A DNA stretch of 64,000 nt, taken from Novosphingobium sediminicola (GTDB taxonomy: Bacteria; Pseudomonadota; Alphaproteobacteria; Sphingomonadales; Sphingomonadaceae). Below, piece after piece: positions 1 to 64,000 of the stretch. Under the pieces are notes generated by a model, which made no database searches, was not told the DNA's origin, and was given only the letters and a program-made list of their open reading frames with translations. The position numbers and the translations under genes are program-made. Where the stretch lies: contig NZ_JACIDX010000009.1 of assembly GCF_014196525.1 (NCBI RefSeq), positions 186,001 through 250,000 on the forward strand, read 5' to 3'. Every line of letters starts with the position of its first letter. The stretch's first letter is position 1.

Positions 1-108
1 GGTCAGTTCCTCGCCCAGCCTCTGTTCCAGCGCCGAGAAAGTCGCATCCAGCCCATCAGCGGGAATATTGCCTGCCGCGCGGGCCAGCCAATCATCAATC
101 TGTGCCAC
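1..108 (-). CDS. Partial unknown protein, N-terminus only
   Basis: The first 36 codons of a leftward gene that leaves the window. The GTG start at 108 has an AAGGAGG ribosome binding site 5 bases upstream. The competing ATG just before it is out of frame and stops after a few codons. The visible peptide begins MAQIDDWLARAAGN and is acidic and helical. Its style recalls the cytoplasmic start of small anti-sigma or DUF proteins of sphingomonads, but nothing diagnostic is visible, so no function is assigned. It diverges from the serine hydrolase at 314, and the 205-base gap between them must hold both promoters. Confidence 0.55.
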   Translation of the reverse strand, partial: MAQIDDWLARAAGNIPADGLDATFSALEQRLGEELT

Positions 109-313
109 CCATTCCTCCTTCGCTCCAAAGATCATACGCATCTCGTCACAGCTTCCCCTCGGGATAGGCGAGGAGAAATGCGGATCAAGCCAAACTCACC
201 GCGAAAAATTGATATCGCATATACCAAATGGTTCATGCGGACCTCCTCGGCGCGGCGCAATATCGGCGCAACGCATGGCTCGTGAAAGCCGTGCCGCAGG
301 GAGATGGATCAAC

Positions 314-1549
314 ATGACTTTTGCATTTCGTCTGGCCGTGGGCGCGATGACCGGTTTGCTGATGGGGCCGACCGGCGTTTACGCCCAGCAACAGCTTCCC
401 GCCCAATTGAAGGGCGAGCTCCGCTCGGATGTGCCGGTGGCCACGCAGGTGATGCGCTGGCGCATGAATGATGCGGATGTGAACTCTTTTGCCTTTCGCA
501 ACATGGATCAGTTGTTCACCACGCGCCTTGTCGGCCATTCGGGGGCGCCCTCGCCCCTGCCCAAGGTCGAACGAGCGATGGACTTCACCTATTCCTTCGG
601 AGGCAAGACATGGACCGCCGAGCAGGCGCTGGAGCGGACCTATACCAACGCCCTGCTGATCATGAAGGACGGGCGGATCGTCACCGAGATCTATCGCAAC
701 GGGTCGAACGAACGCACGCGCTTCATGGGCTGGTCGATGACCAAGTCGATCACCTCGACCCTCGTAGGGGCGGCGCTGGCGGACGGTCTGATCGCCTCGC
801 TCGATGATCCGATCACCCGCTATCTGCCCGAATTGAAGGACGGCGGCTATGATGGCGTAACCATCCGCCAGATCCTGCAAATGCGATCAGGCGTCGATTA
901 TGAGGAACGCTACGATTTCGCCAATCCCGGCATCGCGGCCAGCAACCATATCAACGCGCTGGTCAAGAATGTCGCGCGTTTTGCCGATGTGGCCCGCACG
1001 ATCAAGCGCAAGTCCAAGCCGGGCGAGGTCTTTGCCTATAAGACGATCGACACCGCCGTGCTGGGCTGGATGATCGAAAGGGTCAGCGGCGGATCGGTGG
1101 CGGCCTATACCGCGCGCAAGCTGTGGGAACCGCTGGGCACCGAGGCGGACGGGTTCTACATCATGGATGGCGAACCGGGCATCGGGCGCGAGTTCAGCGG
1201 CGCCGGTTTCAACGCCACCCTGCGCGACTGGGCACGCTTTGGCCAGATGATGCTGGACCAGGGCGTGATCAACGGCAAGCGCGTGGTCAGCGCCGATTGG
1301 GTGAAGGCCGCGCAAGCCCCCGCCGGACCGGAAACCGGCCCCGAGGGCGGCTATGGCTATCAATGGTGGACCATGGCCAATTCGCCCGCCTATTCGGCCA
1401 TCGGGCTGCAAGGGCAGTATGTCTACATCGATCCGGCAAGCCGCACCATTGTGGTCAAGCTGAGCTATTTCCCGCCGCAGGACGGCGAAGTGAGCCAGGA
1501 AACCTTGGCATTTATGGCCGCAGCCTCGGCGTGGAAGCCCCAATCATAA
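314..1549 (+). CDS. Secreted serine hydrolase, beta-lactamase (class C-like) family
   Basis: A 411-residue exported hydrolase of the beta-lactamase/esterase family (Pfam Beta-lactamase). The ATG at 314 is chosen because GGGAG lies about 10 bases upstream and a signal peptide follows, with a likely cut after VYAQ. The nucleophile motif SMTK is at about residues 141-144 (SxxK). The second motif is FAYKTIDT, with a Tyr where class C enzymes have YxN. A late GLQGQYVYIDP segment matches the third motif region. Such proteins are often esterases, amidases or D-aminopeptidases rather than antibiotic-resistance enzymes. The gene lies 25 bases before a TonB receptor, so the pair probably processes and imports one substrate. 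The substrate cannot be told from sequence. Confidence 0.88.
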   Translation: MTFAFRLAVGAMTGLLMGPTGVYAQQQLPAQLKGELRSDVPVATQVMRWRMNDADVNSFAFRNMDQLFTTRLVGHSGAPSPLPKVERAMDFTYSFGGKTWTAEQALERTYTNALLIMKDGRIVTEIYRNGSNERTRFMGWSMTKSITSTLVGAALADGLIASLDDPITRYLPELKDGGYDGVTIRQILQMRSGVDYEERYDFANPGIAASNHINALVKNVARFADVARTIKRKSKPGEVFAYKTIDTAVLGWMIERVSGGSVAAYTARKLWEPLGTEADGFYIMDGEPGIGREFSGAGFNATLRDWARFGQMMLDQGVINGKRVVSADWVKAAQAPAGPETGPEGGYGYQWWTMANSPAYSAIGLQGQYVYIDPASRTIVVKLSYFPPQDGEVSQETLAFMAAASAWKPQS

Positions 1550-1574
1550 GAATATAAAACAAAGGGAGGGAAAC

Positions 1575-3773
1575 ATGAAACTACACTCTATGCTGGGGGG
1601 CGCTCTCGCGCTCGCCCTTGCTTTTCAATCGGATGCGGGTCTGGCCCAAACGCAGCCAGCACCCGCCGCGCCAGAGGCCGCCAGTCAGGGCGTCGGCGAC
1701 ATCATCGTCACCGCCCAGCGGCGCAAGGAGAAGCTGCAGGATCTGGCGGTCGCGGCGACAGCCTTCGATTCCCGCTCACTGGCCGCCAAGGGCGTGACCA
1801 ATCTGGCCGATCTGCAAAATGCCAGCCCGGCCCTTTCGATCTCCGATGGCGGGATTACCCAGTCGATCAACATCCGCGGCATCGGTCTGGCCAGCAATTC
1901 GCCCAGCGTGACGGCCGGTGTCGCCACCTATGTCGATGGCCTGTTTCAGCCCCCCATCGTTCAGGCCAACAGCTTTTACGATCTGGCCGGCGTCGAGGTG
2001 CTGCGCGGGCCGCAAGGGACGCTGGTTGGATCAAACTCGACCGGCGGCGCGATCTTCATCAACACGCAGAACCCGCAGCTCAACAAGGGCCTCGGCGGCT
2101 ATGCCACGGCGGGCTTAGGCAATTACAATTCGTTCCAGTCCGAAGGCGCGGTGAACCTGCCGGTTTCCGACACATTCGGGCTGCGCGCGGCCGGTTTCTA
2201 TCGCAGCCATCGCAGCTATTACACCAGCGTCGGCCCGGTGCCCACGGATGCGGGCAAGCTGCAGGAGGGCGGCGGTCGCCTGACCGCCATGTGGAAGCCC
2301 GGATCGTTTCAGGCCATCGCAAAGGTCTCGTTCAATGACCGCAACACGGGCGGCTATGCCTATCGCCCGATCCTTGGCACGCCCTTTGACGCCTACCGCG
2401 TCGGCGACATCCGCACGCTCAGCTTTGACACGCCAGTCGCCAACCGCGAACACGCCTTTCAGGCCAGCCTTGAGTTGAAACAGGAATTGGCCAGCGGGAT
2501 CGTGCTCCGTTCGGTCACGGGGTATCAGAACAAGCGGATCAATGCGCTCAACGATGTCGATGCTTCGACCGGGCCGGGCGGGGTGGCGGAAAACTATTTC
2601 GCGGGCGAAAAGGTCTATACGCAGGAAATCAACATCATCTCGCCCACGGCGGGGCGGTTTGACTGGATTCTGGGCGGCTATTTCCAGCGCAACGATATCC
2701 GCATCCGAATCCTTCAGGATCAGGGCGGTTTTCCCACCGACATCATCGGCGGCAACCAGCGCACAACGACCGGCCTGTTTGCACAGGGCAATTACGAGAT
2801 CGTGCCGGGCCTTGAGGCGCAATTGGGCGCGCGCTATTCGACCTATAAGGCCACCGGCTATGGCAATGTCACCATTGGGCGCGGCATTCCCGGCTTTCCC
2901 TCGGCGGGCCTTGCCGTTGCCTCGCTGGCGGGCGAGCATAAGGATTCGCTGGCAACCGGCAAATTCGCGCTCAACTGGAAGATCGACCGCGACAACCTGC
3001 TCTATGCGCTGGTTGCGCGCGGGTACAAGCCGGGCGGCTTCAATTCGCCCACATCGAACTTCGACCCCGAACGCGTGATCAGCTATGAGGCGGGCTGGAA
3101 ATCAGCCTTTCTGCACAACCGCATCCGCACGCAGTTGAGCGCTTTCTACAATCAATACGCGAATTTCCAGTTCAACGTGGTCGAACCCAGCACCGGCTTT
3201 TCGGGCGTGGAAAACATCTCCACGGTCAAGATCAAGGGCGTGGAGGCGCAGGTGCAGGGACGCTTTGGCGCCTTTGGCTTTGACGCCAATGTTGCCTTTG
3301 TGGATTCGCATCTGGCCAGCGTGACCTTTGTCAACACGCGCCAGTTGGGCGGGGCCAATCTGGGGCCGCAATGCCCGGTCGGCCAGCCATCCTCGCCGCC
3401 GCTCTGCTTTGACTATCGGCCCTTTATCCAGACCACAGGGGGCGGCCCCAATCTCTATGCGCCGCGCCTGACATGGGGCGGCGGGTTTGAATATGAGCTG
3501 TCGCTGGGCGGTGAGGTAACGCTGACGCCTCGGGTCAACTATGCCTATGTCGGTGAGCAGTTCACCTATATCGGCTATTCGCCGCTGTCGGACCGGCTCA
3601 ATGCGCGTGGGCTGCTTTCAGCCATTCTGACGCTTAAGCTGAACGAAAGGCTGAAAGTCGAGGCATGGGGCACCAACCTGACGAACAAGCAATATATCAC
3701 GGGCCAATTGAATTCGAACGAATTCTATGGGGCCCCGCGTGAGTTTGGCGTCAAGCTGAACGTAACGTTCTAA
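1575..3773 (+). CDS. TonB-dependent outer-membrane receptor
   Basis: A 732-residue TonB-dependent receptor. It has a signal peptide (cut near GLAQ) and a TonB-box-like IIVTAQRRKEKLQD segment near residue 45. The plug domain contains LRGPQGTLVGSNSTGGAIFI, followed by a long beta-barrel that ends in the aromatic residue of LNVTF, the usual outer-membrane assembly signal. The start has a strong GGGAGG site. It belongs to the large sphingomonad receptor group used for plant compounds, aromatics and oligosaccharides rather than the siderophore group. It is 25 bases downstream of the serine hydrolase and probably co-transcribed with it. The ligand is unknown. Confidence 0.93.
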   Translation: MKLHSMLGGALALALAFQSDAGLAQTQPAPAAPEAASQGVGDIIVTAQRRKEKLQDLAVAATAFDSRSLAAKGVTNLADLQNASPALSISDGGITQSINIRGIGLASNSPSVTAGVATYVDGLFQPPIVQANSFYDLAGVEVLRGPQGTLVGSNSTGGAIFINTQNPQLNKGLGGYATAGLGNYNSFQSEGAVNLPVSDTFGLRAAGFYRSHRSYYTSVGPVPTDAGKLQEGGGRLTAMWKPGSFQAIAKVSFNDRNTGGYAYRPILGTPFDAYRVGDIRTLSFDTPVANREHAFQASLELKQELASGIVLRSVTGYQNKRINALNDVDASTGPGGVAENYFAGEKVYTQEINIISPTAGRFDWILGGYFQRNDIRIRILQDQGGFPTDIIGGNQRTTTGLFAQGNYEIVPGLEAQLGARYSTYKATGYGNVTIGRGIPGFPSAGLAVASLAGEHKDSLATGKFALNWKIDRDNLLYALVARGYKPGGFNSPTSNFDPERVISYEAGWKSAFLHNRIRTQLSAFYNQYANFQFNVVEPSTGFSGVENISTVKIKGVEAQVQGRFGAFGFDANVAFVDSHLASVTFVNTRQLGGANLGPQCPVGQPSSPPLCFDYRPFIQTTGGGPNLYAPRLTWGGGFEYELSLGGEVTLTPRVNYAYVGEQFTYIGYSPLSDRLNARGLLSAILTLKLNERLKVEAWGTNLTNKQYITGQLNSNEFYGAPREFGVKLNVTF

Positions 3774-3781
3774 TGGCCGGA

Positions 3782-3806
3782 CCGGGGCGGCGGCAATCCG
3801 CCCCGG
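3782..3806. terminator. Hairpin between convergent receptor and LuxR genes
   Basis: A perfect 9-base inverted repeat, CCGGGGCGG and CCGCCCCGG, around a 7-base loop. It lies between the stops of the receptor (3773) and the leftward regulator (3812). There is no T tract on either side, so it may be a transcript-end stabiliser or a weak bidirectional terminator. Confidence 0.4.
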
Positions 3807-3811
3807 CCACC

Positions 3812-4900
3812 CTAGAGCCGCGCCAGCGACTGGCAGACCTGCCGGACCAGATCAGCCTGACGGCCAACCCCGGCCTTGGCCAGCGCGCTTTTCAGCTGCA
3901 TCCTTGCGGTGCCTTCGGCAATGCCGCGATGGGCGGCGAAATCCTTGACCGTCATGCCGCCCACCAGATGCGTGGTCAGCATGGCCTCGGCCATGGTCAG
4001 GCCGAACAGGTCGGCCACTTCAGCCGCATTGATGCTGGGCGCCGTGGCGGGCGAGCAGAGCGCGACAAGCGCGAGATTATCCCCCGGACGGTCGGCGGCA
4101 TCGCGGCGCAGCACGCGAAGATGCAGCACTTGGCCGGGCCCATCCCCAGCGATGCGGCAGGTGTCGCCCCGCTGTCCTCTGATGGCATCCCGAACCATCA
4201 GATCGGCATCCATCGCGCGAAACCGCAACCTGCCGCCTGATCCCGACATCTGCGGCAGCGTGCCCACAAGCCCTTCGGTCGCCGCATTCATCCACCGAAT
4301 GTTGAGATCCCTATCGCAGACGATGAGCGCAAGGCTGGTTGAATCCATGAAGGCTTCGGTTATCGAAAGCCGCGCCTCATAGCCCGCAATTTTGCCCAAA
4401 AGGCTCGAAGCCTGCCGGAAATGGGGCAAAAGCTGGTTCAGAAAGCCCAGATCCGCCTCGGTCATGTCGCGGCCATCGCCAAGGTGACGATGGAAAATCA
4501 TCGTCGTATGTTCGCCCGGCGCGGTCTTGCACCCCAGCCAGAATCCCGGCCCCAGACCACAGGTGGCCAGACCATGGCGCAAAGCCTCCCGATCAGCGGC
4601 GGTGAAAGCCAGACTGCGCTGATCGCTCTCGATCTCGTCCTGTCCGCGCGGTTCGGTGTCGCGGCGAAAGCGGGGGTTGAGCGGCGAATTGGCCCAGGCA
4701 TCGTGGCGCTCCGCCTCCTGTGTGGACCATGTATCGCGCCGACAAATGAACGGGACCAGATCGTCCTTATGCGCAACAAGGCTCTGAAACACCGCGCTGG
4801 CCACCCCCAGACGCAACTTTATTGCATCGAGCACGGCGGTCCAGCGCAGTTCCTCGCCTACCGCGCCATACATCGTGGCAATGAGTTGGTTGTCATCCAC
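3812..4900 (-). CDS. LuxR-type HTH transcriptional regulator
   Basis: A 362-residue regulator. The last 65 residues form a LuxR-like DNA-binding domain ([19 protein letters not shown], then a recognition helix in [19 protein letters not shown]). The first 280 residues hold a PAS-like sensing region ([18 protein letters not shown]), so it likely responds to a small molecule. The GTG at 4900 is preferred, with GAGAGGAG upstream. An ATG at 4873 is the alternative. An open frame continues upstream to 5431 but runs antisense through the ABC ATPase gene and is not coding. It is convergent with the receptor at 1575 and divergent from yadG, so either could be its target. Confidence 0.85.
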
Positions 4901-4993
4901 CGGCCAATGCCGCTCCTCTCTGCCCCTCACGGTGCTCTTTGGCCCGTTTGATCGCCAATCTAGCCTGATTCCATCGGCAAGGCGAGATCCGTT

Positions 4994-5022
4994 GCGCCGA
5001 CGATATATTTGGCGGTCGGCGC
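4994..5022. promoter_or_regulatory. Inverted repeat in the LuxR/yadG divergent promoter
   Basis: GCGCCGAC and GTCGGCGC, 8-base perfect arms with a 13-base AT-richer centre. It lies in the 208-base region between the divergent LuxR-type gene and yadG. The position suits an operator, but a transcript hairpin is equally possible. Confidence 0.3.
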
Positions 5023-5108
5023 GTTGTCGGTCTGGACATCCGCTCCGGCCGCGCCATCTTGGGCGCGACGGCGCATCCTGCCGTCCATGTCCCCCACATG
5101 GAGGCTCC

Positions 5109-6035
5109 ATGCCTGCGATCCTTTCGATCGAAGCACTCGGCAAGCAATATAAATCCGGCCACAAGGCGCTTGAAGGCGTCGATCTGTCCATAGAACGAGG
5201 CGAAATTTTCGCGCTGCTCGGCCCCAATGGCGCGGGTAAGACAACCCTTATCAGCATCATCTGCGGCACCGTGACCCGCACCGCAGGCACGATTTCCGTG
5301 GCCGGACATGACATTGACCATGCCCGCCGCGAGGCCCGCCAGCGCATCGGCCTTGTGCCGCAGGAAATTGCGCTGGATATGTTCTCGACGGTGCTCAACA
5401 CCGTGCGCTTCAGCCGGGGCCTGTTCGGCAAGGCGCCTGATCCGGCCTATATCGAGGAAATCCTGCGCGACCTCTCGCTGTGGGACAAACGCAATGCGCG
5501 CATCATGGAATTGTCGGGCGGCATGAAGCGCCGCGTGATGATCGCCAAGGCGTTGAGCCATGAACCCGAATTGCTGTTCCTCGACGAGCCGACGGCGGGC
5601 GTGGACGTCAATCTGCGCCGCGACATGTGGGCGCTGGTGCGCAAGCTGCGCGAGCGGGGGATGACGATCATCCTGACCACCCATTACATCGAGGAGGCCG
5701 AGGAAATGGCGGACCGCGTGGGCGTCATCAACGGCGGTCGGCTGCTGCTGGTCGAGGACAAGGACGCACTGATGCGCAAGATGGGCAAGCGGCAACTGAC
5801 CCTGACATTGCAGGCACCCTTGGCCACGATTCCTGACGAGCTTGCCGAGTGGTCGCTTGTGCTGGCCGAGGATGGGTTGCGTCTGATCTACAGTTTCGAT
5901 GCGCAGGCCGAGGACACCGGCATGCCCGCTCTGCTCCACCGCATGAGCGAATTGGGCATTGCCTATCGCGATCTCGACACCAGCCGCAGCACGCTGGAGG
6001 ATATTTTCGTCAATCTGGTGGAGAAAGCGGCATGA
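5109..6035 (+). CDS. yadG: ABC-2 transporter ATP-binding protein, YadG-like
   Basis: A 308-residue ABC ATPase. It has Walker [10 protein letters not shown] near residue 38, the Q-loop in GLVPQE, signature LSGGM, Walker B LLFLDEPT with the D-loop, and the switch His in THYIEEAEE. The order and spacing ([19 protein letters not shown]) closely follow E. coli YadG. The ATG at 5109 follows GGAGG by 5 bases and replaces a longer upstream frame that crosses the regulatory region. It overlaps yadH by 4 bases (ATGA), a classic coupled ATPase-permease pair. The substrate of YadGH is unknown; export of a lipid or small hydrophobic compound is plausible. Confidence 0.92.
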
Positions 6036-6802
6036 GCGGGGTGAACCTCCACGGTATCTGGGCGATTTACCGCACCGAAATGGCCCGCTCGATCCGCACC
6101 GTCTGGCAAAGCGTGGCGACGCCTGTCATCACCACGGCGCTCTATTTCATCGTCTTTGGCGGCGCCATCGGCTCGCGGATGAGCCATGTCGGCGGGGTGG
6201 GCTATGGCGCCTTCATCGTGCCGGGCCTGATCATGCTCAGCCTTTTGACTCAAAGCATCTCGAACGCCTCCATCGGCATCTATTTTCCCAAATTCACCGG
6301 CACGATGTTCGAAATCCTCTCGGCCCCGCTCAATGCGGTCGAGGCGGTGGTCGGCTATGTCGGCGCGGCGGCGACCAAATCGGTGGTGATCGGCCTTATC
6401 ATCCTTGCCACGGCCACCTTCTTTACCGATGTGCGCATCCTGCATCCGGTGTGGATGGTCGCCTTCCTGCTGCTGACCTCGCTGACTTTCAGCCTGTTCG
6501 GCTTTCTCATCGGCATCTGGGCCAAGAATTTCGAGCAGTTGGCGATCATTCCCTCGCTGGTCATCACCCCGCTGACCTTCCTTGGCGGCGCATTCTATTC
6601 GATCGACATGCTGCCCCAGCCGTGGCGCACGGTCAGCCTGTTCAACCCGGTGGTGTATCTGGTCAGCGGCTTTCGCTGGAGCTTCTATGGCCTTGGCGAT
6701 GTCGGGGTCGGCGCCAGCCTTGCGTTCACCGCAGGCTTCATGGCGCTGTGCCTGATCGCTCTGGCGTGGATTTTCCGCACCGGATGGCGGCTCAAGCCCT
6801 AA
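6032..6802 (+). CDS. yadH: ABC-2 type permease, YadH-like
   Basis: A 256-residue integral membrane protein with six predicted helices of the ABC-2 permease fold. Hallmarks shared with E. coli YadH are an early [14 protein letters not shown] segment, FIVPGLIM, and the late [23 protein letters not shown] block. The start ATG overlaps the stop of yadG. It forms the membrane half of the exporter. The gene's stop falls exactly where a decayed dehydrogenase sequence begins, so its native downstream neighbour has been lost. Confidence 0.92.
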
Positions 6803-6984
6803 GCGGCATCATCAATGCAAAGGTTCCGGCACATATGAAACCGCATGCCATCCTGATCAACATCGCGCGGAGCGATGTGGTGGATGAAGCCGCGCTGGTC
6901 GATGCATTGGCAATGGGGTTGCGCGCCTTGGCCAATCCTGACGACTTGGCACAGGGCCGCTCTCCAAGAGCCGTTCGGTCATGA
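6802..6984 (+). pseudogene. D-2-hydroxyacid dehydrogenase relic (glyoxylate/hydroxypyruvate reductase type)
   Basis: One frame reads GIINAKVPAHM and then KPHAILINIARSDVVDEA, then LVDALAMG. This is the well-conserved block of D-2-hydroxyacid dehydrogenases that includes the catalytic Arg (in IAR). The sequence upstream belongs to yadH, so the N-terminal two thirds are gone. After ALAMG the match fades (LRALANPDDLAQGRSPRAVRS) and the glycine-rich and His/PH segments are missing. The frame ends at 6984, overlapping the ATG of the glycerate kinase by 4 bases. This fits former translational coupling of reductase and kinase. Confidence 0.75.
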
Positions 6985-7859
6985 GCGATCTTACATCAAG
7001 GCTGATTGTCGACGAGCGCTTGCCTGACACTTATGGGGAAACGGTTGATCGCTGGTGGCGACCGCTGGCGCGAAAGATCGCCGACTGGCACCGCATGACA
7101 CATGCGCCGATCGTCGTGGGCGTAAACGGGGCGCAGGGCAGTGGCAAATCCACCCTTTGCCGTTTCCTTCAGGAAGCCCTGCTGCCCGAGCTGGGGCTCA
7201 CGGCCGTTACCCTGTCGCTTGATGACCTTTATCTGCCGCTGGCCGAGCGGCAGAGGATGGCGCAGGAGGTCCACCCGCTGTTCCGCACACGCGGCGTTCC
7301 CGGCACGCATGACGTTGCCATGGGAATGGCGTTGATCGACAGCCTGCGGGCCGGGGCGCGGGTGTTGATACCCCGCTTCAGCAAAAGCGCGGACGACCGT
7401 ATGCCGCCGCAGAATTGGGTCGAATGTTCAGTTCGGCCCGATGTCATCCTGTTCGAAGGATGGTGCGTGGGGGCAAGACTGCAGGATCACAGCAGCCTGA
7501 CCGCACCGATCAACGCTCTGGAAGCGCAGGAGGACCCGCAAGGCATCTGGCGCAGTCATGTCAATGACGCGCTGCGCACTGACTATGCGCGCTGGTTTTC
7601 CGCCATCGACCATATGGTGATGCTGAAACCGCCGTCTTTCGACCATGTTCTGGCCAACAGGATACTGCAGGAACACAAGCTGCGCGAAGCCCGGCCGGAT
7701 TCCCCCGCAGCCATGGATGACGATGCGGTCAAACGTTTCGTAAGCCATTACGAACGTCTGACCCGCCATATGCTGATCGACCTGTCGCCGCGCGTCGATG
7801 TCCTGATCGAGCTCGATGCCCGGCAAAACCCTGTTCATAGCCGTGGGCTGCTGTTTTGA
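6981..7859 (+). CDS. D-glycerate 3-kinase-like P-loop kinase
   Basis: A 292-residue cytosolic kinase. The P-loop GAQGSGKS is at residues 50-57. SLDDLYLP follows, then the motif HPLFRTRGVPGTHDV, typical of the plant and bacterial D-glycerate 3-kinase (GLYK) family, which also resembles uridine kinase and pantothenate kinase. Predicted reaction: ATP plus D-glycerate to 3-phosphoglycerate. The ATG at 6981 overlaps the end of the hydroxyacid dehydrogenase relic. That enzyme would supply D-glycerate from hydroxypyruvate. With the hydroxypyruvate-isomerase-like gene at 9448 this suggests a former glyoxylate-to-glycerate route. Confidence 0.85.
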   Translation: MSDLTSRLIVDERLPDTYGETVDRWWRPLARKIADWHRMTHAPIVVGVNGAQGSGKSTLCRFLQEALLPELGLTAVTLSLDDLYLPLAERQRMAQEVHPLFRTRGVPGTHDVAMGMALIDSLRAGARVLIPRFSKSADDRMPPQNWVECSVRPDVILFEGWCVGARLQDHSSLTAPINALEAQEDPQGIWRSHVNDALRTDYARWFSAIDHMVMLKPPSFDHVLANRILQEHKLREARPDSPAAMDDDAVKRFVSHYERLTRHMLIDLSPRVDVLIELDARQNPVHSRGLLF

Positions 7860-8016
7860 CGCAGGATATTGGCAAGGACAGGAACCCGGCAGAACCGGCA
7901 AGGCCCCGCCGAATGCGGTCCAATTGCCTCGGTCTGGTCTCATGCGATCTTTCCTAGACGACAGCGTATGTCGGGCCTAAGGGCATCGTTTTCAGGCTCT
8001 GGACAAGAGGCCCGCT

Positions 8017-9294
8017 GTGTCGATTGACCGACAAGCCAATACATTGCATCCCCGCTTGCGCTGGACCGGAACATTGGCGTCGCGGATCGCCGCGATCCTT
8101 GGCGCGATGGCGCTGGCGCTGGCGGCCATCGCGTTTGCCCAAGGCGGAGAATGGGCCCAGCGCACCTTTCTTGCGCTCTATCGCCACGCGCCATGGGCGC
8201 CGCTGATCCTGACCCCTGCCCTGTTCATGATGGTGGTCTGGTTCACGCGCCGCTTCTGGCCGCTGGCACGGGCCTCGGGCATTCCACAGGTGATGGCGGC
8301 CTGTCACAAGCCCGATGGAGCCAAAGCCGCGGCGCTGCTTTCCCCATCGACGGCGGCGGCCAAATTTGTCGGCACGATATTGATCCTGCTGGCAGGCGGA
8401 TCGGCCGGGCGCGAAGGGCCCACGGTGCAGATCAGCGCCTCGATCATGATGGCGGTGAACCGGATGCTGCGGGTGCCGATTACCTCGGGCGTGGTGATCG
8501 CAGGCGGCGCGGCGGGCGTTGCTGCGGCCTTCAACACGCCGCTGGCCGGGGTGGCCTTCGCCATTGAGGAACTGGCGGCCGCGTTTGAGCAAAAGGTCGC
8601 GGTGCAGGTGATGGCGGCGGTGATGATCGCGGGTCTGGTCAGTCTGGGCCTTTCGGGCGACTATATCTACTTTGGCGCGATGAGTGCGGCGCTGGACCTG
8701 CGCACCATGCTGATCGTTGTGCCGCTGGCAGGGGTCTGCGGCGGCCTGCTGGGCGGATTGTTTGCCCGCGCCATGGTTGCCATGGCATGGTCGGGCGCGC
8801 CCTGGCTGGCAAGAATAAAGGCGCGGCCGCTGGTTCTGGCCGGGATATGTGGGCTGATCGTGGCGATCACGGGGATTGCCAGCAATGGGCTGTCATGGGG
8901 AACCGGCTATGAGACCACTCGGGCCCTGCTCGAAGGGCATCACACTTCGCTGATCTTCGGCCCGGCCAAGCTGATTTCCACGTTGGCCACGGCGCTGAGC
9001 GGCGCGCCGGGAGGCATCTTTGCCCCTTCGCTCTCGGTGGGCGCAGGGCTGGGGCAAGGTCTGGCGATGATCTTTCCCACCCATGCCAGCGGAGCCATCG
9101 TGGTGCTGGGCATCGTGGGCTATTTTTCCGGCGTAGTGCGCGCGCCGCTGACGGCGATCATCATCGTGATGGAGATGACCGCCGACCGCTCCATGATCCT
9201 GCCGCTGTTCGGCACCGCCCTCATCGCGGACTGGATCAGCGCGATGGTATGTCGGCCGAAACTGTACCACGCCTTATCCTTGAGCTTTCGGTAA
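8017..9294 (+). CDS. ClC-family chloride channel/antiporter
   Basis: A 425-residue membrane protein with about ten helices. Family marks are ASGIPQ near 87-91, GREGP at 131-135 with the gating Glu at 133, FAIEE near 181-185 (the second Glu equals the proton Glu of E. coli ClC), GGIFAPSLSVGAGLG, and a late KLYHAL whose Tyr may be the central anion-coordinating residue. The presence of both Glu residues predicts a proton-coupled Cl-/H+ antiporter rather than a channel. The GTG start has AAGAGG upstream. No C-terminal CBS domains are present. I looked for a fluoride riboswitch in the 157-base gap upstream and saw none. Confidence 0.92.
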   Translation: MSIDRQANTLHPRLRWTGTLASRIAAILGAMALALAAIAFAQGGEWAQRTFLALYRHAPWAPLILTPALFMMVVWFTRRFWPLARASGIPQVMAACHKPDGAKAAALLSPSTAAAKFVGTILILLAGGSAGREGPTVQISASIMMAVNRMLRVPITSGVVIAGGAAGVAAAFNTPLAGVAFAIEELAAAFEQKVAVQVMAAVMIAGLVSLGLSGDYIYFGAMSAALDLRTMLIVVPLAGVCGGLLGGLFARAMVAMAWSGAPWLARIKARPLVLAGICGLIVAITGIASNGLSWGTGYETTRALLEGHHTSLIFGPAKLISTLATALSGAPGGIFAPSLSVGAGLGQGLAMIFPTHASGAIVVLGIVGYFSGVVRAPLTAIIIVMEMTADRSMILPLFGTALIADWISAMVCRPKLYHALSLSFR

Positions 9295-9385
9295 GGTCCT
9301 TCATCAATTCGGGCAAGCAACAGTTGGTGGTTACGCGGCGGGCGGCTATGATCTTGTGATCGCCCTCGCCGAAGGAGCAGACCCT

Positions 9386-9451
9386 ATGCATACGAGATCC
9401 GCCGATACGGCCGATGGCGCCGCCCTTTCCCATTCTGAAAGGGCCGGATGA
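9386..9451 (+). CDS. Possible 21-residue upstream ORF coupled to the isomerase gene
   Basis: ATG at 9386 with a good GAAGGAG site 8 bases upstream opens a 21-codon frame (MHTRSADTADGAALSHSERAG). Its TGA overlaps the start of the next gene in an ATGA arrangement. The peptide has no recognised motif. It may be a leader that couples translation, or chance. The next gene lacks a strong ribosome site of its own, which supports coupling. Confidence 0.35.
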   Translation: MHTRSADTADGAALSHSERAG

Positions 9452-10371
9452 CAATGCGGACAGACCATTTCCCCGTCAGTCGACGCATGTTGGGCCGGAT
9501 GGCCATCGGCGCCTCCATGGCCTCTCTCACGCCTTTTTCCGCAATGGCCGCCTCCGCGCCGCCTGCCCCGCGATTTTCGGTGATGGCATGGGCGTTGGGC
9601 CACGACATTCCCTTTGAGCGCCAGTTGAGCATCATCAGCCAAGCCGGTTATCAGGGAATCGAGCTGACTGGCGAATTTCGCAACTGGACGAAAGCTGAAA
9701 CGCGCGAAGCCGCCTCGCGGATCAGAGGCCATGGGTTGGTCGTCGACGCCATGGCGGGGGTGCGAACGGGCTTTGCAAAAATAGAGGCGACCGCGCAGTT
9801 CCTCACCGAACTGTCGCAGGTGATCGAAAGCGCGGTCACGCTGGGATGCGGCCGCGTCATTCTGGTGTCGGGCCCGGTCGCACCGGACATGGCCCCGGCC
9901 GAGCAACAGTCCCGCGTGGCCGAGGCTTTGCAAAAGGCGGCCGAACTTGCCGCTGCCGCCTCAATCGAGCTGGTGATCGAACCCATCGACCGGTTTGAAA
10001 ATCCGACATGCTTCCTGACCGGCGCGCGTCAGGCAAAGTCAATTTTGCAGCAGGTGAACAAGCCGAACGTCAAGATCCTGTTCGATATATTTCACGAGCA
10101 GCGAGCCTATGGCAATGTTCTGGAAACGCTCGAACTGCTCATCAAGGATATCAGCCTCATCCATATCGCCGATTCGCCCCAGCGCGGCGCGCCCGGCACC
10201 GGCGAGCTTAATTTCCAGCGCGTTTACAGTGAATTGGGCCGCCTAGGCTATCATGACTGGATTGCCATGGAATTTTACCCCGAAGGCGATCCGGTCCCGC
10301 CGCTCCTCACGGCCCGCCATCAGGCGATTGAAGCGATGTCGCGCCAGCGCGCATTAGAGGCCCCCGCCTAG
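9448..10371 (+). CDS. Tat-exported sugar isomerase, hydroxypyruvate isomerase-like
   Basis: A 307-residue xylose-isomerase-type TIM barrel (AP_endonuc_2). It begins with a twin-arginine signal (SRRMLGRMAIGA, cut near AMAAS), so it is probably periplasmic, which is unusual for a metabolic isomerase. The mature start FSVMAWALGH-PFE and GIELTGEF resemble hydroxypyruvate isomerases. Metal ligands are visible: Glu in LVIEPID, Asp in LFDIFHE, His in LIHIADS, and Glu in AMEFYPEG. A role in handling hydroxypyruvate or an oxidised sugar is plausible, but export argues for an extracellular sugar derivative. Confidence 0.83.
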   Translation: MTMRTDHFPVSRRMLGRMAIGASMASLTPFSAMAASAPPAPRFSVMAWALGHDIPFERQLSIISQAGYQGIELTGEFRNWTKAETREAASRIRGHGLVVDAMAGVRTGFAKIEATAQFLTELSQVIESAVTLGCGRVILVSGPVAPDMAPAEQQSRVAEALQKAAELAAAASIELVIEPIDRFENPTCFLTGARQAKSILQQVNKPNVKILFDIFHEQRAYGNVLETLELLIKDISLIHIADSPQRGAPGTGELNFQRVYSELGRLGYHDWIAMEFYPEGDPVPPLLTARHQAIEAMSRQRALEAPA

Positions 10372-10531
10372 ACCCCTCGCCTCTGATCCTCAGGCATCAG
10401 GTTGGTAAATTGTATCCATCTTCTTTGATCGGAATGGGTTAAGCCACGTCTGGACGGATGATCGCTATCAAGTCGCGTTCCGGCTGGGCCGGCACGAACT
10501 TCGTTCCCGCGATGATTAAAGAGAGCCAGAC

Positions 10532-11275
10532 ATGAACAGCCTGCCCAGAATTAACGCGGTCTATTGGATCACTCTTATCGCGGCGAGTGTGTTTGGCACC
10601 AACACCGGGGACTATGTTTCCGATGAACTGGGGATCGGACATCTGTCCGGCCTGCCGTGGCTTGCGCTGCTGCTTGGCGCGATCCTGATTGCCGAACGGG
10701 TCTTGCGGCCCGCCTTGCCGCTGCTGTTCTGGCTGGCGATCATTACGGTGCGCACCGCCGCCACCAATATTGGCGATGCTTTCCATGATTTTCATCTGGG
10801 CTTTGCCGTATCGCTGCCGGTTGTGTCGCTGGCTTTCGTGCTGGCCGTGGCCGCCTATCGCTGGTTGGGCGGGGGCGTTGCCGACAATGGAGCGGCCAAA
10901 GTGGATTGGGCCTATTGGCTGTGCATGATGATGGCCGGTGCATGGGGGACGATCATGGGGGATTTCACCTCCTTCGGCCTGACCAGCCCACCGCTCTTCC
11001 CCGCCATGGCCACGGTCTGGCTGAGCGGGCTGCTGGCGCTGGTGTTTATCGGCGGCGGTCGGGGCCGATTGGTCGGAGGCTGGTATTACTGGCTGGCGGT
11101 GGGCATGGTGCGCGCGGCAGGTACGGCGGCCGGTGACGCACTCGCGCATGCTCTGGAAGGCCCGGACCATAGTCTGCTGCCCGCTCTGGGCATCAGCGGG
11201 GGCGTTTTCCTGCTCCTCGTTCTGGGGTTCTATGGGCGCAGGGCCGCGGGGAACATCGTCCAGCCCCCGCGCTAA
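10532..11275 (+). CDS. Four-repeat membrane protein, COG4705 type
   Basis: A 247-residue integral membrane protein, uncharacterised family COG4705. It is built from four units of about 55-62 residues. Each carries an aromatic-Trp pair followed by T and then GD at fixed distance (W-x10-T-x2-G-D). The Asp residues are D27, D82, D144 and D202 and the Trp residues W12, W67, W129 and W187. Four buried Asp residues in helices suggest ion or proton translocation, but this is inference. It stands alone between two isomerase genes and ends at a strong hairpin shared with the convergent cluster. The ATG has no strong ribosome site; GAGAG lies upstream. Confidence 0.8.
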   Translation: MNSLPRINAVYWITLIAASVFGTNTGDYVSDELGIGHLSGLPWLALLLGAILIAERVLRPALPLLFWLAIITVRTAATNIGDAFHDFHLGFAVSLPVVSLAFVLAVAAYRWLGGGVADNGAAKVDWAYWLCMMMAGAWGTIMGDFTSFGLTSPPLFPAMATVWLSGLLALVFIGGGRGRLVGGWYYWLAVGMVRAAGTAAGDALAHALEGPDHSLLPALGISGGVFLLLVLGFYGRRAAGNIVQPPR

Positions 11276-11291
11276 AGTTCCGCAGATTGGT

Positions 11292-11338
11292 TCACTGCCT
11301 GCACCCGCCCCCGTTTCGGCCAAATGTGCAGGCAGTGA
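11292..11338. terminator. Long hairpin between convergent genes
   Basis: Perfect 13-base arms TCACTGCCTGCAC and GTGCAGGCAGTGA with a 21-base loop. It lies midway between the stop of the COG4705-type gene (11275) and the stop of the leftward isomerase (11367). Bidirectional terminator-like, without long T tracts. Confidence 0.55.
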
Positions 11339-11366
11339 TCCCATATCCGGTCGAAATGGCCGACGC

Positions 11367-12302
11367 TCAATCGTAGATCGGGCGCAATTCCTTATCCAGA
11401 TAATAGCGCGTCATCGCCATAGAGGCCAAAAGGTCGGGCGAGCCGTCATATTCGATCGACATCCAGCCCTTGAACTCGTGCTGTTTGAGCAGGCGATAGA
11501 GGCCCTTGAGGTCCAGATTACCCATGCCCGGTTCCCAGAACCAGCGCATGCCATCATCGGTGATCTCGGGGTCCTGGGAGAAACGCAGGCTGTCGGGTTG
11601 ATTGGACGAGGCCGTGTCCTTGAGGTGGAATGTGCTGATGCGTTCGTGATAGTCGTCATAGAACTTCAGCAGATCCTCACCCATGATCGAGATCTGGGCC
11701 GTGTCGATGCAGTAATGCACGAATCTGGGATCGGTTGTTTCGATCAACTCGCGATGGTTCGACAGGTTGATCGCACAGAAAAATTCGTTGTGCAGACCGA
11801 TCTTGACCCCGTGATCGGTGGCATAGCGGCCGATCTCATTCATAACTTTGGCGCATTGCTGCACCTCTTCGCGGCTCAGCGGCCCGGTCCCGTAATAGTT
11901 CTGGGTCGGGCAGGTGTTCATATAGGTGCCGCCGAAGCGCACGATCGTATCGACCGCCTCGCGCCCGGAACGCACAGCCTCGTCGAAATGATCCGCCGCA
12001 TGGGAGGCATGCGCACCGTGGAACATGCCGATCACGCTCACCCCGCGCTCTTTCGCAAAAGCCGTGAAATTCTCGGGCGAGCCGAACAGGGGCAGGATGT
12101 CGGCCATATCCCAAGGCGCGATCTCGATCCCGTCGAAACCAAGCGCAGATTGATATTTCAGAATATTATCCCAATCGGAATAATAGGCGCTGTTGGTGTT
12201 ATCTTCATAATAGAACTCACGGAAATTATCGATCTTCTTGTAGGGGATCGATTTCCAGTGGCTCATGTTGGCATAACGAATGTTGGGCCCAATATTGGTC
12301 AT
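11367..12302 (-). CDS. Sugar phosphate isomerase/epimerase family TIM barrel
   Basis: A 311-residue cytosolic xylose-isomerase-like barrel. Likely divalent metal ligands are Glu in GLHNEFF, Asp in YCIDTAQ, His in FHLKDT and Glu in MSIEYDGSP. The substrate is not deducible; the family includes sugar isomerases, 3-epimerases, inosose and keto-sugar dehydratases. It is the last gene of a leftward cluster (15508 to 11367) with two similar but distinct barrels and a GPH sugar symporter. The set therefore probably imports and rearranges one unusual sugar. It ends at the shared hairpin. Confidence 0.85.
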   Translation of the reverse strand: MTNIGPNIRYANMSHWKSIPYKKIDNFREFYYEDNTNSAYYSDWDNILKYQSALGFDGIEIAPWDMADILPLFGSPENFTAFAKERGVSVIGMFHGAHASHAADHFDEAVRSGREAVDTIVRFGGTYMNTCPTQNYYGTGPLSREEVQQCAKVMNEIGRYATDHGVKIGLHNEFFCAINLSNHRELIETTDPRFVHYCIDTAQISIMGEDLLKFYDDYHERISTFHLKDTASSNQPDSLRFSQDPEITDDGMRWFWEPGMGNLDLKGLYRLLKQHEFKGWMSIEYDGSPDLLASMAMTRYYLDKELRPIYD

Positions 12303-12321
12303 AGCGGATTCTCCGTCCGTC

Positions 12322-13278
12322 TTATTTCTGAAACTGGTTGAGCAAGGAGCGGGTCCGCAGCAGCGCGCGAAACGGATCGCGCGTCTGGCGGGCGCTGCAT
12401 GTGATCGGTCCCTGATAATTCAGCCGGTCCAGCAAGCCCGCGATCTCCAGGAGATCGACCGACCCGGTGCCCGGATCGCGGAAGACCTGCGTTGCGCGGT
12501 GGGACGGGAATTCGGGATTGGGCGTTTTCCAGACATCCGCCGTATCAACAAAGTCAGTGTCGGTAAGATGCACACAGCCGATCCGCCCATCATGCGCCGC
12601 AAGGAAATCCGCCGCCGAGATGCCCGCAACGAACAGGTTAGCCGTGTCGAGGTCCAGCTTCACCGTTTCGGGCAGCGCATCGAGCAAAGACACAACCTGC
12701 TCTCCGCCAAACAGGCCCCAGTATTCGTGGCGCAGAACCAGCGTGACGCCCAGTTCCGCCGCCTTGGCGGCCAATCCGCCCAGCAATTCGATGGTGCGCT
12801 GGGTAAAGGCCTCCTTCTGGCCTTCGAGATCGGGATGATATTGCAAAATGCGGCCATAGAAGGGCGATGGGCTGATCGCGAAATAGTTAGCGCCCATATC
12901 TGCGGCATGGGCCAGAGCCTCTTGGGCAAAATGGCCCGTTGCGCCGAAATAGAAGCCGAGATTGTCGTTGCGCATGAACAGGTTGGGATCAAAGGTGATG
13001 CCCGTGACGCGCTCGATCCCGCATTCCTTCAGCAACGCGCGATAATTGGCCGCGTTTTCATATTTGGTGTTCACGCAATAGCGGTTCATCGGCACGCCGC
13101 TGCGTCCGCCGAATTGCCACACCGGCTCATAGGGGATCTCGATGGCCGAAAAGCCCGATGCGGCAATCAGCCTGTAAAGCTCCTCCCAGAAATACTTGCT
13201 TTCATAGCGGTTCCGGTTGGGTTCCTGATAGTGTCGATTGATCAGATCGAGGCTTATTGCGATCGCTTCTGTGTGCAT
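12322..13278 (-). CDS. Sugar phosphate isomerase/epimerase family TIM barrel
   Basis: A 318-residue barrel with a long N-terminal loop (NRNRYESKYFWEELYRLI) and visible ligand positions: Glu in LVLRHEYWG, Asp in KLDLDTANLF and His in CVHLTDTD. The final segment has ITCSARQT, so the fourth Glu of the family is replaced. That may mean altered metal binding or a structural role. The ATG at 13278 is chosen because the upstream extension to 13362 is rich in unlikely residues. It lies 19 bases before the next isomerase and downstream of the symporter, so it is part of the same operon. Confidence 0.8.
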   Translation of the reverse strand: MHTEAIAISLDLINRHYQEPNRNRYESKYFWEELYRLIAASGFSAIEIPYEPVWQFGGRSGVPMNRYCVNTKYENAANYRALLKECGIERVTGITFDPNLFMRNDNLGFYFGATGHFAQEALAHAADMGANYFAISPSPFYGRILQYHPDLEGQKEAFTQRTIELLGGLAAKAAELGVTLVLRHEYWGLFGGEQVVSLLDALPETVKLDLDTANLFVAGISAADFLAAHDGRIGCVHLTDTDFVDTADVWKTPNPEFPSHRATQVFRDPGTGSVDLLEIAGLLDRLNYQGPITCSARQTRDPFRALLRTRSLLNQFQK

Positions 13279-13392
13279 GAGTGAGTTCCGTTTCCGCGTA
13301 AGACCGCGTTTCGTTGCATAGGTTGGATCAGAAGGGGGTTGGATCAGAAGGGCGCCGTCCATCCTGTTTCGGAATATGTCAGCGCGCGGCTA

Positions 13393-14703
13393 TCATGCCG
13401 ACTTGGCGCGCCCGGTGACCGGCCAAAGCAGCATGATCAGCGTTTGGGCGACCAGCAGAACCACCGCGCCGCCGCTATAGGTCCAGCGGATCGCCTCGCG
13501 CGCGCCGTCGCTGACATGGCCGGGCACATAGCCAAAGGCGCCCAGCACATAGGCAAAGCCCGCCGTGCCCAGCGCCATGCCCAGCTTGGTCGACAGGCTG
13601 ATACCGGCCGAGAGCAAGCCTTCGCGGCGGGTGCCGAACTGGGCTTCGTGATAATCCACCGTCTCGGCAATCATCGCAAAGGCCGCCGTGATGGTAATCG
13701 ATGTGGCAAGGCAACCGGCGATATAAAGGCCAAGGAAGAGCCCCACATGATCCTGCACAAAAGGCAGGGCGGCAAACAGCACGGCGGCAATGGCCAACGC
13801 CCCCACCGTGCCGTTGCGAATGCCGGTGCGCGCCAGAATGGCGGGCGCGACAAAGGCCGAGAGCAGCAGCATCCCGGCTACCGCCGGCAGCATCACCGAG
13901 ATCATCCATGGCTTGCCCAGCACATCGATGGCGAAATAGGCCGTGGCCGCCATCATCATGCCAAAGCGGGCGAAATAGAGCAGGCAGGAGCCGAAAACCA
14001 CCAGCCAGGCCCGATTTTGCAGCATCTCCTTCACCGCAGGCAGGATCGCAAAGCGGGGCGAGGCATGGTCCTCATGCCTTTCGCGGCAATTGCGGAACAG
14101 CGCCATCGTGCAGGCAAAGCCGACGGCGGCAAACAGCGCCGCCACCAGCGTAAATCCGCGCTGTTGATCCGCCCCGCCCAGCGCGCTCACCAAAGGCATC
14201 ACCGTCGCCGTGCCCAGCACGACGCTGATCGAGGTGCCGATCGAGCGCATTCCCGACAGTTTGAGCCGTTCGCCGCCGTCCTGCGTCATCATCGGCATCA
14301 GCGCGGTGTAGGGGATGGCCTGAAAAGACATGAGAATGCCCAATGCCTTGAAGGTCAGGAAGGCATAGACAAGCTGGGCCCCCTGTCCCCATGCGGGCAC
14401 ATGGAACACCGCGACCGACACAAGGGCATAGGGCATGGCGACAAATAGGAAATAGACACGCGTCCGGCCCCACCGGCTGCGCGTTTTGTCCACCGCAATG
14501 CCCACCAGAAAGTCGATCACCGCATCAAGCAGCCGCGCCACCAGAAACACCGTGCCCACCGATGCCGCAGGCAGGCCCACCACGTTGGTATAGTAAAACA
14601 GCAGAAACCCGCTGGCCATATTATAGGCCAGACTGGTTCCCATATCGCCAAAGCCATAGCTAAGCCTTTCGGCAAAGCTCAGTTTTGCGTCTTGCATGGC
14701 CAC
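13393..14703 (-). CDS. GPH-family sugar:cation symporter (MFS)
   Basis: A 436-residue, twelve-helix carrier of the glycoside-pentoside-hexuronide:cation symporter family (MelB/XynP/YihO type). Typical features are the N-terminal SYGFGDMGTSLAYNM, the loop VDKTRSRWGRTRVYFLF between helices 2 and 3, and NPLD-type residues replaced by RLLDAVIDFLVG. It brings a glycoside, uronide or pentose across the inner membrane with Na+ or H+. Two nearby in-frame ATGs (14703, 14697) are possible starts. It sits in the middle of three isomerase genes and supplies their likely substrate. Confidence 0.88.
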   Translation of the reverse strand: MAMQDAKLSFAERLSYGFGDMGTSLAYNMASGFLLFYYTNVVGLPAASVGTVFLVARLLDAVIDFLVGIAVDKTRSRWGRTRVYFLFVAMPYALVSVAVFHVPAWGQGAQLVYAFLTFKALGILMSFQAIPYTALMPMMTQDGGERLKLSGMRSIGTSISVVLGTATVMPLVSALGGADQQRGFTLVAALFAAVGFACTMALFRNCRERHEDHASPRFAILPAVKEMLQNRAWLVVFGSCLLYFARFGMMMAATAYFAIDVLGKPWMISVMLPAVAGMLLLSAFVAPAILARTGIRNGTVGALAIAAVLFAALPFVQDHVGLFLGLYIAGCLATSITITAAFAMIAETVDYHEAQFGTRREGLLSAGISLSTKLGMALGTAGFAYVLGAFGYVPGHVSDGAREAIRWTYSGGAVVLLVAQTLIMLLWPVTGRAKSA

Positions 14704-14737
14704 ATCCTCTTCCGAGCGGCGGCAGATAGCGGGTTTG

Positions 14738-15508
14738 TCAGCCCAGCTTTTGCCGGGTCAGCGCGATTGATTGGTCCATGGGCAGGGTGGGGAAATATTC
14801 CAGCCCAATCGCGCCCGCATAGCCGAGATCGGTCAAGACCTGCATGACCTTGTCCCAGTCGAGCGTGCCTGTGCCCGGCTCATGGCGGTCGGCCATATCG
14901 GCCACCTGTACATGGGCCACCAGATGGATGCGGCCTGCCAGCACCTGCGCCATATCCTCGCCCATCACCGCGCTGTGCCAGACATCGTAAAGCAGCCGCA
15001 GGTTCGGGCTGTTCACCGCCTCGACCAGATCGAGGCCCAGCTTGGTGCTGACCAAATACATCGCGGCGAAAAGCTGTGTGTTGAGCGGTTCGAGCAGCAG
15101 CGTAACCCCCGCTTCCTCTGCCACATCGGTCGCCGCGCGCAAGGCGGCGACGGCATTGGCGAAATGCTCTTCCTCGCTCACCCCCTCGACGCGAAAACCC
15201 GAGGCCACGATCAGGTCAGGCTTGCCCAGCTTGGCGGTGGCCACGATGGTTTCGCGCACCGCCGTTACCAATTCCTCGCGCTCGGCCGGATCGACGATCG
15301 AGCGGCGCGGATCAACGCAAACCCCGGTCAGCCGCATGCCGGTCTCGTTCAACGCCTGCGCCAGAGCGTCCACCGGCTTGTCGCGCCACAGGTGAAATTC
15401 GGCCAGTTCAAAGCCCGCCGCCTTGGCTGCACGCAAACGCGCGTCCAACGCGCCGGCTTCGGTAAATTGCCATTCAATACAGGATGAAAGTGGATAGCTC
15501 GCAGACAT
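14738..15508 (-). CDS. Sugar isomerase/epimerase, hydroxypyruvate isomerase-like
   Basis: A 256-residue barrel, compact like Hyi or tagatose/psicose 3-epimerases. Ligand Glu in LLLEPLN, Asp in LLYDVWHS, a His in HVQVADM (with GTGTLDW nearby) and Glu in GLEYFP are visible. The ATG at 15508 has AAAGGA upstream; a longer frame to 15673 lacks coding character. It is the first gene of the leftward sugar cluster (this gene, symporter, two further barrels). The LysR regulator at 15683-16552, in the same orientation upstream, is the obvious candidate controller. Confidence 0.85.
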   Translation of the reverse strand: MSASYPLSSCIEWQFTEAGALDARLRAAKAAGFELAEFHLWRDKPVDALAQALNETGMRLTGVCVDPRRSIVDPAEREELVTAVRETIVATAKLGKPDLIVASGFRVEGVSEEEHFANAVAALRAATDVAEEAGVTLLLEPLNTQLFAAMYLVSTKLGLDLVEAVNSPNLRLLYDVWHSAVMGEDMAQVLAGRIHLVAHVQVADMADRHEPGTGTLDWDKVMQVLTDLGYAGAIGLEYFPTLPMDQSIALTRQKLG

Positions 15509-15682
15509 AGGATCCTTTTCCCATTCTACGGCCCCGTGGCGCTGCTCGCGCTCGTATGCCTGGCAGGGTTTATCCCTGCTATTTTGTGTGTCGCCTTCAT
15601 CGCCGCATTTGCCCGACAGGTCAATATGGTTTGATGCAGCATAATGCTTTGCGCGATCAGCCGCTTGCCCCACAAAGGCAGA

Positions 15683-16552
15683 TCACGATTTCGATACAAT
15701 CAATTCAGACAGATAGCGGTGCATTTTCGCGACGAATGATGTCGGCTTACCAAACTGGATGGCAAAACGCCCCATCGCATGGGGCGGGCAAAAGTCATCC
15801 ATCGCAACCAGCATACCGCTGGCCAGCCCGATCCGCGCGCGGGGCTGGCTCATCAGGATCGCGCCCACTCCGGCATAGGCCAGTTCCAGAGCATGATCAA
15901 AAGCGACATGGGTCGCCGCCTCATAGGGCGGCGACCCGGCATCCTCCAGCGTGCGGATCATCATGGCCTCCAGCGGCGAACCGGAAAGCGGCATGATGAT
16001 CGGCAACGGGCGATCCGGGTTGGCCCGCCATGCCGCCGCAACCTGGGGAGCGGCGAAAAGCCCGCTGTGATAGGTGACCAACAATTCGGCATTGGCGAAG
16101 GGCTGTTGATCAATCGGACACGTGAAATAGGCCAGATCCAGCTCAAGCGCGTCCATCACCACGTCCGGGGCCACGGCAATGGCATGGAGATCAGCCGAGA
16201 TCTTGCGGCCGTCGCTGCTGAATTCCATCGGCGATGTGCGCAATATCGTATTGAGAATGACACTATCCGCACCGACCCGGACCGGCACGACCATGCTTCC
16301 GCTGAACCCCAATTGCCGGGCGCTCTCAAGCAGGCTGTCAGCGCCCAAACGAAAATGTTCGCCCGCAGACGTCAAAACGTTGGGGCGACCAGGCGCGCGA
16401 GTGAACAATGGACGCGCGCAGGCCGTCTCCAGCGCATTGATATGGCGGCTGACCGCCGCCTGCGTGATCCCCAGCGCCTCGGCGGCGGCCATATAGGAAC
16501 CGGCCTGACAAACAGCCCTGAACACTTCCAACTGGCGGATCGTTCCGACCAT
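15683..16552 (-). CDS. LysR-family transcriptional regulator
   Basis: A 289-residue LysR regulator. The winged helix at residues 1-60 reads IRQLEVFRAVCQAGSYMAAAEALGITQAAVSRHIN, followed by the linker helix and a periplasmic-binding-protein-like sensor domain. It diverges from the sulfatase at 16709, with a 156-base gap holding a small AGTCATGACT palindrome (16575-16584), and lies upstream of the sugar isomerase operon in the same direction. Either or both may be targets. A GCAGGG-CCCTGC hairpin at 15563-15579 lies in the gap before the operon. Confidence 0.88.
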   Translation of the reverse strand: MVGTIRQLEVFRAVCQAGSYMAAAEALGITQAAVSRHINALETACARPLFTRAPGRPNVLTSAGEHFRLGADSLLESARQLGFSGSMVVPVRVGADSVILNTILRTSPMEFSSDGRKISADLHAIAVAPDVVMDALELDLAYFTCPIDQQPFANAELLVTYHSGLFAAPQVAAAWRANPDRPLPIIMPLSGSPLEAMMIRTLEDAGSPPYEAATHVAFDHALELAYAGVGAILMSQPRARIGLASGMLVAMDDFCPPHAMGRFAIQFGKPTSFVAKMHRYLSELIVSKS

Positions 16553-16708
16553 ACCTTTTATCCCATACCCATATAGTCATGACTCCCATAACCGAATGGG
16601 GCGTCGCGGGCGAACCCATGTTTTCGTAATCCGATCATCGACCCAGGCGAAAGATGCCGGAAAGCATGGTCCGTTTTTCGAGAGGCCGTGGGGACGATGG
16701 GAGACAAA

Positions 16709-18988
16709 ATGGCACGACACCCCCGCAGACTGGCCGCTTCGCTCTGCGTTCTGGCGCAGGCTTTGCGGCTGACCGGCGCGGCTATCGCGCAAACGGTCCC
16801 GCCCGCGCTTATGCCGATTGTTGCCCCCGCGCCCGTGGCTCCGGCGGGTGCGCCCAATGTGCTGATCGTGCTGAATGACGATGTCGGTTTCGGCGCAGCC
16901 GGCACTTTTGGCGGGCCGATCCCGACCCCGGCCTATGATGCGCTGGCCGCGCAAGGGCTGCGCTATAACCGGTTTCACACCACCGCCATGTGCTCGCCCA
17001 CCCGCGCGGCGCTGCTGACCGGGCGCAATCCCCACCATGTGAACATGGGCACGATCACCAACCTTTCGGTCAACGCGCCCGGCTATACCGGCATTCTGCC
17101 CAAGAGCGCGGCGTCCATCGGGCGGGTGCTGCAACTGGCGGGATATTCAACGGCGTGGTTCGGCAAAAACCACATTACACCCGAATGGGAATCCACGCCC
17201 GTAGGCCCGTTCGACCGCTGGCCCACGGGGCTGGGTTTCGACTATTACTATGGTTTCATGAACGGCGCGACCAGCCAATGGACGCCTGCTCTGACCGAAA
17301 ACACCATCTCGGTCGATCCGCCGCGCCAGCCCGGCTATATTCTCGACCGCGATCTGGCCGACCATCTGATCGGGTGGATGCGCCAGCATGTCTCGATTGC
17401 CCCCACCAAACCGTTTTTCGCCTATCTGGCCCCCGGATCGGCGCATGAACCGCATCAGGCGCCGCCCGAATGGATCGCCCGCTTCAAAGGCCGCTTCGAT
17501 CAGGGATGGGACAAGGTGCGCGAAGAAACCTTCGCCCGGCAAAAGCGCATGGGCATCATCCCGGAGGATGCCGTGCTGACCCCGCGACCGGCCGAAATTC
17601 CGGCGTGGGACAGTCTTAACGCCAGGCAAAAGGCGGTGGCGGCCCGGTTGATGGAAGTCCATGCCGCCCAGCGCGCCTATTTCGATGCCCAATTCGCCCG
17701 GATCGTCGCTGCGCTCAAAGAGACGGGCCAGTGGGACAATACGCTGGTCCTCTATATCGACGGCGACAATGGCGCCTCGGCCGAAGGCGGGCGGGAAGGC
17801 TCGGTGCTGGGCGCGCTCAATGGGCCTCACACCACGCTGGCCTATGACTGGGGCAAGATGGGGGATCTGGGCGGGCCATGGTCGGCGGAGAACTATCCCG
17901 CAGGCTGGGCATGGGCGATGGACACGCCGTTCCAATATTTCAAACAGGTCGCCTCGCATCTGGGCGGCATCCGCGACGGATTGGTGATCAGTTGGCCCAA
18001 GCGCATCGCCCGCCCCGGCGAAATGCGCCACCAGTTCGGCTATGTCACCGACATTGCCCCCACCATCTACGAGGCCATCGGCATCACCGCGCCCGAGACC
18101 GTGGATGGCGTGGCCCAGATGAAGCTGGACGGGCAGAGCCTTCTCTACACGCTCGACCATGCCGATGCGCCCGAAAGGCATCGCTCGCAATATTTCGAGA
18201 TGCTGGGCAATCGCGCCTTCTATCGCGATGGATGGCTGGCATCGAGCCTGCCGCCTAAATTGCCATGGGAGGCCAAGCCCTGGACGCCGCTGGCCCAGTG
18301 GCCATGGGCGCTCTATGATCTGAACCATGATTATTCGCAATCGCGCGATGTCGCGGCGCAAAATCCGGCGCTGCTGGCCGATATGCGTCAGGGTTTCGAT
18401 GCTGCGATGCATGAGAATGGCTTTGGCCTGCTGGATATGCCGATCGGGCCGCGCACGCGCGATGACCGGCGCCCCTATTGGGCCAATGGACGCACACATT
18501 TTACCTACTGGCGGCAGGAGCGCCCGCTTTCGGACGAGGCATTCCCCAATATCCGCAATCGCAACTGGTCGCTCAATGTCCCGATCACCATCAACGGACA
18601 ACAGGATAATGGCACGCTGATTTCGCAGGGAGGTTTCCCATTTGGCTGGGGGCTCTACATCATCCGTGGTCGCGCCACTTTCCTCTACCGCTGTGAGCCT
18701 CAACCGCTGGGGCGGCTGACCCATCCCGCGATACTGGGCAAGGGCGCGCACAAAATTGACCTGCGCGTGGTTGCCGATGGCGCTGCTCCGGGTGCCGGAG
18801 CCAAGGTAATGCTCTCCGTCGACGACGCAAAACCGGTTGAGATGCATCTGCCCGCCACGGCGCCCAATTACTTTGGACAGGAAGGTGTCGGGATCGGCCG
18901 TAACACGGGCACGGCGATCAGCCGCGATATCCCGATGCCCTTTCGCTTTTCCGGCGAAATGGGGCCGGTAATCATCGATCTGCCTTGA
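16709..18988 (+). CDS. Secreted type I sulfatase (arylsulfatase family)
   Basis: A 759-residue exported sulfatase. The ATG at 16709 follows GGGAGA and opens a signal peptide (cut near AIAQT); GTG 16688 and ATG 16697 are weaker options. The active-site signature CSPTRAALLTGR is present with Cys about residue 95, the residue oxidised to formylglycine. Metal ligands are NDD near 57, the lysine motif AWFGKNH, and DGDNGASAEGG. The long C-terminal region (about 560-759) is typical of arylsulfatases of this size. No maturase gene is in the window. It is divergent from the LysR gene and followed by a secreted protein. The sulfated substrate may feed the sugar cluster to the left. Confidence 0.92.
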   Translation: MARHPRRLAASLCVLAQALRLTGAAIAQTVPPALMPIVAPAPVAPAGAPNVLIVLNDDVGFGAAGTFGGPIPTPAYDALAAQGLRYNRFHTTAMCSPTRAALLTGRNPHHVNMGTITNLSVNAPGYTGILPKSAASIGRVLQLAGYSTAWFGKNHITPEWESTPVGPFDRWPTGLGFDYYYGFMNGATSQWTPALTENTISVDPPRQPGYILDRDLADHLIGWMRQHVSIAPTKPFFAYLAPGSAHEPHQAPPEWIARFKGRFDQGWDKVREETFARQKRMGIIPEDAVLTPRPAEIPAWDSLNARQKAVAARLMEVHAAQRAYFDAQFARIVAALKETGQWDNTLVLYIDGDNGASAEGGREGSVLGALNGPHTTLAYDWGKMGDLGGPWSAENYPAGWAWAMDTPFQYFKQVASHLGGIRDGLVISWPKRIARPGEMRHQFGYVTDIAPTIYEAIGITAPETVDGVAQMKLDGQSLLYTLDHADAPERHRSQYFEMLGNRAFYRDGWLASSLPPKLPWEAKPWTPLAQWPWALYDLNHDYSQSRDVAAQNPALLADMRQGFDAAMHENGFGLLDMPIGPRTRDDRRPYWANGRTHFTYWRQERPLSDEAFPNIRNRNWSLNVPITINGQQDNGTLISQGGFPFGWGLYIIRGRATFLYRCEPQPLGRLTHPAILGKGAHKIDLRVVADGAAPGAGAKVMLSVDDAKPVEMHLPATAPNYFGQEGVGIGRNTGTAISRDIPMPFRFSGEMGPVIIDLP

Positions 18989-19089
18989 AAAGCTGCGCGC
19001 CGCTTTCCTCCATGCCGGCGCCTTACCCTCTTGCAACGGCCTTCATCCCCGCTACCCTGAAAGGCTGAAGAAACGGGGGACGATATTTC

Positions 19090-20745
19090 ATGCAAGATCA
19101 TTCGCTGTCGCGGCGCGCGATGCGCGCCGTGCTGGGTGTGGCATTGGCTGCGCTCTGTGCAGAGCAGGTCGCCGCGCAAGAGGCCGCAGCGATACCGCCT
19201 GTGCCGGTTCCGGCGGCCGCCACGCCGGATGCGAAGCTGCCCTCGCTCCACATCCGCTGTGACGGCAACCCGCCGCATATGAGTGATGCGGAAAGCTTCG
19301 CCCGCTTTGTCGGAGCGGTGACCTTGCTGGCGCTGTTTGCGCCCCGCCCGGAATTGCCCTCGCCCGAAAAGCGTGTTTTTGGCGAGGCGGGGGTGGCGAT
19401 CTGTTCGCAATTGATCGACGATCCGGCCCATCGTGAAAAGAACACGCTGCGCCGCCTGCCTCTGCTGCTGGCGCGGGCGGCGCACAACATCGAGGCCAAG
19501 CACTATGACAAGGCGCTGGCCGATGTGGTGCAGGCCCGCGCCGAAGCGGCTGCCGAGGGCCTGACCAGCAACCCCTATTTCCAGCGCAGCATGGGCATCT
19601 CGCTCGACCGGTTTGAGGCGGCGGCGCGCATCCGCATGGGCGATGCCGCAGGCGCGCGGGACGCGGGTCTGGCGGCGGCGGTTGCGGCGCCCTATTCCTT
19701 TGTGCCGGTGATGACGGGCCAGGATTTCGGCTGGGCCAACCGCAAGGATGGCGGGCTGGCCGAGAATTATCTTGCCGCAGCCGATCGCATGGTGATCACC
19801 AGCGCCATGATCCATGCCAACCGGCTGGAAGATCAGAACCAGCTTGCCGCCGCCGCGGCCCTGCGCGAAGCGGTGATCGTGCGTGCGCAAGCTGTGGTCA
19901 CCGATTCCAAGAACAGTGCCCCGCTGGCCGATGCCGCGATCACGCATGCGCTGGCCGGGGACTGGACCCGCGCAGAGGCCCGCGCCGGGGAGGCGCGAGC
20001 CAACCTTGAAGCGCGCGATGCCGAGGGCAAGCCGGAGAACGACCGCGCGGGCGTGGTGGAAAAGCTGGACTTTCTGGGCATCCTGCAAATGGTGCGCGAG
20101 GGCAGGCTGGATCAGGCGCGGCGGATGTTCGGGGCGCGCAGCGAATGGTCTTCGATCAGCTATGGCGCGCGTTTCCTGCTGGTCGACAAACTGCGCAAGG
20201 ATGCGCCCAAGGATCAACTGACCGGCGTTCTGGCCACCGGCAGCGACGAGCAATGGGACGTGATGCGCCGCCGCATTCTGGCCACCCAATTGCAGAATGA
20301 CACCAACAATCGCACGCTTTTCAGCAACATCCTGACCTATGCCAAGGTGGATGACTATGAAAGGCTGAGCAAGATTGTCTGGAACACAGACAAGTCGCGG
20401 ATGATCGGCAAGGAGCCGATCAAGAACTCCCGCTTCTATCAGGTCAATACCGCAAGCGCCCCCATCAGCTCGCCCTTCGCCCAAATGGACGCGCTGATGC
20501 TGCATGCCGCCTTGCTGGCCAAGGCGCGCGGTTTCAAGGGCTTTACCATGATCGCCCCGCGCGCGGTCGGTGATTGGATGTGGGTTGCCTTTGGCAATCC
20601 CGGCGATGCCGATAGCCCCGCCGCCATGTTCATCGATGCGGATAAGGCCATCGCCGAATTGCGCCAGATCATCCCCACGCCCGAGGAAGTGACCGCAAGG
20701 CAGGCCGAGCGGGAAAAGGCGGCGCTGAAAAAAGCCAGCGCCTGA
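19090..20745 (+). CDS. Exported alpha-helical protein of unknown function
   Basis: A 551-residue protein with a signal peptide (SRRAMRAVLGVALAALCAEQVAAQ; the Arg pair could also serve Tat) and a Pro/Ala-rich linker. The middle is alanine-rich and helical and reads like degenerate TPR repeats (residues 120-330, such as LLARAAHNIEAKHYDKALADVVQ). The last 60 residues carry GDWMWVAFGNPGD and a charged tail. I do not recognise the family. It begins 101 bases after the sulfatase and ends at a perfect 15-base-arm hairpin. Its place suggests a periplasmic partner, but this is only context. Confidence 0.7.
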   Translation: MQDHSLSRRAMRAVLGVALAALCAEQVAAQEAAAIPPVPVPAAATPDAKLPSLHIRCDGNPPHMSDAESFARFVGAVTLLALFAPRPELPSPEKRVFGEAGVAICSQLIDDPAHREKNTLRRLPLLLARAAHNIEAKHYDKALADVVQARAEAAAEGLTSNPYFQRSMGISLDRFEAAARIRMGDAAGARDAGLAAAVAAPYSFVPVMTGQDFGWANRKDGGLAENYLAAADRMVITSAMIHANRLEDQNQLAAAAALREAVIVRAQAVVTDSKNSAPLADAAITHALAGDWTRAEARAGEARANLEARDAEGKPENDRAGVVEKLDFLGILQMVREGRLDQARRMFGARSEWSSISYGARFLLVDKLRKDAPKDQLTGVLATGSDEQWDVMRRRILATQLQNDTNNRTLFSNILTYAKVDDYERLSKIVWNTDKSRMIGKEPIKNSRFYQVNTASAPISSPFAQMDALMLHAALLAKARGFKGFTMIAPRAVGDWMWVAFGNPGDADSPAAMFIDADKAIAELRQIIPTPEEVTARQAEREKAALKKASA

Positions 20746-20756
20746 CTGTTAAAACG

Positions 20757-20793
20757 GCCATCCGGAGCGATCTCAACAATCGCTCCGGATGGC
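20757..20793. terminator. Strong bidirectional hairpin
   Basis: Perfect 15-base arms GCCATCCGGAGCGAT and ATCGCTCCGGATGGC around a 7-base loop. Read leftward it is followed by CGTTTT, so it can terminate the small frameshifted gene at 20799. Read rightward it ends the 19090-20745 gene. Confidence 0.75.
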
Positions 20794-20798
20794 GGGCT

Positions 20799-21052
20799 TC
20801 ATTCGCCTTGCAGCATGGCCGCCACCATAGCTTGCCAAACGGCCAGACAGTCTGCATTTTCAAGCTTGGCTTCACCTCGGCCGAGCATCGCGGCGCTGGG
20901 CTCCATGATGGCCATCAACGCCACGCGCGCATTATCGCGATAATTTTGCGCATGGGTTCGGCGTCGGGATCGCTCCAGTCCCAATCAGGCTGAACATTAT
21001 CATACATGGCGCGAGCGGCGCGTTCGAGCGGGGTCAAATTCATCTCGGTCAT
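20799..21052 (-). pseudogene. Small hypothetical gene broken by a frameshift
   Basis: Frame one runs from ATG 21052 (MTEMNLTPLERAARAMYD then WDWSDPDAEP) and stops at 20915. The -1 frame carries on from about 20984 to 20799 (HAQNYRDNARVALMAIMEP, ending AMVAAMLQGE). Together they make one protein of about 84 residues like the small proteins (LERAARAL..., R..VR..L.AI) common in sphingomonads. The switch falls near GAACCCATGC, a short C run. Decay, sequencing error or recoding cannot be separated here. The strong hairpin immediately downstream argues that it was a real transcription unit. Confidence 0.6.
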
Positions 21053-21129
21053 CGCAAGGCCTGTAGCCTGCATGACCGAGATGGTGAAGCGGCTCATCCA
21101 TTTTTGCGCGCCGCCCGAACACCGTGCCA

Positions 21130-21810
21130 CTATGTGGCCGACCAGTGGCGCAGAAGATTGTGATAGAGATGGGTCAATTCATCGAGCGAGCTATGCTCGG
21201 GCACATCCATCGACAATTGCTGGATCGCTCCGTCCAGTTCAAACAACATCCGCCGCCGTTCGGGCGAGGCAACGAAGCTTTGCGCCCACATGAAAGAGAC
21301 ATAGCGCCGCCCGCGCGTCACCGGCTCGACCCGGTGCAGGCTGGAGCTGGGATAGACCACCATATGCCCGGCGGGCAGCTTCACCTGATGAGTGGCAAAA
21401 GTGTCCTCAATGGTCAGCTCGCCGCCATCATATTCTTCCGGGTCGCTGAAAAACAGCGTGGCCGAAATGTCGGAGCGCACGAAATCACCGCTGCCCGGAA
21501 CCGGGAACAGCGCGTTATCGACATGGCTGCCATAGCGCCCGCGCCCATCGTAGCGGGAAAAGCGCGGCTGGAGCAGACGCAGCGGCAAGGCGGACGCGAT
21601 GAAGGCGGGCGTCTGGCCCAGCCGCTCCAGCACCCTGTCGCCCAATTGCCGGGCCAGCGGATGATCAAGCGGCAACTGCTCATTATCCTTCACCCGCGCG
21701 GCGCGATGGCCTGCGGTGGCGCGCCCGTCGGCCCAATCGGCGGTTTCCAGCAACAGGCGGATCTCGCGCCATTCATCGCGCGAGAAGACCTCGGGAATTT
21801 CGATAATCAT
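21130..21810 (-). CDS. piuC: Fe(II)/2-oxoglutarate PKHD-type hydroxylase, PiuC/YbiX
   Basis: A 226-residue Fe2+- and 2-oxoglutarate-dependent dioxygenase. Iron ligands are H96 and D98 in GSHVDNALF and H159 in SSLHRVEPV. The 2-oxoglutarate Arg follows in RGRRYVSFMW. The C-terminus DELTHLYHNLLRHW is typical of PiuC. The ATG at 21810 is chosen over an extension to 21867. It lies downstream of a TonB siderophore receptor in the same direction, with a 120-base gap. This is the standard fiu-ybiX (piuA-piuC) pairing. The family is iron-repressed; the exact substrate is not known. Confidence 0.9.
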   Translation of the reverse strand: MIIEIPEVFSRDEWREIRLLLETADWADGRATAGHRAARVKDNEQLPLDHPLARQLGDRVLERLGQTPAFIASALPLRLLQPRFSRYDGRGRYGSHVDNALFPVPGSGDFVRSDISATLFFSDPEEYDGGELTIEDTFATHQVKLPAGHMVVYPSSSLHRVEPVTRGRRYVSFMWAQSFVASPERRRMLFELDGAIQQLSMDVPEHSSLDELTHLYHNLLRHWSAT

Positions 21811-21930
21811 CCAGATGCCCTCAGGATCAAAAAACCGGCATGGCAGCCCAAAGCATGATCGCAACATGCTGTGATCCAGCCATGCCGGCCTTCCCCGCCT
21901 TTCGCCTCGAAAGGCAGGAAAGATGGGAAA

Positions 21931-24273
21931 TTACAGCTTCACATTCATCGTCAGCACCGCAGAACGCGCATCACCCGGCGTGGCCCAGCCATTGTTGCGG
22001 ATGCGGGTGAAATATAGCTTGTCGGTGAAGTTCTTGACGTTGAGCTGGAGCGAGACCCGCTTGTTGATCTCATAGGCCAGCGAGGCCTGATGCACCCAAT
22101 AGGCCTGCGACCGAGTGGCCGGGGTCAGGCTGTTGGTGGCCGCTACATATGTGGGCGAGGCAAAGGCGAAGCTGCCCTGATAGGTCGCGCCATAGCCCAG
22201 CGTCAGGCCGTCGAAGAGCCTGTAGGTAGCAAAGATGCTGCCCGCATCCTCGGGTGTGTTCTGCAGCGCCGTGCCGCCCAGCGGGTTGCGGTTGGTCGCC
22301 GAATTGCCGCAGGTGGTCGAAGGATTGGCGATGCAGTAATTCGACACCGACTGGAGCAGACGCCCGCGCAGATGCGTGTAATTGGCCGTCACGCGCAGGC
22401 GCGACGTGACATTGCCGCTGGCGCCCAGCGTGATGCCATCCACCCGCGATTTGCCGTTAAGTTGTTGATCGGGAATGGCCGGATCGTTGGAAGCCACCGC
22501 ATATTTGTCGCGTTCATTACGAAACACTGATGCGGTCAGCAGCAGGCCGCTGAGCACTTCAGCCTTGACGCCGATCTCGTAATTCTTGGCCGATTCCGGG
22601 TCGATGTTGCACGTGGCCGCGCTGCATGAACCATTGACCGAAGCCTTGGAGGGCGTGCGCGAATTGCCATAGGCGACATAGAGGCTGACCGGCTCGACCG
22701 GCTTGTAAACAAGGCCCACGCGATAGGAAAACAGCGTGGCCGAATTGCGGAACGTGGTGCCCGGCGTCACCGCGCCCAGCGTGGCGGCGGCGGTCGATAC
22801 GGTATCGGCTCGATAGCTGCCGGTGTTGTGCTCAAGCCGGACGCCGGTGTTCAGCTCCACCTTGCCCAGCTTCATCGTGTCGAAGAAATAGGCAGCATAA
22901 TTCGACTGCTCGCCGGTCTGGCGCGCGCTTTCGATATAGTTGATCGGGCCGGTATAGGTGTTGCTGCCATAGGCCAGCGCGCTGTTGCTGCCCGCCACCA
23001 CACTGTCGGGATTGGCGATGGCCATCAGCGGCAGCGTGGGCGATGTGCCATCGGCGTTACGCAGCGAACTGCCGCTGGAAAGATGATATTTCTCCCAACT
23101 GATCGCTGCGCCAAGGTCGATCGTATGTTCGATCCGCCCGGTGTTGAACACCGCCTTCAGGTCCACCTGATCGAAGAACAGGTCATTGGTGCTTTTGCGC
23201 GTGTTGCCGCGCGGGCCGCTGGGCTGGTAATATCCTGCGGGCACGGTGCCGCATGAAGCCCCCGTGGGCGTCAGATTGGTCGAGGTCAGGCACCATGTTC
23301 CCTGCGGCGGATCGACCAGCGTGAATTGCGTCACCTGTTGCCAGCGCGCCAGATTGCGCAGCGAGACTTTCGCACCCAGATCATGTTCGAAAATGCCGGT
23401 GGCCTGATTGACGACGCTGCGCTGGCGATCAACATTGCGATAGCCGAAATAGTCGCTGCGGCTCACACCCTGCACCAAGCCATTATAATAGGGCAGTCCA
23501 TATTGGGGGACGTTGGTGTCCTCCTGATGGACATATTGCAGCGTGTAGCGCGTGGGCGTGCCAAGGCCGAAGGTGAGCGCGGGCGCGATGCCCCAGCGCT
23601 TGTAATTCTCTACCTCGCGGCCCGGAACGCGGTTTTTGTGGGCCATGGCGTTCAGGCGAAAGGCGGTCTGCTCGCCGATGGTGCGGTTGATATCGGCCGT
23701 GGCGCGGTAATAATCGGCGGTGCCCACCCCGGCGCTCAGCACGCTTTCATTGCGGGCCAGCGGCTTTTTCGTCACCAGATTGATCTGTCCGCCCACCGAT
23801 CCCGCGCCCGAGACAACCGAATTGGCGCCATTGGTGATTTCGATGGTTTCCAGATTGAACGGGTCGGTGCGCGTATATTGCGCGCTGTCGCGCACGCCAT
23901 CCACGGTGATGTCATTGCTGGCGCTATAGCCGCGCAAGGTGATGGCGTCGCCATAGCCGCCCCCGCCCTCGCCCGCGCCAAAGGTGATGCCCGGCACGGT
24001 GGAGAGCACATCGCGCAGGGTCAGCAGGTTCTGCTCCTCGATCTCGGCGCGGCCAAGGACCGTGATGGTTTGGGGCGTATCGCGCACCGGGCGCGTGCGC
24101 TTGGGCGATTCCAGCTTGCGCGTGGGTTCGACCACCACGCTGTCGGTCACCGCGAAGCTGCCCAGATTCTGCTCCTGCTGCTGGGCCTGAGCGGGAGCGG
24201 CCAAAGCGGGCGCGATGCAGGACAAGGCGAGAAAGGTCCGCCGCGCGGCGCGCGGCGAGGAACGATAGTTCAT
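21931..24273 (-). CDS. TonB-dependent catecholate siderophore receptor (Fiu/PiuA-like)
   Basis: A 780-residue siderophore receptor. It has an N-terminal signal peptide (cut near AQAQ), a TonB box in FAVTDSVVV, a plug with RDTPQTITV, LRDVLSTVPGITF and LRGYSASNDITVDGVRD, then a 22-strand-type barrel ending in VLTMNVKL. The DGVRDSAQYTRTDPFN-ETIEI segment is characteristic of Fiu/FcuA-type ferric-catecholate receptors, which also admit catechol-bearing antibiotics. A Fur-box-like palindrome lies at 24327-24347. It is co-oriented with piuC. Confidence 0.92.
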   Translation of the reverse strand: MNYRSSPRAARRTFLALSCIAPALAAPAQAQQQEQNLGSFAVTDSVVVEPTRKLESPKRTRPVRDTPQTITVLGRAEIEEQNLLTLRDVLSTVPGITFGAGEGGGGYGDAITLRGYSASNDITVDGVRDSAQYTRTDPFNLETIEITNGANSVVSGAGSVGGQINLVTKKPLARNESVLSAGVGTADYYRATADINRTIGEQTAFRLNAMAHKNRVPGREVENYKRWGIAPALTFGLGTPTRYTLQYVHQEDTNVPQYGLPYYNGLVQGVSRSDYFGYRNVDRQRSVVNQATGIFEHDLGAKVSLRNLARWQQVTQFTLVDPPQGTWCLTSTNLTPTGASCGTVPAGYYQPSGPRGNTRKSTNDLFFDQVDLKAVFNTGRIEHTIDLGAAISWEKYHLSSGSSLRNADGTSPTLPLMAIANPDSVVAGSNSALAYGSNTYTGPINYIESARQTGEQSNYAAYFFDTMKLGKVELNTGVRLEHNTGSYRADTVSTAAATLGAVTPGTTFRNSATLFSYRVGLVYKPVEPVSLYVAYGNSRTPSKASVNGSCSAATCNIDPESAKNYEIGVKAEVLSGLLLTASVFRNERDKYAVASNDPAIPDQQLNGKSRVDGITLGASGNVTSRLRVTANYTHLRGRLLQSVSNYCIANPSTTCGNSATNRNPLGGTALQNTPEDAGSIFATYRLFDGLTLGYGATYQGSFAFASPTYVAATNSLTPATRSQAYWVHQASLAYEINKRVSLQLNVKNFTDKLYFTRIRNNGWATPGDARSAVLTMNVKL

Positions 24274-24326
24274 GTGGCCCCCAAGGATTGCAAACTCGCG
24301 TCAACCGCGATGCCACAGTCTGTAAA

Positions 24327-24347
24327 TGCGAATCACTATCATTTGCA
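24327..24347. promoter_or_regulatory. Fur-box-like operator upstream of the siderophore receptor
   Basis: TGCGAATCACTATCATTTGCA. On the minus strand the core AAATGATAGTGATTCGC fits the alternating GATAAT-type Fur consensus. It lies 54 bases upstream of the receptor start. A second smaller palindrome GCGATTAATTCGC follows at 24359-24371. Iron repression is inferred from the site and the genes. Confidence 0.6.
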
Positions 24348-24425
24348 AGGCATTTATTGCGATTAATTCGCATCATTGTATCAAACTATGTCTGCACACC
24401 CTGTCCGCTTCCGGCCAAGGCCGCT

Positions 24426-25031
24426 TCAGCCCATCTCCCACCCGATATTGCGCTTCAACATGCCCTGCTCCGCCAATGTGAGTTGCCCGCTGCGGAGCAG
24501 ATCGTCACGAAGCCGCATCAGGATTATTGCCCGAGCTTCGCGAAACCGGGCCTCCGGCACAAAGCCATACTCCTTACGAACACCCGCCGCATACCATGCA
24601 TACACTGCCGGATCGGCATGCCACAGGATGCTCAGATCGGCCTTCAGCAGCAGGTTGACCGCCCGATCCTGCGCCGTCCTTTCATCACGGAAATGATGGC
24701 TTTTGGTCGCAAGAATCATCTCCTCAACCAGCCGCTTGTCGAGCGGCTCAGACGGCAGGAAGATGTCTGCGGCAGACTGGAACATGGCCAGCGACAATTC
24801 CTCATTGTCGCTGCGGGCCGGGTCGTAGATGATGTCATGGAACAGCGTCGCGGCGGTCATTTCGGGTGTAAAGGTATGAGCGACCGGGATTTGACCCAGC
24901 ATGAGGTCAATATGGCGAAGCGTATGGTAGTAACGATGCGCTTCGCTATGATGGCGGATGATCAACGCGCGCATATCGCCGGGCAGGTTCAACCGGTCAA
25001 ACGCGGCGATCAGCGATGGATGGTCGGACAT
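24426..25031 (-). CDS. HD-superfamily metal-dependent phosphohydrolase (COG4339 type)
   Basis: A 201-residue protein with HD-domain features: YYHTLRHI near residues 34-41 and FHDIIYD with the HD pair at 65-66. It also has ATKSHHF and a late KADLSILW in which the Asp completes the metal site. These are the marks of the predicted metal-dependent HD phosphohydrolases of COG4339. The substrate is probably a nucleotide but has not been established for the family. The ATG at 25031 has GGAGG upstream. It diverges from the DUF4031 gene. Confidence 0.85.
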   Translation of the reverse strand: MSDHPSLIAAFDRLNLPGDMRALIIRHHSEAHRYYHTLRHIDLMLGQIPVAHTFTPEMTAATLFHDIIYDPARSDNEELSLAMFQSAADIFLPSEPLDKRLVEEMILATKSHHFRDERTAQDRAVNLLLKADLSILWHADPAVYAWYAAGVRKEYGFVPEARFREARAIILMRLRDDLLRSGQLTLAEQGMLKRNIGWEMG

Positions 25032-25091
25032 GCTCGGGCCTCCAGAAGCCAGACTAGACAGACGGGAATAACAGTGCAATCGCCGGTAACG

Positions 25092-25113
25092 CCATGAGTG
25101 TCCCATGAGTGTC
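25092..25113 (+). repeat. Tandem 11-base duplication across a start codon
   Basis: CCATGAGTGTC is present twice head to tail (25092-25102 and 25103-25113), so the DUF4031 gene has two ATG triplets 11 bases apart in different frames. The first ATG gives only four codons (ATG AGT GTC CCA TGA). The stop overlaps the second, true start. Confidence 0.8.
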
Positions 25114-25515
25114 TATGTCGACAGCGCCATTCATGCCCTGCGCGGGCGGCTGATGTGTCACATGTTCTCGCCGGATCTGGATGAGCTGCATGCGATGGCC
25201 GAGCGCATCGGCATCGAGCAGCGCTGGTTTCAGGACCCGTTGACCATGCGCGTGTCCTGGCCGCATTACGATATTGATCAGACGCGCCGCGCCATCGCCA
25301 TCGATCTGGGCGCCGTCGTTTGCGACAGATATCAGACCGTGGCGATGGCCGCGATCATTCAAGGCAGGCCCGACAAATTGCGGCGCATCCGCGCTTTGGC
25401 CGATCCGAGCCGCGCCTTTGCACCGGCAACCCATGTTCCGGCATGGCTGATCGAGCAAGGGTTTGCGCAAATCTGGAATTGGGAAGAAGCGGACTGGCCA
25501 CCGGAATCGGAATAG
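25105..25515 (+). CDS. DUF4031 domain protein
   Basis: A 136-residue protein of the DUF4031 family. It begins MSVYVDS and has the conserved GRLMCHMFSPDLDELHAMAERIG, RWFQ, WPHYDI and a run of hydrophobic plus Arg residues (RRAIAIDLGAVV). Family members are 80-100 residues. This one carries an extra C-terminal 45 residues (RIRALADPSRAF, ending WEEADWPPESE). Function unknown. The start is at the second copy of an 11-base tandem repeat. It diverges from the HD phosphohydrolase and converges with the FAD oxidoreductase. Confidence 0.8.
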   Translation: MSVYVDSAIHALRGRLMCHMFSPDLDELHAMAERIGIEQRWFQDPLTMRVSWPHYDIDQTRRAIAIDLGAVVCDRYQTVAMAAIIQGRPDKLRRIRALADPSRAFAPATHVPAWLIEQGFAQIWNWEEADWPPESE

Positions 25516-25546
25516 CCACTGCGCAACCCGCACCGCCTCTTGCGTG

Positions 25547-26869
25547 CTAAAGCGACCCCACCTTGATCCTTGATCCGTCGACAAGGCGGTCGAGGCGGAA
25601 ATGGGTGGGATCGACGCTGGGCCGATCATTGGCCACCAGTTCAGCGGCAAGATGGCCGATGCCGGGGCCAAGACCAAACCCATGGCCCGAACAGCCCGCA
25701 GCAAGGTAAAGCCCGCCAATCTGCTCCACCGCCGACACCACGGGCACGGCATCGGGCGTGCAATCGACATAGGCGCCCCATGCCGCATCCATCTCAAGCC
25801 CGGCCAGTTGGGGGAAAGTCGCAACCAGATTGGCCATGATCGCGGCCACCAGTTTGCGGTTGGGCGCGGGGGAAAGGACGCGGGTATTCTCGAAAATGGC
25901 GGGATCATGGCCCCACAACGCAGGCAAGGATTCAGGGCCGGAGAAGAAGGAGCCTCCCAGTCCCAGTTGCACCGCCTTAAGGCGCTGGATGAATTGCGGC
26001 ATGAATTCGCGGCCAAAGCGCAGACCCTGCGGGGTGATTTCAAGCGTCGCACGCCCGCTGATGGCCAGCGTATAGCTGCCATCAAGCCGCCGGGTCATGG
26101 CCAGATCGGGGCAATAAAGCACCTCGCCCAGATTGACGGTCGGCTTGGTGCGCAAGGCTGTCTGGCGGACGCTGGCCTGCGGGAATATGACGCCATGGCG
26201 CCGCATGAAGGTCGAGGCCCAGGCGCCCGCCGCGCAAAGCACCGCATCGGCGCGGATGGTGCCGCGTTCGGTGTGCAGCCCGGAAATCCTTCCTTGCGTC
26301 AGATCCAGCCCCCTCGCCGCGCAGCCCTGATGGATGGTCGCCCCCAATTGCCGCGCGCCTTCGGCCAGCGCCGGCGCGGCCAGCGCAGGTTCGGCCTTGC
26401 CATCGGCAACCGAATGCAGCCCGCCGACCCATTGCCGCCGGTTCTGGGGTATGCGCTGCGCGGCCTGCGCGGCGGTGAGCATATGCGTATCCACCCCGAA
26501 TTCGCGCGCCACCGGCCCCCAGGCCTCCCATCCGGCCAGCACCGCCGCATCGTCGGTGGCATAGACCAGCCCGGTGCGACGAAATCCCAGATCCCGCCCG
26601 ATCTCGCCGCGCAGATCATCCCACAGGCGCATGGAAAGCAGCGAGAGCGGCATCTCACGCGGGTCGCGGTTTTGCTGGCGGCACCAGCCCCATGTGCGGC
26701 TGGATTGCTCGCAACCGACATAGCCCTTTTCGACCAGCGCCACCGACAGGCCGCGCCGCGCCAGATAATAGGCCGAAGCCGTGCCGACAATGCCGCCGCC
26801 CACGACCACAACATCAACCGCCTCGGGCAAATGCTCGTCGCTGGCAACAGGCTGAACAACAGGATGCAT
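25547..26869 (-). CDS. FAD-dependent oxidoreductase, D-amino acid oxidase/dehydrogenase fold (DAO)
   Basis: A 440-residue flavoprotein. The dinucleotide motif VDVVVVGGGIVGTASAYYLARRG (residues 17-39) is followed by VALVEKG. The DAO domain continues to GLYLAAGCSGHGFGLGPGIGHLAAEL, the second FAD contact near the C-terminus. It likely oxidises an amine or D-amino acid (glycine, sarcosine or D-amino acid type). No covalent flavin site is evident. The ATG at 26869 is preferred to an upstream frame start at 27016. It is the last gene of a leftward cluster with a DSD1-family PLP enzyme, RidA and a membrane protein, so a D-amino acid substrate is most consistent. Confidence 0.85.
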   Translation of the reverse strand: MHPVVQPVASDEHLPEAVDVVVVGGGIVGTASAYYLARRGLSVALVEKGYVGCEQSSRTWGWCRQQNRDPREMPLSLLSMRLWDDLRGEIGRDLGFRRTGLVYATDDAAVLAGWEAWGPVAREFGVDTHMLTAAQAAQRIPQNRRQWVGGLHSVADGKAEPALAAPALAEGARQLGATIHQGCAARGLDLTQGRISGLHTERGTIRADAVLCAAGAWASTFMRRHGVIFPQASVRQTALRTKPTVNLGEVLYCPDLAMTRRLDGSYTLAISGRATLEITPQGLRFGREFMPQFIQRLKAVQLGLGGSFFSGPESLPALWGHDPAIFENTRVLSPAPNRKLVAAIMANLVATFPQLAGLEMDAAWGAYVDCTPDAVPVVSAVEQIGGLYLAAGCSGHGFGLGPGIGHLAAELVANDRPSVDPTHFRLDRLVDGSRIKVGSL

Positions 26870-26910
26870 AAGATAACCTTCTGTCGAGCGGGCGATGTCG
26901 GACGAATGGC

Positions 26911-28071
26911 TCAGAGATATTTGAGCCACCAGATGTCCTTGCGGGCCTTCTTGATGTTCGAAAACCAGCGGGTGGGGAAATAGAGCGGCACGATGATGGC
27001 CAGATAAAATGCCCAAACCCAGGCCAGTGAAGGGAAACCAAACACATCGCCGTGATTGGTCCCCCAGATCGCCCTTGCGGCCAGATAGAGCAGGCGCAGC
27101 AGATAGAGGTGGAAGAGATAGAAGAACATCGGCGCACTGCCCAGCACCGAAAGCCAGTGGGTGACGCGGGCATGGTTGGCGCGCTCAAACACGGCAAGCA
27201 GGATCAGGCCCGTGCCCAGCGTCGGCAGAAGAAACAGCAGCGAGGGTGGATATTTGGTCATGGCCAGAAAGCTCATCACCGTGCGCAGCCGATCACCGGG
27301 CACCGTAAACCACGGCGCATCGCCATAGATATTGAGCGCGCGCAGCAGGACGAAGCCGACAAGCATGACCGCCCCCGCCCGCCACAGCCGGTTCATGCGC
27401 GTTTCGGATGAGAGCCCGGCAAACCATCCCCCCGCCGACCAGCCAAGGCAGATCACCCCGATCCAGGGCACCACCGGATAGTTGAACTTGACCACCATGC
27501 CCGCCAGCTCGATCTGCGAGCGCTTGTGCAGGATCGCCCATGGAATGAACATCGGGCTGTCGGGCGCAAAGGCAATGCCGTCGAGCAGATTGTGCTCGCC
27601 CACAATGAGCAGCCCCAGCATCAGGATCGCCCTGCCCGGCAAATGGATCAGCCCCGCCAGCGCGATCATGCACAGGCCGATGGCCCAGATCACCTGAAGA
27701 AACACGAAATGAAAGGGCAGTTCGGCCCGCCACGAGAAATTGACCAGCGTCAGTTCTAGCAGCACCAGAAAAGCCCCGCGACGCAGCAGAAAATCGCTGG
27801 TTTCGGCCAGCGTATGGCGTCGGCTGTAGAGGTATGCCGACAAGCCGGTCAGCGCCACGAATATCGGCGCGCACAGCGTGCTGGTGATGCGGGTGAAAAA
27901 CAAAGCAGGCATGATGGTGCGCGCATCGACCGGATCGCCCACCGGGACATAGAGCAGCCATGTCTCGCGCACATGGTCGAGCAGCATGAAGATCATGACC
28001 AGCCCGCGCAGGGCATCGATGCTTTGCAGCCGCGTGGCTGCGGCCGATTTGGCCGGATCAGGCGTTGACAT
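26911..28071 (-). CDS. DUF1624 membrane protein (heparan-alpha-glucosaminide acetyltransferase-like)
   Basis: A 386-residue integral membrane protein with about ten helices. The first helix region SIDALRGLVMIFMLLDHVRE holds the conserved RG...DH of the DUF1624/HGSNAT and acyltransferase-3-like fold. PWIGVICLGWSAG and FFYLFHLYLLR are further family marks. Such proteins transfer acyl groups across the membrane, but the substrate here is unknown. Its place in the middle of an amino acid catabolic operon, between RidA (17 bases away) and the FAD oxidoreductase (42 bases away), is unusual. Confidence 0.82.
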   Translation of the reverse strand: MSTPDPAKSAAATRLQSIDALRGLVMIFMLLDHVRETWLLYVPVGDPVDARTIMPALFFTRITSTLCAPIFVALTGLSAYLYSRRHTLAETSDFLLRRGAFLVLLELTLVNFSWRAELPFHFVFLQVIWAIGLCMIALAGLIHLPGRAILMLGLLIVGEHNLLDGIAFAPDSPMFIPWAILHKRSQIELAGMVVKFNYPVVPWIGVICLGWSAGGWFAGLSSETRMNRLWRAGAVMLVGFVLLRALNIYGDAPWFTVPGDRLRTVMSFLAMTKYPPSLLFLLPTLGTGLILLAVFERANHARVTHWLSVLGSAPMFFYLFHLYLLRLLYLAARAIWGTNHGDVFGFPSLAWVWAFYLAIIVPLYFPTRWFSNIKKARKDIWWLKYL

Positions 28072-28088
28072 GGCTCACCTCCGAAAGA

Positions 28089-28481
28089 TCAGTCCCGCAG
28101 CGCGGCGATGGCGTCGATTTCAACCAGATAGCCGTAATGCAGCTCGGCCACCGGAACGACCGTGCGGGCAGGTCGCGCCGCGCCCAGCATATCGGCATAG
28201 ACGCGATTGAATTCCGGCCAGTTTTCCACGCCGACGATATAGGCCGTGACGCGACACAGGTCTTGGGCGCTGCCCCCCGCAGCCTCAAGGATGGCCAGCA
28301 TATTGGCGATGGCCTGCCTTGCCTGCGCGGCAAAGCCCATGTCGGCCAGCGGCGCCTTGTCGGGCCGGATTGGCAATTGGCCGGAGATATAGAGCGCGCT
28401 GCCCGCGCGGATCGCCTGAGCATAATGACCAGCCGGAGCAGGCGCGCCTTCGGTCAGGATGGGTTGGGGAGCATTGTTCAT
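28089..28481 (-). CDS. RidA/YjgF-family enamine deaminase
   Basis: A 130-residue RidA-like protein. The core GSALYISGQLPIRPD, ANMLAILEAAG-S--DLCRVTAYI and AARPARTVVPVAEL carry the family's Arg (PARTVVP) and acidic residues. RidA proteins hydrolyse reactive enamine/imine intermediates, chiefly 2-aminoacrylate released by PLP-dependent serine/threonine dehydratases. The ATG overlaps the stop of the PLP enzyme upstream (TAATG), so they are translationally coupled and probably act in sequence. Confidence 0.9.
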   Translation of the reverse strand: MNNAPQPILTEGAPAPAGHYAQAIRAGSALYISGQLPIRPDKAPLADMGFAAQARQAIANMLAILEAAGGSAQDLCRVTAYIVGVENWPEFNRVYADMLGAARPARTVVPVAELHYGYLVEIDAIAALRD

Positions 28482-29665
28482 TACCAGCCTCCGAAACGTT
28501 GCCATTGGCCCGTCACCACATCGGACTCGCCATGGACCACATTGTATTGGCGATGCTGCGCGCCGGTAGCGCAGGCGTGATTGGGCAGAATGCGCAGGCG
28601 ATCCCCGATGGCCAGATCGGGCAACGTGCCTTGCGAACCAGGACGCAGCGTGATGATGCCATGTTCCTGATTGGCATCGGCCATGATCAGATCCGGGTAG
28701 GCATGGCCCGCAATATCGCAGACGACGCCATAGCCCTGGTTGACGGCCTGTTTGGCGGTCCCGCGATCCTGCGACATGGCCATCCATCCGGCATCCACCA
28801 GAATCCATCCCTTTTCACGCTGGTGTCCGATCACGGTGGCAAGGACGGAAATGGCAATATCCTCGACCTGGCAAATGCCGATACCGGCCATGACCAGGTC
28901 GAAAAAGACAAAGACGCCGGCCCGCACCTCGGTAACGCCCGTCAGGTCGAGGGCATGATGCGCGGTCGGGGTGGAACCAAGGCTGACCACCGGACAGGGC
29001 AGGCCCGCCCCGCGCAGGATGGCGGCGGCATCGACCACGCTTTTGCGCTCCTGTTCGGCAGCCTGTTGCAGGGCCTGAACCCCGCGCGCGCCATAGCTGC
29101 CCCCGGCATGGGTGAGGACGCCGCGCAATTCCCCGCCATCGATCAGTGCCCGGCCAATCGCGACAAGCCGCGCCGCATCATCGGGCACCACGCCCGAGCG
29201 ATGCCCGTCGCAATCGATCTCGATCAACACGGGAATGGCAATGCCCGCTTCGCGTGAGGCGGCCGCCACGGCCTCGGCCTGCTCCACCGTGTCGAGCACC
29301 ACGGCCAGATCGACACCCTGACGGCGCAATTCGATGACCTTGGCCAGTTTCCAAGGCGTGATGCCCACGGCATAGATGATGTCGCGCACTCCGGCGGCGG
29401 CAAAGAACTCGGCCTCCTTCAGGGTAGAGACGGTGGCCGGCCCCTGCGGGCTGCTCATCACATGGCGGGCGACCTCGACTGATTTGGCCGTTTTCAGATG
29501 GGGACGCAGCGCCACACCCAGCGGTGCGAGCCTGTCTCGCAGCCGGGCGATATTGCGCTCCATGCGATCCGCATCAAGGATCAGGCAGGGCGTTTCAAGT
29601 GCGTCGAGGCGCAGCGGAGCGGAGGTTTGGGCAGCCTGCCCAAGGGTGTTTGCATGGCTCACCAT
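28481..29665 (-). CDS. DSD1-family PLP enzyme (D-threonine/D-3-hydroxyaspartate aldolase or D-serine dehydratase)
   Basis: A 394-residue fold-type III PLP enzyme with an alanine-racemase-like N-terminal barrel. The PLP lysine is K58 in RPHLKTAKS. The metal pair H363 and C365 in NHACAT is the family's zinc/manganese site. Predicted chemistry is cleavage of a D-3-hydroxy amino acid to glycine plus aldehyde, or dehydration of D-serine to pyruvate and ammonia. Coupling to RidA favours dehydration or an enamine product; the nearby aldehyde dehydrogenase favours aldolase. The start is ATG 29665 with AAGGA 5 bases upstream. In-frame ATGs exist at 29668 and 29743, the latter inside the operator-like repeat. 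Confidence 0.88.
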   Translation of the reverse strand: MVSHANTLGQAAQTSAPLRLDALETPCLILDADRMERNIARLRDRLAPLGVALRPHLKTAKSVEVARHVMSSPQGPATVSTLKEAEFFAAAGVRDIIYAVGITPWKLAKVIELRRQGVDLAVVLDTVEQAEAVAAASREAGIAIPVLIEIDCDGHRSGVVPDDAARLVAIGRALIDGGELRGVLTHAGGSYGARGVQALQQAAEQERKSVVDAAAILRGAGLPCPVVSLGSTPTAHHALDLTGVTEVRAGVFVFFDLVMAGIGICQVEDIAISVLATVIGHQREKGWILVDAGWMAMSQDRGTAKQAVNQGYGVVCDIAGHAYPDLIMADANQEHGIITLRPGSQGTLPDLAIGDRLRILPNHACATGAQHRQYNVVHGESDVVTGQWQRFGGW

Positions 29666-29721
29666 CATGTTCCTTGCTGGTCTTGTGGGGTCATTGTGCC
29701 GAGGGTAAATGTCGCGCACAA

Positions 29722-29747
29722 TTAATGGATCTTGCATGTTCAATTAA
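29722..29747. promoter_or_regulatory. TTAAT-N16-ATTAA operator-like site, copy 1
   Basis: TTAAT and ATTAA separated by exactly 16 bases, 57 bases upstream of the DSD1-family gene. An identical arrangement lies at 31379-31404 in the promoter of the adjacent LysR regulator and aldehyde dehydrogenase. Interpreted as a LysR operator. Confidence 0.5.
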
Positions 29748-29840
29748 GGCTGGGATTAAGCATCCCGCCACACATGCGCGGCAAAGGCATAGGCCATGAA
29801 CCCGCCCGGCGGGACGGAATACACGCCCCGAAGCCGCCGC

Positions 29841-31292
29841 TCATTGCGGGTAGTAGCCCAGTATGGCCTTGGTCTCGAGATATTCCTCCAGCCCGAAACG
29901 GCCATATTCGCGCCCATTGCCCGATTGTTTATAGCCGCCGAAGGCTGCCATGCCGTCCCATGCGGGATGGTTGATATGGATCTGTCCTGAACGAATCCGG
30001 CCCGCCACGCGGCGCGCCCGGTCCAGATCGGCCGACTGCACATGCGCGCCAAGGCCGTACACCGTGTCATTGGCGATGCGGATCGCATCCTCTTCATCGC
30101 GATAGGGGATGAGGCAAAGGACGGGGCCGAAAATCTCCTCCTGTGCGATGCGCATCGCCGGATCGGGACAGGTAAAGATAGTGGGGCGGCAATAGAACCC
30201 CCGGTCAAACCCATCCGGCCTGCCCGGCCCGCCGCAAACCAGTCGGGCCCCCTCGGCAAGGCCGATGTCAATCATGCGCTGGACCTTGTCAAACTGGTTG
30301 CGATTGGCCACCGGGCCAAGGTCAGTGGTCTCCAGCGCGGGATCGCCCACAACCAGCGCCCCGGCAGCGGCAGCGGCCATTTGCTCAACCTCGGCAAGGC
30401 GCGCCTGCGGCACCAGCATCCGGGTGGGGGCGCTGCATGATTGTCCGACGTTGCGCAGGCCCGCCGCGACGCCCAGCGGCACCACGCGGGCAAAATCGGC
30501 ATCGTCGAGCAGGATATTGGGCGATTTTCCGCCAAGCTCCTGAGTCACGCGCTTGACCGTGGGCGCAGCAGCCTGGGCCACCAGAACCCCGGCGCGGGTG
30601 GACCCTGTGATCGAGACCATGTCAATGTCACCATGGGCGGCAATTGCCGCGCCGACCTCTTCGCCCAGCCCGGTGACCATGTTGAACACGCCGGGGGGCG
30701 TTCCGGCTTCATGCAGGATCTGGGCCAGCATATGGGCGCTGAAAGGCGACAATTCGCTGGGTTTGAGCACAATGGTGCAGCCCGCCGCCAGCGCCGGGGC
30801 CAGCTTGGCGGTGATCTGATAGAGCGGCCAGTTCCATGGAGTGATCAGCCCGCATACGCCAATGGCCTCGCGGGCGATGGCGGTGCTGCCCTGAGGGGTG
30901 AGGAAGGGGAAGCGCTCCAGCACCTCGACGGCGGCGCGGATATGGGCCAGCCCGAAAGGGACATGGGCCGAGCGGGCAAAACCGATGGCCGACCCCATCT
31001 CCTGACGGATTGCCTGTGCCAGCGGCTCTGCCCTCTCCTCCATCAGCGCCAGAATGCGGCCAAGCAGGGCGATACGCTGCGCAGGCGTGGTGGCGGAAAA
31101 GGCGGGGAAAGCGGCTCTTGCGGCGGCCACGGCCTGATCCACGTCAAGGGCGCTGGATTGGGCCACCGATCCGATCACCTGTTCGGTTGCCGGGCTGATG
31201 ACTGGAATGGCAGGCGCGGAACGCGCAGGCGGGCGCCATTCGCCGTTGATATAGATAAGGTCACAAACGGGCGCAGAGATCATGGACAGCAT
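29841..31292 (-). CDS. NAD(P)-dependent aldehyde dehydrogenase
   Basis: A 483-residue aldehyde dehydrogenase. Landmarks are GLITPWNWPLYQITAKLAPAL, KPSELSP, the NAD-binding FNMVTGLGEEVG and SITGST, the general-base Glu in QELGGKSPNI, and the nucleophile Cys in VGQSCSAPTR. The end has AFGGYKQSGNGREYGRFGLEEY. It oxidises an aldehyde to an acid; the chain length cannot be judged. ATG 31283 is an alternative start. It is upstream of and co-oriented with the DSD1-RidA-DUF1624-DAO group and shares the TTAAT-N16-ATTAA site type with it. This suggests it handles the aldehyde released by the aldolase. Confidence 0.92.
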   Translation of the reverse strand: MLSMISAPVCDLIYINGEWRPPARSAPAIPVISPATEQVIGSVAQSSALDVDQAVAAARAAFPAFSATTPAQRIALLGRILALMEERAEPLAQAIRQEMGSAIGFARSAHVPFGLAHIRAAVEVLERFPFLTPQGSTAIAREAIGVCGLITPWNWPLYQITAKLAPALAAGCTIVLKPSELSPFSAHMLAQILHEAGTPPGVFNMVTGLGEEVGAAIAAHGDIDMVSITGSTRAGVLVAQAAAPTVKRVTQELGGKSPNILLDDADFARVVPLGVAAGLRNVGQSCSAPTRMLVPQARLAEVEQMAAAAAGALVVGDPALETTDLGPVANRNQFDKVQRMIDIGLAEGARLVCGGPGRPDGFDRGFYCRPTIFTCPDPAMRIAQEEIFGPVLCLIPYRDEEDAIRIANDTVYGLGAHVQSADLDRARRVAGRIRSGQIHINHPAWDGMAAFGGYKQSGNGREYGRFGLEEYLETKAILGYYPQ

Positions 31293-31378
31293 CTTTCACG
31301 CTTTGTAAAATGGGCACCTGTCCATCGCCGGGCCGGTTGCCTGGGCGGTGATGATATGGCAAAGCATGAATGCTGCAA

Positions 31379-31404
31379 TTAATATGATCTATATAGAACA
31401 TTAA
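31379..31404. promoter_or_regulatory. TTAAT-N16-ATTAA operator-like site, copy 2
   Basis: The same 5-base inverted arms with a 16-base centre as at 29722-29747. It lies 11 bases upstream of the divergent LysR gene and 86 bases upstream of the aldehyde dehydrogenase. This is the usual position for a LysR autoregulatory site. Confidence 0.5.
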
Positions 31405-31415
31405 GATCGAGCCTA

Positions 31416-32339
31416 ATGATCACCACCGAAGATCTGACATTTTTCCGTGTTCTGGCCGCCTCGCCCTCGCTGGCCGAGGCGGCGCGCAACCTGAACGTGA
31501 CCCCGCCTGCGGTGACGCAGCGGTTGCGCGCGCTGGAGGAACGGGTGGGTGTCAAGCTGATCGAGCGCAGCTCGCGCGGGCTGAACCTGACCGATGAAGG
31601 CGAGATGATCGCTACGGAAGGCGTCGAGATCATCAATGCCATCGAAGCGCTGAGCGAAAGGCTGGCCAGTCGCACCAGCCAGATCCGGGGCCATTTGCGC
31701 GTGGCGGCCCCTTACGGCTTTGGCAGGCGCTATGTCAGCCCGGTTGTCGAGGCCTTTGTGCGGGCCCATCCGGCAATGACCGTCACGCTGGAATTATCCG
31801 ACAGCCCCATCCGGCAGGTCAGCGAAAGCTGGGACATTGTCGTGCATATCGGCGCCTTGCCGGAAAGCGACAGGCTGGTGACGACACTGGCGCCCAACCG
31901 GAGGATTCTTTGCGCCGCGCCTGCATATCTTGAAGGCCATCCGCCCATAGTCACGCCCGATGACCTGATCGCTCACCGCTGTCTTGCGCTGCGGGAAAAC
32001 AACGAGGACGTCACGCTTTGGCGCTTTATGCATGCCGACAAGGAGCGGATGACCGTCCGTGTCCATCCCGCCATGTCGAGCAATGATGGAGAAATCGTGC
32101 GCGACTGGGCGCTGGCGGGCCTTGGGGTGATTGTGCGCAGCGAATGGGACGTGGCCGGGGATCTGGCGGCGGGACGGCTGGTGGAAATCCTGCCCGACTG
32201 GGCGCCGCCTGCGGCGGATGTCGTGGCGCTGCTGCATGCGCGGCATGGGCGCAGCGGACGCACCAATGCTTTTCTGCAAACTCTGCGCGCCGCGCTGGCC
32301 AGCGTGCCATGGAGAGCGGATCGCGGATCGGGCTTTTGA
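31416..32339 (+). CDS. LysR-family transcriptional regulator
   Basis: A 307-residue LysR protein. The DNA-binding helix-turn-helix LTFFRVLAASPSLAEAARNLNVTPPAVTQRLRALE is at residues 7-41, with a co-inducer domain after the linker (HLRVAAPYGFGRRYVSPVV). It is divergent from the aldehyde dehydrogenase and is the likely regulator of the D-hydroxyamino-acid cluster. It is of the CrgA/DsdC-like half of the family, in which the effector domain ends with a short tail. The effector would be a D-hydroxy amino acid if the operon reading is right. Confidence 0.9.
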   Translation: MITTEDLTFFRVLAASPSLAEAARNLNVTPPAVTQRLRALEERVGVKLIERSSRGLNLTDEGEMIATEGVEIINAIEALSERLASRTSQIRGHLRVAAPYGFGRRYVSPVVEAFVRAHPAMTVTLELSDSPIRQVSESWDIVVHIGALPESDRLVTTLAPNRRILCAAPAYLEGHPPIVTPDDLIAHRCLALRENNEDVTLWRFMHADKERMTVRVHPAMSSNDGEIVRDWALAGLGVIVRSEWDVAGDLAAGRLVEILPDWAPPAADVVALLHARHGRSGRTNAFLQTLRAALASVPWRADRGSGF

Positions 32340-32539
32340 TCCATCAGGCAGGCGGGCCTCAAGCGGGTCCATGCAATTTTGGCACCCGATGGCCGAGAGT
32401 GCCAGAATTTCCATATAAACGATGAGCTTAACTCAGATTCTGCACCATTTCCGACTTGACACAAAGGCCGGAATTACAAATCCTGATGCCACACAGACGA
32501 ACCAACAGGGATGATCAAAACGGCACAGGAGAACGGGAT

Positions 32540-32812
32540 ATGAGCGGACATGACGAGTTTGCACTGCAACTGCAAGGCTATGGCCTCTCCACCGCAGAAA
32601 TCAGCTATTTCATGCCCGACTATCCTTCGTTGTTGCAGATTTTTGTGTGGCAGTTTTACGATGAGGCGCCCCATTTCCCGGAATTGCGCCGATTTCTCGA
32701 CGCATGGCGGCGCGACATCGAGGCCGTGCTGCATTCGGTCCGGCTGGTGCATGACCGGTTGCTGGGGCCGCGCGTGTGGCATCCCAAGGCTGGAATCATC
32801 ACCATACAATAG
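32540..32812 (+). CDS. usg: Usg family protein
   Basis: A 90-residue protein of the alphaproteobacterial Usg family. LSTAEISYFMPDYPSLLQIF and PELRRFLDAWRRDIEAVLHSVRL are family hallmarks. The ATG at 32540 has AGGAGA upstream; a longer frame from 32456 has no such site. The family was named for a position near tryptophan genes in other alphaproteobacteria and has no established function. Here it is alone, downstream of a LysR gene and followed by a decayed protease fragment. Confidence 0.85.
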   Translation: MSGHDEFALQLQGYGLSTAEISYFMPDYPSLLQIFVWQFYDEAPHFPELRRFLDAWRRDIEAVLHSVRLVHDRLLGPRVWHPKAGIITIQ

Positions 32813-32842
32813 GCTGAGCCCAAGGGGCGCTTGGCAAACCCG

Positions 32843-32980
32843 CATGATCATGCCCTGTTGGCGGCCATAGCTGATTTCACGCCCTACGGCGCGTCGGATG
32901 CTTAGGCGGGAAACGGCTTTGCCGTGCCGGTCGACAAGCTGATGCAGGCCGTCCCACGCATCATTCAGTCGGGCCGCTGA
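32843..32980 (+). pseudogene. HtrA/trypsin-like serine protease relic
   Basis: One frame reads LLAAIADFTPYGASDA, then a TAG stop at 32903, then AGNGFAVPVDKLMQAVPRII and QSGR with TGA at 32978. This matches the conserved end of the HtrA/DegP protease domain (a stretch ending GIGFAVPVD...VVPQLI..G). Only about 45 residues survive. The catalytic triad and PDZ parts are absent, and the tail overlaps the end of the opposite-strand LptB-like gene. Confidence 0.6.
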
Positions 32981-33762
32981 GAGAGGAGGCGGCGCAATTG
33001 CTCGGCCTCGGGCCCCAGATAAAGCCGACATACCTCTGCGTCGGCCAGCATCTGCACCGGGGAGCCGGAGAAGATAAGCCGCCCTTCGTGAATGACATAG
33101 GCGCGTTCGACCAGTTCGAGCATATCCTTGAGATTGTGATCGCTGATAAGTATCCCCACCCCCTGCACTTTGAGCAATTGTATCGCATGTTTGATCTCGA
33201 TGATCGCCAGCGGATCAATCCCGGCAAAGGGTTCATCAAGCAGCATGATCGCAGGGTCGCAGGCCATCGCGCGGGCAATCTCGCATCGACGCCGCTCTCC
33301 GCCCGAAAGTTGCATGGCGGCCATCTTGCGCAAATGCTCCAGTTGAAATTCGCGCAAGATCAGTTCGAGCCGCGCGGCCTGAACGGCCGGGTCCGGTTCG
33401 CGAAATTCAAGCACCGTTCCGATATTCTGCTCAACCGTCATCCCTGAGAAGATCGAAGGCTCCTGCGGCAGGCAATTGAGGCCGTGCCGCCCGCGTCGAT
33501 CCGCCGTCCAGCCCGTGACATCGGCATCGCCAAGCCATATCCGCCCGGAATCGGCCTTCATCAGCCCCATAATCAGGTTGAAGCAAACCGTCTTGCCGGC
33601 ACCATCGCGCCCGAGCAGGCCGACGATCTCACCGGTGTCAACGCTCAGCGTCAGGTTTCGCAACACGGCCCGCCCGTCGCAGAATTTGCCCAAGGCCTCA
33701 ACGATCAGGAGGCGGCCATCCCTGTGCGCCGCGCTTTGCATCGAATGGTTGAAATGGCGCAT
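32965..33762 (-). CDS. lptB: LptB-like lipopolysaccharide transport ATPase (paralogue)
   Basis: A 265-residue ABC ATPase that follows the LptB pattern: EIVGLLG, LPQEPSIF, the LSGGERRR signature and LLDEPFAGIDPLAI. It also has the switch His in ISDHN and the terminal YLGPEA. Walker A is GRDGAGKT, where LptB normally has GPNGAGKT, so the P-N pair is R-D. LptB is usually next to lptA/lptC and rpoN; here it is alone, so it may be a second copy or serve another envelope exporter. It lies downstream of the P-type ATPase in the same direction. An N-terminal 20-residue extension precedes the usual LptB start. Confidence 0.82.
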   Translation of the reverse strand: MRHFNHSMQSAAHRDGRLLIVEALGKFCDGRAVLRNLTLSVDTGEIVGLLGRDGAGKTVCFNLIMGLMKADSGRIWLGDADVTGWTADRRGRHGLNCLPQEPSIFSGMTVEQNIGTVLEFREPDPAVQAARLELILREFQLEHLRKMAAMQLSGGERRRCEIARAMACDPAIMLLDEPFAGIDPLAIIEIKHAIQLLKVQGVGILISDHNLKDMLELVERAYVIHEGRLIFSGSPVQMLADAEVCRLYLGPEAEQLRRLLSQRPD

Positions 33763-33880
33763 CGCTCCCGACTCTTAGCCCCCCAAGGCTGTTGCCGGGG
33801 ATGATGCCAGATGCGGGCGAGCGCCAAGCTAGGTAATTGTTCGTAAACCCTCCGGGCAGGCTGCTTTGCAAAGAACCGCA

Positions 33881-36430
33881 TCACGATCGCCCAAGGCGCT
33901 TCTCAAACTCATAGGCGATCAACAGGCCAAGGCCGCAAGCCAGCACAAGGGCGAAATCGAGCGCATGCAATGGCGCAAACCTGAGAATGCGCTGAATAGG
34001 CGCGAGGGTGAGGATCAGCGCGCCCCCGATGGCAATAAAGATCAAAACAAAACGGAATGTGACATTATTCCGCAAAAACGCATGGCTGAGCTGCGCGCTG
34101 AACGACCGATTGGCAAAGATCAGCGCCAGAATGGCCGACAGCAACGCAAAGAAAGATAAGGTGCGCGCTCGATCCGGCGCCAATCCATAATGGTCCGCGC
34201 CCAGCGCAATGCCGCCCACAACACCCAGCGCCAGCACGCCCTGCAAGACGGCCCTGCGCACCAGCGGCAGGGAAAACAGGCGCTCGTCGGTCGGGCGCGG
34301 CGGTCGCTCCATGGCCCTGCTCTCTTCGCGCTCCGCCTCGAACACCAGCGCACAGACCGGATCGATCACCATTTCGAGTAGAGCGATCTGAAGCGGCGCC
34401 AGAATGATCGGCAAACCGAACATCAGCGGCAAGATGGCAAGCCCCGCAATGGGCACATGGACACCGAAGATGAAGGCCAGCGCCTTGCGGATATTGTCAT
34501 AGATCCGCCGCCCGACGCGGATCGCCTCGACAATCGCACCGAAATCATCCTCCACCAGCACGATGGAGGCGGCCTCGCGGGCGACATCAGTTCCTCTCTT
34601 GCCCATGGCGATGCCGATATGGGCGGCCTTGAGGGCGGGGGCATCGTTGACCCCATCGCCGGTCATGGCCACAACTTCGCCCGCAGATTTGAGCGCGTTG
34701 ACGATGCGCAGCTTCTGATCCGGCATGGTGCGGGCAAACACCAGAACATCGGGCACGCGCGCGATCAATTCGGCATCGCTCAGCCCGGCGACGTCGGCGC
34801 CCAGCATGATCTGTCCATCGCCAATCCCGGCCTGCATGGCAATGGACCTTGCGGTTGCGGCATGATCGCCCGTGATCATCACCACGCGGATACCGGCCTT
34901 GCGGCATTGCGCCACCGCCGCCGGAACGCTCTCGCGCAGCGGGTCGGCCAATCCGGCCAGACCAAGCAGCGTGAGACGGTAATCGGCAAGAGCCATAGCG
35001 GGATCATCGCCCCCGATCTTTGCCATGGCCACGGCCAGCACGCGCATTCCCCGCCCGGCCATCGCCTGCGCCGCCGCTTCCAATTCCGCCAGATCCTGCG
35101 TCCCAAGTCCGCAAAGGCGGCCGACAGCCTCCGGGGCGCCCTTTGCCGCAACGATGCGCGACGGATCGCCACCATCGCGCCAGACATGCGCCATGGCCAG
35201 CAGTTCCGGCGTCAGTCCATGGGCACGAACCAGCGCCATGCCCTCGCTGATGCGGCATCCCGCCTCGCCCGCCGCCGCGTGAAAGGCCACCTCCATCGGA
35301 TCGACCGGCACCGGCGCGCTGGCCAGAGCAGCGATATTCAAGAGGGCCGACGCGCGGGGATCATCGCCATGGTCGGCAAGGGGAGATGGCGCGCCGCCCG
35401 GAAACCATAGTTCGGCCACGCTCATCCGGTTCTGTGTCAAAGTGCCCGTCTTGTCGGTACACAGGACGGTGGCCGCGCCCATCGTTTCAATGGCTGATGT
35501 GCGCCGAGTCAACACGCCCACCTGCGCGATCCGCCAGGCCCCCATGGCCAGAAAGATCGTCAGTACCACCGGGAATTCTTCAGGCAACAGCGACATGGCC
35601 GTGGCAATCCCCGCCAGCAGCGCATCGAGCCAAGACCCACGAAACAGGCCATAGAGCAGCACGACCAGCGCCGCGATGCCCAGCCCGCCGATGGCGCATA
35701 GCGTGACGACCCGTGAGGTTTCCTGCTGCAGCCGAGGCGCTTCGGTTTCCAGCGTGGCCAGCGATTGGCCGATCTGGCCGATCCGGCTGCGCGCGCCGGT
35801 TGCCGTTGCGAGGGCCAGCCCCCGCCCCCGCGTGATGATCGAGCCGGAGAAGACCAGCGGCAGATCATCCCCGCCCGGCACCGCATCATCGCGGTCATCG
35901 GGCCTGATCGCCCGCTTGCGCACGGCCACGGATTCGCCGGTAAGCAGCGCTTCGTCGGCCTCCAGCTCGCTGGTTTCCAGCAGGCTGGCGTCTGCTGCCA
36001 CCCTGTCCCCCTGTTCAAGGACGAGTATGTCACCTGCAACAACATCGCGCCCGGCAATCCGGGTCGTCCGCCCGTCGCGGATCACCAGCGCGCGCGGCGC
36101 GGAAAGGTCGCGCAGGGCCTCCAGCACATTTTCCGTGCGGGATTCCTGAATAATGGTGATGGCGATGGAAAGCAGCGCGAACAACAGCAGAATAACCGCC
36201 TCTGTCTTGTCGCCCAGAGCAAGATAGATGAGGCCCGCCGCCAGCAGCATCGCCAGCATGGGTTCACGCAGCACTTCCAATGCAATCCGCCACGGCGTCC
36301 GGCGCCCTGCGCGCGGCAATTCGTTGGGCCCGTCGCGTTCGAGCAAGGCATCCGCCTGTGCCTGCGTCAGGCCGGTGGCGGAGGAAGCCGTCGCCTTGGC
36401 GGGCGGGGTGGCAATGGCGCTTTGAGGCAT
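33881..36430 (-). CDS. P-type cation-translocating ATPase (type II-like)
   Basis: An 849-residue P-type ATPase. TGES is at 164-167 (actuator), PEEFP at 283-287 in helix 4, and the phosphorylation motif DKTGT has the Asp at 326. The hinge MTGDGVNDAPALK lies in the later P domain, and the last third forms a six-helix C-terminal membrane block. PEEFP, in place of PEGLP/PEGLV of SERCA and PMR1, is common in bacterial type II enzymes of uncertain ion. Ca2+ or Mn2+ are possible and magnesium is not excluded. No metal-binding N-terminal domain is present, so heavy metals are unlikely. Confidence 0.9.
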   Translation of the reverse strand: MPQSAIATPPAKATASSATGLTQAQADALLERDGPNELPRAGRRTPWRIALEVLREPMLAMLLAAGLIYLALGDKTEAVILLLFALLSIAITIIQESRTENVLEALRDLSAPRALVIRDGRTTRIAGRDVVAGDILVLEQGDRVAADASLLETSELEADEALLTGESVAVRKRAIRPDDRDDAVPGGDDLPLVFSGSIITRGRGLALATATGARSRIGQIGQSLATLETEAPRLQQETSRVVTLCAIGGLGIAALVVLLYGLFRGSWLDALLAGIATAMSLLPEEFPVVLTIFLAMGAWRIAQVGVLTRRTSAIETMGAATVLCTDKTGTLTQNRMSVAELWFPGGAPSPLADHGDDPRASALLNIAALASAPVPVDPMEVAFHAAAGEAGCRISEGMALVRAHGLTPELLAMAHVWRDGGDPSRIVAAKGAPEAVGRLCGLGTQDLAELEAAAQAMAGRGMRVLAVAMAKIGGDDPAMALADYRLTLLGLAGLADPLRESVPAAVAQCRKAGIRVVMITGDHAATARSIAMQAGIGDGQIMLGADVAGLSDAELIARVPDVLVFARTMPDQKLRIVNALKSAGEVVAMTGDGVNDAPALKAAHIGIAMGKRGTDVAREAASIVLVEDDFGAIVEAIRVGRRIYDNIRKALAFIFGVHVPIAGLAILPLMFGLPIILAPLQIALLEMVIDPVCALVFEAEREESRAMERPPRPTDERLFSLPLVRRAVLQGVLALGVVGGIALGADHYGLAPDRARTLSFFALLSAILALIFANRSFSAQLSHAFLRNNVTFRFVLIFIAIGGALILTLAPIQRILRFAPLHALDFALVLACGLGLLIAYEFEKRLGRS

Positions 36431-36523
36431 CGACCGGGCCTTTCAAAGAATCCCACAGACCGCGACTGTGCGCCATTAGGCTGTAATCATGCAAGTCGCG
36501 CGACAGGCATTGGCCCGATACGG

Positions 36524-38467
36524 CTAACGCATGGCCTGACGTTCCAACGCGTTGCAATCGGCATCCTGCGCCAGAGGTTCCTGACGCCCGGCAATGGCGG
36601 AGGCCAGCATATTGATCACCCCGCCCACCGTCTTAGTCCTTGGGGGAACATCGATGTCAGGCGCCTTGATCGTGCCGCCCAGACCCACCTGTCCGGGCAG
36701 GCGCAGCAGCGAGGGCTTTTTCGGCGCCCCCTTGAGCGACAGCATCAGCCTTTCATTGCGCAGATCGATGCTGCCCCAGGCCTGCGTCAGCGCGCGCGAG
36801 GAATCGATGAGGACCGGCGCGGGGCGGGCCATGCCGCCTTTGATGTCGAGCCGCGCCACCACACAGCGCAGATTGTCCGTCTCATCCCTGCCCATGGTCA
36901 GGCCTCGCCCGACATCCTGCCCCAGCAAGGCGGCGGTGCGCGCCGGAATCTGCCCATCGCGGCCGACAAGGGCGAGCACGCCATGGCCCGCGCCAAAGGC
37001 ATCGGCCAGCGTATGGCCATAACCGGTGATCGCCAGACGCCCGATCAGGCTGCCGTCGATCTGCGCGCGGGGGAAAAAGTCGAGCAGGCGCGCCCCGCGC
37101 AAGGTCAGGCTCAGGTCGAGCCTGGGATCGGGCCTGCTGGTGTCGGTCTGGTCAATCCGCATGGTGCCCTCCATACTGCCCCGCGTCATGCCCACGCGCA
37201 GGGCGCTGATCTCCAGTCGGCTGCGCTCCAGCGACACATGGGCTGTCATGCTGCGAAACGGACTCTGGCCGGACCAGAGCAGATGATCCACCCGCAGATC
37301 GAGCGCCCCATCGGTGCGGCGCACATGGGTCAGATCAATGGCCGAGCCGGGCAGGATGCGCGGGCCGAGACGGGCCTTGATCGCAGCCGCGCGCCTTTTG
37401 CCTTCGTTTGAGGAGAGATCGTCAAAGTCGAAATGATTGGCCCACAGCGCGCCCGTGATCCGGCTTCGGCCCTCGCGCTTCACGATCGTTGCATGGCCCG
37501 CAATGTCCGATCGGCCGATCGTGCCGCGCAGGTCATCTATCGTCCAGTCGGGAATGCTGCGCCGGATGCGGGCGGCCAGCCTGACGGGTTGGGTGCCGGG
37601 CAAACCGGCCTCAATGATGGCATCGAGCAATCTAAGATCATCGGCATGCGCGCGCGCCTGACCTTGCAGGTGCCCCAGATCCAGCGGCGATGGCATGGAG
37701 CCATCGAGCGCAAAGCCGACCGCGCGCCCTTCGATGGCGACGCGGAAAGGCCATGGAGCGTTTGCCCGCCCGTCGACAATGGCGGCCCCGCGGCCAGTGA
37801 TGCGCACGCTGCTGCCAAGGATCAGCCCGCCCCCATCGATCCTCAGGCCGCTGGCATCGGAGGCCACCGCCACGTCCAGCGAGCGATCCCGCTTTCTGTC
37901 GAGATAGCGCAGGCGGCTTTCAGCAACACGAAGCATCAGCAGACGTCCGCCGGAGCCGAAGCCGCTCCTTTCCGCGCTACCGTCGTCGCTCCAGTTCTTG
38001 CGCCCCTGCGCCGTGCGGTAGAATTGCAGGTTCGCGCCCCGCACTTCGACCCGCTCGACCGCGTCACGCCCGGTCAACAGCCCCCATACCGAAAAGGACA
38101 GGTCAATCTGAGCAATGCGCGCCAGATCGGCCAAAGAGGGTTCAACCCATGCCGGTTGAGGCATGCGCACCACGCGCAGGCGGATGCGCGGATGGAATGA
38201 CATAGTGTCGAGCCGCTCCATCGACCCGATACTGACCGCGCGACCGATGCTTTGGCTCAATCGATGCTCTACGGTCCCTTTCAGCATGGCCCAAGGGAAA
38301 GCAGCCAGTCCGACAAGAGCGGCCAAAACGAGCAGGCATAAAACGGCGGCCAGATATCGAAATCGGAAGCGGCGAGATTTGGCCACCGCGCTGATTTCCG
38401 CAAGCGCGTCCTCGAAAGTACCCGCTTGAGCGGCCAGAAAGCGCCGAAGGCCAAAGCCTTCCGTCAT
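36524..38467 (-). CDS. AsmA-family protein with a DUF1810-like N-terminus
   Basis: A 647-residue protein of the AsmA/YhjG family. One N-terminal membrane helix (about residues 36-60) leads to a long periplasmic chain. It has LSFSVWGLLTGRDAVERVEVRGANLQF, the AsmA start, and the C-terminal domain around LIGRLAITGYGHTLADAFG. These proteins take part in phospholipid transport to the outer membrane. Residues 6-24 (LRRFLAAQAGTFEDALAEI) do not belong to AsmA and resemble the start of DUF1810 proteins, so the gene's 5' end may be a recombinant. It lies 15 bases from the hemerythrin-like gene and 93 from the P-type ATPase. Confidence 0.85.
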   Translation of the reverse strand: MTEGFGLRRFLAAQAGTFEDALAEISAVAKSRRFRFRYLAAVLCLLVLAALVGLAAFPWAMLKGTVEHRLSQSIGRAVSIGSMERLDTMSFHPRIRLRVVRMPQPAWVEPSLADLARIAQIDLSFSVWGLLTGRDAVERVEVRGANLQFYRTAQGRKNWSDDGSAERSGFGSGGRLLMLRVAESRLRYLDRKRDRSLDVAVASDASGLRIDGGGLILGSSVRITGRGAAIVDGRANAPWPFRVAIEGRAVGFALDGSMPSPLDLGHLQGQARAHADDLRLLDAIIEAGLPGTQPVRLAARIRRSIPDWTIDDLRGTIGRSDIAGHATIVKREGRSRITGALWANHFDFDDLSSNEGKRRAAAIKARLGPRILPGSAIDLTHVRRTDGALDLRVDHLLWSGQSPFRSMTAHVSLERSRLEISALRVGMTRGSMEGTMRIDQTDTSRPDPRLDLSLTLRGARLLDFFPRAQIDGSLIGRLAITGYGHTLADAFGAGHGVLALVGRDGQIPARTAALLGQDVGRGLTMGRDETDNLRCVVARLDIKGGMARPAPVLIDSSRALTQAWGSIDLRNERLMLSLKGAPKKPSLLRLPGQVGLGGTIKAPDIDVPPRTKTVGGVINMLASAIAGRQEPLAQDADCNALERQAMR

Positions 38468-38482
38468 AGGAACGCGCGACCT

Positions 38483-39022
38483 TCAGTTGGGCCGCGCCCG
38501 AGCCATCAGCTCTGCCTTGCGCTCGGCCATTTGCGCGCCCAACGCCTTGAGATCGACCTTGGCCTCGCGTGCTTCGGGAAACATCTCGGTTTCCTCTTCC
38601 TCGACATGATGCGCAATATATTCGCCCAGCACCGTCACCTTTGCGTCAAACAGCCGCTCTCCCGCCTTCATCGCCCGGATTTCCGCAATCAGTTGCTTGG
38701 CGCTGGCATGTTCCACCTCGGCTTCGTCGAGCATGTCATCGTCATCGATGGCCTTGCGAATGGCAGGATAGAATACCTCTTCCTCAATCTGCGTATGCAC
38801 GGTCAGAGCAAGGCAGATCTGTTCAGCCATCGCCTGCTTTTTCGCATCCTCCTCCAGCGACTCGTACTCCTTGAACCAGGCCTTGACCTGCCTGTGGTCA
38901 TCCTTGAGCAGCTTGATCGCATCAGCCGGTTTTGCCGCCGCGCGGGCGTTTCTGCGCCCGGCTTTCGAACCCGCCTTGGTCTTGCTTGAACGGGCGGAGG
39001 TGCTAGCTTGGGTCGTGGTCAT
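38483..39022 (-). CDS. Hemerythrin HHE-domain protein
   Basis: A 179-residue protein with a Lys/Ala-rich basic N-terminus (KTKAGSKAGRRNARAAAK) then a four-helix HHE domain: DDHRQVKAWF, ALTVHTQIEEEVFYP, VEHASAKQLIAEI and IAHHVEEEETEMFP. The His and Glu residues form a di-iron, O2- or NO-sensing site. The ATG at 39022 has GGAGAG upstream. The basic tail could bind nucleic acid or the membrane. It probably starts the leftward operon continuing into the AsmA-like gene, and it diverges from the HWE kinase. Confidence 0.9.
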   Translation of the reverse strand: MTTTQASTSARSSKTKAGSKAGRRNARAAAKPADAIKLLKDDHRQVKAWFKEYESLEEDAKKQAMAEQICLALTVHTQIEEEVFYPAIRKAIDDDDMLDEAEVEHASAKQLIAEIRAMKAGERLFDAKVTVLGEYIAHHVEEEETEMFPEAREAKVDLKALGAQMAERKAELMARARPN

Positions 39023-39395
39023 CAGTCTCTCCATTACCTTGCCCGCAAGAGCGCGGGGATAGACGATGAAAGATTCCAATGCAGACAAGGTGCCGATGGA
39101 GATGTAATTTTTGTCGCGACTTCGCCACGCCTCGCCCAAGCCCTATAAATTCTGCGGCTTCAATATTGTATGACTTATGTTGGTCGATTGTGGTATGAAG
39201 ACTTTCGGCCATTCTGCTATCCTCAGCAAAGGATAAATTTCTCGACCGGGGCCATGAGTCGATCCACCGGCCTCCTTTCGTCCCGAATGAAGCGCTTTTT
39301 GTTTATAAACAGCTATTTCATTGGTTCGGGCCGCTGATTAGAATTGCTCAGGAGAATTGGATGGAATTCTCAGGGTTAAAGTGAAGGATAAACCG

Positions 39396-40448
39396 GTGCG
39401 CACTTTCGCTGAGGCAGAGCCGATGCCCCCTCTCGGCCATAGTGATGCACTTGCCGACAGCGCGGAGCTGTTTCGTGAGACGTTTGAGCGCGCCAATATC
39501 GGTATGGCTCACGTCTCGCTCGACGGCAGCTTCCTTCGCGCCAATCGATCTTTATGCCGCTTGCTTGGGCGCGATCAGGCCGAGCTGGCCTGCATCAGGT
39601 TTCAGGACATCACCCATCCCGACGACCTTGACACTGATATGCACCTGCTGCGCGAGGTGTTGGCGGGGATACGCGAAACCTACACGATGGAAAAACGCTA
39701 CATCCGGCCCGATGGAACGATTATCTGGGCCGATCTGAGCGTGTCCCTGTTGCGGAATGCCCAAGGCCATCCCGTCAATTTCATTTCCGTCGTCAATGAT
39801 ATTCATGCTCGCAAACAGGCACAGGAACTGGTGCAACTGGTTCTATCCGAGGCCAATCACCGCGTAAAAAACCTGCTCTCGGTGGTCAGCGCGATTGTCA
39901 CAAGCAGCGCACGCGGCGCGGACTCCGCCCAAGAACTCGAAGCAGCGATCAGTGGTCGGATCAGAGCGATGGCCGCCTCGCATGATTTGCTGACGGGCAA
40001 ATCGGAAAACGGCGGCCAGCTTACCCAACTGGTTCGCCGACAGCTTGAGATTTTCACCGATCTTGCCGTCGCGCGGATAAAAATCGAGGGGCCGGACATC
40101 CAGCTTACCCCTGCTGCCATCCATGCCTTTGGCATGGTCCTGCATGAACTGTCGACAAACGCCTGCAAATATGGGGCGCTGTCCAATGAAACCGGCAATG
40201 TGCTGATTTCATGGCGGATAGATCCGAGCGCGCAAACGCTGCATTTTGACTGGCATGAATCGGGCGGACCGCCCGTGCACACGCCGCAGCGGCAAGGGTT
40301 CGGTGCCCGAGCCCTGCAACGAATGTTGTCCGGCTCTCTGGGGGGCAGCTCCTCCTATTTGCTTGCCGAGCCGGGCGCCAAATTCGAAGCGGTCGTGCCC
40401 GTCGAAGGCGTCGTCACGCTTTGCCCGGATCAGGCAGAATACCCATAA
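39396..40448 (+). CDS. PAS-domain HWE-type sensor histidine kinase
   Basis: A kinase of about 350 residues with one PAS domain (ANIGMAHVSLDGSFLRANRSLC to FISVVNDIHARKQAQ), then an HWE/HisKA_2 unit. The phospho-His is in SEANHRVKNLLSVVSAIV. The N box is HELSTNACKYGAL and the family's W-E pair is in HFDWHESGGP. It has no membrane segment, so it senses a cytosolic cue, and no response regulator is adjacent. Start uncertain: GTG 39396 has AAGGA at good distance; TTG 39357 sits only 3 bases after AGGAG. ATG 39361, with better spacing, opens only MEFSGLK. The 373 bases between this start and the hemerythrin-like gene hold no other gene. Confidence 0.85.
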   Translation: MRTFAEAEPMPPLGHSDALADSAELFRETFERANIGMAHVSLDGSFLRANRSLCRLLGRDQAELACIRFQDITHPDDLDTDMHLLREVLAGIRETYTMEKRYIRPDGTIIWADLSVSLLRNAQGHPVNFISVVNDIHARKQAQELVQLVLSEANHRVKNLLSVVSAIVTSSARGADSAQELEAAISGRIRAMAASHDLLTGKSENGGQLTQLVRRQLEIFTDLAVARIKIEGPDIQLTPAAIHAFGMVLHELSTNACKYGALSNETGNVLISWRIDPSAQTLHFDWHESGGPPVHTPQRQGFGARALQRMLSGSLGGSSSYLLAEPGAKFEAVVPVEGVVTLCPDQAEYP

Positions 40449-40482
40449 ACCACGCCTTCAAGGTTCAAGGCCATGGGTATTC
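40437..40482. terminator. Hairpin between convergent kinase genes
   Basis: Arms GAATACCCAT and ATGGGTATTC (10 bases, perfect), with an inner GCCTT-AAGGC stem in the loop. The left arm overlaps the stop region of the HWE kinase. The ABC1 kinase ends at 40486 on the other strand, so it is placed as a shared terminator. Confidence 0.5.
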
Positions 40483-40485
40483 GGC

Positions 40486-41796
40486 CTAGGATCCCATTGC
40501 CGCTTCGACCATCTGGCGCAGCGGCAATTGTGCTTGCAGCTTCACAGCCAGCAGCGCGGTTCCGCTCACCTTGCGCTGAACGAACAGCGTGGAGGCAGGC
40601 GGCACATGCCATGTGGCGCGGTCGCGCAATATCCCTTGGCCCAGATGGCGCATATGGCCCACAAAGCTGCGATCGGCAAAATCGAACAAGCCGGGACGGT
40701 TGAGATGCGCGATCATGAAGTCAACCATCTGGTCCAGCACCAGACGATGCTTTTCGCTCATGGCCCGGCCAACAAAGCCCCCCTCAATCAGCGCGGCGAT
40801 CAATGCATCGCGATCACCGGCCAGCCCCGCCCCAAACAGCCGCCGATAGGCAGTCCGGGTTTCCGGCAGAACAGCGCGCGCCGCCCCGAAATCGAGCAGG
40901 ACGATACGTCCGGTCTGCGCCTGCCAGCGATAGTTGGCGAAATTGGGGTCCGTCTGCATCGCATCAAAGGCAAACAGTTCGTTCAACACCAGATCGAACA
41001 GCGCTGCCATGGCGGCGTTGCGCTGCGCGCCGGAAGCCTGCGTCAATGTTTCGATTGGCGTTCCGGCAATATAGTCCATGACCAGTACATGCTGGCCCGA
41101 AAGCTCTGCAACCGGGGCGGGGACAATGAAACGCGCGTCCCCGGCCAACTGCTCACCATACCGGCCCATTTGCTCGGCCTCGCGCCGATAGTCGGCTTCC
41201 TCATGCAATTGCAATTTGGCCTCGGCCAGCAATGGTGCGACATCCAGCCCATCAGGCAGCAATCCCGAAAGACGCAACAAGGTTGCGACATTATCGATAT
41301 CGGCATCTATGCTGGCCGCAACACCGGGATATTGCACCTTTACCGCCACCTCGCGCCCATCATGCAAAGTCGCGCGATGCACCTGACCGATTGACGCCGC
41401 TGCCAGAGGTCGCGGATCAAAGCGGGCAAACTGCCCACGCCAATCGCGACCCCATTGGGCGACAAGCACCCGGTTTAGCTGGCCCGGCGGCATAGTGTCT
41501 CCGGCCTCGCGCAAGCGGGCAAGGATGGTGGCCAGTTCGGGCGGCAGCAGATCTCCAGCATCAAGAGAAAGCATTTGCCCCAGCTTCATCGCCGCGCCGC
41601 GCAGCCGCGAAAGCTGATCGGCGGTGCGCAAGGCATTGGCCGGGGTCAAGAGCATGTCACTCAGGGACGGACGCTCTCCCTGCGCCAGTCGGCGCACGCC
41701 CTCGGCCAAAGCGCCGCCCACCACGCCGCCGGCCAGTTGCCCCAGACCGGCCAGACGAGCCAGCCTGCCGCTGGGCACCGTGCGCGACCGGCTCAT
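40486..41796 (-). CDS. ABC1/UbiB-family atypical kinase
   Basis: A 436-residue ABC1 (ADCK/UbiB) protein. Family signatures are the KxGQ motif in MKLGQMLSLD, the Ala-rich nucleotide loop in AAASIGQVH, the ATP lysine in VAVKVQYPG, and a DFG-like LLDFGAAR. In E. coli and yeast such proteins support ubiquinone synthesis by an ATPase activity. This copy is not near other ubi genes and lacks the C-terminal membrane helices of UbiB. It therefore resembles the AarF-like cytosolic group and its target is uncertain. Confidence 0.88.
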   Translation of the reverse strand: MSRSRTVPSGRLARLAGLGQLAGGVVGGALAEGVRRLAQGERPSLSDMLLTPANALRTADQLSRLRGAAMKLGQMLSLDAGDLLPPELATILARLREAGDTMPPGQLNRVLVAQWGRDWRGQFARFDPRPLAAASIGQVHRATLHDGREVAVKVQYPGVAASIDADIDNVATLLRLSGLLPDGLDVAPLLAEAKLQLHEEADYRREAEQMGRYGEQLAGDARFIVPAPVAELSGQHVLVMDYIAGTPIETLTQASGAQRNAAMAALFDLVLNELFAFDAMQTDPNFANYRWQAQTGRIVLLDFGAARAVLPETRTAYRRLFGAGLAGDRDALIAALIEGGFVGRAMSEKHRLVLDQMVDFMIAHLNRPGLFDFADRSFVGHMRHLGQGILRDRATWHVPPASTLFVQRKVSGTALLAVKLQAQLPLRQMVEAAMGS

Positions 41797-41965
41797 GCAT
41801 CAACCCCGCGCCGGGGCGGCCGTTTAACCAAAGAAATGATTTCCATGACGGTTATATGGGGCTGGACCTGTGAAACGGCCAGATGGCTCGTAGGGCACGT
41901 CGCACCATAAACACACCCCAAGGGCCATCTTGCAGCGGCGCGGTCGATGCGTGCATCAGCCGTTC

Positions 41966-42412
41966 ATGAGCCGCCCTTCTTTGCCTCCGTCCCTCACCAT
42001 GCTGGGTCTTGCCGGTATCGCACCTCAAGCGATCTGTGTGTTGGCGGCCTTGTTTGTGCCCGACTGGCGATGGTTCGCAATTGCGGCGGGCTGCTGCTAC
42101 GCGGCGGTGATCCTGTCCTTTCTGGGCGGCATGTGGTGGATGGCCGCGCTGATCGGCAACAGGCGCGACAGTGTCAGCTTTCTTGTCGCAGTCATGCCCA
42201 GCCTGATCGGTTGGGGCGCCATGCTGCCATGGTGCTTTGGCTGGCGCTGGCCGGGGCCTTCGTTGCTGGTGCTGGCGGCCTGCCTGCCGGCTAGCCCGCT
42301 GGTCGATTACAAACTCAAGGCTTGCGCGCAGTTGCCCCTCGCCTGGCTGCGCCTGAGGGTGGTCATGGCCGGAGGGCTGGGATTGACCACGCTTGCGCTG
42401 GCCTTGATCTAA
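41966..42412 (+). CDS. DUF3429 membrane protein
   Basis: A 148-residue protein with four predicted helices. The motif LSFLGGMWWMAAL in the second helix pair and LGLAGIAPQ at the start fit DUF3429 (usually LLGGIHW). Function unknown. The ATG at 41966 is chosen because the helix follows directly; an extension to 41930 is unlikely. No strong ribosome site. It stands alone. The following 318 bases (42413-42730) before the next receptor contain a GGCCTGATCAGGCC palindrome and the repeat at 42676. Confidence 0.75.
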   Translation: MSRPSLPPSLTMLGLAGIAPQAICVLAALFVPDWRWFAIAAGCCYAAVILSFLGGMWWMAALIGNRRDSVSFLVAVMPSLIGWGAMLPWCFGWRWPGPSLLVLAACLPASPLVDYKLKACAQLPLAWLRLRVVMAGGLGLTTLALALI

Positions 42413-42675
42413 GCCCCATCGGTTCCGGCACGGCCTGATCAGGCCTCTGTTGCCGACACTATCCATCACGAGGTGCACAATCTCAGAACGCGGCTTTGGG
42501 TCAAAACCTGCAAGAAGCTGAGCGCCGACTTTCCCTTCCCTGCAACCGGGGTGATAGGCCGCGCAAGCCTCGTTCCGGCCGAATAACAAGCCCGAAGCTC
42601 CGATGCAGTAGGCGCCCCTGCGTTGAATACGGGGGCCATTGATTTTTGCCTACGCGATCGATAAGCGCGATCTTA

Positions 42676-42695
42676 CTATATCCTATGAGATATAG
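42676..42695. promoter_or_regulatory. Perfect inverted repeat upstream of the TonB receptor
   Basis: CTATATC-ctatga-GATATAG, 7-base arms and a 6-base spacer, 36 bases upstream of the receptor start in an AT-rich spot. The geometry suits a dimeric regulator; which one is unknown. The AraC gene at 46462 is the nearest candidate in the module. Confidence 0.4.
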
Positions 42696-42730
42696 AAATC
42701 TTGCCTAAAGGCTCAGGGGGCATTCAATTG

Positions 42731-45079
42731 ATGTTTCGCACGTTCAAACCTGCGCTGCTTGCCGGCGCCTCGGCTGCTCTGTGGGCGATGCCTGCCATGG
42801 CCGATGATGCCCTGCCCAATTCCCCCGATGACATCACCGTCACCGCCCGCCGTCGCGCCGAACTGGCGCAGGATGTGCCTCTGGCCCTTTCGGTGGTGAG
42901 CGCGGACCTGCTGAACGCCACACGCTCGGTCAATCTGCAACAGGTCTCCACGCTGGTCCCCTCGCTCAATTATTCCAGCGCCAATCCGCGCAACACCGCC
43001 TTTACCATTCGCGGCCTCGGCTCAAGCGTGGTGTCGGTCAGCCAGGCCAATGACGGGCTGGAGCCGGGCGTGGGCTTCTATGTGGACGAGGTCTATCACG
43101 CCCGCCCGGCCACGGCGGCGTTCGATTTCACCGACATTGACCATATCGAAGTGCTGCGCGGGCCGCAGGGCACGGTTTTCGGCAAGAACACCACGGCGGG
43201 CGCGATCTCCATCATCACCAAAAAGCCCAGCTTCACCTTTGGCGCCGAGGCCGAGGCCAGCTATGGCCAGCAGAACTTCCGCCAGTTGAAGGGGGCGATC
43301 ACCGGCCCTCTGGTGGCCGATCTGGCCGCCTTCCGCGTGTCGGGCTCGCTGACCAAGCGCGACGGGGTAATCTGGAACCAGCGCTATGGCACATGGCAGA
43401 ACGCGATCGACAATGCCGCGCTGCGCGGGCAAATCCTGCTGACCCCGGCCAGCAACCTGTCGATCCGACTGATCGGCGACTGGGCCAGTTTCAAGGGCGA
43501 GTGCTGCACGCAGGTCTATGTCCGCGTGGCCCCCACATTGAAACCCGCCGCCCAGCAATATGCCGCGCTGGCCGCCGGGCTGGGCTATTCGGTGCCCTCA
43601 ACCAATCCCTACGCCCGCGTGACCGATATTGACGCGGGCGTGGGCGTCAACACGCAGGAAGGCGGCGCCAGCGCGATTGCCGAGCTGAAAAGCGGACCTT
43701 TCGCCATCACCTCGGTCACAGCTTGGCGTTTCTGGGACTGGGACGCGGCCAATGACCGCGACTATACCGGCGTTCCGGTGCAAATAACCCAGCATATCCC
43801 CAGCCGTCAGGATCAGGTCAGCCAGGAAATCCGCTTCAGCAACGCCGATCCGGGCAAGATCGATTATGTCGGCGGCCTCTATTACTTCCACCAGAAGATC
43901 GTGGGCCACCCGATCAGCATCTATGGCGCGCAGGCGGCTTATTGGCTGCTGCCAGCCGGGCGCCCGTCCAACCTGCTCGAAGGCTATGGTCAGGATGGCA
44001 CCACCGATTTCCATTCGGATTCGCTGGCGGTGTTTGGCGAGGCGACGTGGCATATCACGCCCCGTCTGGCCCTCACCGGGGGCCTGCGCGAGACGTGGGA
44101 AACCAAGCATGGCACCTATAACACCAATGTCAGCGGGGGCCTTGCCACCACCACGGCTTCGCTGATTACCGACAAGAATTCGATTCTGCGCGCGCAATAT
44201 TGCACGGCCTCGGTGTCGGAAGAAGGTCTGTCGGGCCGCATCAATCTGGCATGGAAGGCCACGCGCAACCTGCAAATCTATATCAACGGAGCCAGCGGTC
44301 AGAAATCGGGCGGGATCAACATGTCGGGCCTGCCGGTCTATCCGGCGGGCGTGAGCGGCCATGGCAGCGGCGATCCGATCCTGTCCACCGCCGTCATCCG
44401 CCCGGAACGCAATTTCACATGGGAGGCCGGCATCAAGAGCCAGTGGCTGGGCGGGCGAGCCACACTCAATCTGGCGGCCTATTCCACCGTGGTGCATGAT
44501 TTTCAGGCCAATGTGGTCGATAATGCCGCCGTTGTCGCGCTGCGCTCCTATCTGGCCAATATTCCGCGCGTGACGGTGCGCGGGGTGGAGGCCGATGCGA
44601 ACCTTCAGGTCGCGCCGTGGTTCACCCTGCGCGGCTCTCTGGCCTATGCCGATGGGCGCTATGCCTCCTATCCGGCGGGGCCATGCCCGATCGAGTTGAC
44701 CGGGTCGGCCACCGCATCCTGCGATCTCACCGGAAAATCGCTGCCCGGATTGCCCAAATGGACCGGATCGCTGGGCGGCGAGGTGACGCATGATCTGGGC
44801 GCCAGCCAGCTTTACGCCCGCGCCGACGCCACCTTCCGCTCAATGGTCTATGGCGAGGCGACCGACAGCGCCTATACGACCATCGCGGGCTATACGCTGG
44901 TCAATGCCTCGGCCGGGGTGCGGATTAATCCCCGGCTCAGCATCGAAGTCTTTGCCCGCAATCTGACCAAGGCCAATTACCTGCAAAATGTCACGGTTCA
45001 GGCGGGCAACAGCGGCCTTATCGTCGGCACGCCCAGCGATCCGCGCATGTTCGGCGTGACCCTGCGCGCAAAAGCCTGA
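42731..45079 (+). CDS. TonB-dependent outer-membrane receptor
   Basis: A 782-residue receptor. It has a signal peptide (cut near PAMAD), a TonB-box-like DDITVTARRR and a plug domain with the typical VEVLRGPQGTVFGKNTTAGAISI. Its barrel contains Cys pairs (ECCTQV; CPIELTGSATASC) and ends GVTLRAKA. That non-aromatic end is less usual for an outer-membrane protein. The ATG at 42731 is chosen with GGGGG upstream; a TTG at 42701 would add an improbable stretch. It heads a region with a dienelactone hydrolase, an AraC regulator and a Rieske oxygenase, so an aromatic or terpenoid ligand is plausible. Confidence 0.92.
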   Translation: MFRTFKPALLAGASAALWAMPAMADDALPNSPDDITVTARRRAELAQDVPLALSVVSADLLNATRSVNLQQVSTLVPSLNYSSANPRNTAFTIRGLGSSVVSVSQANDGLEPGVGFYVDEVYHARPATAAFDFTDIDHIEVLRGPQGTVFGKNTTAGAISIITKKPSFTFGAEAEASYGQQNFRQLKGAITGPLVADLAAFRVSGSLTKRDGVIWNQRYGTWQNAIDNAALRGQILLTPASNLSIRLIGDWASFKGECCTQVYVRVAPTLKPAAQQYAALAAGLGYSVPSTNPYARVTDIDAGVGVNTQEGGASAIAELKSGPFAITSVTAWRFWDWDAANDRDYTGVPVQITQHIPSRQDQVSQEIRFSNADPGKIDYVGGLYYFHQKIVGHPISIYGAQAAYWLLPAGRPSNLLEGYGQDGTTDFHSDSLAVFGEATWHITPRLALTGGLRETWETKHGTYNTNVSGGLATTTASLITDKNSILRAQYCTASVSEEGLSGRINLAWKATRNLQIYINGASGQKSGGINMSGLPVYPAGVSGHGSGDPILSTAVIRPERNFTWEAGIKSQWLGGRATLNLAAYSTVVHDFQANVVDNAAVVALRSYLANIPRVTVRGVEADANLQVAPWFTLRGSLAYADGRYASYPAGPCPIELTGSATASCDLTGKSLPGLPKWTGSLGGEVTHDLGASQLYARADATFRSMVYGEATDSAYTTIAGYTLVNASAGVRINPRLSIEVFARNLTKANYLQNVTVQAGNSGLIVGTPSDPRMFGVTLRAKA

Positions 45080-45099
45080 TCATGCCTCGAAGGCATTCG

Positions 45100-45330
45100 A
45101 CACCATAACGCCTCCGACATACCGCCATCAACAACCAGATCAACGCCATTGATAAAGCCGGCCTCATCGCTCGCCGGAAACAGCAAGGCCCCGCTTTCTG
45201 CGATGATCTTTTGCAACCGGTCAAGATCAGCCGGTTAGCAGAAGACATTGCCCGTCATCTGCCCGGCTCCCTGCCCCATGCCTCAGGCGCAAATCGGGGC
45301 ACATTGGCACTCCTCCAACGCCAATGATCC
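45100..45330 (-). pseudogene. Short-chain dehydrogenase (SDR) C-terminal relic
   Basis: Leftward frame: GAGQMTGNVF, a TAA stop at 45237, then DLDRLQKIIAESGALLF and SDEAGFINGVDLVVDGGMS. The last is the classical SDR end (aSdeagfinG..l.vDGG). The catalytic Ser-Tyr-Lys region and nucleotide fold are missing, and the reading frame continues without its own stop into the receptor gene. It fits a deleted dehydrogenase of the same catabolic module. Confidence 0.7.
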
Positions 45331-45369
45331 CGCCATCGTCTGGGCGGCGCTCAGGAGTGAGCGCCCCCA

Positions 45370-46119
45370 TCAACCTCGCGCAAATGCTCGATGGTAGAGC
45401 GCCAAAGTCCATGCGATTCCCTGAAAGAACAGGGCAGGATCGTAGCGCGGCCCCTCGTCCCGCAGGAATGCGTGCTGGGCGTTGACTTCATGCCATTCAT
45501 AGGTCGCACCCACCGCCTCAAGGCGGTCGCGAATGGCCATGCGCCCGGCATAAGGGACGTGAGGGTCCTGTCGCCCCCAGACGAACATCGTCTCGGCCTT
45601 CAGTTCGGCCATGCGCGCAAGACTGTCATCCGAGCGGCCAAGGCCCAGAGAGCCGGAATGAATATCGGTCGGATAAAAACAGGCCGCTGCCGACACACGC
45701 GGGTCAAGCGCTGCGCGATAGGCAAGGTGCCCCCCAAGGCAAACGCCAAAAGTCGCTACTCTGCCGTCGCAGGCGGGATGGTCGATAAGAGCGCTCAGCC
45801 CTGCCTTTGCATCAGCATCATAACCCGCCAGCGGTTTGAGATATTTCAGCTCATTGCCGCGGTCCGTCCCCGCCGGATCATATTCGAGTACCGTACCGGC
45901 AGGCTCGAACTCGTGATACACTTCCGGCACGGCGACGACATAGCCATGCCCAGCCAGAATGGCCGCCAGCCTGCGGATGGGATTGGTAACCTGATAGATC
46001 TCCGAGAACAGCATCACGCCCGGAAATCGGCCTTCGATCGCAGGGCGAAACAGATGCATCCGCATCGCCCCGCCGCCGGGCACCAGCACATCCAGTTTCT
46101 CATCACTACGCAGGATCAT
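45370..46119 (-). CDS. Dienelactone hydrolase family protein
   Basis: A 249-residue alpha/beta hydrolase with the Cys-Asp-His triad of dienelactone hydrolases: C127 in GVCLGGH, D185 in GRQDPHVP and H216 in NAQHAFL. It opens lactones or dienelactones made in ring-cleavage pathways. The ATG at 46119 has AAAGGA upstream; a longer frame to 46341 does not. It faces the AraC gene across 342 gene-free bases holding an inverted repeat (46368-46388). The nearby Rieske oxygenase and receptor favour aromatic catabolism. Confidence 0.9.
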   Translation of the reverse strand: MILRSDEKLDVLVPGGGAMRMHLFRPAIEGRFPGVMLFSEIYQVTNPIRRLAAILAGHGYVVAVPEVYHEFEPAGTVLEYDPAGTDRGNELKYLKPLAGYDADAKAGLSALIDHPACDGRVATFGVCLGGHLAYRAALDPRVSAAACFYPTDIHSGSLGLGRSDDSLARMAELKAETMFVWGRQDPHVPYAGRMAIRDRLEAVGATYEWHEVNAQHAFLRDEGPRYDPALFFQGIAWTLALYHRAFARG

Positions 46120-46367
46120 GTCATCGTCCTTTGCAAGGGCAGGGTTTGGGCTCCCCATACCCCTTCTTCGAATAAAGGCCATGGCATAACGCGGCGCGGC
46201 GCGGCCAGCCCATTTTCGCGCTTTGACAGCTATGATCAGAACAGGCAGCATTCTGCGCCAGCCGGAGTAATGTTCGAACCGGGGGAGAGGCCCGAGCAAA
46301 CAGCATAACCCTGGAGTTCGGGCCAAATCCGGCGGCCCCAAGATCGCACCTTATTGACCTATGTGAT

Positions 46368-46388
46368 CCCCGATATAGGGTATCGGGG
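46368..46388. promoter_or_regulatory. Inverted repeat between hydrolase and AraC genes
   Basis: CCCCGATA and TATCGGGG, 8-base perfect arms around a 5-base spacer, within the 342-base divergent region (46120-46461). It lies 74 bases upstream of the AraC start. Candidate operator; the remaining sequence here shows nothing else definite. Confidence 0.35.
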
Positions 46389-46461
46389 CGAGGCATTGAA
46401 CGCTCCTGCCAAACCTATCTCTTTCACGGATGTCGACAGGCTTTAATTGAATCGGATTGCC

Positions 46462-47427
46462 ATGGATCTGCTGGGTAATGTGCTGCTCTCGACAAAGGTT
46501 TTGGCCAATTCGATCGGAATTTTCGAATTTGGCGGCGAATGGGGCTTTAGCCTGAACGAGGCCGCCCCTGATTTCGCATGCAGCCTGACCATTCTGGAAG
46601 GGCGTTGCTGGTTCAAGGCCGAAGGACATGAAGGCGTGTGGCTGTCGGCCGGAGATACGGCCATTATCGTCAGAGGCACCCCTCACAGCATGGCATCCTC
46701 ACCCCGTGCACCGATAGGGCCGCTGCTCGATCTGCTTGCGCCGCATGGGGCAGATCGGTTTGGTCCATCCACGCGCCGCGACGCGCCCATCCATATCCGA
46801 TCCGGCGATGGCGAAACGCATACAAGGATGCTGTCGCTCGCCTATTTCCTTCGCGAACCGGAACAGAATCCGGTCCTCTCCGAACTCCCGTCATCCTTTG
46901 TTCTGCACAAAGAAACCCATGCGATTTTCCCTTGGCTGACAAGCATCTCAACCTATCTGGCCGGGGCGGAATGCACCCAGCTTCCCGGCTATGTCGCAAC
47001 CGCCTCGCATCTGGCCGACCTCTTGTTCACCAGCTTTCTGCGCGCGCGCATCACAAGCCATGCCTCAACCGCCAGCGGATGGCTCAGAGGCCTGTCTGAC
47101 GGTCGCATCGGACGGGTAATGTCGCGCCTTCACGCCGATCCGCTGGCCAAGTGGACCGTCGCGGATATGGCAAAGGAAGCCAATATGGCGCGCTCCACCT
47201 TTGCGCGCAACTTTACGAAGCTGCTGGCGCAATCGCCTTTGGATTACCTGCTGGGCATTCGCCTCGGCCTTGCCCGCGATCGTATGTTGAGCGACCGGAT
47301 GCCGATCGCGCAACTGGCCGAACTTGCCGGTTACCAGTCCGAACGGGCGTTTCGCACGGCCTTTGCCCAGCGTTACGGCGCGTCGCCGCGAGCCTATCTG
47401 GCCGCGCATGTGTCAACGACTGATTGA
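46462..47427 (+). CDS. AraC-family transcriptional regulator
   Basis: A 321-residue regulator with an N-terminal cupin-type sensing domain of the AraC_binding/cupin_6 type (CSLTILEGRCWFKAEGHEGVWLSAGD; RGTPHSM). The C-terminal double helix-turn-helix (WTVADMAKEANMARSTFAR, then MPIAQLAELAGYQSERAFRTAF) ends GASPRAYL. The ATG at 46462 is preferred over TTG 46447. It diverges from the dienelactone hydrolase and precedes the Rieske oxygenase by 90 bases, so it likely controls both in response to an aromatic inducer. Confidence 0.9.
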   Translation: MDLLGNVLLSTKVLANSIGIFEFGGEWGFSLNEAAPDFACSLTILEGRCWFKAEGHEGVWLSAGDTAIIVRGTPHSMASSPRAPIGPLLDLLAPHGADRFGPSTRRDAPIHIRSGDGETHTRMLSLAYFLREPEQNPVLSELPSSFVLHKETHAIFPWLTSISTYLAGAECTQLPGYVATASHLADLLFTSFLRARITSHASTASGWLRGLSDGRIGRVMSRLHADPLAKWTVADMAKEANMARSTFARNFTKLLAQSPLDYLLGIRLGLARDRMLSDRMPIAQLAELAGYQSERAFRTAFAQRYGASPRAYLAAHVSTTD

Positions 47428-47517
47428 GAGTATTGAGCCGAATATTGACACTAAAAGGCATAGAACATCCCCTCCACGCTGCCTATCTCAGCCCCAACGA
47501 TACAAGGGAGAGGGTGC

Positions 47518-48540
47518 TTGGGCTTTCTGGAAAACGCATGGTATCTGGCGGCATGGTCCCGCGAGATTGATGGCGAAGCGCTGCTATCGCGCACCATTCT
47601 GGAACAGCGGATCGTCTTCTACCGCGATGACGATCAGGCGATCCACGCGCTGGCGGATCGTTGCAGCCATCGCTTCGTCCCTCTCAGCATGGGGCAGCGC
47701 CGGGGAGACAGGCTGCAATGTCCCTATCATGGACTGACTTTCGGGCCCGATGGGCATTGCTTGCATAATCCTCATGGCGATGGGCGCATCCCCCCCAATG
47801 CGCCCATCCGCTCCTATCGGGTCGAGGAGCGGGGCCTGATGGTCTGGGTGTGGATGGGTCATACCGATAGGGCAGACCCGGCGCTCATTCCCGACTATGC
47901 GATATTGTCCGAAGCACCGGCAAGCGCGCAGATGCAAGGCTATCTGCATGTCGAGGCGAATTACCAGTTGCTGTCGGACAACATCATGGATCTGAGCCAT
48001 GTCGATTATCTTCACGCCGATACGCTGGGCGGCGGCTCCATCTCGCGCTCGACCGCCAAAGTGTCCGAAGATGAGCGGCAGGTGACAATCACCTGGCAGG
48101 TGGAATCCGACACCGTGCCCCCCGCCTTTGCCCGCGAAATGCCCGATCCATCCGCCCCCGCCAGACAGGTCACGCAGGTCGTCTGGTCCGCCCCCAGCGC
48201 CATGCAACTGACCATCCGGATCGACGGGCCTGACGGGGCCGCCATCAGTACGAATGCCTTTCACATCATGACCCCCGAAGGCCCCGCAACCACGCATTAC
48301 TTCTTCGCCAATTGCCGCGAATTTCGCAAGGATGATGCGGATTACAATGCGATGGTCGCACAATTGGTGACGCGGGTTTTTACCGAGGAAGACAAGCCCA
48401 TGGTCGAGGCTCAGCAAAAAGCGATTGGCACCGCCGAACTCATGGATCTGCGGCCCCTGGTGCTCGCCCCCGATGCCGGTGCAATCCGGGCCCGGCGCAA
48501 ATTGGGCGCCATGATCCGGGCCGAGCAGCCCGACGGCTGA
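47518..48540 (+). CDS. Rieske non-heme iron oxygenase, VanA-like
   Basis: A 340-residue oxygenase component. The Rieske [2Fe-2S] site is C49-x-H51 (RCSHRF) and C68-x2-H71 (CPYHGL). The mononuclear iron site is in NIMDLSHVDYLH with H161 and H166. The size and NAWYLAAWS start match vanillate demethylase oxygenases and related aryl ether demethylases. It would demethylate or hydroxylate an aromatic acid with electrons from a reductase (VanB type) not in the window. The TTG start follows GGGAG by 8 bases. It lies downstream of the AraC regulator. Confidence 0.9.
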   Translation: MGFLENAWYLAAWSREIDGEALLSRTILEQRIVFYRDDDQAIHALADRCSHRFVPLSMGQRRGDRLQCPYHGLTFGPDGHCLHNPHGDGRIPPNAPIRSYRVEERGLMVWVWMGHTDRADPALIPDYAILSEAPASAQMQGYLHVEANYQLLSDNIMDLSHVDYLHADTLGGGSISRSTAKVSEDERQVTITWQVESDTVPPAFAREMPDPSAPARQVTQVVWSAPSAMQLTIRIDGPDGAAISTNAFHIMTPEGPATTHYFFANCREFRKDDADYNAMVAQLVTRVFTEEDKPMVEAQQKAIGTAELMDLRPLVLAPDAGAIRARRKLGAMIRAEQPDG

Positions 48541-48665
48541 CGCGAAGCGGTGAAGCAGGCAAGCGGAACCAGATACAGCAAGACCCGCGCATATCGGCAG
48601 TTGGCTGGTCCGGCTTTGGCAAAATCGTATCGCGCAGCAGGCTTCAAGATGTTAGGGCCACCCCC

Positions 48666-49046
48666 ATGCCGCCGCAGGAGCCCCGAAAAGAACGCGTGAC
48701 CATTGCCGCCGTGGCCAGACACGCCGGGGTATCCACCATGACCGTGTCCAATGTGTTCAACGGCAAGGGCAAATTGGCCGAGGCAACGCGCGAAAGGGTG
48801 ATGCAGGCAATCGAGGCGCTGGGCTATAGGCCCGATCCCATGGGGCTGCGCCTGAAGGGAGCGGCGATTGCGCGCATCGGCTTCATCCATTTCGATGTGG
48901 AGAGCATGTTCATCAGCGGCGCCATTGCCGCCATTACCGTGGCGGCGGCCGAGCGGGGACTGCAACTGCTGATCCGGCGATCAAAGGCGGTATCGCGGCA
49001 GGAAGCGCTGGCTCTGGCCGGGGAGCTGGTGCGGGCCGGGGCATGA
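48666..49046 (+). pseudogene. Truncated LacI-family regulator
   Basis: 126 residues. A full LacI DNA-binding domain (VTIAAVARHAGVSTMTVSNVFNG, hinge ATRERVMQAIEALGYRPD) is followed by the first strand and helix of the sugar-binding domain (IGFIHFDVESMFISGAIAAI, GLQLLIRR), then TGA at 49044. Intact relatives have about 330 residues, so two thirds of the effector domain is lost. The DNA-binding part could still be made. The end overlaps the start of an acyltransferase fragment by an ATGA, marking a deletion junction. Confidence 0.8.
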
Positions 49047-49276
49047 TGGGCCTGTGCAAGCTGAGCGGGCGGATTTCCTATCCGATTTATGTCACCCATT
49101 TCCCCTTCCTTTACGTCTGGATGAACTACGTCATCAACGAGCACCCTTCCGATGAGCGGATGCTGGGGATCCGTCTGCTGCTGGTGCCTTTCCTGGTCGT
49201 CGTGGCCTGACCGTCGCTGGTGTTGTGGGATGAACCGCTGCGGGCGCGGCTGCGGGAATGGCTGGGCCGGCGTTGA
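49043..49276 (+). pseudogene. Acyltransferase-3 family C-terminal fragment
   Basis: Reads MMGLCKLSGRISYPIYV then THFPFLYVWMNYVI, the last helices of OafA/YrhL-like acyltransferases, then VLWDEPLRARLREWLGRR, their usual end. An in-frame TGA at 49208 (probably from TGG) breaks it. Everything before the last 75 residues is absent. It abuts the truncated LacI gene. Confidence 0.75.
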
Positions 49277-49425
49277 TCCAAGACGCCGATTTCTCGATTG
49301 CCAGGACCTGTGTGGCGCCGGCCGAGGAGGGGCAGGTTGAAGCCATCTGCGATGTGTTTGTAGGCGATGATTCCACCGCATCGCTCAAGGACATTTCGAC
49401 CTGCGTAATGGAAAACAGGGCCTGA
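49277..49425 (+). other. Unrecognised short open segment
   Basis: After the acyltransferase stop the next frame reads DADFSIARTCVAPAEEGQ and continues for about 49 codons (DVFVGDDSTASLKDISTC) to TGA at 49423. No start with a ribosome site is visible. It may be another relic or chance. The rest of 49426-49527 holds only the eutB ribosome site region. Confidence 0.25.
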
Positions 49426-49527
49426 CAAGGGGGCCCCATTCCGGCATCATCGGCATGTTATCTTTACGGATTGGCAGCCCGCCTCTCGATAAGTCCCATA
49501 TTGCCGGTCAATGCAGGGAGATCCAAT

Positions 49528-50928
49528 TTGAGCGCCTATCGCATTGATCTGGCCGGAACGCGCTATCGCTTTGACAGCCTTGCCGAAGTCATGGCCTGCG
49601 CGTCGCCGGCGCGCTCCGGCGATGAACTGGCGGGCATCGCGGCGGGCAGTGCGCAGCAGCGGGTGGCCGCGCGCTGGCTGCTGGCCGACCTGCCGCTGGT
49701 CCTGTTTCTCGAAGATCAACTGGTGCCATACGAGCGCGATGAGGTGACAAGGCTGATCATCGACAGCCATGACCGCGCCGGTTTTGCTCCGATTGCCCAC
49801 CTCACGGTTGGTGGTTTTCGCGAATGGCTGCTCGACGATGCCACCGACGGAGCGGCCCTCGCCTCGGCCGCAGGCGGGATCACGCCGGAAATGGCGGCGG
49901 CAGTGTCCAAGCTGATGCGCAATCAGGATCTGGTCATTGCCGCGCGCAAGATCGAAAATGTTACCCGCTTTCGCAACACGATCGGCCTGCGCGGGCGGCT
50001 TTCCACCCGGCTTCAGCCCAATCACCCGACTGACGATCCCCAAGGCGTGGCAGCCTCCATTCTCGATGGTCTGCTGATGGGATCGGGCGATGCGGTGATC
50101 GGCATCAATCCGGCCACCGACGATCTGCCCACCATCGCCCGCCTGCTCACCCTGCTCGACGATCTGCGGATGGGGATGGACATGCCGACCCAGACCTGCG
50201 TGCTGACGCATGTGACCAATACGCTGGCGCTGATCGGGGCGGGGGCGCCGGTCGATCTGTGCTTTCAGTCGATTGCCGGGACGCAGACGGCCAATCGCGG
50301 CTTTGGCATTTCGCTGGCGCTGCTGGATGAAGCCCATGACGCAACACAGGCATTGGCGCGCGGCACGGTGGGGCAGAATGTGATGTATTTCGAAACGGGT
50401 CAGGGATCGTGCCTGTCATCGAACGCGCATCATGGCGTGGATCAGCAGACGCTGGAATGTCGGGCCTATGCGGTGGCGCGACGCTATTGCCCCCTGCTCG
50501 TCAATTCGGTGGTGGGCTTTATCGGGCCGGAATATCTCTATGATGGCAAACAGATCCTGCGCGCCGCGCTGGAAGATCATTTCTGCGGCAAATTGCTGGG
50601 CCTGCCGATGGGGCTGGACATTTGCTATACCAACCATGCCGAAGCCGATCAGGATGATATGGACACGATCGCCACCATGCTTGGCGTGGCCGGGGTCAGC
50701 TTTATCATGGGCGTGCCGGGGGCCGACGATGTGATGCTGGGTTATCAATCGACCAGTTTCCACGATGCGCTCTATCTGCGCTCGGTGTTGGGGCTGGCGC
50801 CTGCGCCTGAATTTGCCGCATGGCTGGAAAGGATGGGATTGACCGATCCGGGCGGGAAACTGCTGCGCGGCGATCCGTTCCTGGCCTCGGTGCGGAGCGT
50901 GCCGGCGCTGGGAGGACTTTGTGGCTGA
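49528..50928 (+). CDS. eutB: Ethanolamine ammonia-lyase large subunit
   Basis: A 466-residue EutB. A TTG start follows GGGAG by 7 bases and gives the usual N-terminus (YRIDLAGTRYRFDSLAEVMACAS). Conserved blocks include LMRNQDLVIAARKIENVTRFRNT, RLQPNHPTDDPQGVAASI, GDAVIGINPATD, FQSIAGTQTANRGFG, FETGQGSCLSSNAHHGVDQQ and NSVVGFIGPEYLYDGKQI. With EutC and adenosylcobalamin it splits ethanolamine to acetaldehyde and ammonia. No microcompartment genes or EutA reactivase are present, so this is the simple nitrogen-acquiring form. No cobalamin riboswitch was seen upstream. Confidence 0.95.
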   Translation: MSAYRIDLAGTRYRFDSLAEVMACASPARSGDELAGIAAGSAQQRVAARWLLADLPLVLFLEDQLVPYERDEVTRLIIDSHDRAGFAPIAHLTVGGFREWLLDDATDGAALASAAGGITPEMAAAVSKLMRNQDLVIAARKIENVTRFRNTIGLRGRLSTRLQPNHPTDDPQGVAASILDGLLMGSGDAVIGINPATDDLPTIARLLTLLDDLRMGMDMPTQTCVLTHVTNTLALIGAGAPVDLCFQSIAGTQTANRGFGISLALLDEAHDATQALARGTVGQNVMYFETGQGSCLSSNAHHGVDQQTLECRAYAVARRYCPLLVNSVVGFIGPEYLYDGKQILRAALEDHFCGKLLGLPMGLDICYTNHAEADQDDMDTIATMLGVAGVSFIMGVPGADDVMLGYQSTSFHDALYLRSVLGLAPAPEFAAWLERMGLTDPGGKLLRGDPFLASVRSVPALGGLCG

Positions 50929-51676
50929 TCGGCCGGATATAGCGCCTTTGCGTCAGAGACTGCGCGCTTTCACCAATGCCCGCGTCGCCATCGGCCGGGT
51001 CGGATCTTCGGTGCCGACCGCCGCCATGCTGGAATTTCAACTGGCCCATGCGCGGGCGCGTGATGCGGTGTATGATGCGCTGACGCCCGGCGCGGTGGAG
51101 CAGGGGCTGGCAGGCTGGCCCACGATCAGCGTTCACAGCGCTGCTCCCGACCGCGCGACCTATCTGCTGCGCCCGGATCTGGGACGGCGATTGCGGCCCG
51201 AGGATGCCGCGCGTTTGCAGGTCGAACAGGCGCAATTGGCCATCGTGATCGCCGATGGATTGTCGGCCACCGCCACTATGGCGCATGGCGCTGCGCTGGC
51301 ACGGGCGATGGTCGAGCGGCTTAGGCATGACTGGCGGATCGGGCCGATGGTCATCGCCCATCAGGCCCGCGTGGCGCTGGGCGACGAGATCGGCGAGGCG
51401 ATGGGCGCCGAAATGGTGGTCGTGCTGATCGGCGAAAGGCCCGGCCTGTCCGCCGCCGACAGCCTGAGCGCCTATCTCACCTGGGCGCCCCGGCGCGGCA
51501 GGCTGGACAGTGAGCGCAACTGCATTTCCAATATCCGCCCGCCCCATGGCTGGTCGATTGCCGATGCGGCCGACGAAATCGTCCGCATCCTGTCGCGCGC
51601 GCGCGCAGCGCGATGCACGGGGGTAGCGCTGGCGGGCGGAGAGGCTCTGACGGCGGGAGAAGGCCCCGCATATTGA
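50921..51676 (+). CDS. eutC: Ethanolamine ammonia-lyase small subunit
   Basis: A 251-residue EutC that binds the cobalamin with EutB. It has RVAIGRVGSSVPTAAMLEFQLAHARARDAVYD, VIADGLSATATMAHG, QARVALGDEIGEAMGAEMVVVLIGERPGLSAADSLSAYLTW and SERNCISNIRP, all typical. The GTG start overlaps eutB by 8 bases and has GGAGG upstream, so it is translationally coupled. It converges on the MFS gene at 51695. Confidence 0.95.
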   Translation: MADRPDIAPLRQRLRAFTNARVAIGRVGSSVPTAAMLEFQLAHARARDAVYDALTPGAVEQGLAGWPTISVHSAAPDRATYLLRPDLGRRLRPEDAARLQVEQAQLAIVIADGLSATATMAHGAALARAMVERLRHDWRIGPMVIAHQARVALGDEIGEAMGAEMVVVLIGERPGLSAADSLSAYLTWAPRRGRLDSERNCISNIRPPHGWSIADAADEIVRILSRARAARCTGVALAGGEALTAGEGPAY

Positions 51677-51694
51677 ATGCCTGCGCCACATTGA

Positions 51695-52864
51695 TCAGGC
51701 GGAAGGCCCGATGCGGTCGCCTGGCCGCAGGCCCATGGCGATCAGCCCCAGAACAAGGCTAAGCAGCGCCATCAGCCACCAGACGGGGGCAAGGTCGGCC
51801 AAATTCTGGCGCAGAAACCCCGCCAGCAGCGGCAGCATCGCGGCCAGAACATAGCCCCCGCCCTGCACGAAAGCAGCGACGGCGGCAGCCTCGTCCGGCC
51901 CTTCGCCATGGTCCATCGCCACGATCAGCGAGAGCGGGAACAACGCGCCGATGCCCAGTCCGGCCAGCACCACCGCCGGCCATGCCAGCCCCAGCGGCGC
52001 CAGAGCCAGACACAGCATCCCCAGCAAGAGCGCGGCAATCGCACAGAAAAGCGCCGGGCGGCGATCATGCGCGCGGTCGATCCAGAAGGACACGGCCAGC
52101 CCCGCCATCACTTCGGCAAAGGTCACCGCCCCCAGCAGCCCGCCCGCCCCTTGCGCGGACCAGCCCAATCGCGTGTAAAACGGCGGCAGCCAAGCCAGAA
52201 CCAGCGTGTAGGCGCCCGTTCCCAGCCCGAAAAACGCCAGCAGCAACCAGGCACGCAGCGAACGGGAAAGGTGCAGCCTCGATGACGCGCGGGATATTGC
52301 CGCCGCCCTTGGTTCCGCCACGCCGCGCCATGCCAGCAATCCGGCCAGAGCAGGCCCCGCCCATAGGCCCAGCGCCACCGGCCATCCCCAAGCCTGCGCC
52401 AACCACGGCCCGGCCATCCCGGACATCAGCGCCCCGCCCATAATCGCGGTCGAATAAAGCCCCATCAGACCCGCAGTGCGCCGCCCGCCGCGATGACGGA
52501 TAACCGCAGGCATCAGGGCCTGAACCAAGGCGATGCCCATGCCGCTGGACAGCGCCGTGGCCAACAGGACATTCGCCATGGGCCACAGGCCGCGCGCCGC
52601 ATCACTGATCAGAATGAGGGCCAACCCCAAGGCAATCCCACCCCGCTCGCCCAACAGGGCACGCATCCGCCCCGCGCCCAACAGGATCGCCCCCATCAAG
52701 GCGACCGGCAGCGTGGTGAGCAGGCTGGCCCCAGTGTCCGACAGGCCGGTATCCTGTTGCAGCCTGTCGAGCAGCGGGCCGATAACCGCCATGGAGGGAC
52801 GCAGATTGATCCCGACAAGCAGGATCGCGGCCGGAAATATCCAGCCGGGGCGGGAACGGGTCAT
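51695..52864 (-). CDS. MFS transporter, CynX/NimT family
   Basis: A 389-residue, twelve-helix major facilitator of the CynX/NimT group, seen in the early GINLRPSMAVIGPLLDRLQ and the mid-protein TAGLMGLYSTAIMGGAL. CynX is found with cyanase and NimT with nitroimidazole resistance; the substrate here is not evident. It diverges from a MarR gene across a 95-base region with two palindromes, so it is probably repressed by that MarR protein and induced by its ligand. Confidence 0.85.
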   Translation of the reverse strand: MTRSRPGWIFPAAILLVGINLRPSMAVIGPLLDRLQQDTGLSDTGASLLTTLPVALMGAILLGAGRMRALLGERGGIALGLALILISDAARGLWPMANVLLATALSSGMGIALVQALMPAVIRHRGGRRTAGLMGLYSTAIMGGALMSGMAGPWLAQAWGWPVALGLWAGPALAGLLAWRGVAEPRAAAISRASSRLHLSRSLRAWLLLAFFGLGTGAYTLVLAWLPPFYTRLGWSAQGAGGLLGAVTFAEVMAGLAVSFWIDRAHDRRPALFCAIAALLLGMLCLALAPLGLAWPAVVLAGLGIGALFPLSLIVAMDHGEGPDEAAAVAAFVQGGGYVLAAMLPLLAGFLRQNLADLAPVWWLMALLSLVLGLIAMGLRPGDRIGPSA

Positions 52865-52910
52865 GACGGGCTCCTTTGCGCAGGCCTTGCAGGGCGCGCA
52901 TGGGTTCGAT

Positions 52911-52949
52911 ATATCTCGGTGTAGAGATATTTATCTCGACGTCAAGATA
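52911..52949. promoter_or_regulatory. Two tandem MarR-type palindromic operators
   Basis: Site 1 TATCTCGGTGTAGAGATA (52912-52929) lies in an ATATCTC-GAGATAT palindrome (52911-52930). Site 2 is TATCTCGACGTCAAGATA (52932-52949). Both have 18 bases and the form TATCTCG-N2-GT-N2-AGATA. Their starts are 20 bases apart, so they face the same side of DNA. Site 2 ends 10 bases before the MarR start at 52960. Confidence 0.65.
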
Positions 52950-52959
52950 GGTGATCGCC

Positions 52960-53448
52960 ATGGATCGTGCCCAGAAAGCCGCCGACCAATGGGCCCGCGA
53001 AAGGCCCGATCTCGATACGGACGCCATGGTGTTGCTGGGCCGTCTGGGCGAGGCCGCGCTGGTCATCGCGCGCGACCGGCTCAATCCGGTCTTTGCCGGT
53101 TTTGGCCTGCAACCGGGCGAGTTCGACGTGCTGGCCACCCTGCGCCGCAGCGGCGCGCCCTATGCCCTGACCCCGACCGACCTGTATGAGGCCGCCATGA
53201 TTTCATCGGGCAGCATGACCAACCGGATCGACCGACTGGAAAAGGCCGGGTTTGTGACCCGCCAGCCCAATCCGGCCGATAAACGCGGCACGCTGGTCGC
53301 GCTGACCGCCGAAGGACTGGCGCTGATAGATCGGGCGGTGGGCACCCATGTCGCCAACCAGCAGGCGGCACTGGCCGTCCTGGAGGACGGAGAAAGGGAG
53401 CAGCTCTCGCGCTTGCTGGAAAAGCTGTTGGCAGGGCAACAGGGGTGA
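52960..53448 (+). CDS. MarR-family transcriptional regulator
   Basis: A 162-residue MarR protein. Its winged helix-turn-helix is GEFDVLATLRRSGAPYALTPTDLYEAAMISSGSMTNRIDRLEKAGFVTRQPNPADKRG in residues 46-104. The signature DKRGTLVALTAEG gives the wing. ATG 52960 (AGGTGA upstream) is preferred over GTG 52951. It probably represses itself and the divergent MFS carrier through the two operators between them. Confidence 0.9.
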   Translation: MDRAQKAADQWARERPDLDTDAMVLLGRLGEAALVIARDRLNPVFAGFGLQPGEFDVLATLRRSGAPYALTPTDLYEAAMISSGSMTNRIDRLEKAGFVTRQPNPADKRGTLVALTAEGLALIDRAVGTHVANQQAALAVLEDGEREQLSRLLEKLLAGQQG

Positions 53449-53867
53449 TCGCGCAGGGCGCGGCGGAAGCAATTGAAGCGAATACAAAACCCGCAAATGA
53501 CGGACCTCAACCGCGCACCACCGTCCGCGCATGTGTACGCCAAATGACGTAATTCCTATGCTGCACTGCAATAGATACTTGCGGAATCGCCCAATACAGA
53601 ATTAATTTTGACTCGCATTTCGGGAATCATCCAAGGACGGGTCTTTCCAAAAAAACGGAATAGCAGCAGTTTTGTGGCAATGGCGCCGCCCGATCTATTT
53701 CCAGAATGGAAATCAGATCGAGGCGGTTTTTTGCGTTTTTGGGTCTATTGGCGCTGAAATCCTGCAAAAGCGGCGATTTCGGCGACGATAAATTGCGCCC
53801 GCAACGCCCTACCTCGTCAAAACTGGCTGAATAAAGACTGGATCGTGCAAACAAGGGGAACGGGACA
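53449..53867 (+). promoter_or_regulatory. Long leader/promoter region of the nitrate-type transporter
   Basis: 419 bases with no gene between the MarR gene and nrtA. It has an AT-richer promoter-like part (53570-53640), then a strong hairpin with T tract (53686-53732), then 135 bases to nrtA ending in AAGGGGAACGGGACA before the ATG. A leader-attenuated operon is suggested. Confidence 0.45.
53686..53732 (+). terminator. Attenuator-like terminator in the nrt leader
   Basis: Stem CCGCC-CGATCT-ATTTCC pairs with GGAAAT-AGATCG-GGCGG, with two single-base bulges and the 5-base loop AGAAT. It is followed directly by TTTTTTGCGTTTTT. It is the strongest intrinsic-terminator shape in the window and lies inside the leader, 135 bases before nrtA. 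Confidence 0.7.
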
Positions 53868-55151
53868 ATGGCAAAAGACGATGACTTCACCACTCTCAGC
53901 CGCCGCCGCCTGCTCAAGACCGGGGCCGGTCTGGCCGCCGCCGCGGCCGGCGAAACGCTTTTTGCCGGCAAGGCCATGGCTGCAGCAGGCCCGCCCGAAG
54001 TCAAGGGCGCCAAGCTGGGCTTCATCGCGCTGACCGATGCCGCACCGCTGATCGTGGCCAAGGAGCTGGGCCTGTTTGCGAAATATGGCATGCCCGATGT
54101 GACACTGGCCAAGCAGGCAAGTTGGGGTGCAACGCGCGACAATCTGGTGCTGGGCGGCGGGGGCGGCGGCATTGATGGCGCACATCTGCTGACCCCCATG
54201 GCCTATTTCCTGACGCTGGGAGTTCAGGCCAAGGCCACGCCGATCAGCATCCTTGCCCGTCTGAACGTCAATGGTCAGGGCATCAGCGTGGACAAGGCCT
54301 ATATGGCCGCCAAGGCCGATATCAACGCCGCCAAGATGAAGGGCGTGATCGCGAGCAAGAAGGCGGGCGGCAAGAAGATCACCATGGCCATGACCTTCCC
54401 CGGCGGCACGCATGACCTGTGGATCCGCTATTGGCTGGCCGCGGGCGGGATCGATCCGGACAAGGACATTGACCTGATCACCGTGCCGCCGCCGCAGATG
54501 GTGGCCAACATGAAGGCCGACACGATGGACGCCTTTTGCGTGGGCGAACCGTGGAATGCGCAATTGGTCGATCAGAAGCTGGGCTATACCGCCGTTTCGA
54601 CCGGCCAGATGTGGATGAACCACCCGGAAAAGAGCTTTTCGATGCGCAGCGATTGGGTGGCCGCGCATCCCAACGCCGCCATCGCCATCACCGCCGCGAT
54701 CATCGAAGCGCAGAAATGGGCCGATAATCCCGCCAATATCAGCCGTCTGGCCATGATGATCTCGGGCCGCGACTATCTCAAGGTTCCGGTGGGCGACATT
54801 GCCAGCCGCCTTCAGGGCAATTTCGATTTCGGCGACGGGCGCATGCAGGGCAACGCGCCCTATAAGATGAAGTTCTTCGCCAATAACGCCTCCTTCCCCT
54901 TCAAGAGCCACGACATGTGGTTCCTGACCGAGGAGCAGCGCTGGGGCAAATTGCCGATGAACCTGAACAAGGGCGCGGCCATCGCCAAGGTCAACCGGGC
55001 CGACATCTGGCGCGCGGCCGCCGCCAAGGTGGGCGGGGTTCCTGTGCCGCCTTCGGACAGCCGGGGCGTCGAAAAATTCTTCGACGGCAAGACCTTCGAT
55101 CCCGGCCACCCGGAAGCCTATCTCAAAAGCCTCGCCATCAAGCGCGTTTAA
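53868..55151 (+). CDS. nrtA: Nitrate/bicarbonate-type ABC transporter substrate-binding protein (NrtA/CmpA)
   Basis: A 427-residue protein with a Tat signal (SRRRLLKTGAGLAAAA, cut near AMAA) and the NrtA/CmpA/SsuA-like fold: KLGFIALTDAAPLIVAKELGLFAKYG, ASWGATRDNLVLGGG, TFPGGTHDLWIRYWLAAGGIDPDKDI and DAFCVGEPWNAQ. It binds nitrate, nitrite or cyanate in the periplasm and belongs to the branch with nrtB and nrtD. Nitrate is the best guess; no assimilatory reductase is in the window. It is the first gene of a three-gene operon with GGGGAACGGGACA upstream. Confidence 0.92.
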   Translation: MAKDDDFTTLSRRRLLKTGAGLAAAAAGETLFAGKAMAAAGPPEVKGAKLGFIALTDAAPLIVAKELGLFAKYGMPDVTLAKQASWGATRDNLVLGGGGGGIDGAHLLTPMAYFLTLGVQAKATPISILARLNVNGQGISVDKAYMAAKADINAAKMKGVIASKKAGGKKITMAMTFPGGTHDLWIRYWLAAGGIDPDKDIDLITVPPPQMVANMKADTMDAFCVGEPWNAQLVDQKLGYTAVSTGQMWMNHPEKSFSMRSDWVAAHPNAAIAITAAIIEAQKWADNPANISRLAMMISGRDYLKVPVGDIASRLQGNFDFGDGRMQGNAPYKMKFFANNASFPFKSHDMWFLTEEQRWGKLPMNLNKGAAIAKVNRADIWRAAAAKVGGVPVPPSDSRGVEKFFDGKTFDPGHPEAYLKSLAIKRV

Positions 55152-55163
55152 GGGAGACAGTCC

Positions 55164-56102
55164 ATGGCCAGCAAGCTCGACATAGCTAGCCCCTCGCCCG
55201 TTTCTACAACGGGCGAGGCGGTGATCCTGCCTTATCCCGAAACAGCCATTGCCCGCAGGTTCTTTCCACCCATGCCAAAGCCCACCCATCCCCTCGCAGT
55301 CGCCGCGCAGAAATTCGCCTCGGCGGTGCTGCCCACGGGTTTCATGCTGGCGTTCCTGCTGGCCTTCTGGACGCTGGCCTGTGGGCCGGACTCGGCGCTG
55401 CCCAGCCCATCCAAAGTCTGGGCGGAATCGCATGAAGTCATCATGCATCCGCTCAAAGGCGTGGAATTCCACGGTCTGATCCCCGACATTCAGGATGGCG
55501 GCGATGTGGGCATTGGCGCGCATATTATGAAATCGCTGGGTCGCGTGCTGAAAGGCTATACGCTGGCCGCCATTGTCGGCGTCGCGCTGGGCATGTTGGT
55601 GGGCACCAACAAATATGCCTTCCGCGCGCTCGACCCGCTGTTTCAGGTGTTGCGCACCGTGCCGCCGCTGGCATGGCTGCCGATCAGCCTTGCGATTTTC
55701 CAGCAGGCCCAGCCATCGGCCATCTTCCTCATCTTCATCACGGCGATCTGGCCGATCATTATGAACACCGCCGTCGGCGTTCAGAACATCCCCCAGCAAT
55801 ATCGCAACGTGGCCAAGGTGCTGGCGCTCAACCCGATGGAATATTTCGTGCGCATCGTGCTGCCCGCCTGCGTGCCGCACATGTTCACGGGCCTGCGCAT
55901 CGGCGTTGGCATGAGCTGGCTGGCCATTGTGGCCGCCGAGATGGTTCAGGGCGGCACCGGCATCGGCTTCTTCATCTGGGACAGCTATAACAGCTCGCTC
56001 CTTTCGGACACGATCGTCGCGCTGGTCTGGATCGGCATGGTCGGTTTCGCGCTGGACCGCATCGTTGGCGCCATTGGCCGCCTGATTGCCCGCAACGGAT
56101 AA
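55164..56102 (+). CDS. nrtB: Nitrate-type ABC transporter permease (NrtB)
   Basis: A 312-residue permease with an N-terminal extension of about 70 residues and five to six helices. ALGMLVGTNKYAFRALDPLFQVLRTVPPLAWLPISL and the EAA loop LNPMEYFVRIVLPACVPHMFTGLRIGVGMSWLAIVAAEM are NrtB/SsuC hallmarks. It starts 12 bases after nrtA with GGGAGA upstream. It forms the inner membrane channel with the ATPase that follows. Confidence 0.93.
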   Translation: MASKLDIASPSPVSTTGEAVILPYPETAIARRFFPPMPKPTHPLAVAAQKFASAVLPTGFMLAFLLAFWTLACGPDSALPSPSKVWAESHEVIMHPLKGVEFHGLIPDIQDGGDVGIGAHIMKSLGRVLKGYTLAAIVGVALGMLVGTNKYAFRALDPLFQVLRTVPPLAWLPISLAIFQQAQPSAIFLIFITAIWPIIMNTAVGVQNIPQQYRNVAKVLALNPMEYFVRIVLPACVPHMFTGLRIGVGMSWLAIVAAEMVQGGTGIGFFIWDSYNSSLLSDTIVALVWIGMVGFALDRIVGAIGRLIARNG

Positions 56103-56113
56103 GGATCACACCC

Positions 56114-56914
56114 ATGAAGCAACGTTCCTATCTCGCGCTTGAAGGCGTGAGCGTTGAATTCCCCACCAAGAACGGCCTGTTCTGCGCGCTCGACCGCATC
56201 GACCTGAACATCGAAAAGGGCCAGTTCGTGGCGCTGATCGGCCATTCGGGCTGCGGCAAATCCACCCTGCTCAATGCCGTGGCCGGGTTGAACAGGCCGA
56301 CGCGGGGGGTGATCTTTCTTGACGGCGATGTGATCGACCGCCCCGGCCCGGATCGCGCCGTGGTGTTTCAGGACCATTCGCTGCTGCCCTGGCTGACAGT
56401 GGAGGAGAATGTCGCTCTGGCTGTATCCAAGACCGCCAATGGCAAGAGCAAGGCCGAGCAGAAGGATTGGGTGCAGCACAATCTGGAACTGGTTCAGATG
56501 GGCCATGCCGCCAAGAAGCGCCCCGGCGAGATCAGCGGCGGCATGAAGCAGCGTGTCGGCATCGCCCGCGCCATTGCCATGCAGCCGCGCGTGTTGCTGA
56601 TGGACGAGCCGTTTGGCGCGCTCGACGCCCTCACCCGCGCCGCCTTGCAGGATGTGGTGATGGAGCTTCAGGCGCGGCTCAACAACACCGTGCTGATGAT
56701 TACCCATGATGTGGACGAGGCCGTGCTCTTGTCAGACCGCGTGGTGATGATGACCAACGGCCCGGCCGCGCGCATCGGTCAGGATCTTGCGGTCGATCTG
56801 CCCCGCCCGCGTGATCGGCTCAGCGTTATCGACCTGCCCAATTACGCCCATGCGCGCAGCGAAATCATCCACTTCCTGCACGAACGCTATCGCAACCCCG
56901 CGCAGGCGGCCTGA
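56114..56914 (+). CDS. nrtD: Nitrate-type ABC transporter ATPase (NrtD)
   Basis: A 266-residue ATPase: Walker [31 protein letters not shown] (the NrtC/D and SsuB-type Q-loop region), the signature ISGGMKQR, Walker [17 protein letters not shown] and [19 protein letters not shown]. It ends after the ATPase, without the NrtA-like C-terminal domain of NrtC. It begins 11 bases after nrtB and ends at a perfect-arm terminator. Confidence 0.93.
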
Positions 56915-56927
56915 AGCAAGCCTCATC

Positions 56928-56962
56928 GCAGCCTGATGGTGCGCAAGACACCATCAGGCTGC
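56928..56962. terminator. Bidirectional hairpin between nrtD and the ethanolamine permease
   Basis: Arms GCAGCCTGATGGTG and CACCATCAGGCTGC, 14 bases perfect, with the 7-base loop CGCAAGA. It follows nrtD by 13 bases and includes the stop codon of the leftward permease, so it ends both. Confidence 0.7.
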
Positions 56963-58330
56963 CTGCGAAGATCCCGCAGAAATCCGGGCATGGCGGTGGC
57001 GAAACCGGACCGAGCCGGAAACCCCTACGACCATGATCGCGACAAAGATGGCGAAGATGACCGGGTTAAAAATGACCATCGAGATCGTCGCAATCAATGC
57101 CAATATCAAAGCGATTGCGGGCAGAAACGGGTATAGAGGCGCGCGATAGGGCCGCTCCATCGCGGGGTGGCTGCGGCGCAGGCGAAACAGGCTGGCCATG
57201 CTCATGATATAGATCGTCAGCGCTCCAAAGGCCGCCACCGTCACGATGCCCGCGGTCAACGAGGACCCGCCGACGGTGATCAGATTGTCGCTGAAGATGG
57301 CGGCGATGCCCACAAATCCGCCCGCCATAACGGCAATATGCGGCGTGCGGAAACGCGGATGAAGCCGCGCAAAATAATGCGGCAGATAGCCCGCCCGGCC
57401 CAAAGCAAAGATCTGCCGCGAATAGCCCATGATGATGCCGTGAAACGAGGCGATGAGCCCGAACAGGCCCAGCCAGACCAGCATATGCAGCCATGAGCTG
57501 GATTGCCCGACAACGCGGATCATCGCCTGCGGCAAAGGATCATTTAGATTGGACAGGCTGCGCCAATCGCCCGATCCGCCCGCAAACAGCATGACACCAA
57601 AGGCCAGCAGCGTGAGCGTGACGATGCCGGTGATATAGGCAATCGGAATAGTTCGATGCGGATCGCGCGCTTCTTCGGCCGCCATGGCCACGCCCTCGAT
57701 GGCCAAAAAAAACCAGATGGCAAACGGCGCCGCAGCCACAATGCCAAACAGCGAAGTGGCGGCAAAGCTGCTCTGTCCAGCCCATCCTGCGGCTGCAAAA
57801 TGGCGCCATTCAAAGGCAGGCGCGACCACGCCCATGAACACCAGCAATTCACCCACGGCCAGCAAGGTGATGACCAGTTCAAAGGTTGCAGCGATCCGTA
57901 CGCCGACAATATTGAGAGCCATAAACACGACATAAGCCCCCAGCGCGGCCAGTTTGGGCGGAATTGCGGGGAATTGCACATTGAGATAGGCGCCGATCGC
58001 CAGCGCAATGGCGGGCGGCGCAAAGACGAATTCGATCAGCGTGGCCATCCCCGCAACCGTCCCGGCCAAGGGGCCGAACGCCTCACGACTATAGGCAAAG
58101 GGACCGCCCGAATGCGGAATGGCGGTGGTCAGTTCGGTGAAGCTGAAAATGAAGGCCACATACATGGCGGCGATGAAGATCGTCGTTACCAGAAAGCCAA
58201 GTGTTCCGGCTGTTGCCCAGCCATAGCTCCAGCCGAAATATTCACCCGATATCACCAGCCCAACGGCAATGCCCCATAATTGAAAACTGCCCAGACTCTT
58301 CGCAAGCGTCACGTCCCCTTGTTGTTTCAT
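56954..58330 (-). CDS. eat: Ethanolamine permease (APC superfamily)
   Basis: A 458-residue, twelve-helix amino acid-polyamine-organocation permease. GSFQLWGIAVGLVISGEYFGWSYGW at the start, FTELTTAIPHSGGPFAYSREAFG and IWFFLAIEGVAMAAEEARDPHRTIP match ethanolamine permeases (Eat/EutP type). It imports ethanolamine for EutBC, which lies 5 kb away in the same nitrogen region but on the other strand. No separate regulator is adjacent. Confidence 0.9.
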   Translation of the reverse strand: MKQQGDVTLAKSLGSFQLWGIAVGLVISGEYFGWSYGWATAGTLGFLVTTIFIAAMYVAFIFSFTELTTAIPHSGGPFAYSREAFGPLAGTVAGMATLIEFVFAPPAIALAIGAYLNVQFPAIPPKLAALGAYVVFMALNIVGVRIAATFELVITLLAVGELLVFMGVVAPAFEWRHFAAAGWAGQSSFAATSLFGIVAAAPFAIWFFLAIEGVAMAAEEARDPHRTIPIAYITGIVTLTLLAFGVMLFAGGSGDWRSLSNLNDPLPQAMIRVVGQSSSWLHMLVWLGLFGLIASFHGIIMGYSRQIFALGRAGYLPHYFARLHPRFRTPHIAVMAGGFVGIAAIFSDNLITVGGSSLTAGIVTVAAFGALTIYIMSMASLFRLRRSHPAMERPYRAPLYPFLPAIALILALIATISMVIFNPVIFAIFVAIMVVGVSGSVRFRHRHARISAGSSQAA

Positions 58331-58506
58331 GATCAGACCCCGTGCTCAGCGGAATTGACGACCGTCTCCGTGCAGGGCTGCATCACGCACGCATTGAACG
58401 AGGTCCGCAATGGGCCGAATTCCCCCCTTTGCCCACTCCAGGGGCAAACCGACGGCGCGAGGGGACGCCATAATCCATGCAAAGGCCGCAAGCCTTGCCG
58501 ATAAAG

Positions 58507-58533
58507 GCGGGTGCGACAGAACATCGCACCCGC
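58507..58533. terminator. Hairpin downstream of the TonB receptor
   Basis: Arms GCGGGTGCGA and TCGCACCCGC (10 bases) around CAGAACA. It lies 8 bases beyond the receptor stop and, read leftward, is followed by CTTTAT. Likely intrinsic terminator of the receptor-esterase transcript. Confidence 0.6.
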
Positions 58534-58540
58534 AAAGGAT

Positions 58541-60730
58541 TCAAAAGCGATAGGTGCCCTGCACGCCTAGGGTGCGGGGCGCCTGAAACTGCCATGTCTG
58601 GGCAGTGATCAGGCTGGTGCGGTTGATGCGCGCATAGACCAGAGCGTCGGTGAAATTCTTGACAAAGGCCTGAAGGCGCCATGGCCCCTGTTCATAACCG
58701 ATGGTGAAATTGCCGACCGCAACTGCGGGTGCGCGCGTGTCGGCCCGGTTGACGAAATCGAAATAGACCTGCGACGAATAGCGCCCATCGAGCCGCAGCG
58801 TCACCTTGCCGTGGCCCAACGCAATGTCTTGATCGATACCCCCGGCAATAACCACATCGGGGGCATTGGGCAGACGGTTGTCGCTGATGTTGATCAGCGT
58901 GCCCGAACCATCGTCAACTTTGGCCACATTCTTGTCAAAGCGGCTGTGCAGCAAGGTGGTGCTGAGGTCGATATGGGTGGAGGAGGTCAGCGCCGCACGG
59001 GCGAAGATTTCGGCGCCATACGTATTGGTCTTGCCCGCATTGATCGTTCCGGCCCCCAGACTGCGTGGCAATGTGGCCTGAAACCCATCAAGCACCTGAT
59101 AGAACACATCGGCATTGAAGGTCAGCCGCCCGTCGAAGAAGCGGTTTTTCGAACCAAATTCAAACGACTGCACCGTTTCCGGGCCGAACTGGTTGTTCGG
59201 ATTGGTGGGATCGGTGCTGAAGCCCCCGGGCTTATAGCCGGTATCGAATTTGGCATAGAGCATGTTCTGGGGCGTAACGTCCCAATCCAGCCCCAGCCGA
59301 TAGGTGAATTTGGAGGCCGTTTGCCGACCATTGGCGGGCGTATTCTGCACAGGCGGCGTTCCGGCACAGCCCAAGGCGCCATAGAGGAACGAGGGTATCC
59401 CGGCGATATCGCAGCGCAGATCATTCGATCCGGTGCGCGTCACCGAATCCCACGAATAGCGCCCGCCGACGGTGGCCTTGATCGTGGGCGTCACGGCATA
59501 GGAAGCCTGTCCGAACAGAGCCTTGGACATGGAAACCACGTTATAGTTGAACCTGATCACATATTGATCGGCATAGGTCCCGCTCTTGATGATCTGGCCT
59601 GAGGTCAGCGGACCATTTTCCTCCCGGAAATAGAAGCCCCCCATCTGGATATAAAACCGATTGGCGGTGGAGGTGGCAAAACGAACCTCATGGTTTTGCG
59701 TGCGCACATGCTGATCGGTGCCGAACTGGGTCAGCACAAAGGTGCCGGTCGGATCAACGCCCGATGTGTCGCCCACGCGCCGATAGCGGGTGTTGTCATA
59801 GCCGCCCGCATAGGTCAGCGTCCCGTCAAAGGGCAGGTTGTGCAGATTGGCCACCCATGTCACGCGATCCACATCGGTTCGGATCGAGGTCGGCTCATAG
59901 CCAGCAAAGCGTTTGGGATCGCCGGTGAAGGTCGAACCCAGCGTACCGATCGCCTGAACATCGCCCACGCCGCGCTGCTTGTCGTGCTGATAGCTGACCA
60001 GCAGGTCGAAGGCGCTGCTCGGCTCCCAATAGACCTGCGCGCGGCCCGAGGCCGAGCGATCATCATCCCCCCGCCCGTTCAGGCCCGTCAACTCCCGATA
60101 GCCGTCGCGCGACCGGCCAAAGGCGGCAAGGCGGATGGCCAGCGTCTTGCCGATGGGCAGGTTGATCGCCCCTTCTCCGCCGACCAAAGCGTAATTGCCA
60201 GCAGTGGCCGACACATAGCCCTCGGCCTTGCCCAGCTTGGGCTTGGCGGTGATAATGTTGACAAGGCCACCGGTGGAATTGCGGCCAAACAAAGTGCCTT
60301 GCGGACCTTTGAGGATTTCCACCCGCGCCAGATCATAGAAGGACAGGCCCAGCGTGAACGGACGGTTGGTGAAAAAGCCATCACGCGCAACGCTGACGCT
60401 GGGATTGCCGACCTCGGTGGTATTGGTGCTTTGCGTGCCGCGCACGCCGATAAAGGCGGTGCCGGTGTTATTGGTGATCTGGAGGCTGGTGTCGACCGCC
60501 TGTAGGGCGTTGATATTGGTAACATCGCGCTGCAACAGATCCTTGCCCGAATAGACCGTCACCGCCAGCGGCGTTTTCTGCAACGTGCTTTCCGACCGCA
60601 TGGCGGTGACGACAATATCGGAATTGGCGGGCGCCACCGACGCGGCATTCTGCGCGGCGGCGGGTATGGCTATCAAGGCAAATGCGAGCGCGCCAATGCC
60701 GCCCGAAGCCTTCAGGACGTGCGAATTCAT
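58541..60730 (-). CDS. TonB-dependent outer-membrane receptor
   Basis: A 729-residue receptor. It has a signal peptide (cut near AAAQN), a TonB-box-like SDIVVTAMRSESTLQKTPLAV, a plug with VEILKGPQGTLFGRNSTGGLVNI and a barrel ending TLGVQGTYRF, with the terminal Phe signal. Its ribosome site GGGGAGG is strong. It lies 73 bases downstream of a carboxylesterase in the same direction and probably belongs to one transcript with it. The facing two-component system is the likely regulator. Ligand unknown, but an ester is plausible. Confidence 0.92.
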   Translation of the reverse strand: MNSHVLKASGGIGALAFALIAIPAAAQNAASVAPANSDIVVTAMRSESTLQKTPLAVTVYSGKDLLQRDVTNINALQAVDTSLQITNNTGTAFIGVRGTQSTNTTEVGNPSVSVARDGFFTNRPFTLGLSFYDLARVEILKGPQGTLFGRNSTGGLVNIITAKPKLGKAEGYVSATAGNYALVGGEGAINLPIGKTLAIRLAAFGRSRDGYRELTGLNGRGDDDRSASGRAQVYWEPSSAFDLLVSYQHDKQRGVGDVQAIGTLGSTFTGDPKRFAGYEPTSIRTDVDRVTWVANLHNLPFDGTLTYAGGYDNTRYRRVGDTSGVDPTGTFVLTQFGTDQHVRTQNHEVRFATSTANRFYIQMGGFYFREENGPLTSGQIIKSGTYADQYVIRFNYNVVSMSKALFGQASYAVTPTIKATVGGRYSWDSVTRTGSNDLRCDIAGIPSFLYGALGCAGTPPVQNTPANGRQTASKFTYRLGLDWDVTPQNMLYAKFDTGYKPGGFSTDPTNPNNQFGPETVQSFEFGSKNRFFDGRLTFNADVFYQVLDGFQATLPRSLGAGTINAGKTNTYGAEIFARAALTSSTHIDLSTTLLHSRFDKNVAKVDDGSGTLINISDNRLPNAPDVVIAGGIDQDIALGHGKVTLRLDGRYSSQVYFDFVNRADTRAPAVAVGNFTIGYEQGPWRLQAFVKNFTDALVYARINRTSLITAQTWQFQAPRTLGVQGTYRF

Positions 60731-60803
60731 GGAATATCCTCCCCTTTTTTAATTCGGATTATTGCCCGCCAGCCCAAGGCAGGGCCAGCGGGGTGCCTGT
60801 TGT

Positions 60804-62375
60804 TCAGAACAGGGAAAGCTGGCCGCCGCCGGTCACGAAATCGCGCAAGGCCATGAAGCGTTCGAGGCTCGATACGCCATGGCGCAGTCCGCCATCCGGC
60901 CCGATGGCCATGACGCGGGCCTCGCTGCTGCCGGTGCGCGGCCAGACAAGGTTGGGCAGCGAGGGGTTGCCGGTCTTCATAAAGGCCAGCCAATGGTCCT
61001 GCATATGGCGCGATACGGCCTCGTCTGCCGCCGTAAACACGCGTCCGCCTTTGCCCAGAGCGCCCATGACATAGGGTACTTCGGCGGTGTGAAACGAACC
61101 GAAGCTCTTGCCGCCGAGGGACGGATAGGGCTGCGTAAAGAGATAGGTGTAAACCGGCTGCCCGCTGTTGGCGGCGCGCCCTTCGGCCCACAGCACGAGG
61201 TTGGCCATATAACGATCACGCGCCAGCAGCCGCGACGAGGCCTCCGCCTCGGCATCGGTGGCATGGGGATAAAGCGCGATCAGCCGGTCGGCCACAGCGC
61301 CATAGCGCGCCTTCACATTAGCCTCGAACACCGCAGGCGTGATCTTCTCGCCGGTTGGCAGCGCCTCATCGGCGTTAAACCCGGTCATGAAAGGCACCAG
61401 CGACTGCACCGGCGCCTTCACATCGCCCGGATCCCCCGCCAGCACCACTCCATCATTGTTGGGCGCAAACGAAATGGCAGGCATGCGCATAGTGCCTGAG
61501 GTGGACGGCGGCGGAACATTGGTCAGCTTTTCCAGCGTGGCGGCGTCGATCTTGCGCAGATCGGCAATGTTGACGGCGTGGACCTTGGCGGCAAGGTCAG
61601 CGCCGACCTTCTCCGCCTCAGCCAGCGGCGCGGAGCGGATGCCGATGCCCGACCCGCTCTGCGCAATGGCGCGCTGAAACAGCCCCTTGGCCAGCGGCGA
61701 AAGCACCAGATCATTGACCGCCGCCGCCCCTGCGGACTGGCCCGAGATGGTGACATCATCCGGATCGCCGCCAAACCGGGCAATATTGGCCTTCACCCAT
61801 TTTAATGCCGCGATCATGTCGAGCAGGCCATAATTGCCCGAGGAAGCCATGCCGGATTCGCGGGTCAGTTCCGGATGGGCCAGAAAGCCGAACACGCCCA
61901 GACGATAGTTGATGGTCACCACCACCGCCCCGCGACCGGCCAGATTGCGGCCCTCATAGACCGGGATCGTGCCCGACCCGCTGCCAAAACCGCCGCCGTG
62001 GATATAGAAAAACACGGGCAGCTTGCCGCTCGCCTTTCGCGGGGTCCAGACGTTGAGGTAAAGGCAGTCTTCCGAGACATTGCCCTTAATCATGAATTCC
62101 GCGCTATAGGGGCCAAACGCCCCCGGCGGGCCTTGATAGCATTCGGCCGATGGGCGCGTGGCATCGCGCAAACCCTGCCACGACGCGGCATTTTGCGGTG
62201 CGCGCCAGCGCAGATCGCCCACCGGCGGGGCCGCGTAAGGGATGGCGTAATAGGTGCTGACCGCGGCATCATCGATGCCCTTTACCATGCCCCCTGTCGT
62301 CTCAACCGTCCCGGCCTGCGCTGAACCGGCCGCGCACAGCAGCACCGCCACGAAAAGTCGTGCCTTGCCTTGCAT
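60804..62375 (-). CDS. Secreted type-B carboxylesterase
   Basis: A 523-residue esterase of the cholinesterase/para-nitrobenzyl esterase family. It has a signal peptide (cut near SAQAG), SEDCLYLNVWTP and the oxyanion region YIHGGGFGSG. The nucleophile is S214 in ISGQSAGA, with an acidic residue in GFNADEAL and a His in SFHTAEVPY. The start at 62375 has AGGG upstream; 62393 is possible. It hydrolyses an ester outside the inner membrane, with the product presumably taken up through the neighbouring receptor. It diverges from the response regulator. Confidence 0.9.
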   Translation of the reverse strand: MQGKARLFVAVLLCAAGSAQAGTVETTGGMVKGIDDAAVSTYYAIPYAAPPVGDLRWRAPQNAASWQGLRDATRPSAECYQGPPGAFGPYSAEFMIKGNVSEDCLYLNVWTPRKASGKLPVFFYIHGGGFGSGSGTIPVYEGRNLAGRGAVVVTINYRLGVFGFLAHPELTRESGMASSGNYGLLDMIAALKWVKANIARFGGDPDDVTISGQSAGAAAVNDLVLSPLAKGLFQRAIAQSGSGIGIRSAPLAEAEKVGADLAAKVHAVNIADLRKIDAATLEKLTNVPPPSTSGTMRMPAISFAPNNDGVVLAGDPGDVKAPVQSLVPFMTGFNADEALPTGEKITPAVFEANVKARYGAVADRLIALYPHATDAEAEASSRLLARDRYMANLVLWAEGRAANSGQPVYTYLFTQPYPSLGGKSFGSFHTAEVPYVMGALGKGGRVFTAADEAVSRHMQDHWLAFMKTGNPSLPNLVWPRTGSSEARVMAIGPDGGLRHGVSSLERFMALRDFVTGGGQLSLF

Positions 62376-62493
62376 CTCTCTTCCCTTTTTCATTATGGAA
62401 CCTTAATTCCAATTTGATGGCATGGAGCGCAGGGCAAGTCTTGGGCCGGTATGTATCAGTTTGTCTCATCACCTCATCGGAGGCGAAAATGTG

Positions 62494-63228
62494 ATGTATG
62501 AGAGGGGCATGTCTGATGCTAAACAACAATGCGTCCTGATCGTCGAGGATGATGGCGACTTACGCGAATTGCTGGCCAACCTGCTGGATCAGGCGGGGAT
62601 CGCCAATGAATCCGTCGGCACGCTCAGCCGTGCTTCGGCCCGCATTCGCGAGGCGCCGCCCGCGCTGGTCCTGCTCGATGTGATGCTGCCCGATGGCGAT
62701 GGTCTGGCCTTTTGCGCGCAATTGCGTCAGGCCGGGTATGCCAACAAGATCATGATGCTGACGGCCAAGGGTTCCGCCATCGACCGCATTGTCGGGCTGG
62801 AGGGGGGCGCCGATGACTATCTGGCCAAACCCTTTGAATCGCGCGAATTGCTGGCCCGCATCCGCAATCTGTTGCGCGGGGCCACGGCATGGCACAGCAT
62901 GACCACCGGCAAGCTGCGCTATGCCCGCTTTGGCCCATGGCGGCTCGATCTGGTCCAGCGCCGACTGGTCACCTCCGATGATCGGATCGTGATGGTCTCG
63001 ACCGGCGAGTTCGACCTGTTGAAGCGCCTGATCGACGCGCCCCGGATCGAACTGAGCCGCGAGGACCTGATGCCCGAGCGGCGCGAGACGGTCTATTTCG
63101 ACCGCTCGCTCGACAATCGCATCTCGCGCCTGCGGAGCAAACTGGCCGGTGAGCGCGATGGTTCGCATCTGATCATGACGGTGCGCAATCGCGGTTTCAT
63201 GCTGGCGGCCGATGTGAGCTACGAATGA
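62494..63228 (+). CDS. OmpR-family response regulator
   Basis: A 244-residue two-component regulator. The receiver has the acidic pair VEDD near 18-20, the phospho-Asp D62 in VLLDVMLPDGDG, a Thr in MMLTAKG and the Lys in YLAKPF. The C-terminal winged helix (VSTGEFDLLKRLIDAP, SLDNRISRLRSKL, TVRNRGFML) binds DNA. GGAGG lies upstream of adjacent GTG 62491 and ATG 62494. It overlaps the kinase gene by 4 bases. The divergent esterase-receptor pair is the likely target. Confidence 0.9.
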   Translation: MYERGMSDAKQQCVLIVEDDGDLRELLANLLDQAGIANESVGTLSRASARIREAPPALVLLDVMLPDGDGLAFCAQLRQAGYANKIMMLTAKGSAIDRIVGLEGGADDYLAKPFESRELLARIRNLLRGATAWHSMTTGKLRYARFGPWRLDLVQRRLVTSDDRIVMVSTGEFDLLKRLIDAPRIELSREDLMPERRETVYFDRSLDNRISRLRSKLAGERDGSHLIMTVRNRGFMLAADVSYE

Positions 63229-64000
63229 TGTTTCGTTTCAACACGCTGGCCGCGAAAATGACCTTCATTCTGGCGCTGGGGTCCAGCATCGCCTGCACGC
63301 TGGCATTGTGGGGAGCCGAGGAATACCGCCGCCGGGGGGTCGAAGCGGTCCAGTACGGCAGTCTGGTGATGAGCGCGGAGGATATTGCCTCGCGCTTCGC
63401 CCGCGACGAGGCCAAGACCACGCAGGATCTGGAGCATGGCAGGATTTTCGGCGCCCGCTTCCTGCGCCATCTTCCCCCCGATGCCGGCCCCGACGATCAC
63501 CTGACGGCCATGCTGCGCCAGAGATTGCCGACGACCAGCGCCGCCATCGGACTGCACGGCAAGGTGGCCGACTGCATTGGCGATTATCACGCGGTGCAGG
63601 CGTCCGGCGCGCGGGGTTTCTTCAAGGACCTGCCCGATTGCTGGCTGGTGGTGATGCGCGCGCCCAGCGGGCGGCCCTTCATCTTTGGCCTTCCCGTGCT
63701 GTCGGCCCGGCATGGCGGCGGTCTGGCCTTCGCGCCTTCCGCGCTGGCGATCACCACTTTGGCCAGCCTCATCATCGCCAGTTTCGTCGCCCGGATGACG
63801 CTGAATTTCATGCGGCGCCTGAAGGACGCCACGCGCCGCTTTGCCGAGGATATCAACGCCGCGCCCATTTCCGCCGATGCGCCGCGCGACGTCAGCGACA
63901 CTTACGATGCCTTCAACGCCATGCAGCAGCGCATCCGCACGATGATGCTGGAACGTGATGACATGCTGGCGGCCATCAGCCACGACCTTCAGACCCCGCT
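63225..64000 (+). CDS. Sensor histidine kinase, partial at window edge
   Basis: The first 258 codons of a membrane sensor kinase, starting in the ATGATG that overlaps the regulator's stop. Helix 1 (FILALGSSIACTLALWG, about 14-30) is followed by a periplasmic domain of about 130 residues. Helix 2 is SALAITTLASLIIASFVA, then a HAMP-like linker (RLKDATRRFAEDI) and the phospho-His box AAISHDLQTPL exactly at the edge. The catalytic ATPase domain lies beyond the window. It is the partner of the preceding OmpR-type regulator. Confidence 0.9.
   Translation, partial: MMFRFNTLAAKMTFILALGSSIACTLALWGAEEYRRRGVEAVQYGSLVMSAEDIASRFARDEAKTTQDLEHGRIFGARFLRHLPPDAGPDDHLTAMLRQRLPTTSAAIGLHGKVADCIGDYHAVQASGARGFFKDLPDCWLVVMRAPSGRPFIFGLPVLSARHGGGLAFAPSALAITTLASLIIASFVARMTLNFMRRLKDATRRFAEDINAAPISADAPRDVSDTYDAFNAMQQRIRTMMLERDDMLAAISHDLQTP

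Follow-up and report, generated by a model that had tools for sequence, protein, structure and literature searches.

An exact fourfold W-x10-T-x2-G-D repeat in a rare subfamily of DUF347 (PF03988) membrane proteins, and a possible ring of aspartates

DUF347 proteins and channels built from repeats in one chain

Proteins of the Pfam entry PF03988 (DUF347) are built as a tandem of four repeats, and each repeat contributes two membrane helices and a conserved tryptophan. The channels of the TrkH/KtrB type, whose likeness to DUF347 (repeats in one chain around an axis) would be one of analogy only, are single-chain pseudo-tetramers in which four two-helix repeats surround a common axis, and in which a re-entrant pore loop with the selectivity filter lies between both helices of each repeat.

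In the parts of the published record that were available, DUF347 proteins have been connected to metals and to stress: mmfC1 and mmfC2 of transposon Tn6048 of Cupriavidus metallidurans are DUF347 proteins, Tn6048 being induced by Zn and Pb and carrying two such genes; a DUF347 protein of Frankia is a candidate for lead tolerance; and DUF347 is a presumed stress-associated metal transporter (PMC9756366). The domain is enriched in cold-adapted dinoflagellates (PMC6249206) and occurs also in algae (PMC6249206, PMC9756366), while the available sections of two further papers mention Tn6048 and nothing more (PMC13192273, PMC6210171). In the open-licence literature we found neither a structural or mutational study of DUF347 nor a flux, binding assay or phenotype for any single DUF347 protein; what was found there on metals concerns expression, genomic surroundings and traits of whole plasmids. 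A sequence-only reading of the protein described below had called its family one with no known function, which holds in so far as no transport test was found in the literature, but two papers, in their available parts, speak of a putative metal transporter. The label COG4705 given to it in that reading did not occur in the open-licence literature.

The motif, the family and its subfamilies

The protein is encoded in the window, i.e. the whole stretch of 64,000 nucleotides that was analysed, where the following features were located:

10532..11275, + strand: DUF347 (PF03988) membrane protein of 247 aa (ORF, Pfam, and AlphaFold2 model with eight predicted TM helices in four A-B repeats)
10556..10702, + strand: repeat 1, helices A1 (residues 9-32) and B1 (40-57) (model DSSP; Pfam repeat match at residues 10-54)
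10565..10612, + strand: motif 1, W12/T23/G26/D27 (sequence)
10718..10864, + strand: repeat 2, helices A2 (63-86) and B2 (91-111) (model DSSP; Pfam repeat match)
10730..10777, + strand: motif 2, W67/T78/G81/D82 (sequence)
10751..10753, + strand: R74, on the motif face of helix A2, marker of the R74 subfamily (R in 13/252 members)
10895..11068, + strand: repeat 3, helices A3 (122-149) and B3 (156-179) (model DSSP)
10916..10963, + strand: motif 3, W129/T140/G143/D144 (sequence)
11081..11233, + strand: repeat 4, helices A4 (184-207) and B4 (216-234) (model DSSP; Pfam repeat match)
11090..11137, + strand: motif 4, W187/T198/G201/D202 (sequence)
11111..11113, + strand: R194, on the motif face of helix A4 (R in 251/252 members)

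The window protein is assigned to PF03988, of which it is a divergent member (E 1.5e-21, 76.8 bits against a gathering cut-off of 28.2, four matched stretches) and fits the DUF347 repeat plan, with four repeats, eight predicted helices and a Trp in all four; the NCBIfam models gave zero matches up to E 1. A family search of the source genome matched only this locus, and the closest relatives found were a 98% identical protein of Novosphingobium sp. SG751A (L004) and, at 55% identity, a protein of Rhizobium sp. BK376. We regard an antisense ORF in the mechanical list (10439-11344, - strand) as an artefact of high GC content.

The W-x10-T-x2-G-D motif is indeed present four times with identical spacing, at residues 12-27, 67-82, 129-144 and 187-202 (Asp 27, 82, 144 and 202), and all four copies fall within predicted membrane helices (9-32, 63-86, 122-149 and 184-207), as had been proposed from the sequence. 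A random protein of the same composition is expected to hold 0.002 such motifs, and in 20,000 shuffles of the 247-aa protein one copy appeared in 47 and two or more in 0. The fourfold motif is thus not due to chance: it is the signature of a known, uncharacterised repeat family, found here in a rare subfamily.

The family sample was drawn from whole genomes, public plasmids and viral contigs and contained 257 unique ORFs of at least 200 aa, of which five fragment or frameshifted ORFs were removed; the 252 remaining members are nearly all from Pseudomonadota, include related sequences and were completed by two last searches aimed at the NDDN variant described below. They were retrieved mainly by Pfam and profile searches of whole genomes, because single-sequence scans gave few or none: the window protein recovered two loci in genome contigs, zero relatives in viral contigs and, by tblastn at 1e-5, zero in plasmids. 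Matches on plasmids place PF03988 in several bacterial phyla.

At a median pairwise identity of 0.45 (5% to 95%: 0.24 to 0.70), the tryptophans are practically fixed (W12, W67 and W129 each in 252/252, W187 in 251/252, all four together in 251/252), and so is R194. The proposed invariance of the four Asp is largely borne out, with D27 in 232, D82 in 252, D144 in 251 (E once) and D202 in 232 of the 252 members; D27 and D202 are Asn in the remaining 20, so that the four-Asp patterns are DDDD (231), NDDN (20) and DDED (1). The threonines behave differently from what had been claimed, since strict retention is family-wide for T78 (251/252) and T140 (252/252) only: position 23 in repeat 1 is Glu in 237/252 and Thr in 9/252, position 198 in repeat 4 is Ala in 237/252 and Thr in 14/252, and all four Thr occur together in 9/252. 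Fourfold facing of Asp and Thr would therefore be a trait of a small subfamily. As the complete W/T/G/D motif is present in all four repeats of just 3/252 members (the window protein, L004 and the Rhizobium protein L005), the Trp/Asp frame belongs to the whole family and the exact fourfold motif to the window lineage.

Membership of the main subfamily was considered for the window protein and rejected: K15, E23 and A198 are each present in 237/252 members, but the window protein has L15, T23 and T198. The two groups have in common the four two-helix repeats, the four Trp, the four Asp, R194, T78 and T140; the window subfamily lacks K15 and E23 and has R74 and T198. Position 74, in repeat 2, is Arg in 13/252 and among the others Thr (157) or Ser (79). 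The 13 R74 members, window protein included, have R74, G136 and T198 in common and form one clade in a tree of 210 members (support 0.969, or 0.999 with L060 added); all 237 E23 members carry K15, and the R74 members carry neither. Within this subfamily the exact fourfold W/T/G/D is kept only by the three proteins named above. Its repeat 1 is most like repeat 3, and its repeat 2 is nearer to 4 than to 1 or 3; the core therefore looks more two-fold. Among 149 Novosphingobium genomes, strong R74-type matches (E <1e-50) occur in four (G000, G1455, G030, G1522).

The Asn variants of D27 and D202 were always paired (20/20 NDDN members, neither Asn being found alone), and D82 and D144 stay Asp in them. 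General searches had yielded 3 NDDN members among 210, and 17 more came from the two aimed searches. In the tree 19 of them form one clade and L310 is placed elsewhere. Two origins, as parsimony has it, were not upheld, given that an AU test on 46 rows did not reject a single clade (p 0.567, the one-clade tree scoring higher), and because this test allows one clade we keep the two-origin change only as a hint. The co-change fits a site in which the residues work as two pairs and repeat 1 adjoins repeat 4, but it may be a single event. NDDN paralogues (L224, L147, L310 and others among L365-L385) are kept in many genomes of one genus, and several NDDN-bearing genomes hold further DUF347 copies nearby.

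Predicted architecture and the closing junction

AlphaFold2, run on 14 sequences, predicted eight helices, two per repeat, both for the window protein (pLDDT 80.8, pTM 0.82) and for a main-family relative from a viral contig (pLDDT 87.6, pTM 0.85), whereas DUF347 is described with six helices in the available part of PMC4531530. The predicted A-B links of 4-8 residues in the window model and 3-11 in the second model would leave no room for a pore loop of the TrkH/KtrB kind. A sequence search of the PDB gave no relative (three matches at E 1.8, to RNA polymerase omega, were taken as chance), Foldseek against the PDB at E 0.001 gave no match for either model, and the viral structure library held no fold match for the window model. 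The best VIA-align scores of the two models (Z 6.7 and 6.4) are in a range that means little for helical bundles. The absence of a clear fold match does not demonstrate a new fold.

Several properties of the sequences agree with a core of A helices. On ideal-helix projections, W, R, T, G and D of each A helix lie within 100 degrees of one face; across 210 members the A helices are more conserved than the B helices (mean 2.9-3.3 against 2.1-2.3 bits) and the B helices more hydrophobic. Arg and Lys are more frequent at the two termini and in the B-to-A loops (1.14-2.70 per stretch) than in the A-to-B loops (0.10-1.06), which should place the beginning of each A helix, and with it the Trp, on the cytoplasmic side and the Asp nearer the periplasm.

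Coevolution was analysed by mean-field coupling. The junctions B1-A2, B2-A3 and B3-A4 have coupled offsets in common, and the closing junction B4-A1, read in a five-residue register, is equally high at the same offsets and above all 504 null registers; this register corresponds to the five residues by which repeat 4 is longer (50 residues over 45 profile positions) and had already been used for the helix ranges before the ring test. In 24 overlapping re-runs on eight subsets, B4-A1 was above the null maximum in 21 and below it in 2, both from subsets lacking the R74 type; the remaining run was a tie at printed precision. Ranked against all 77 B4-A1 registers, the chosen one came first in 8 re-runs, second in 13, and third or fourth in the other 3. 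Two earlier forms of the test, the whole-map A-A correlation and a smoothed B-A correlation (shifts 0, 3, 4, 5, 6), did not separate the closing junction. The A helices are coupled to one another through their conserved face (component 0.274, permutation P 0.003), and the B contacts fall on the opposite one (component -0.407); near-invariant positions have few couplings and may sway this normalised face score, and invariant residues give no coevolution signal.

The ring reading has a calculated basis in the repeats, the conservation, the loop charge bias and the coevolution. Judged from these sequence-derived signals, the four repeats probably form a closed ring with the motifs inside. The fourfold pseudo-symmetric site that had been suggested for the window protein is thereby partly retained: coevolution suggests a closed ring in which the W/T/G/D faces of the A helices would be turned inward toward each other, but not a fourfold facing of Asp and Thr. 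The idea of a fourfold site gains indirect support, and the ion pore is carried along as a hypothesis.

We propose, as the most likely arrangement, a closed pseudo-fourfold ring made by the four two-helix repeats of a single chain, in which four parallel A helices would make up the core and four less conserved, more hydrophobic B helices the outside, each B helix being packed against helix A of the following repeat. W, (R), T, G and D would sit on the inner face of each A helix, with the Trp at the cytoplasmic and the Asp at the periplasmic end, so that the four Asp would line the outer mouth; the same face would hold one Arg (R194), or two in the R74 subfamily (R74, R194). The Asp ring may bind and pass cations, most likely divalent metal ions. 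In conditions of metal or envelope stress the protein may act as a channel or exporter of low capacity. Since K15 and E23 are lost and R74 is gained, selectivity or coupling probably differs in the window subfamily. The architecture is the better supported half of this proposal; the substrate is read from context and could be wrong.

Gene neighbourhoods and candidate substrates

The genes around DUF347 were compared between 76 family loci (80 less four that were shorter than 9,000 bases) and 40 control stretches from other places in genomes that had contributed case loci. Within 3 kb, a response regulator and a kinase gene are present in 28/76 loci against 0/40 controls (p 8e-7), a rough comparison since the loci are partly related and some genomes gave several, and since the search seeds were pairs found beside DUF347, one of them (L129) being itself a case. 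This association, together with the R74-type locus L129, which belongs to the subfamily of the window protein and reads response regulator, kinase and DUF347 in one direction, would suit a membrane accessory of a two-component sensor that senses a ligand or presents it to the adjoining kinase without transport. We give this explanation little credence: the pair is absent within 3 kb in 48/76 loci and among the 15 scanned neighbours of the window gene, and the core residues are identical with or without a kinase neighbour, which suggests that DUF347 has a job of its own.

Ten regulator proteins encoded at six loci were compared with models: all four response regulators scored best with PmrA, and the six kinases with PhoQ (2), QseC (2) or heavy-metal CztS-type (2) models, all below cut-off. 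DUF347 could be an envelope-lipid carrier in a stress response like that of PmrAB or QseBC; its substrate, to be moved or held, would be a lipid or a lipid-linked phosphate, for example one related to undecaprenyl or lipid A, R194 and R74 would bind the phosphate, and metals would act as inducer only. In line with this, the mmf operon combines its two DUF347 genes with genes for a BcrC-like PAP2 phosphatase, a PepSY protein and a two-component pair, PAP2 and VTT/DedA genes adjoin DUF347 in L005, and in Acidithiobacillus a DedA gene follows it. The mmf-bearing plasmid pHB44 has moreover been tied to bacitracin resistance and to Fe and V import, both as traits of the whole plasmid; in the available part of the same source, however, the bacitracin effect is absent with the mmf-bearing plasmid pBS64, and the authors ascribe the trait to mmfB, a plasmid with only mmfA and mmfB having also conferred it (PMC4914505). 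The partner genes were, furthermore, not significantly enriched near DUF347 (PAP2 5/76 loci against 1/40 controls, DedA 3/76 against 0/40), and a ring of four Asp would be an odd site for phosphate, so that a lipid carrier appears unlikely to us. PAP2/UppP, DedA and RND were all dismissed as general partners for want of enrichment against the controls.

The neighbours of the window gene are of another kind: a CLC channel, TIM-barrel isomerase-like genes, a GPH symporter, TonB receptors, a LysR regulator and a sulfatase. None of the 15 that were scanned is a two-component, metal, PAP2 or PepSY gene, and an operon of the mmf type for metal or envelope stress was rejected for this locus on the absence of the two-component pair, PAP2 and PepSY. 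Within 6.3 kb (9448-15673), four AP_endonuc_2 (xylose-isomerase-like) TIM-barrel genes surround the GPH-type symporter: one lies upstream of DUF347, and the other three are found downstream, on the opposite strand. This stretch is likely a sugar-use locus.

Such surroundings, with their sugar-isomerase-like TIM barrels, GPH-type symporter, TonB receptors and sulfatase, would suit a proton-coupled carrier of an organic or anionic solute that serves the sugar-use genes, its core Asp/Arg pairs coupling H+. The A helices do have mixed D/R/K/E charges, and mmfC is labelled a putative MFS permease in the available parts of PMC12029693 and PMC4914505. That label lacks Pfam support, as no MFS profile matched and DUF347 was the sole Pfam match up to E 1. 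An MFS protein is likewise a helical membrane protein (partial alignments only, best Z 6.7 over 131 residues, rmsd 3.9, in the uninformative range), but it has 12 helices against 8, and the window protein has a fourfold repeat. With no clear fold match to any carrier either, and with sugar genes absent from the few scanned flanking proteins of the R74 loci L005, L059, L305, L306, L315 and L067, we regard a solute carrier as improbable.

In three loci an RND efflux operon ends with DUF347, whose start overlaps the stop of the RND gene before it: L059 (3582-7366), L305 (7402-11171) and L400 (2837-6735). The first two are from related Novosphingobium genomes and both of the R74 type; their RND proteins score higher against multidrug than against heavy-metal models, all below cut-off, and the role of the first gene as outer-membrane factor is assumed from its position because it has no NCBIfam match. 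The third is on a Fibrella plasmid, where heavy-metal P-type ATPase and CusA/CzcA genes are found as well. Over all loci RND genes were not enriched (4/76 against 2/40 controls).

Taken as a whole, we tentatively favour the ring of Asp as a pathway for cations, metals in particular, as the best explanation, though it could easily be otherwise. It is favoured by the near-invariance of the four Trp, the four Asp and R194, by the metal context in print and by the RND-operon loci. Against it count the lack of RND enrichment, the first forms of the ring test, which did not discriminate, and the equal growth in Cd, Co and Zn of Cupriavidus gilardii with and without the mmf cluster, as given in the available part of PMC12029693. 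Metal induction could instead reflect envelope stress, and the sugar-use look of the window neighbourhood does not speak for the metal reading. A more far-reaching version, which we hold to be doubtful, would make DUF347 a new class of ion pathway: a single-chain pseudo-tetramer free of pore loops, with the Asp ring as two pairs (D27/D202 and D82/D144), which would serve metal export or leak in mobile stress cassettes and of which the R74 subfamily, with two Arg, would have a more two-fold core and changed selectivity. PF03988 sits on conjugative plasmids and on a transposon induced by Zn and Pb. The likely closed ring, the four fixed Asp, the NDDN paralogues and the R74 subfamily offer a small, testable set of point variants for ion or metal handling.

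The plasmid records yielded some further observations. On three plasmids of Citrobacter and Enterobacter (L401, L405, L406) DUF347 is followed by response regulator and kinase genes: in two of them it directly precedes the pair downstream of mcr-9.1, and in the third the unit lies by tellurite genes, with a PepSY gene further on. At least 80% of this three-gene unit was present in 13/14 matching plasmid records. In PMC7229202 qseB/qseC are discussed as proposed inducers of mcr-9, and the word DUF347 is absent from the available part of that text; the regulator and kinase pair downstream of mcr-9.1 may instead be part of a DUF347 cassette. On an Enterobacter roggenkampii plasmid (L402, 3526-6765) DUF347 is the next annotated gene downstream of mcr-10.1, and on a Priestia plasmid (L403, 4989-6503) the DUF347 match lies inside an annotated gene of 504 aa, about twice the usual length.
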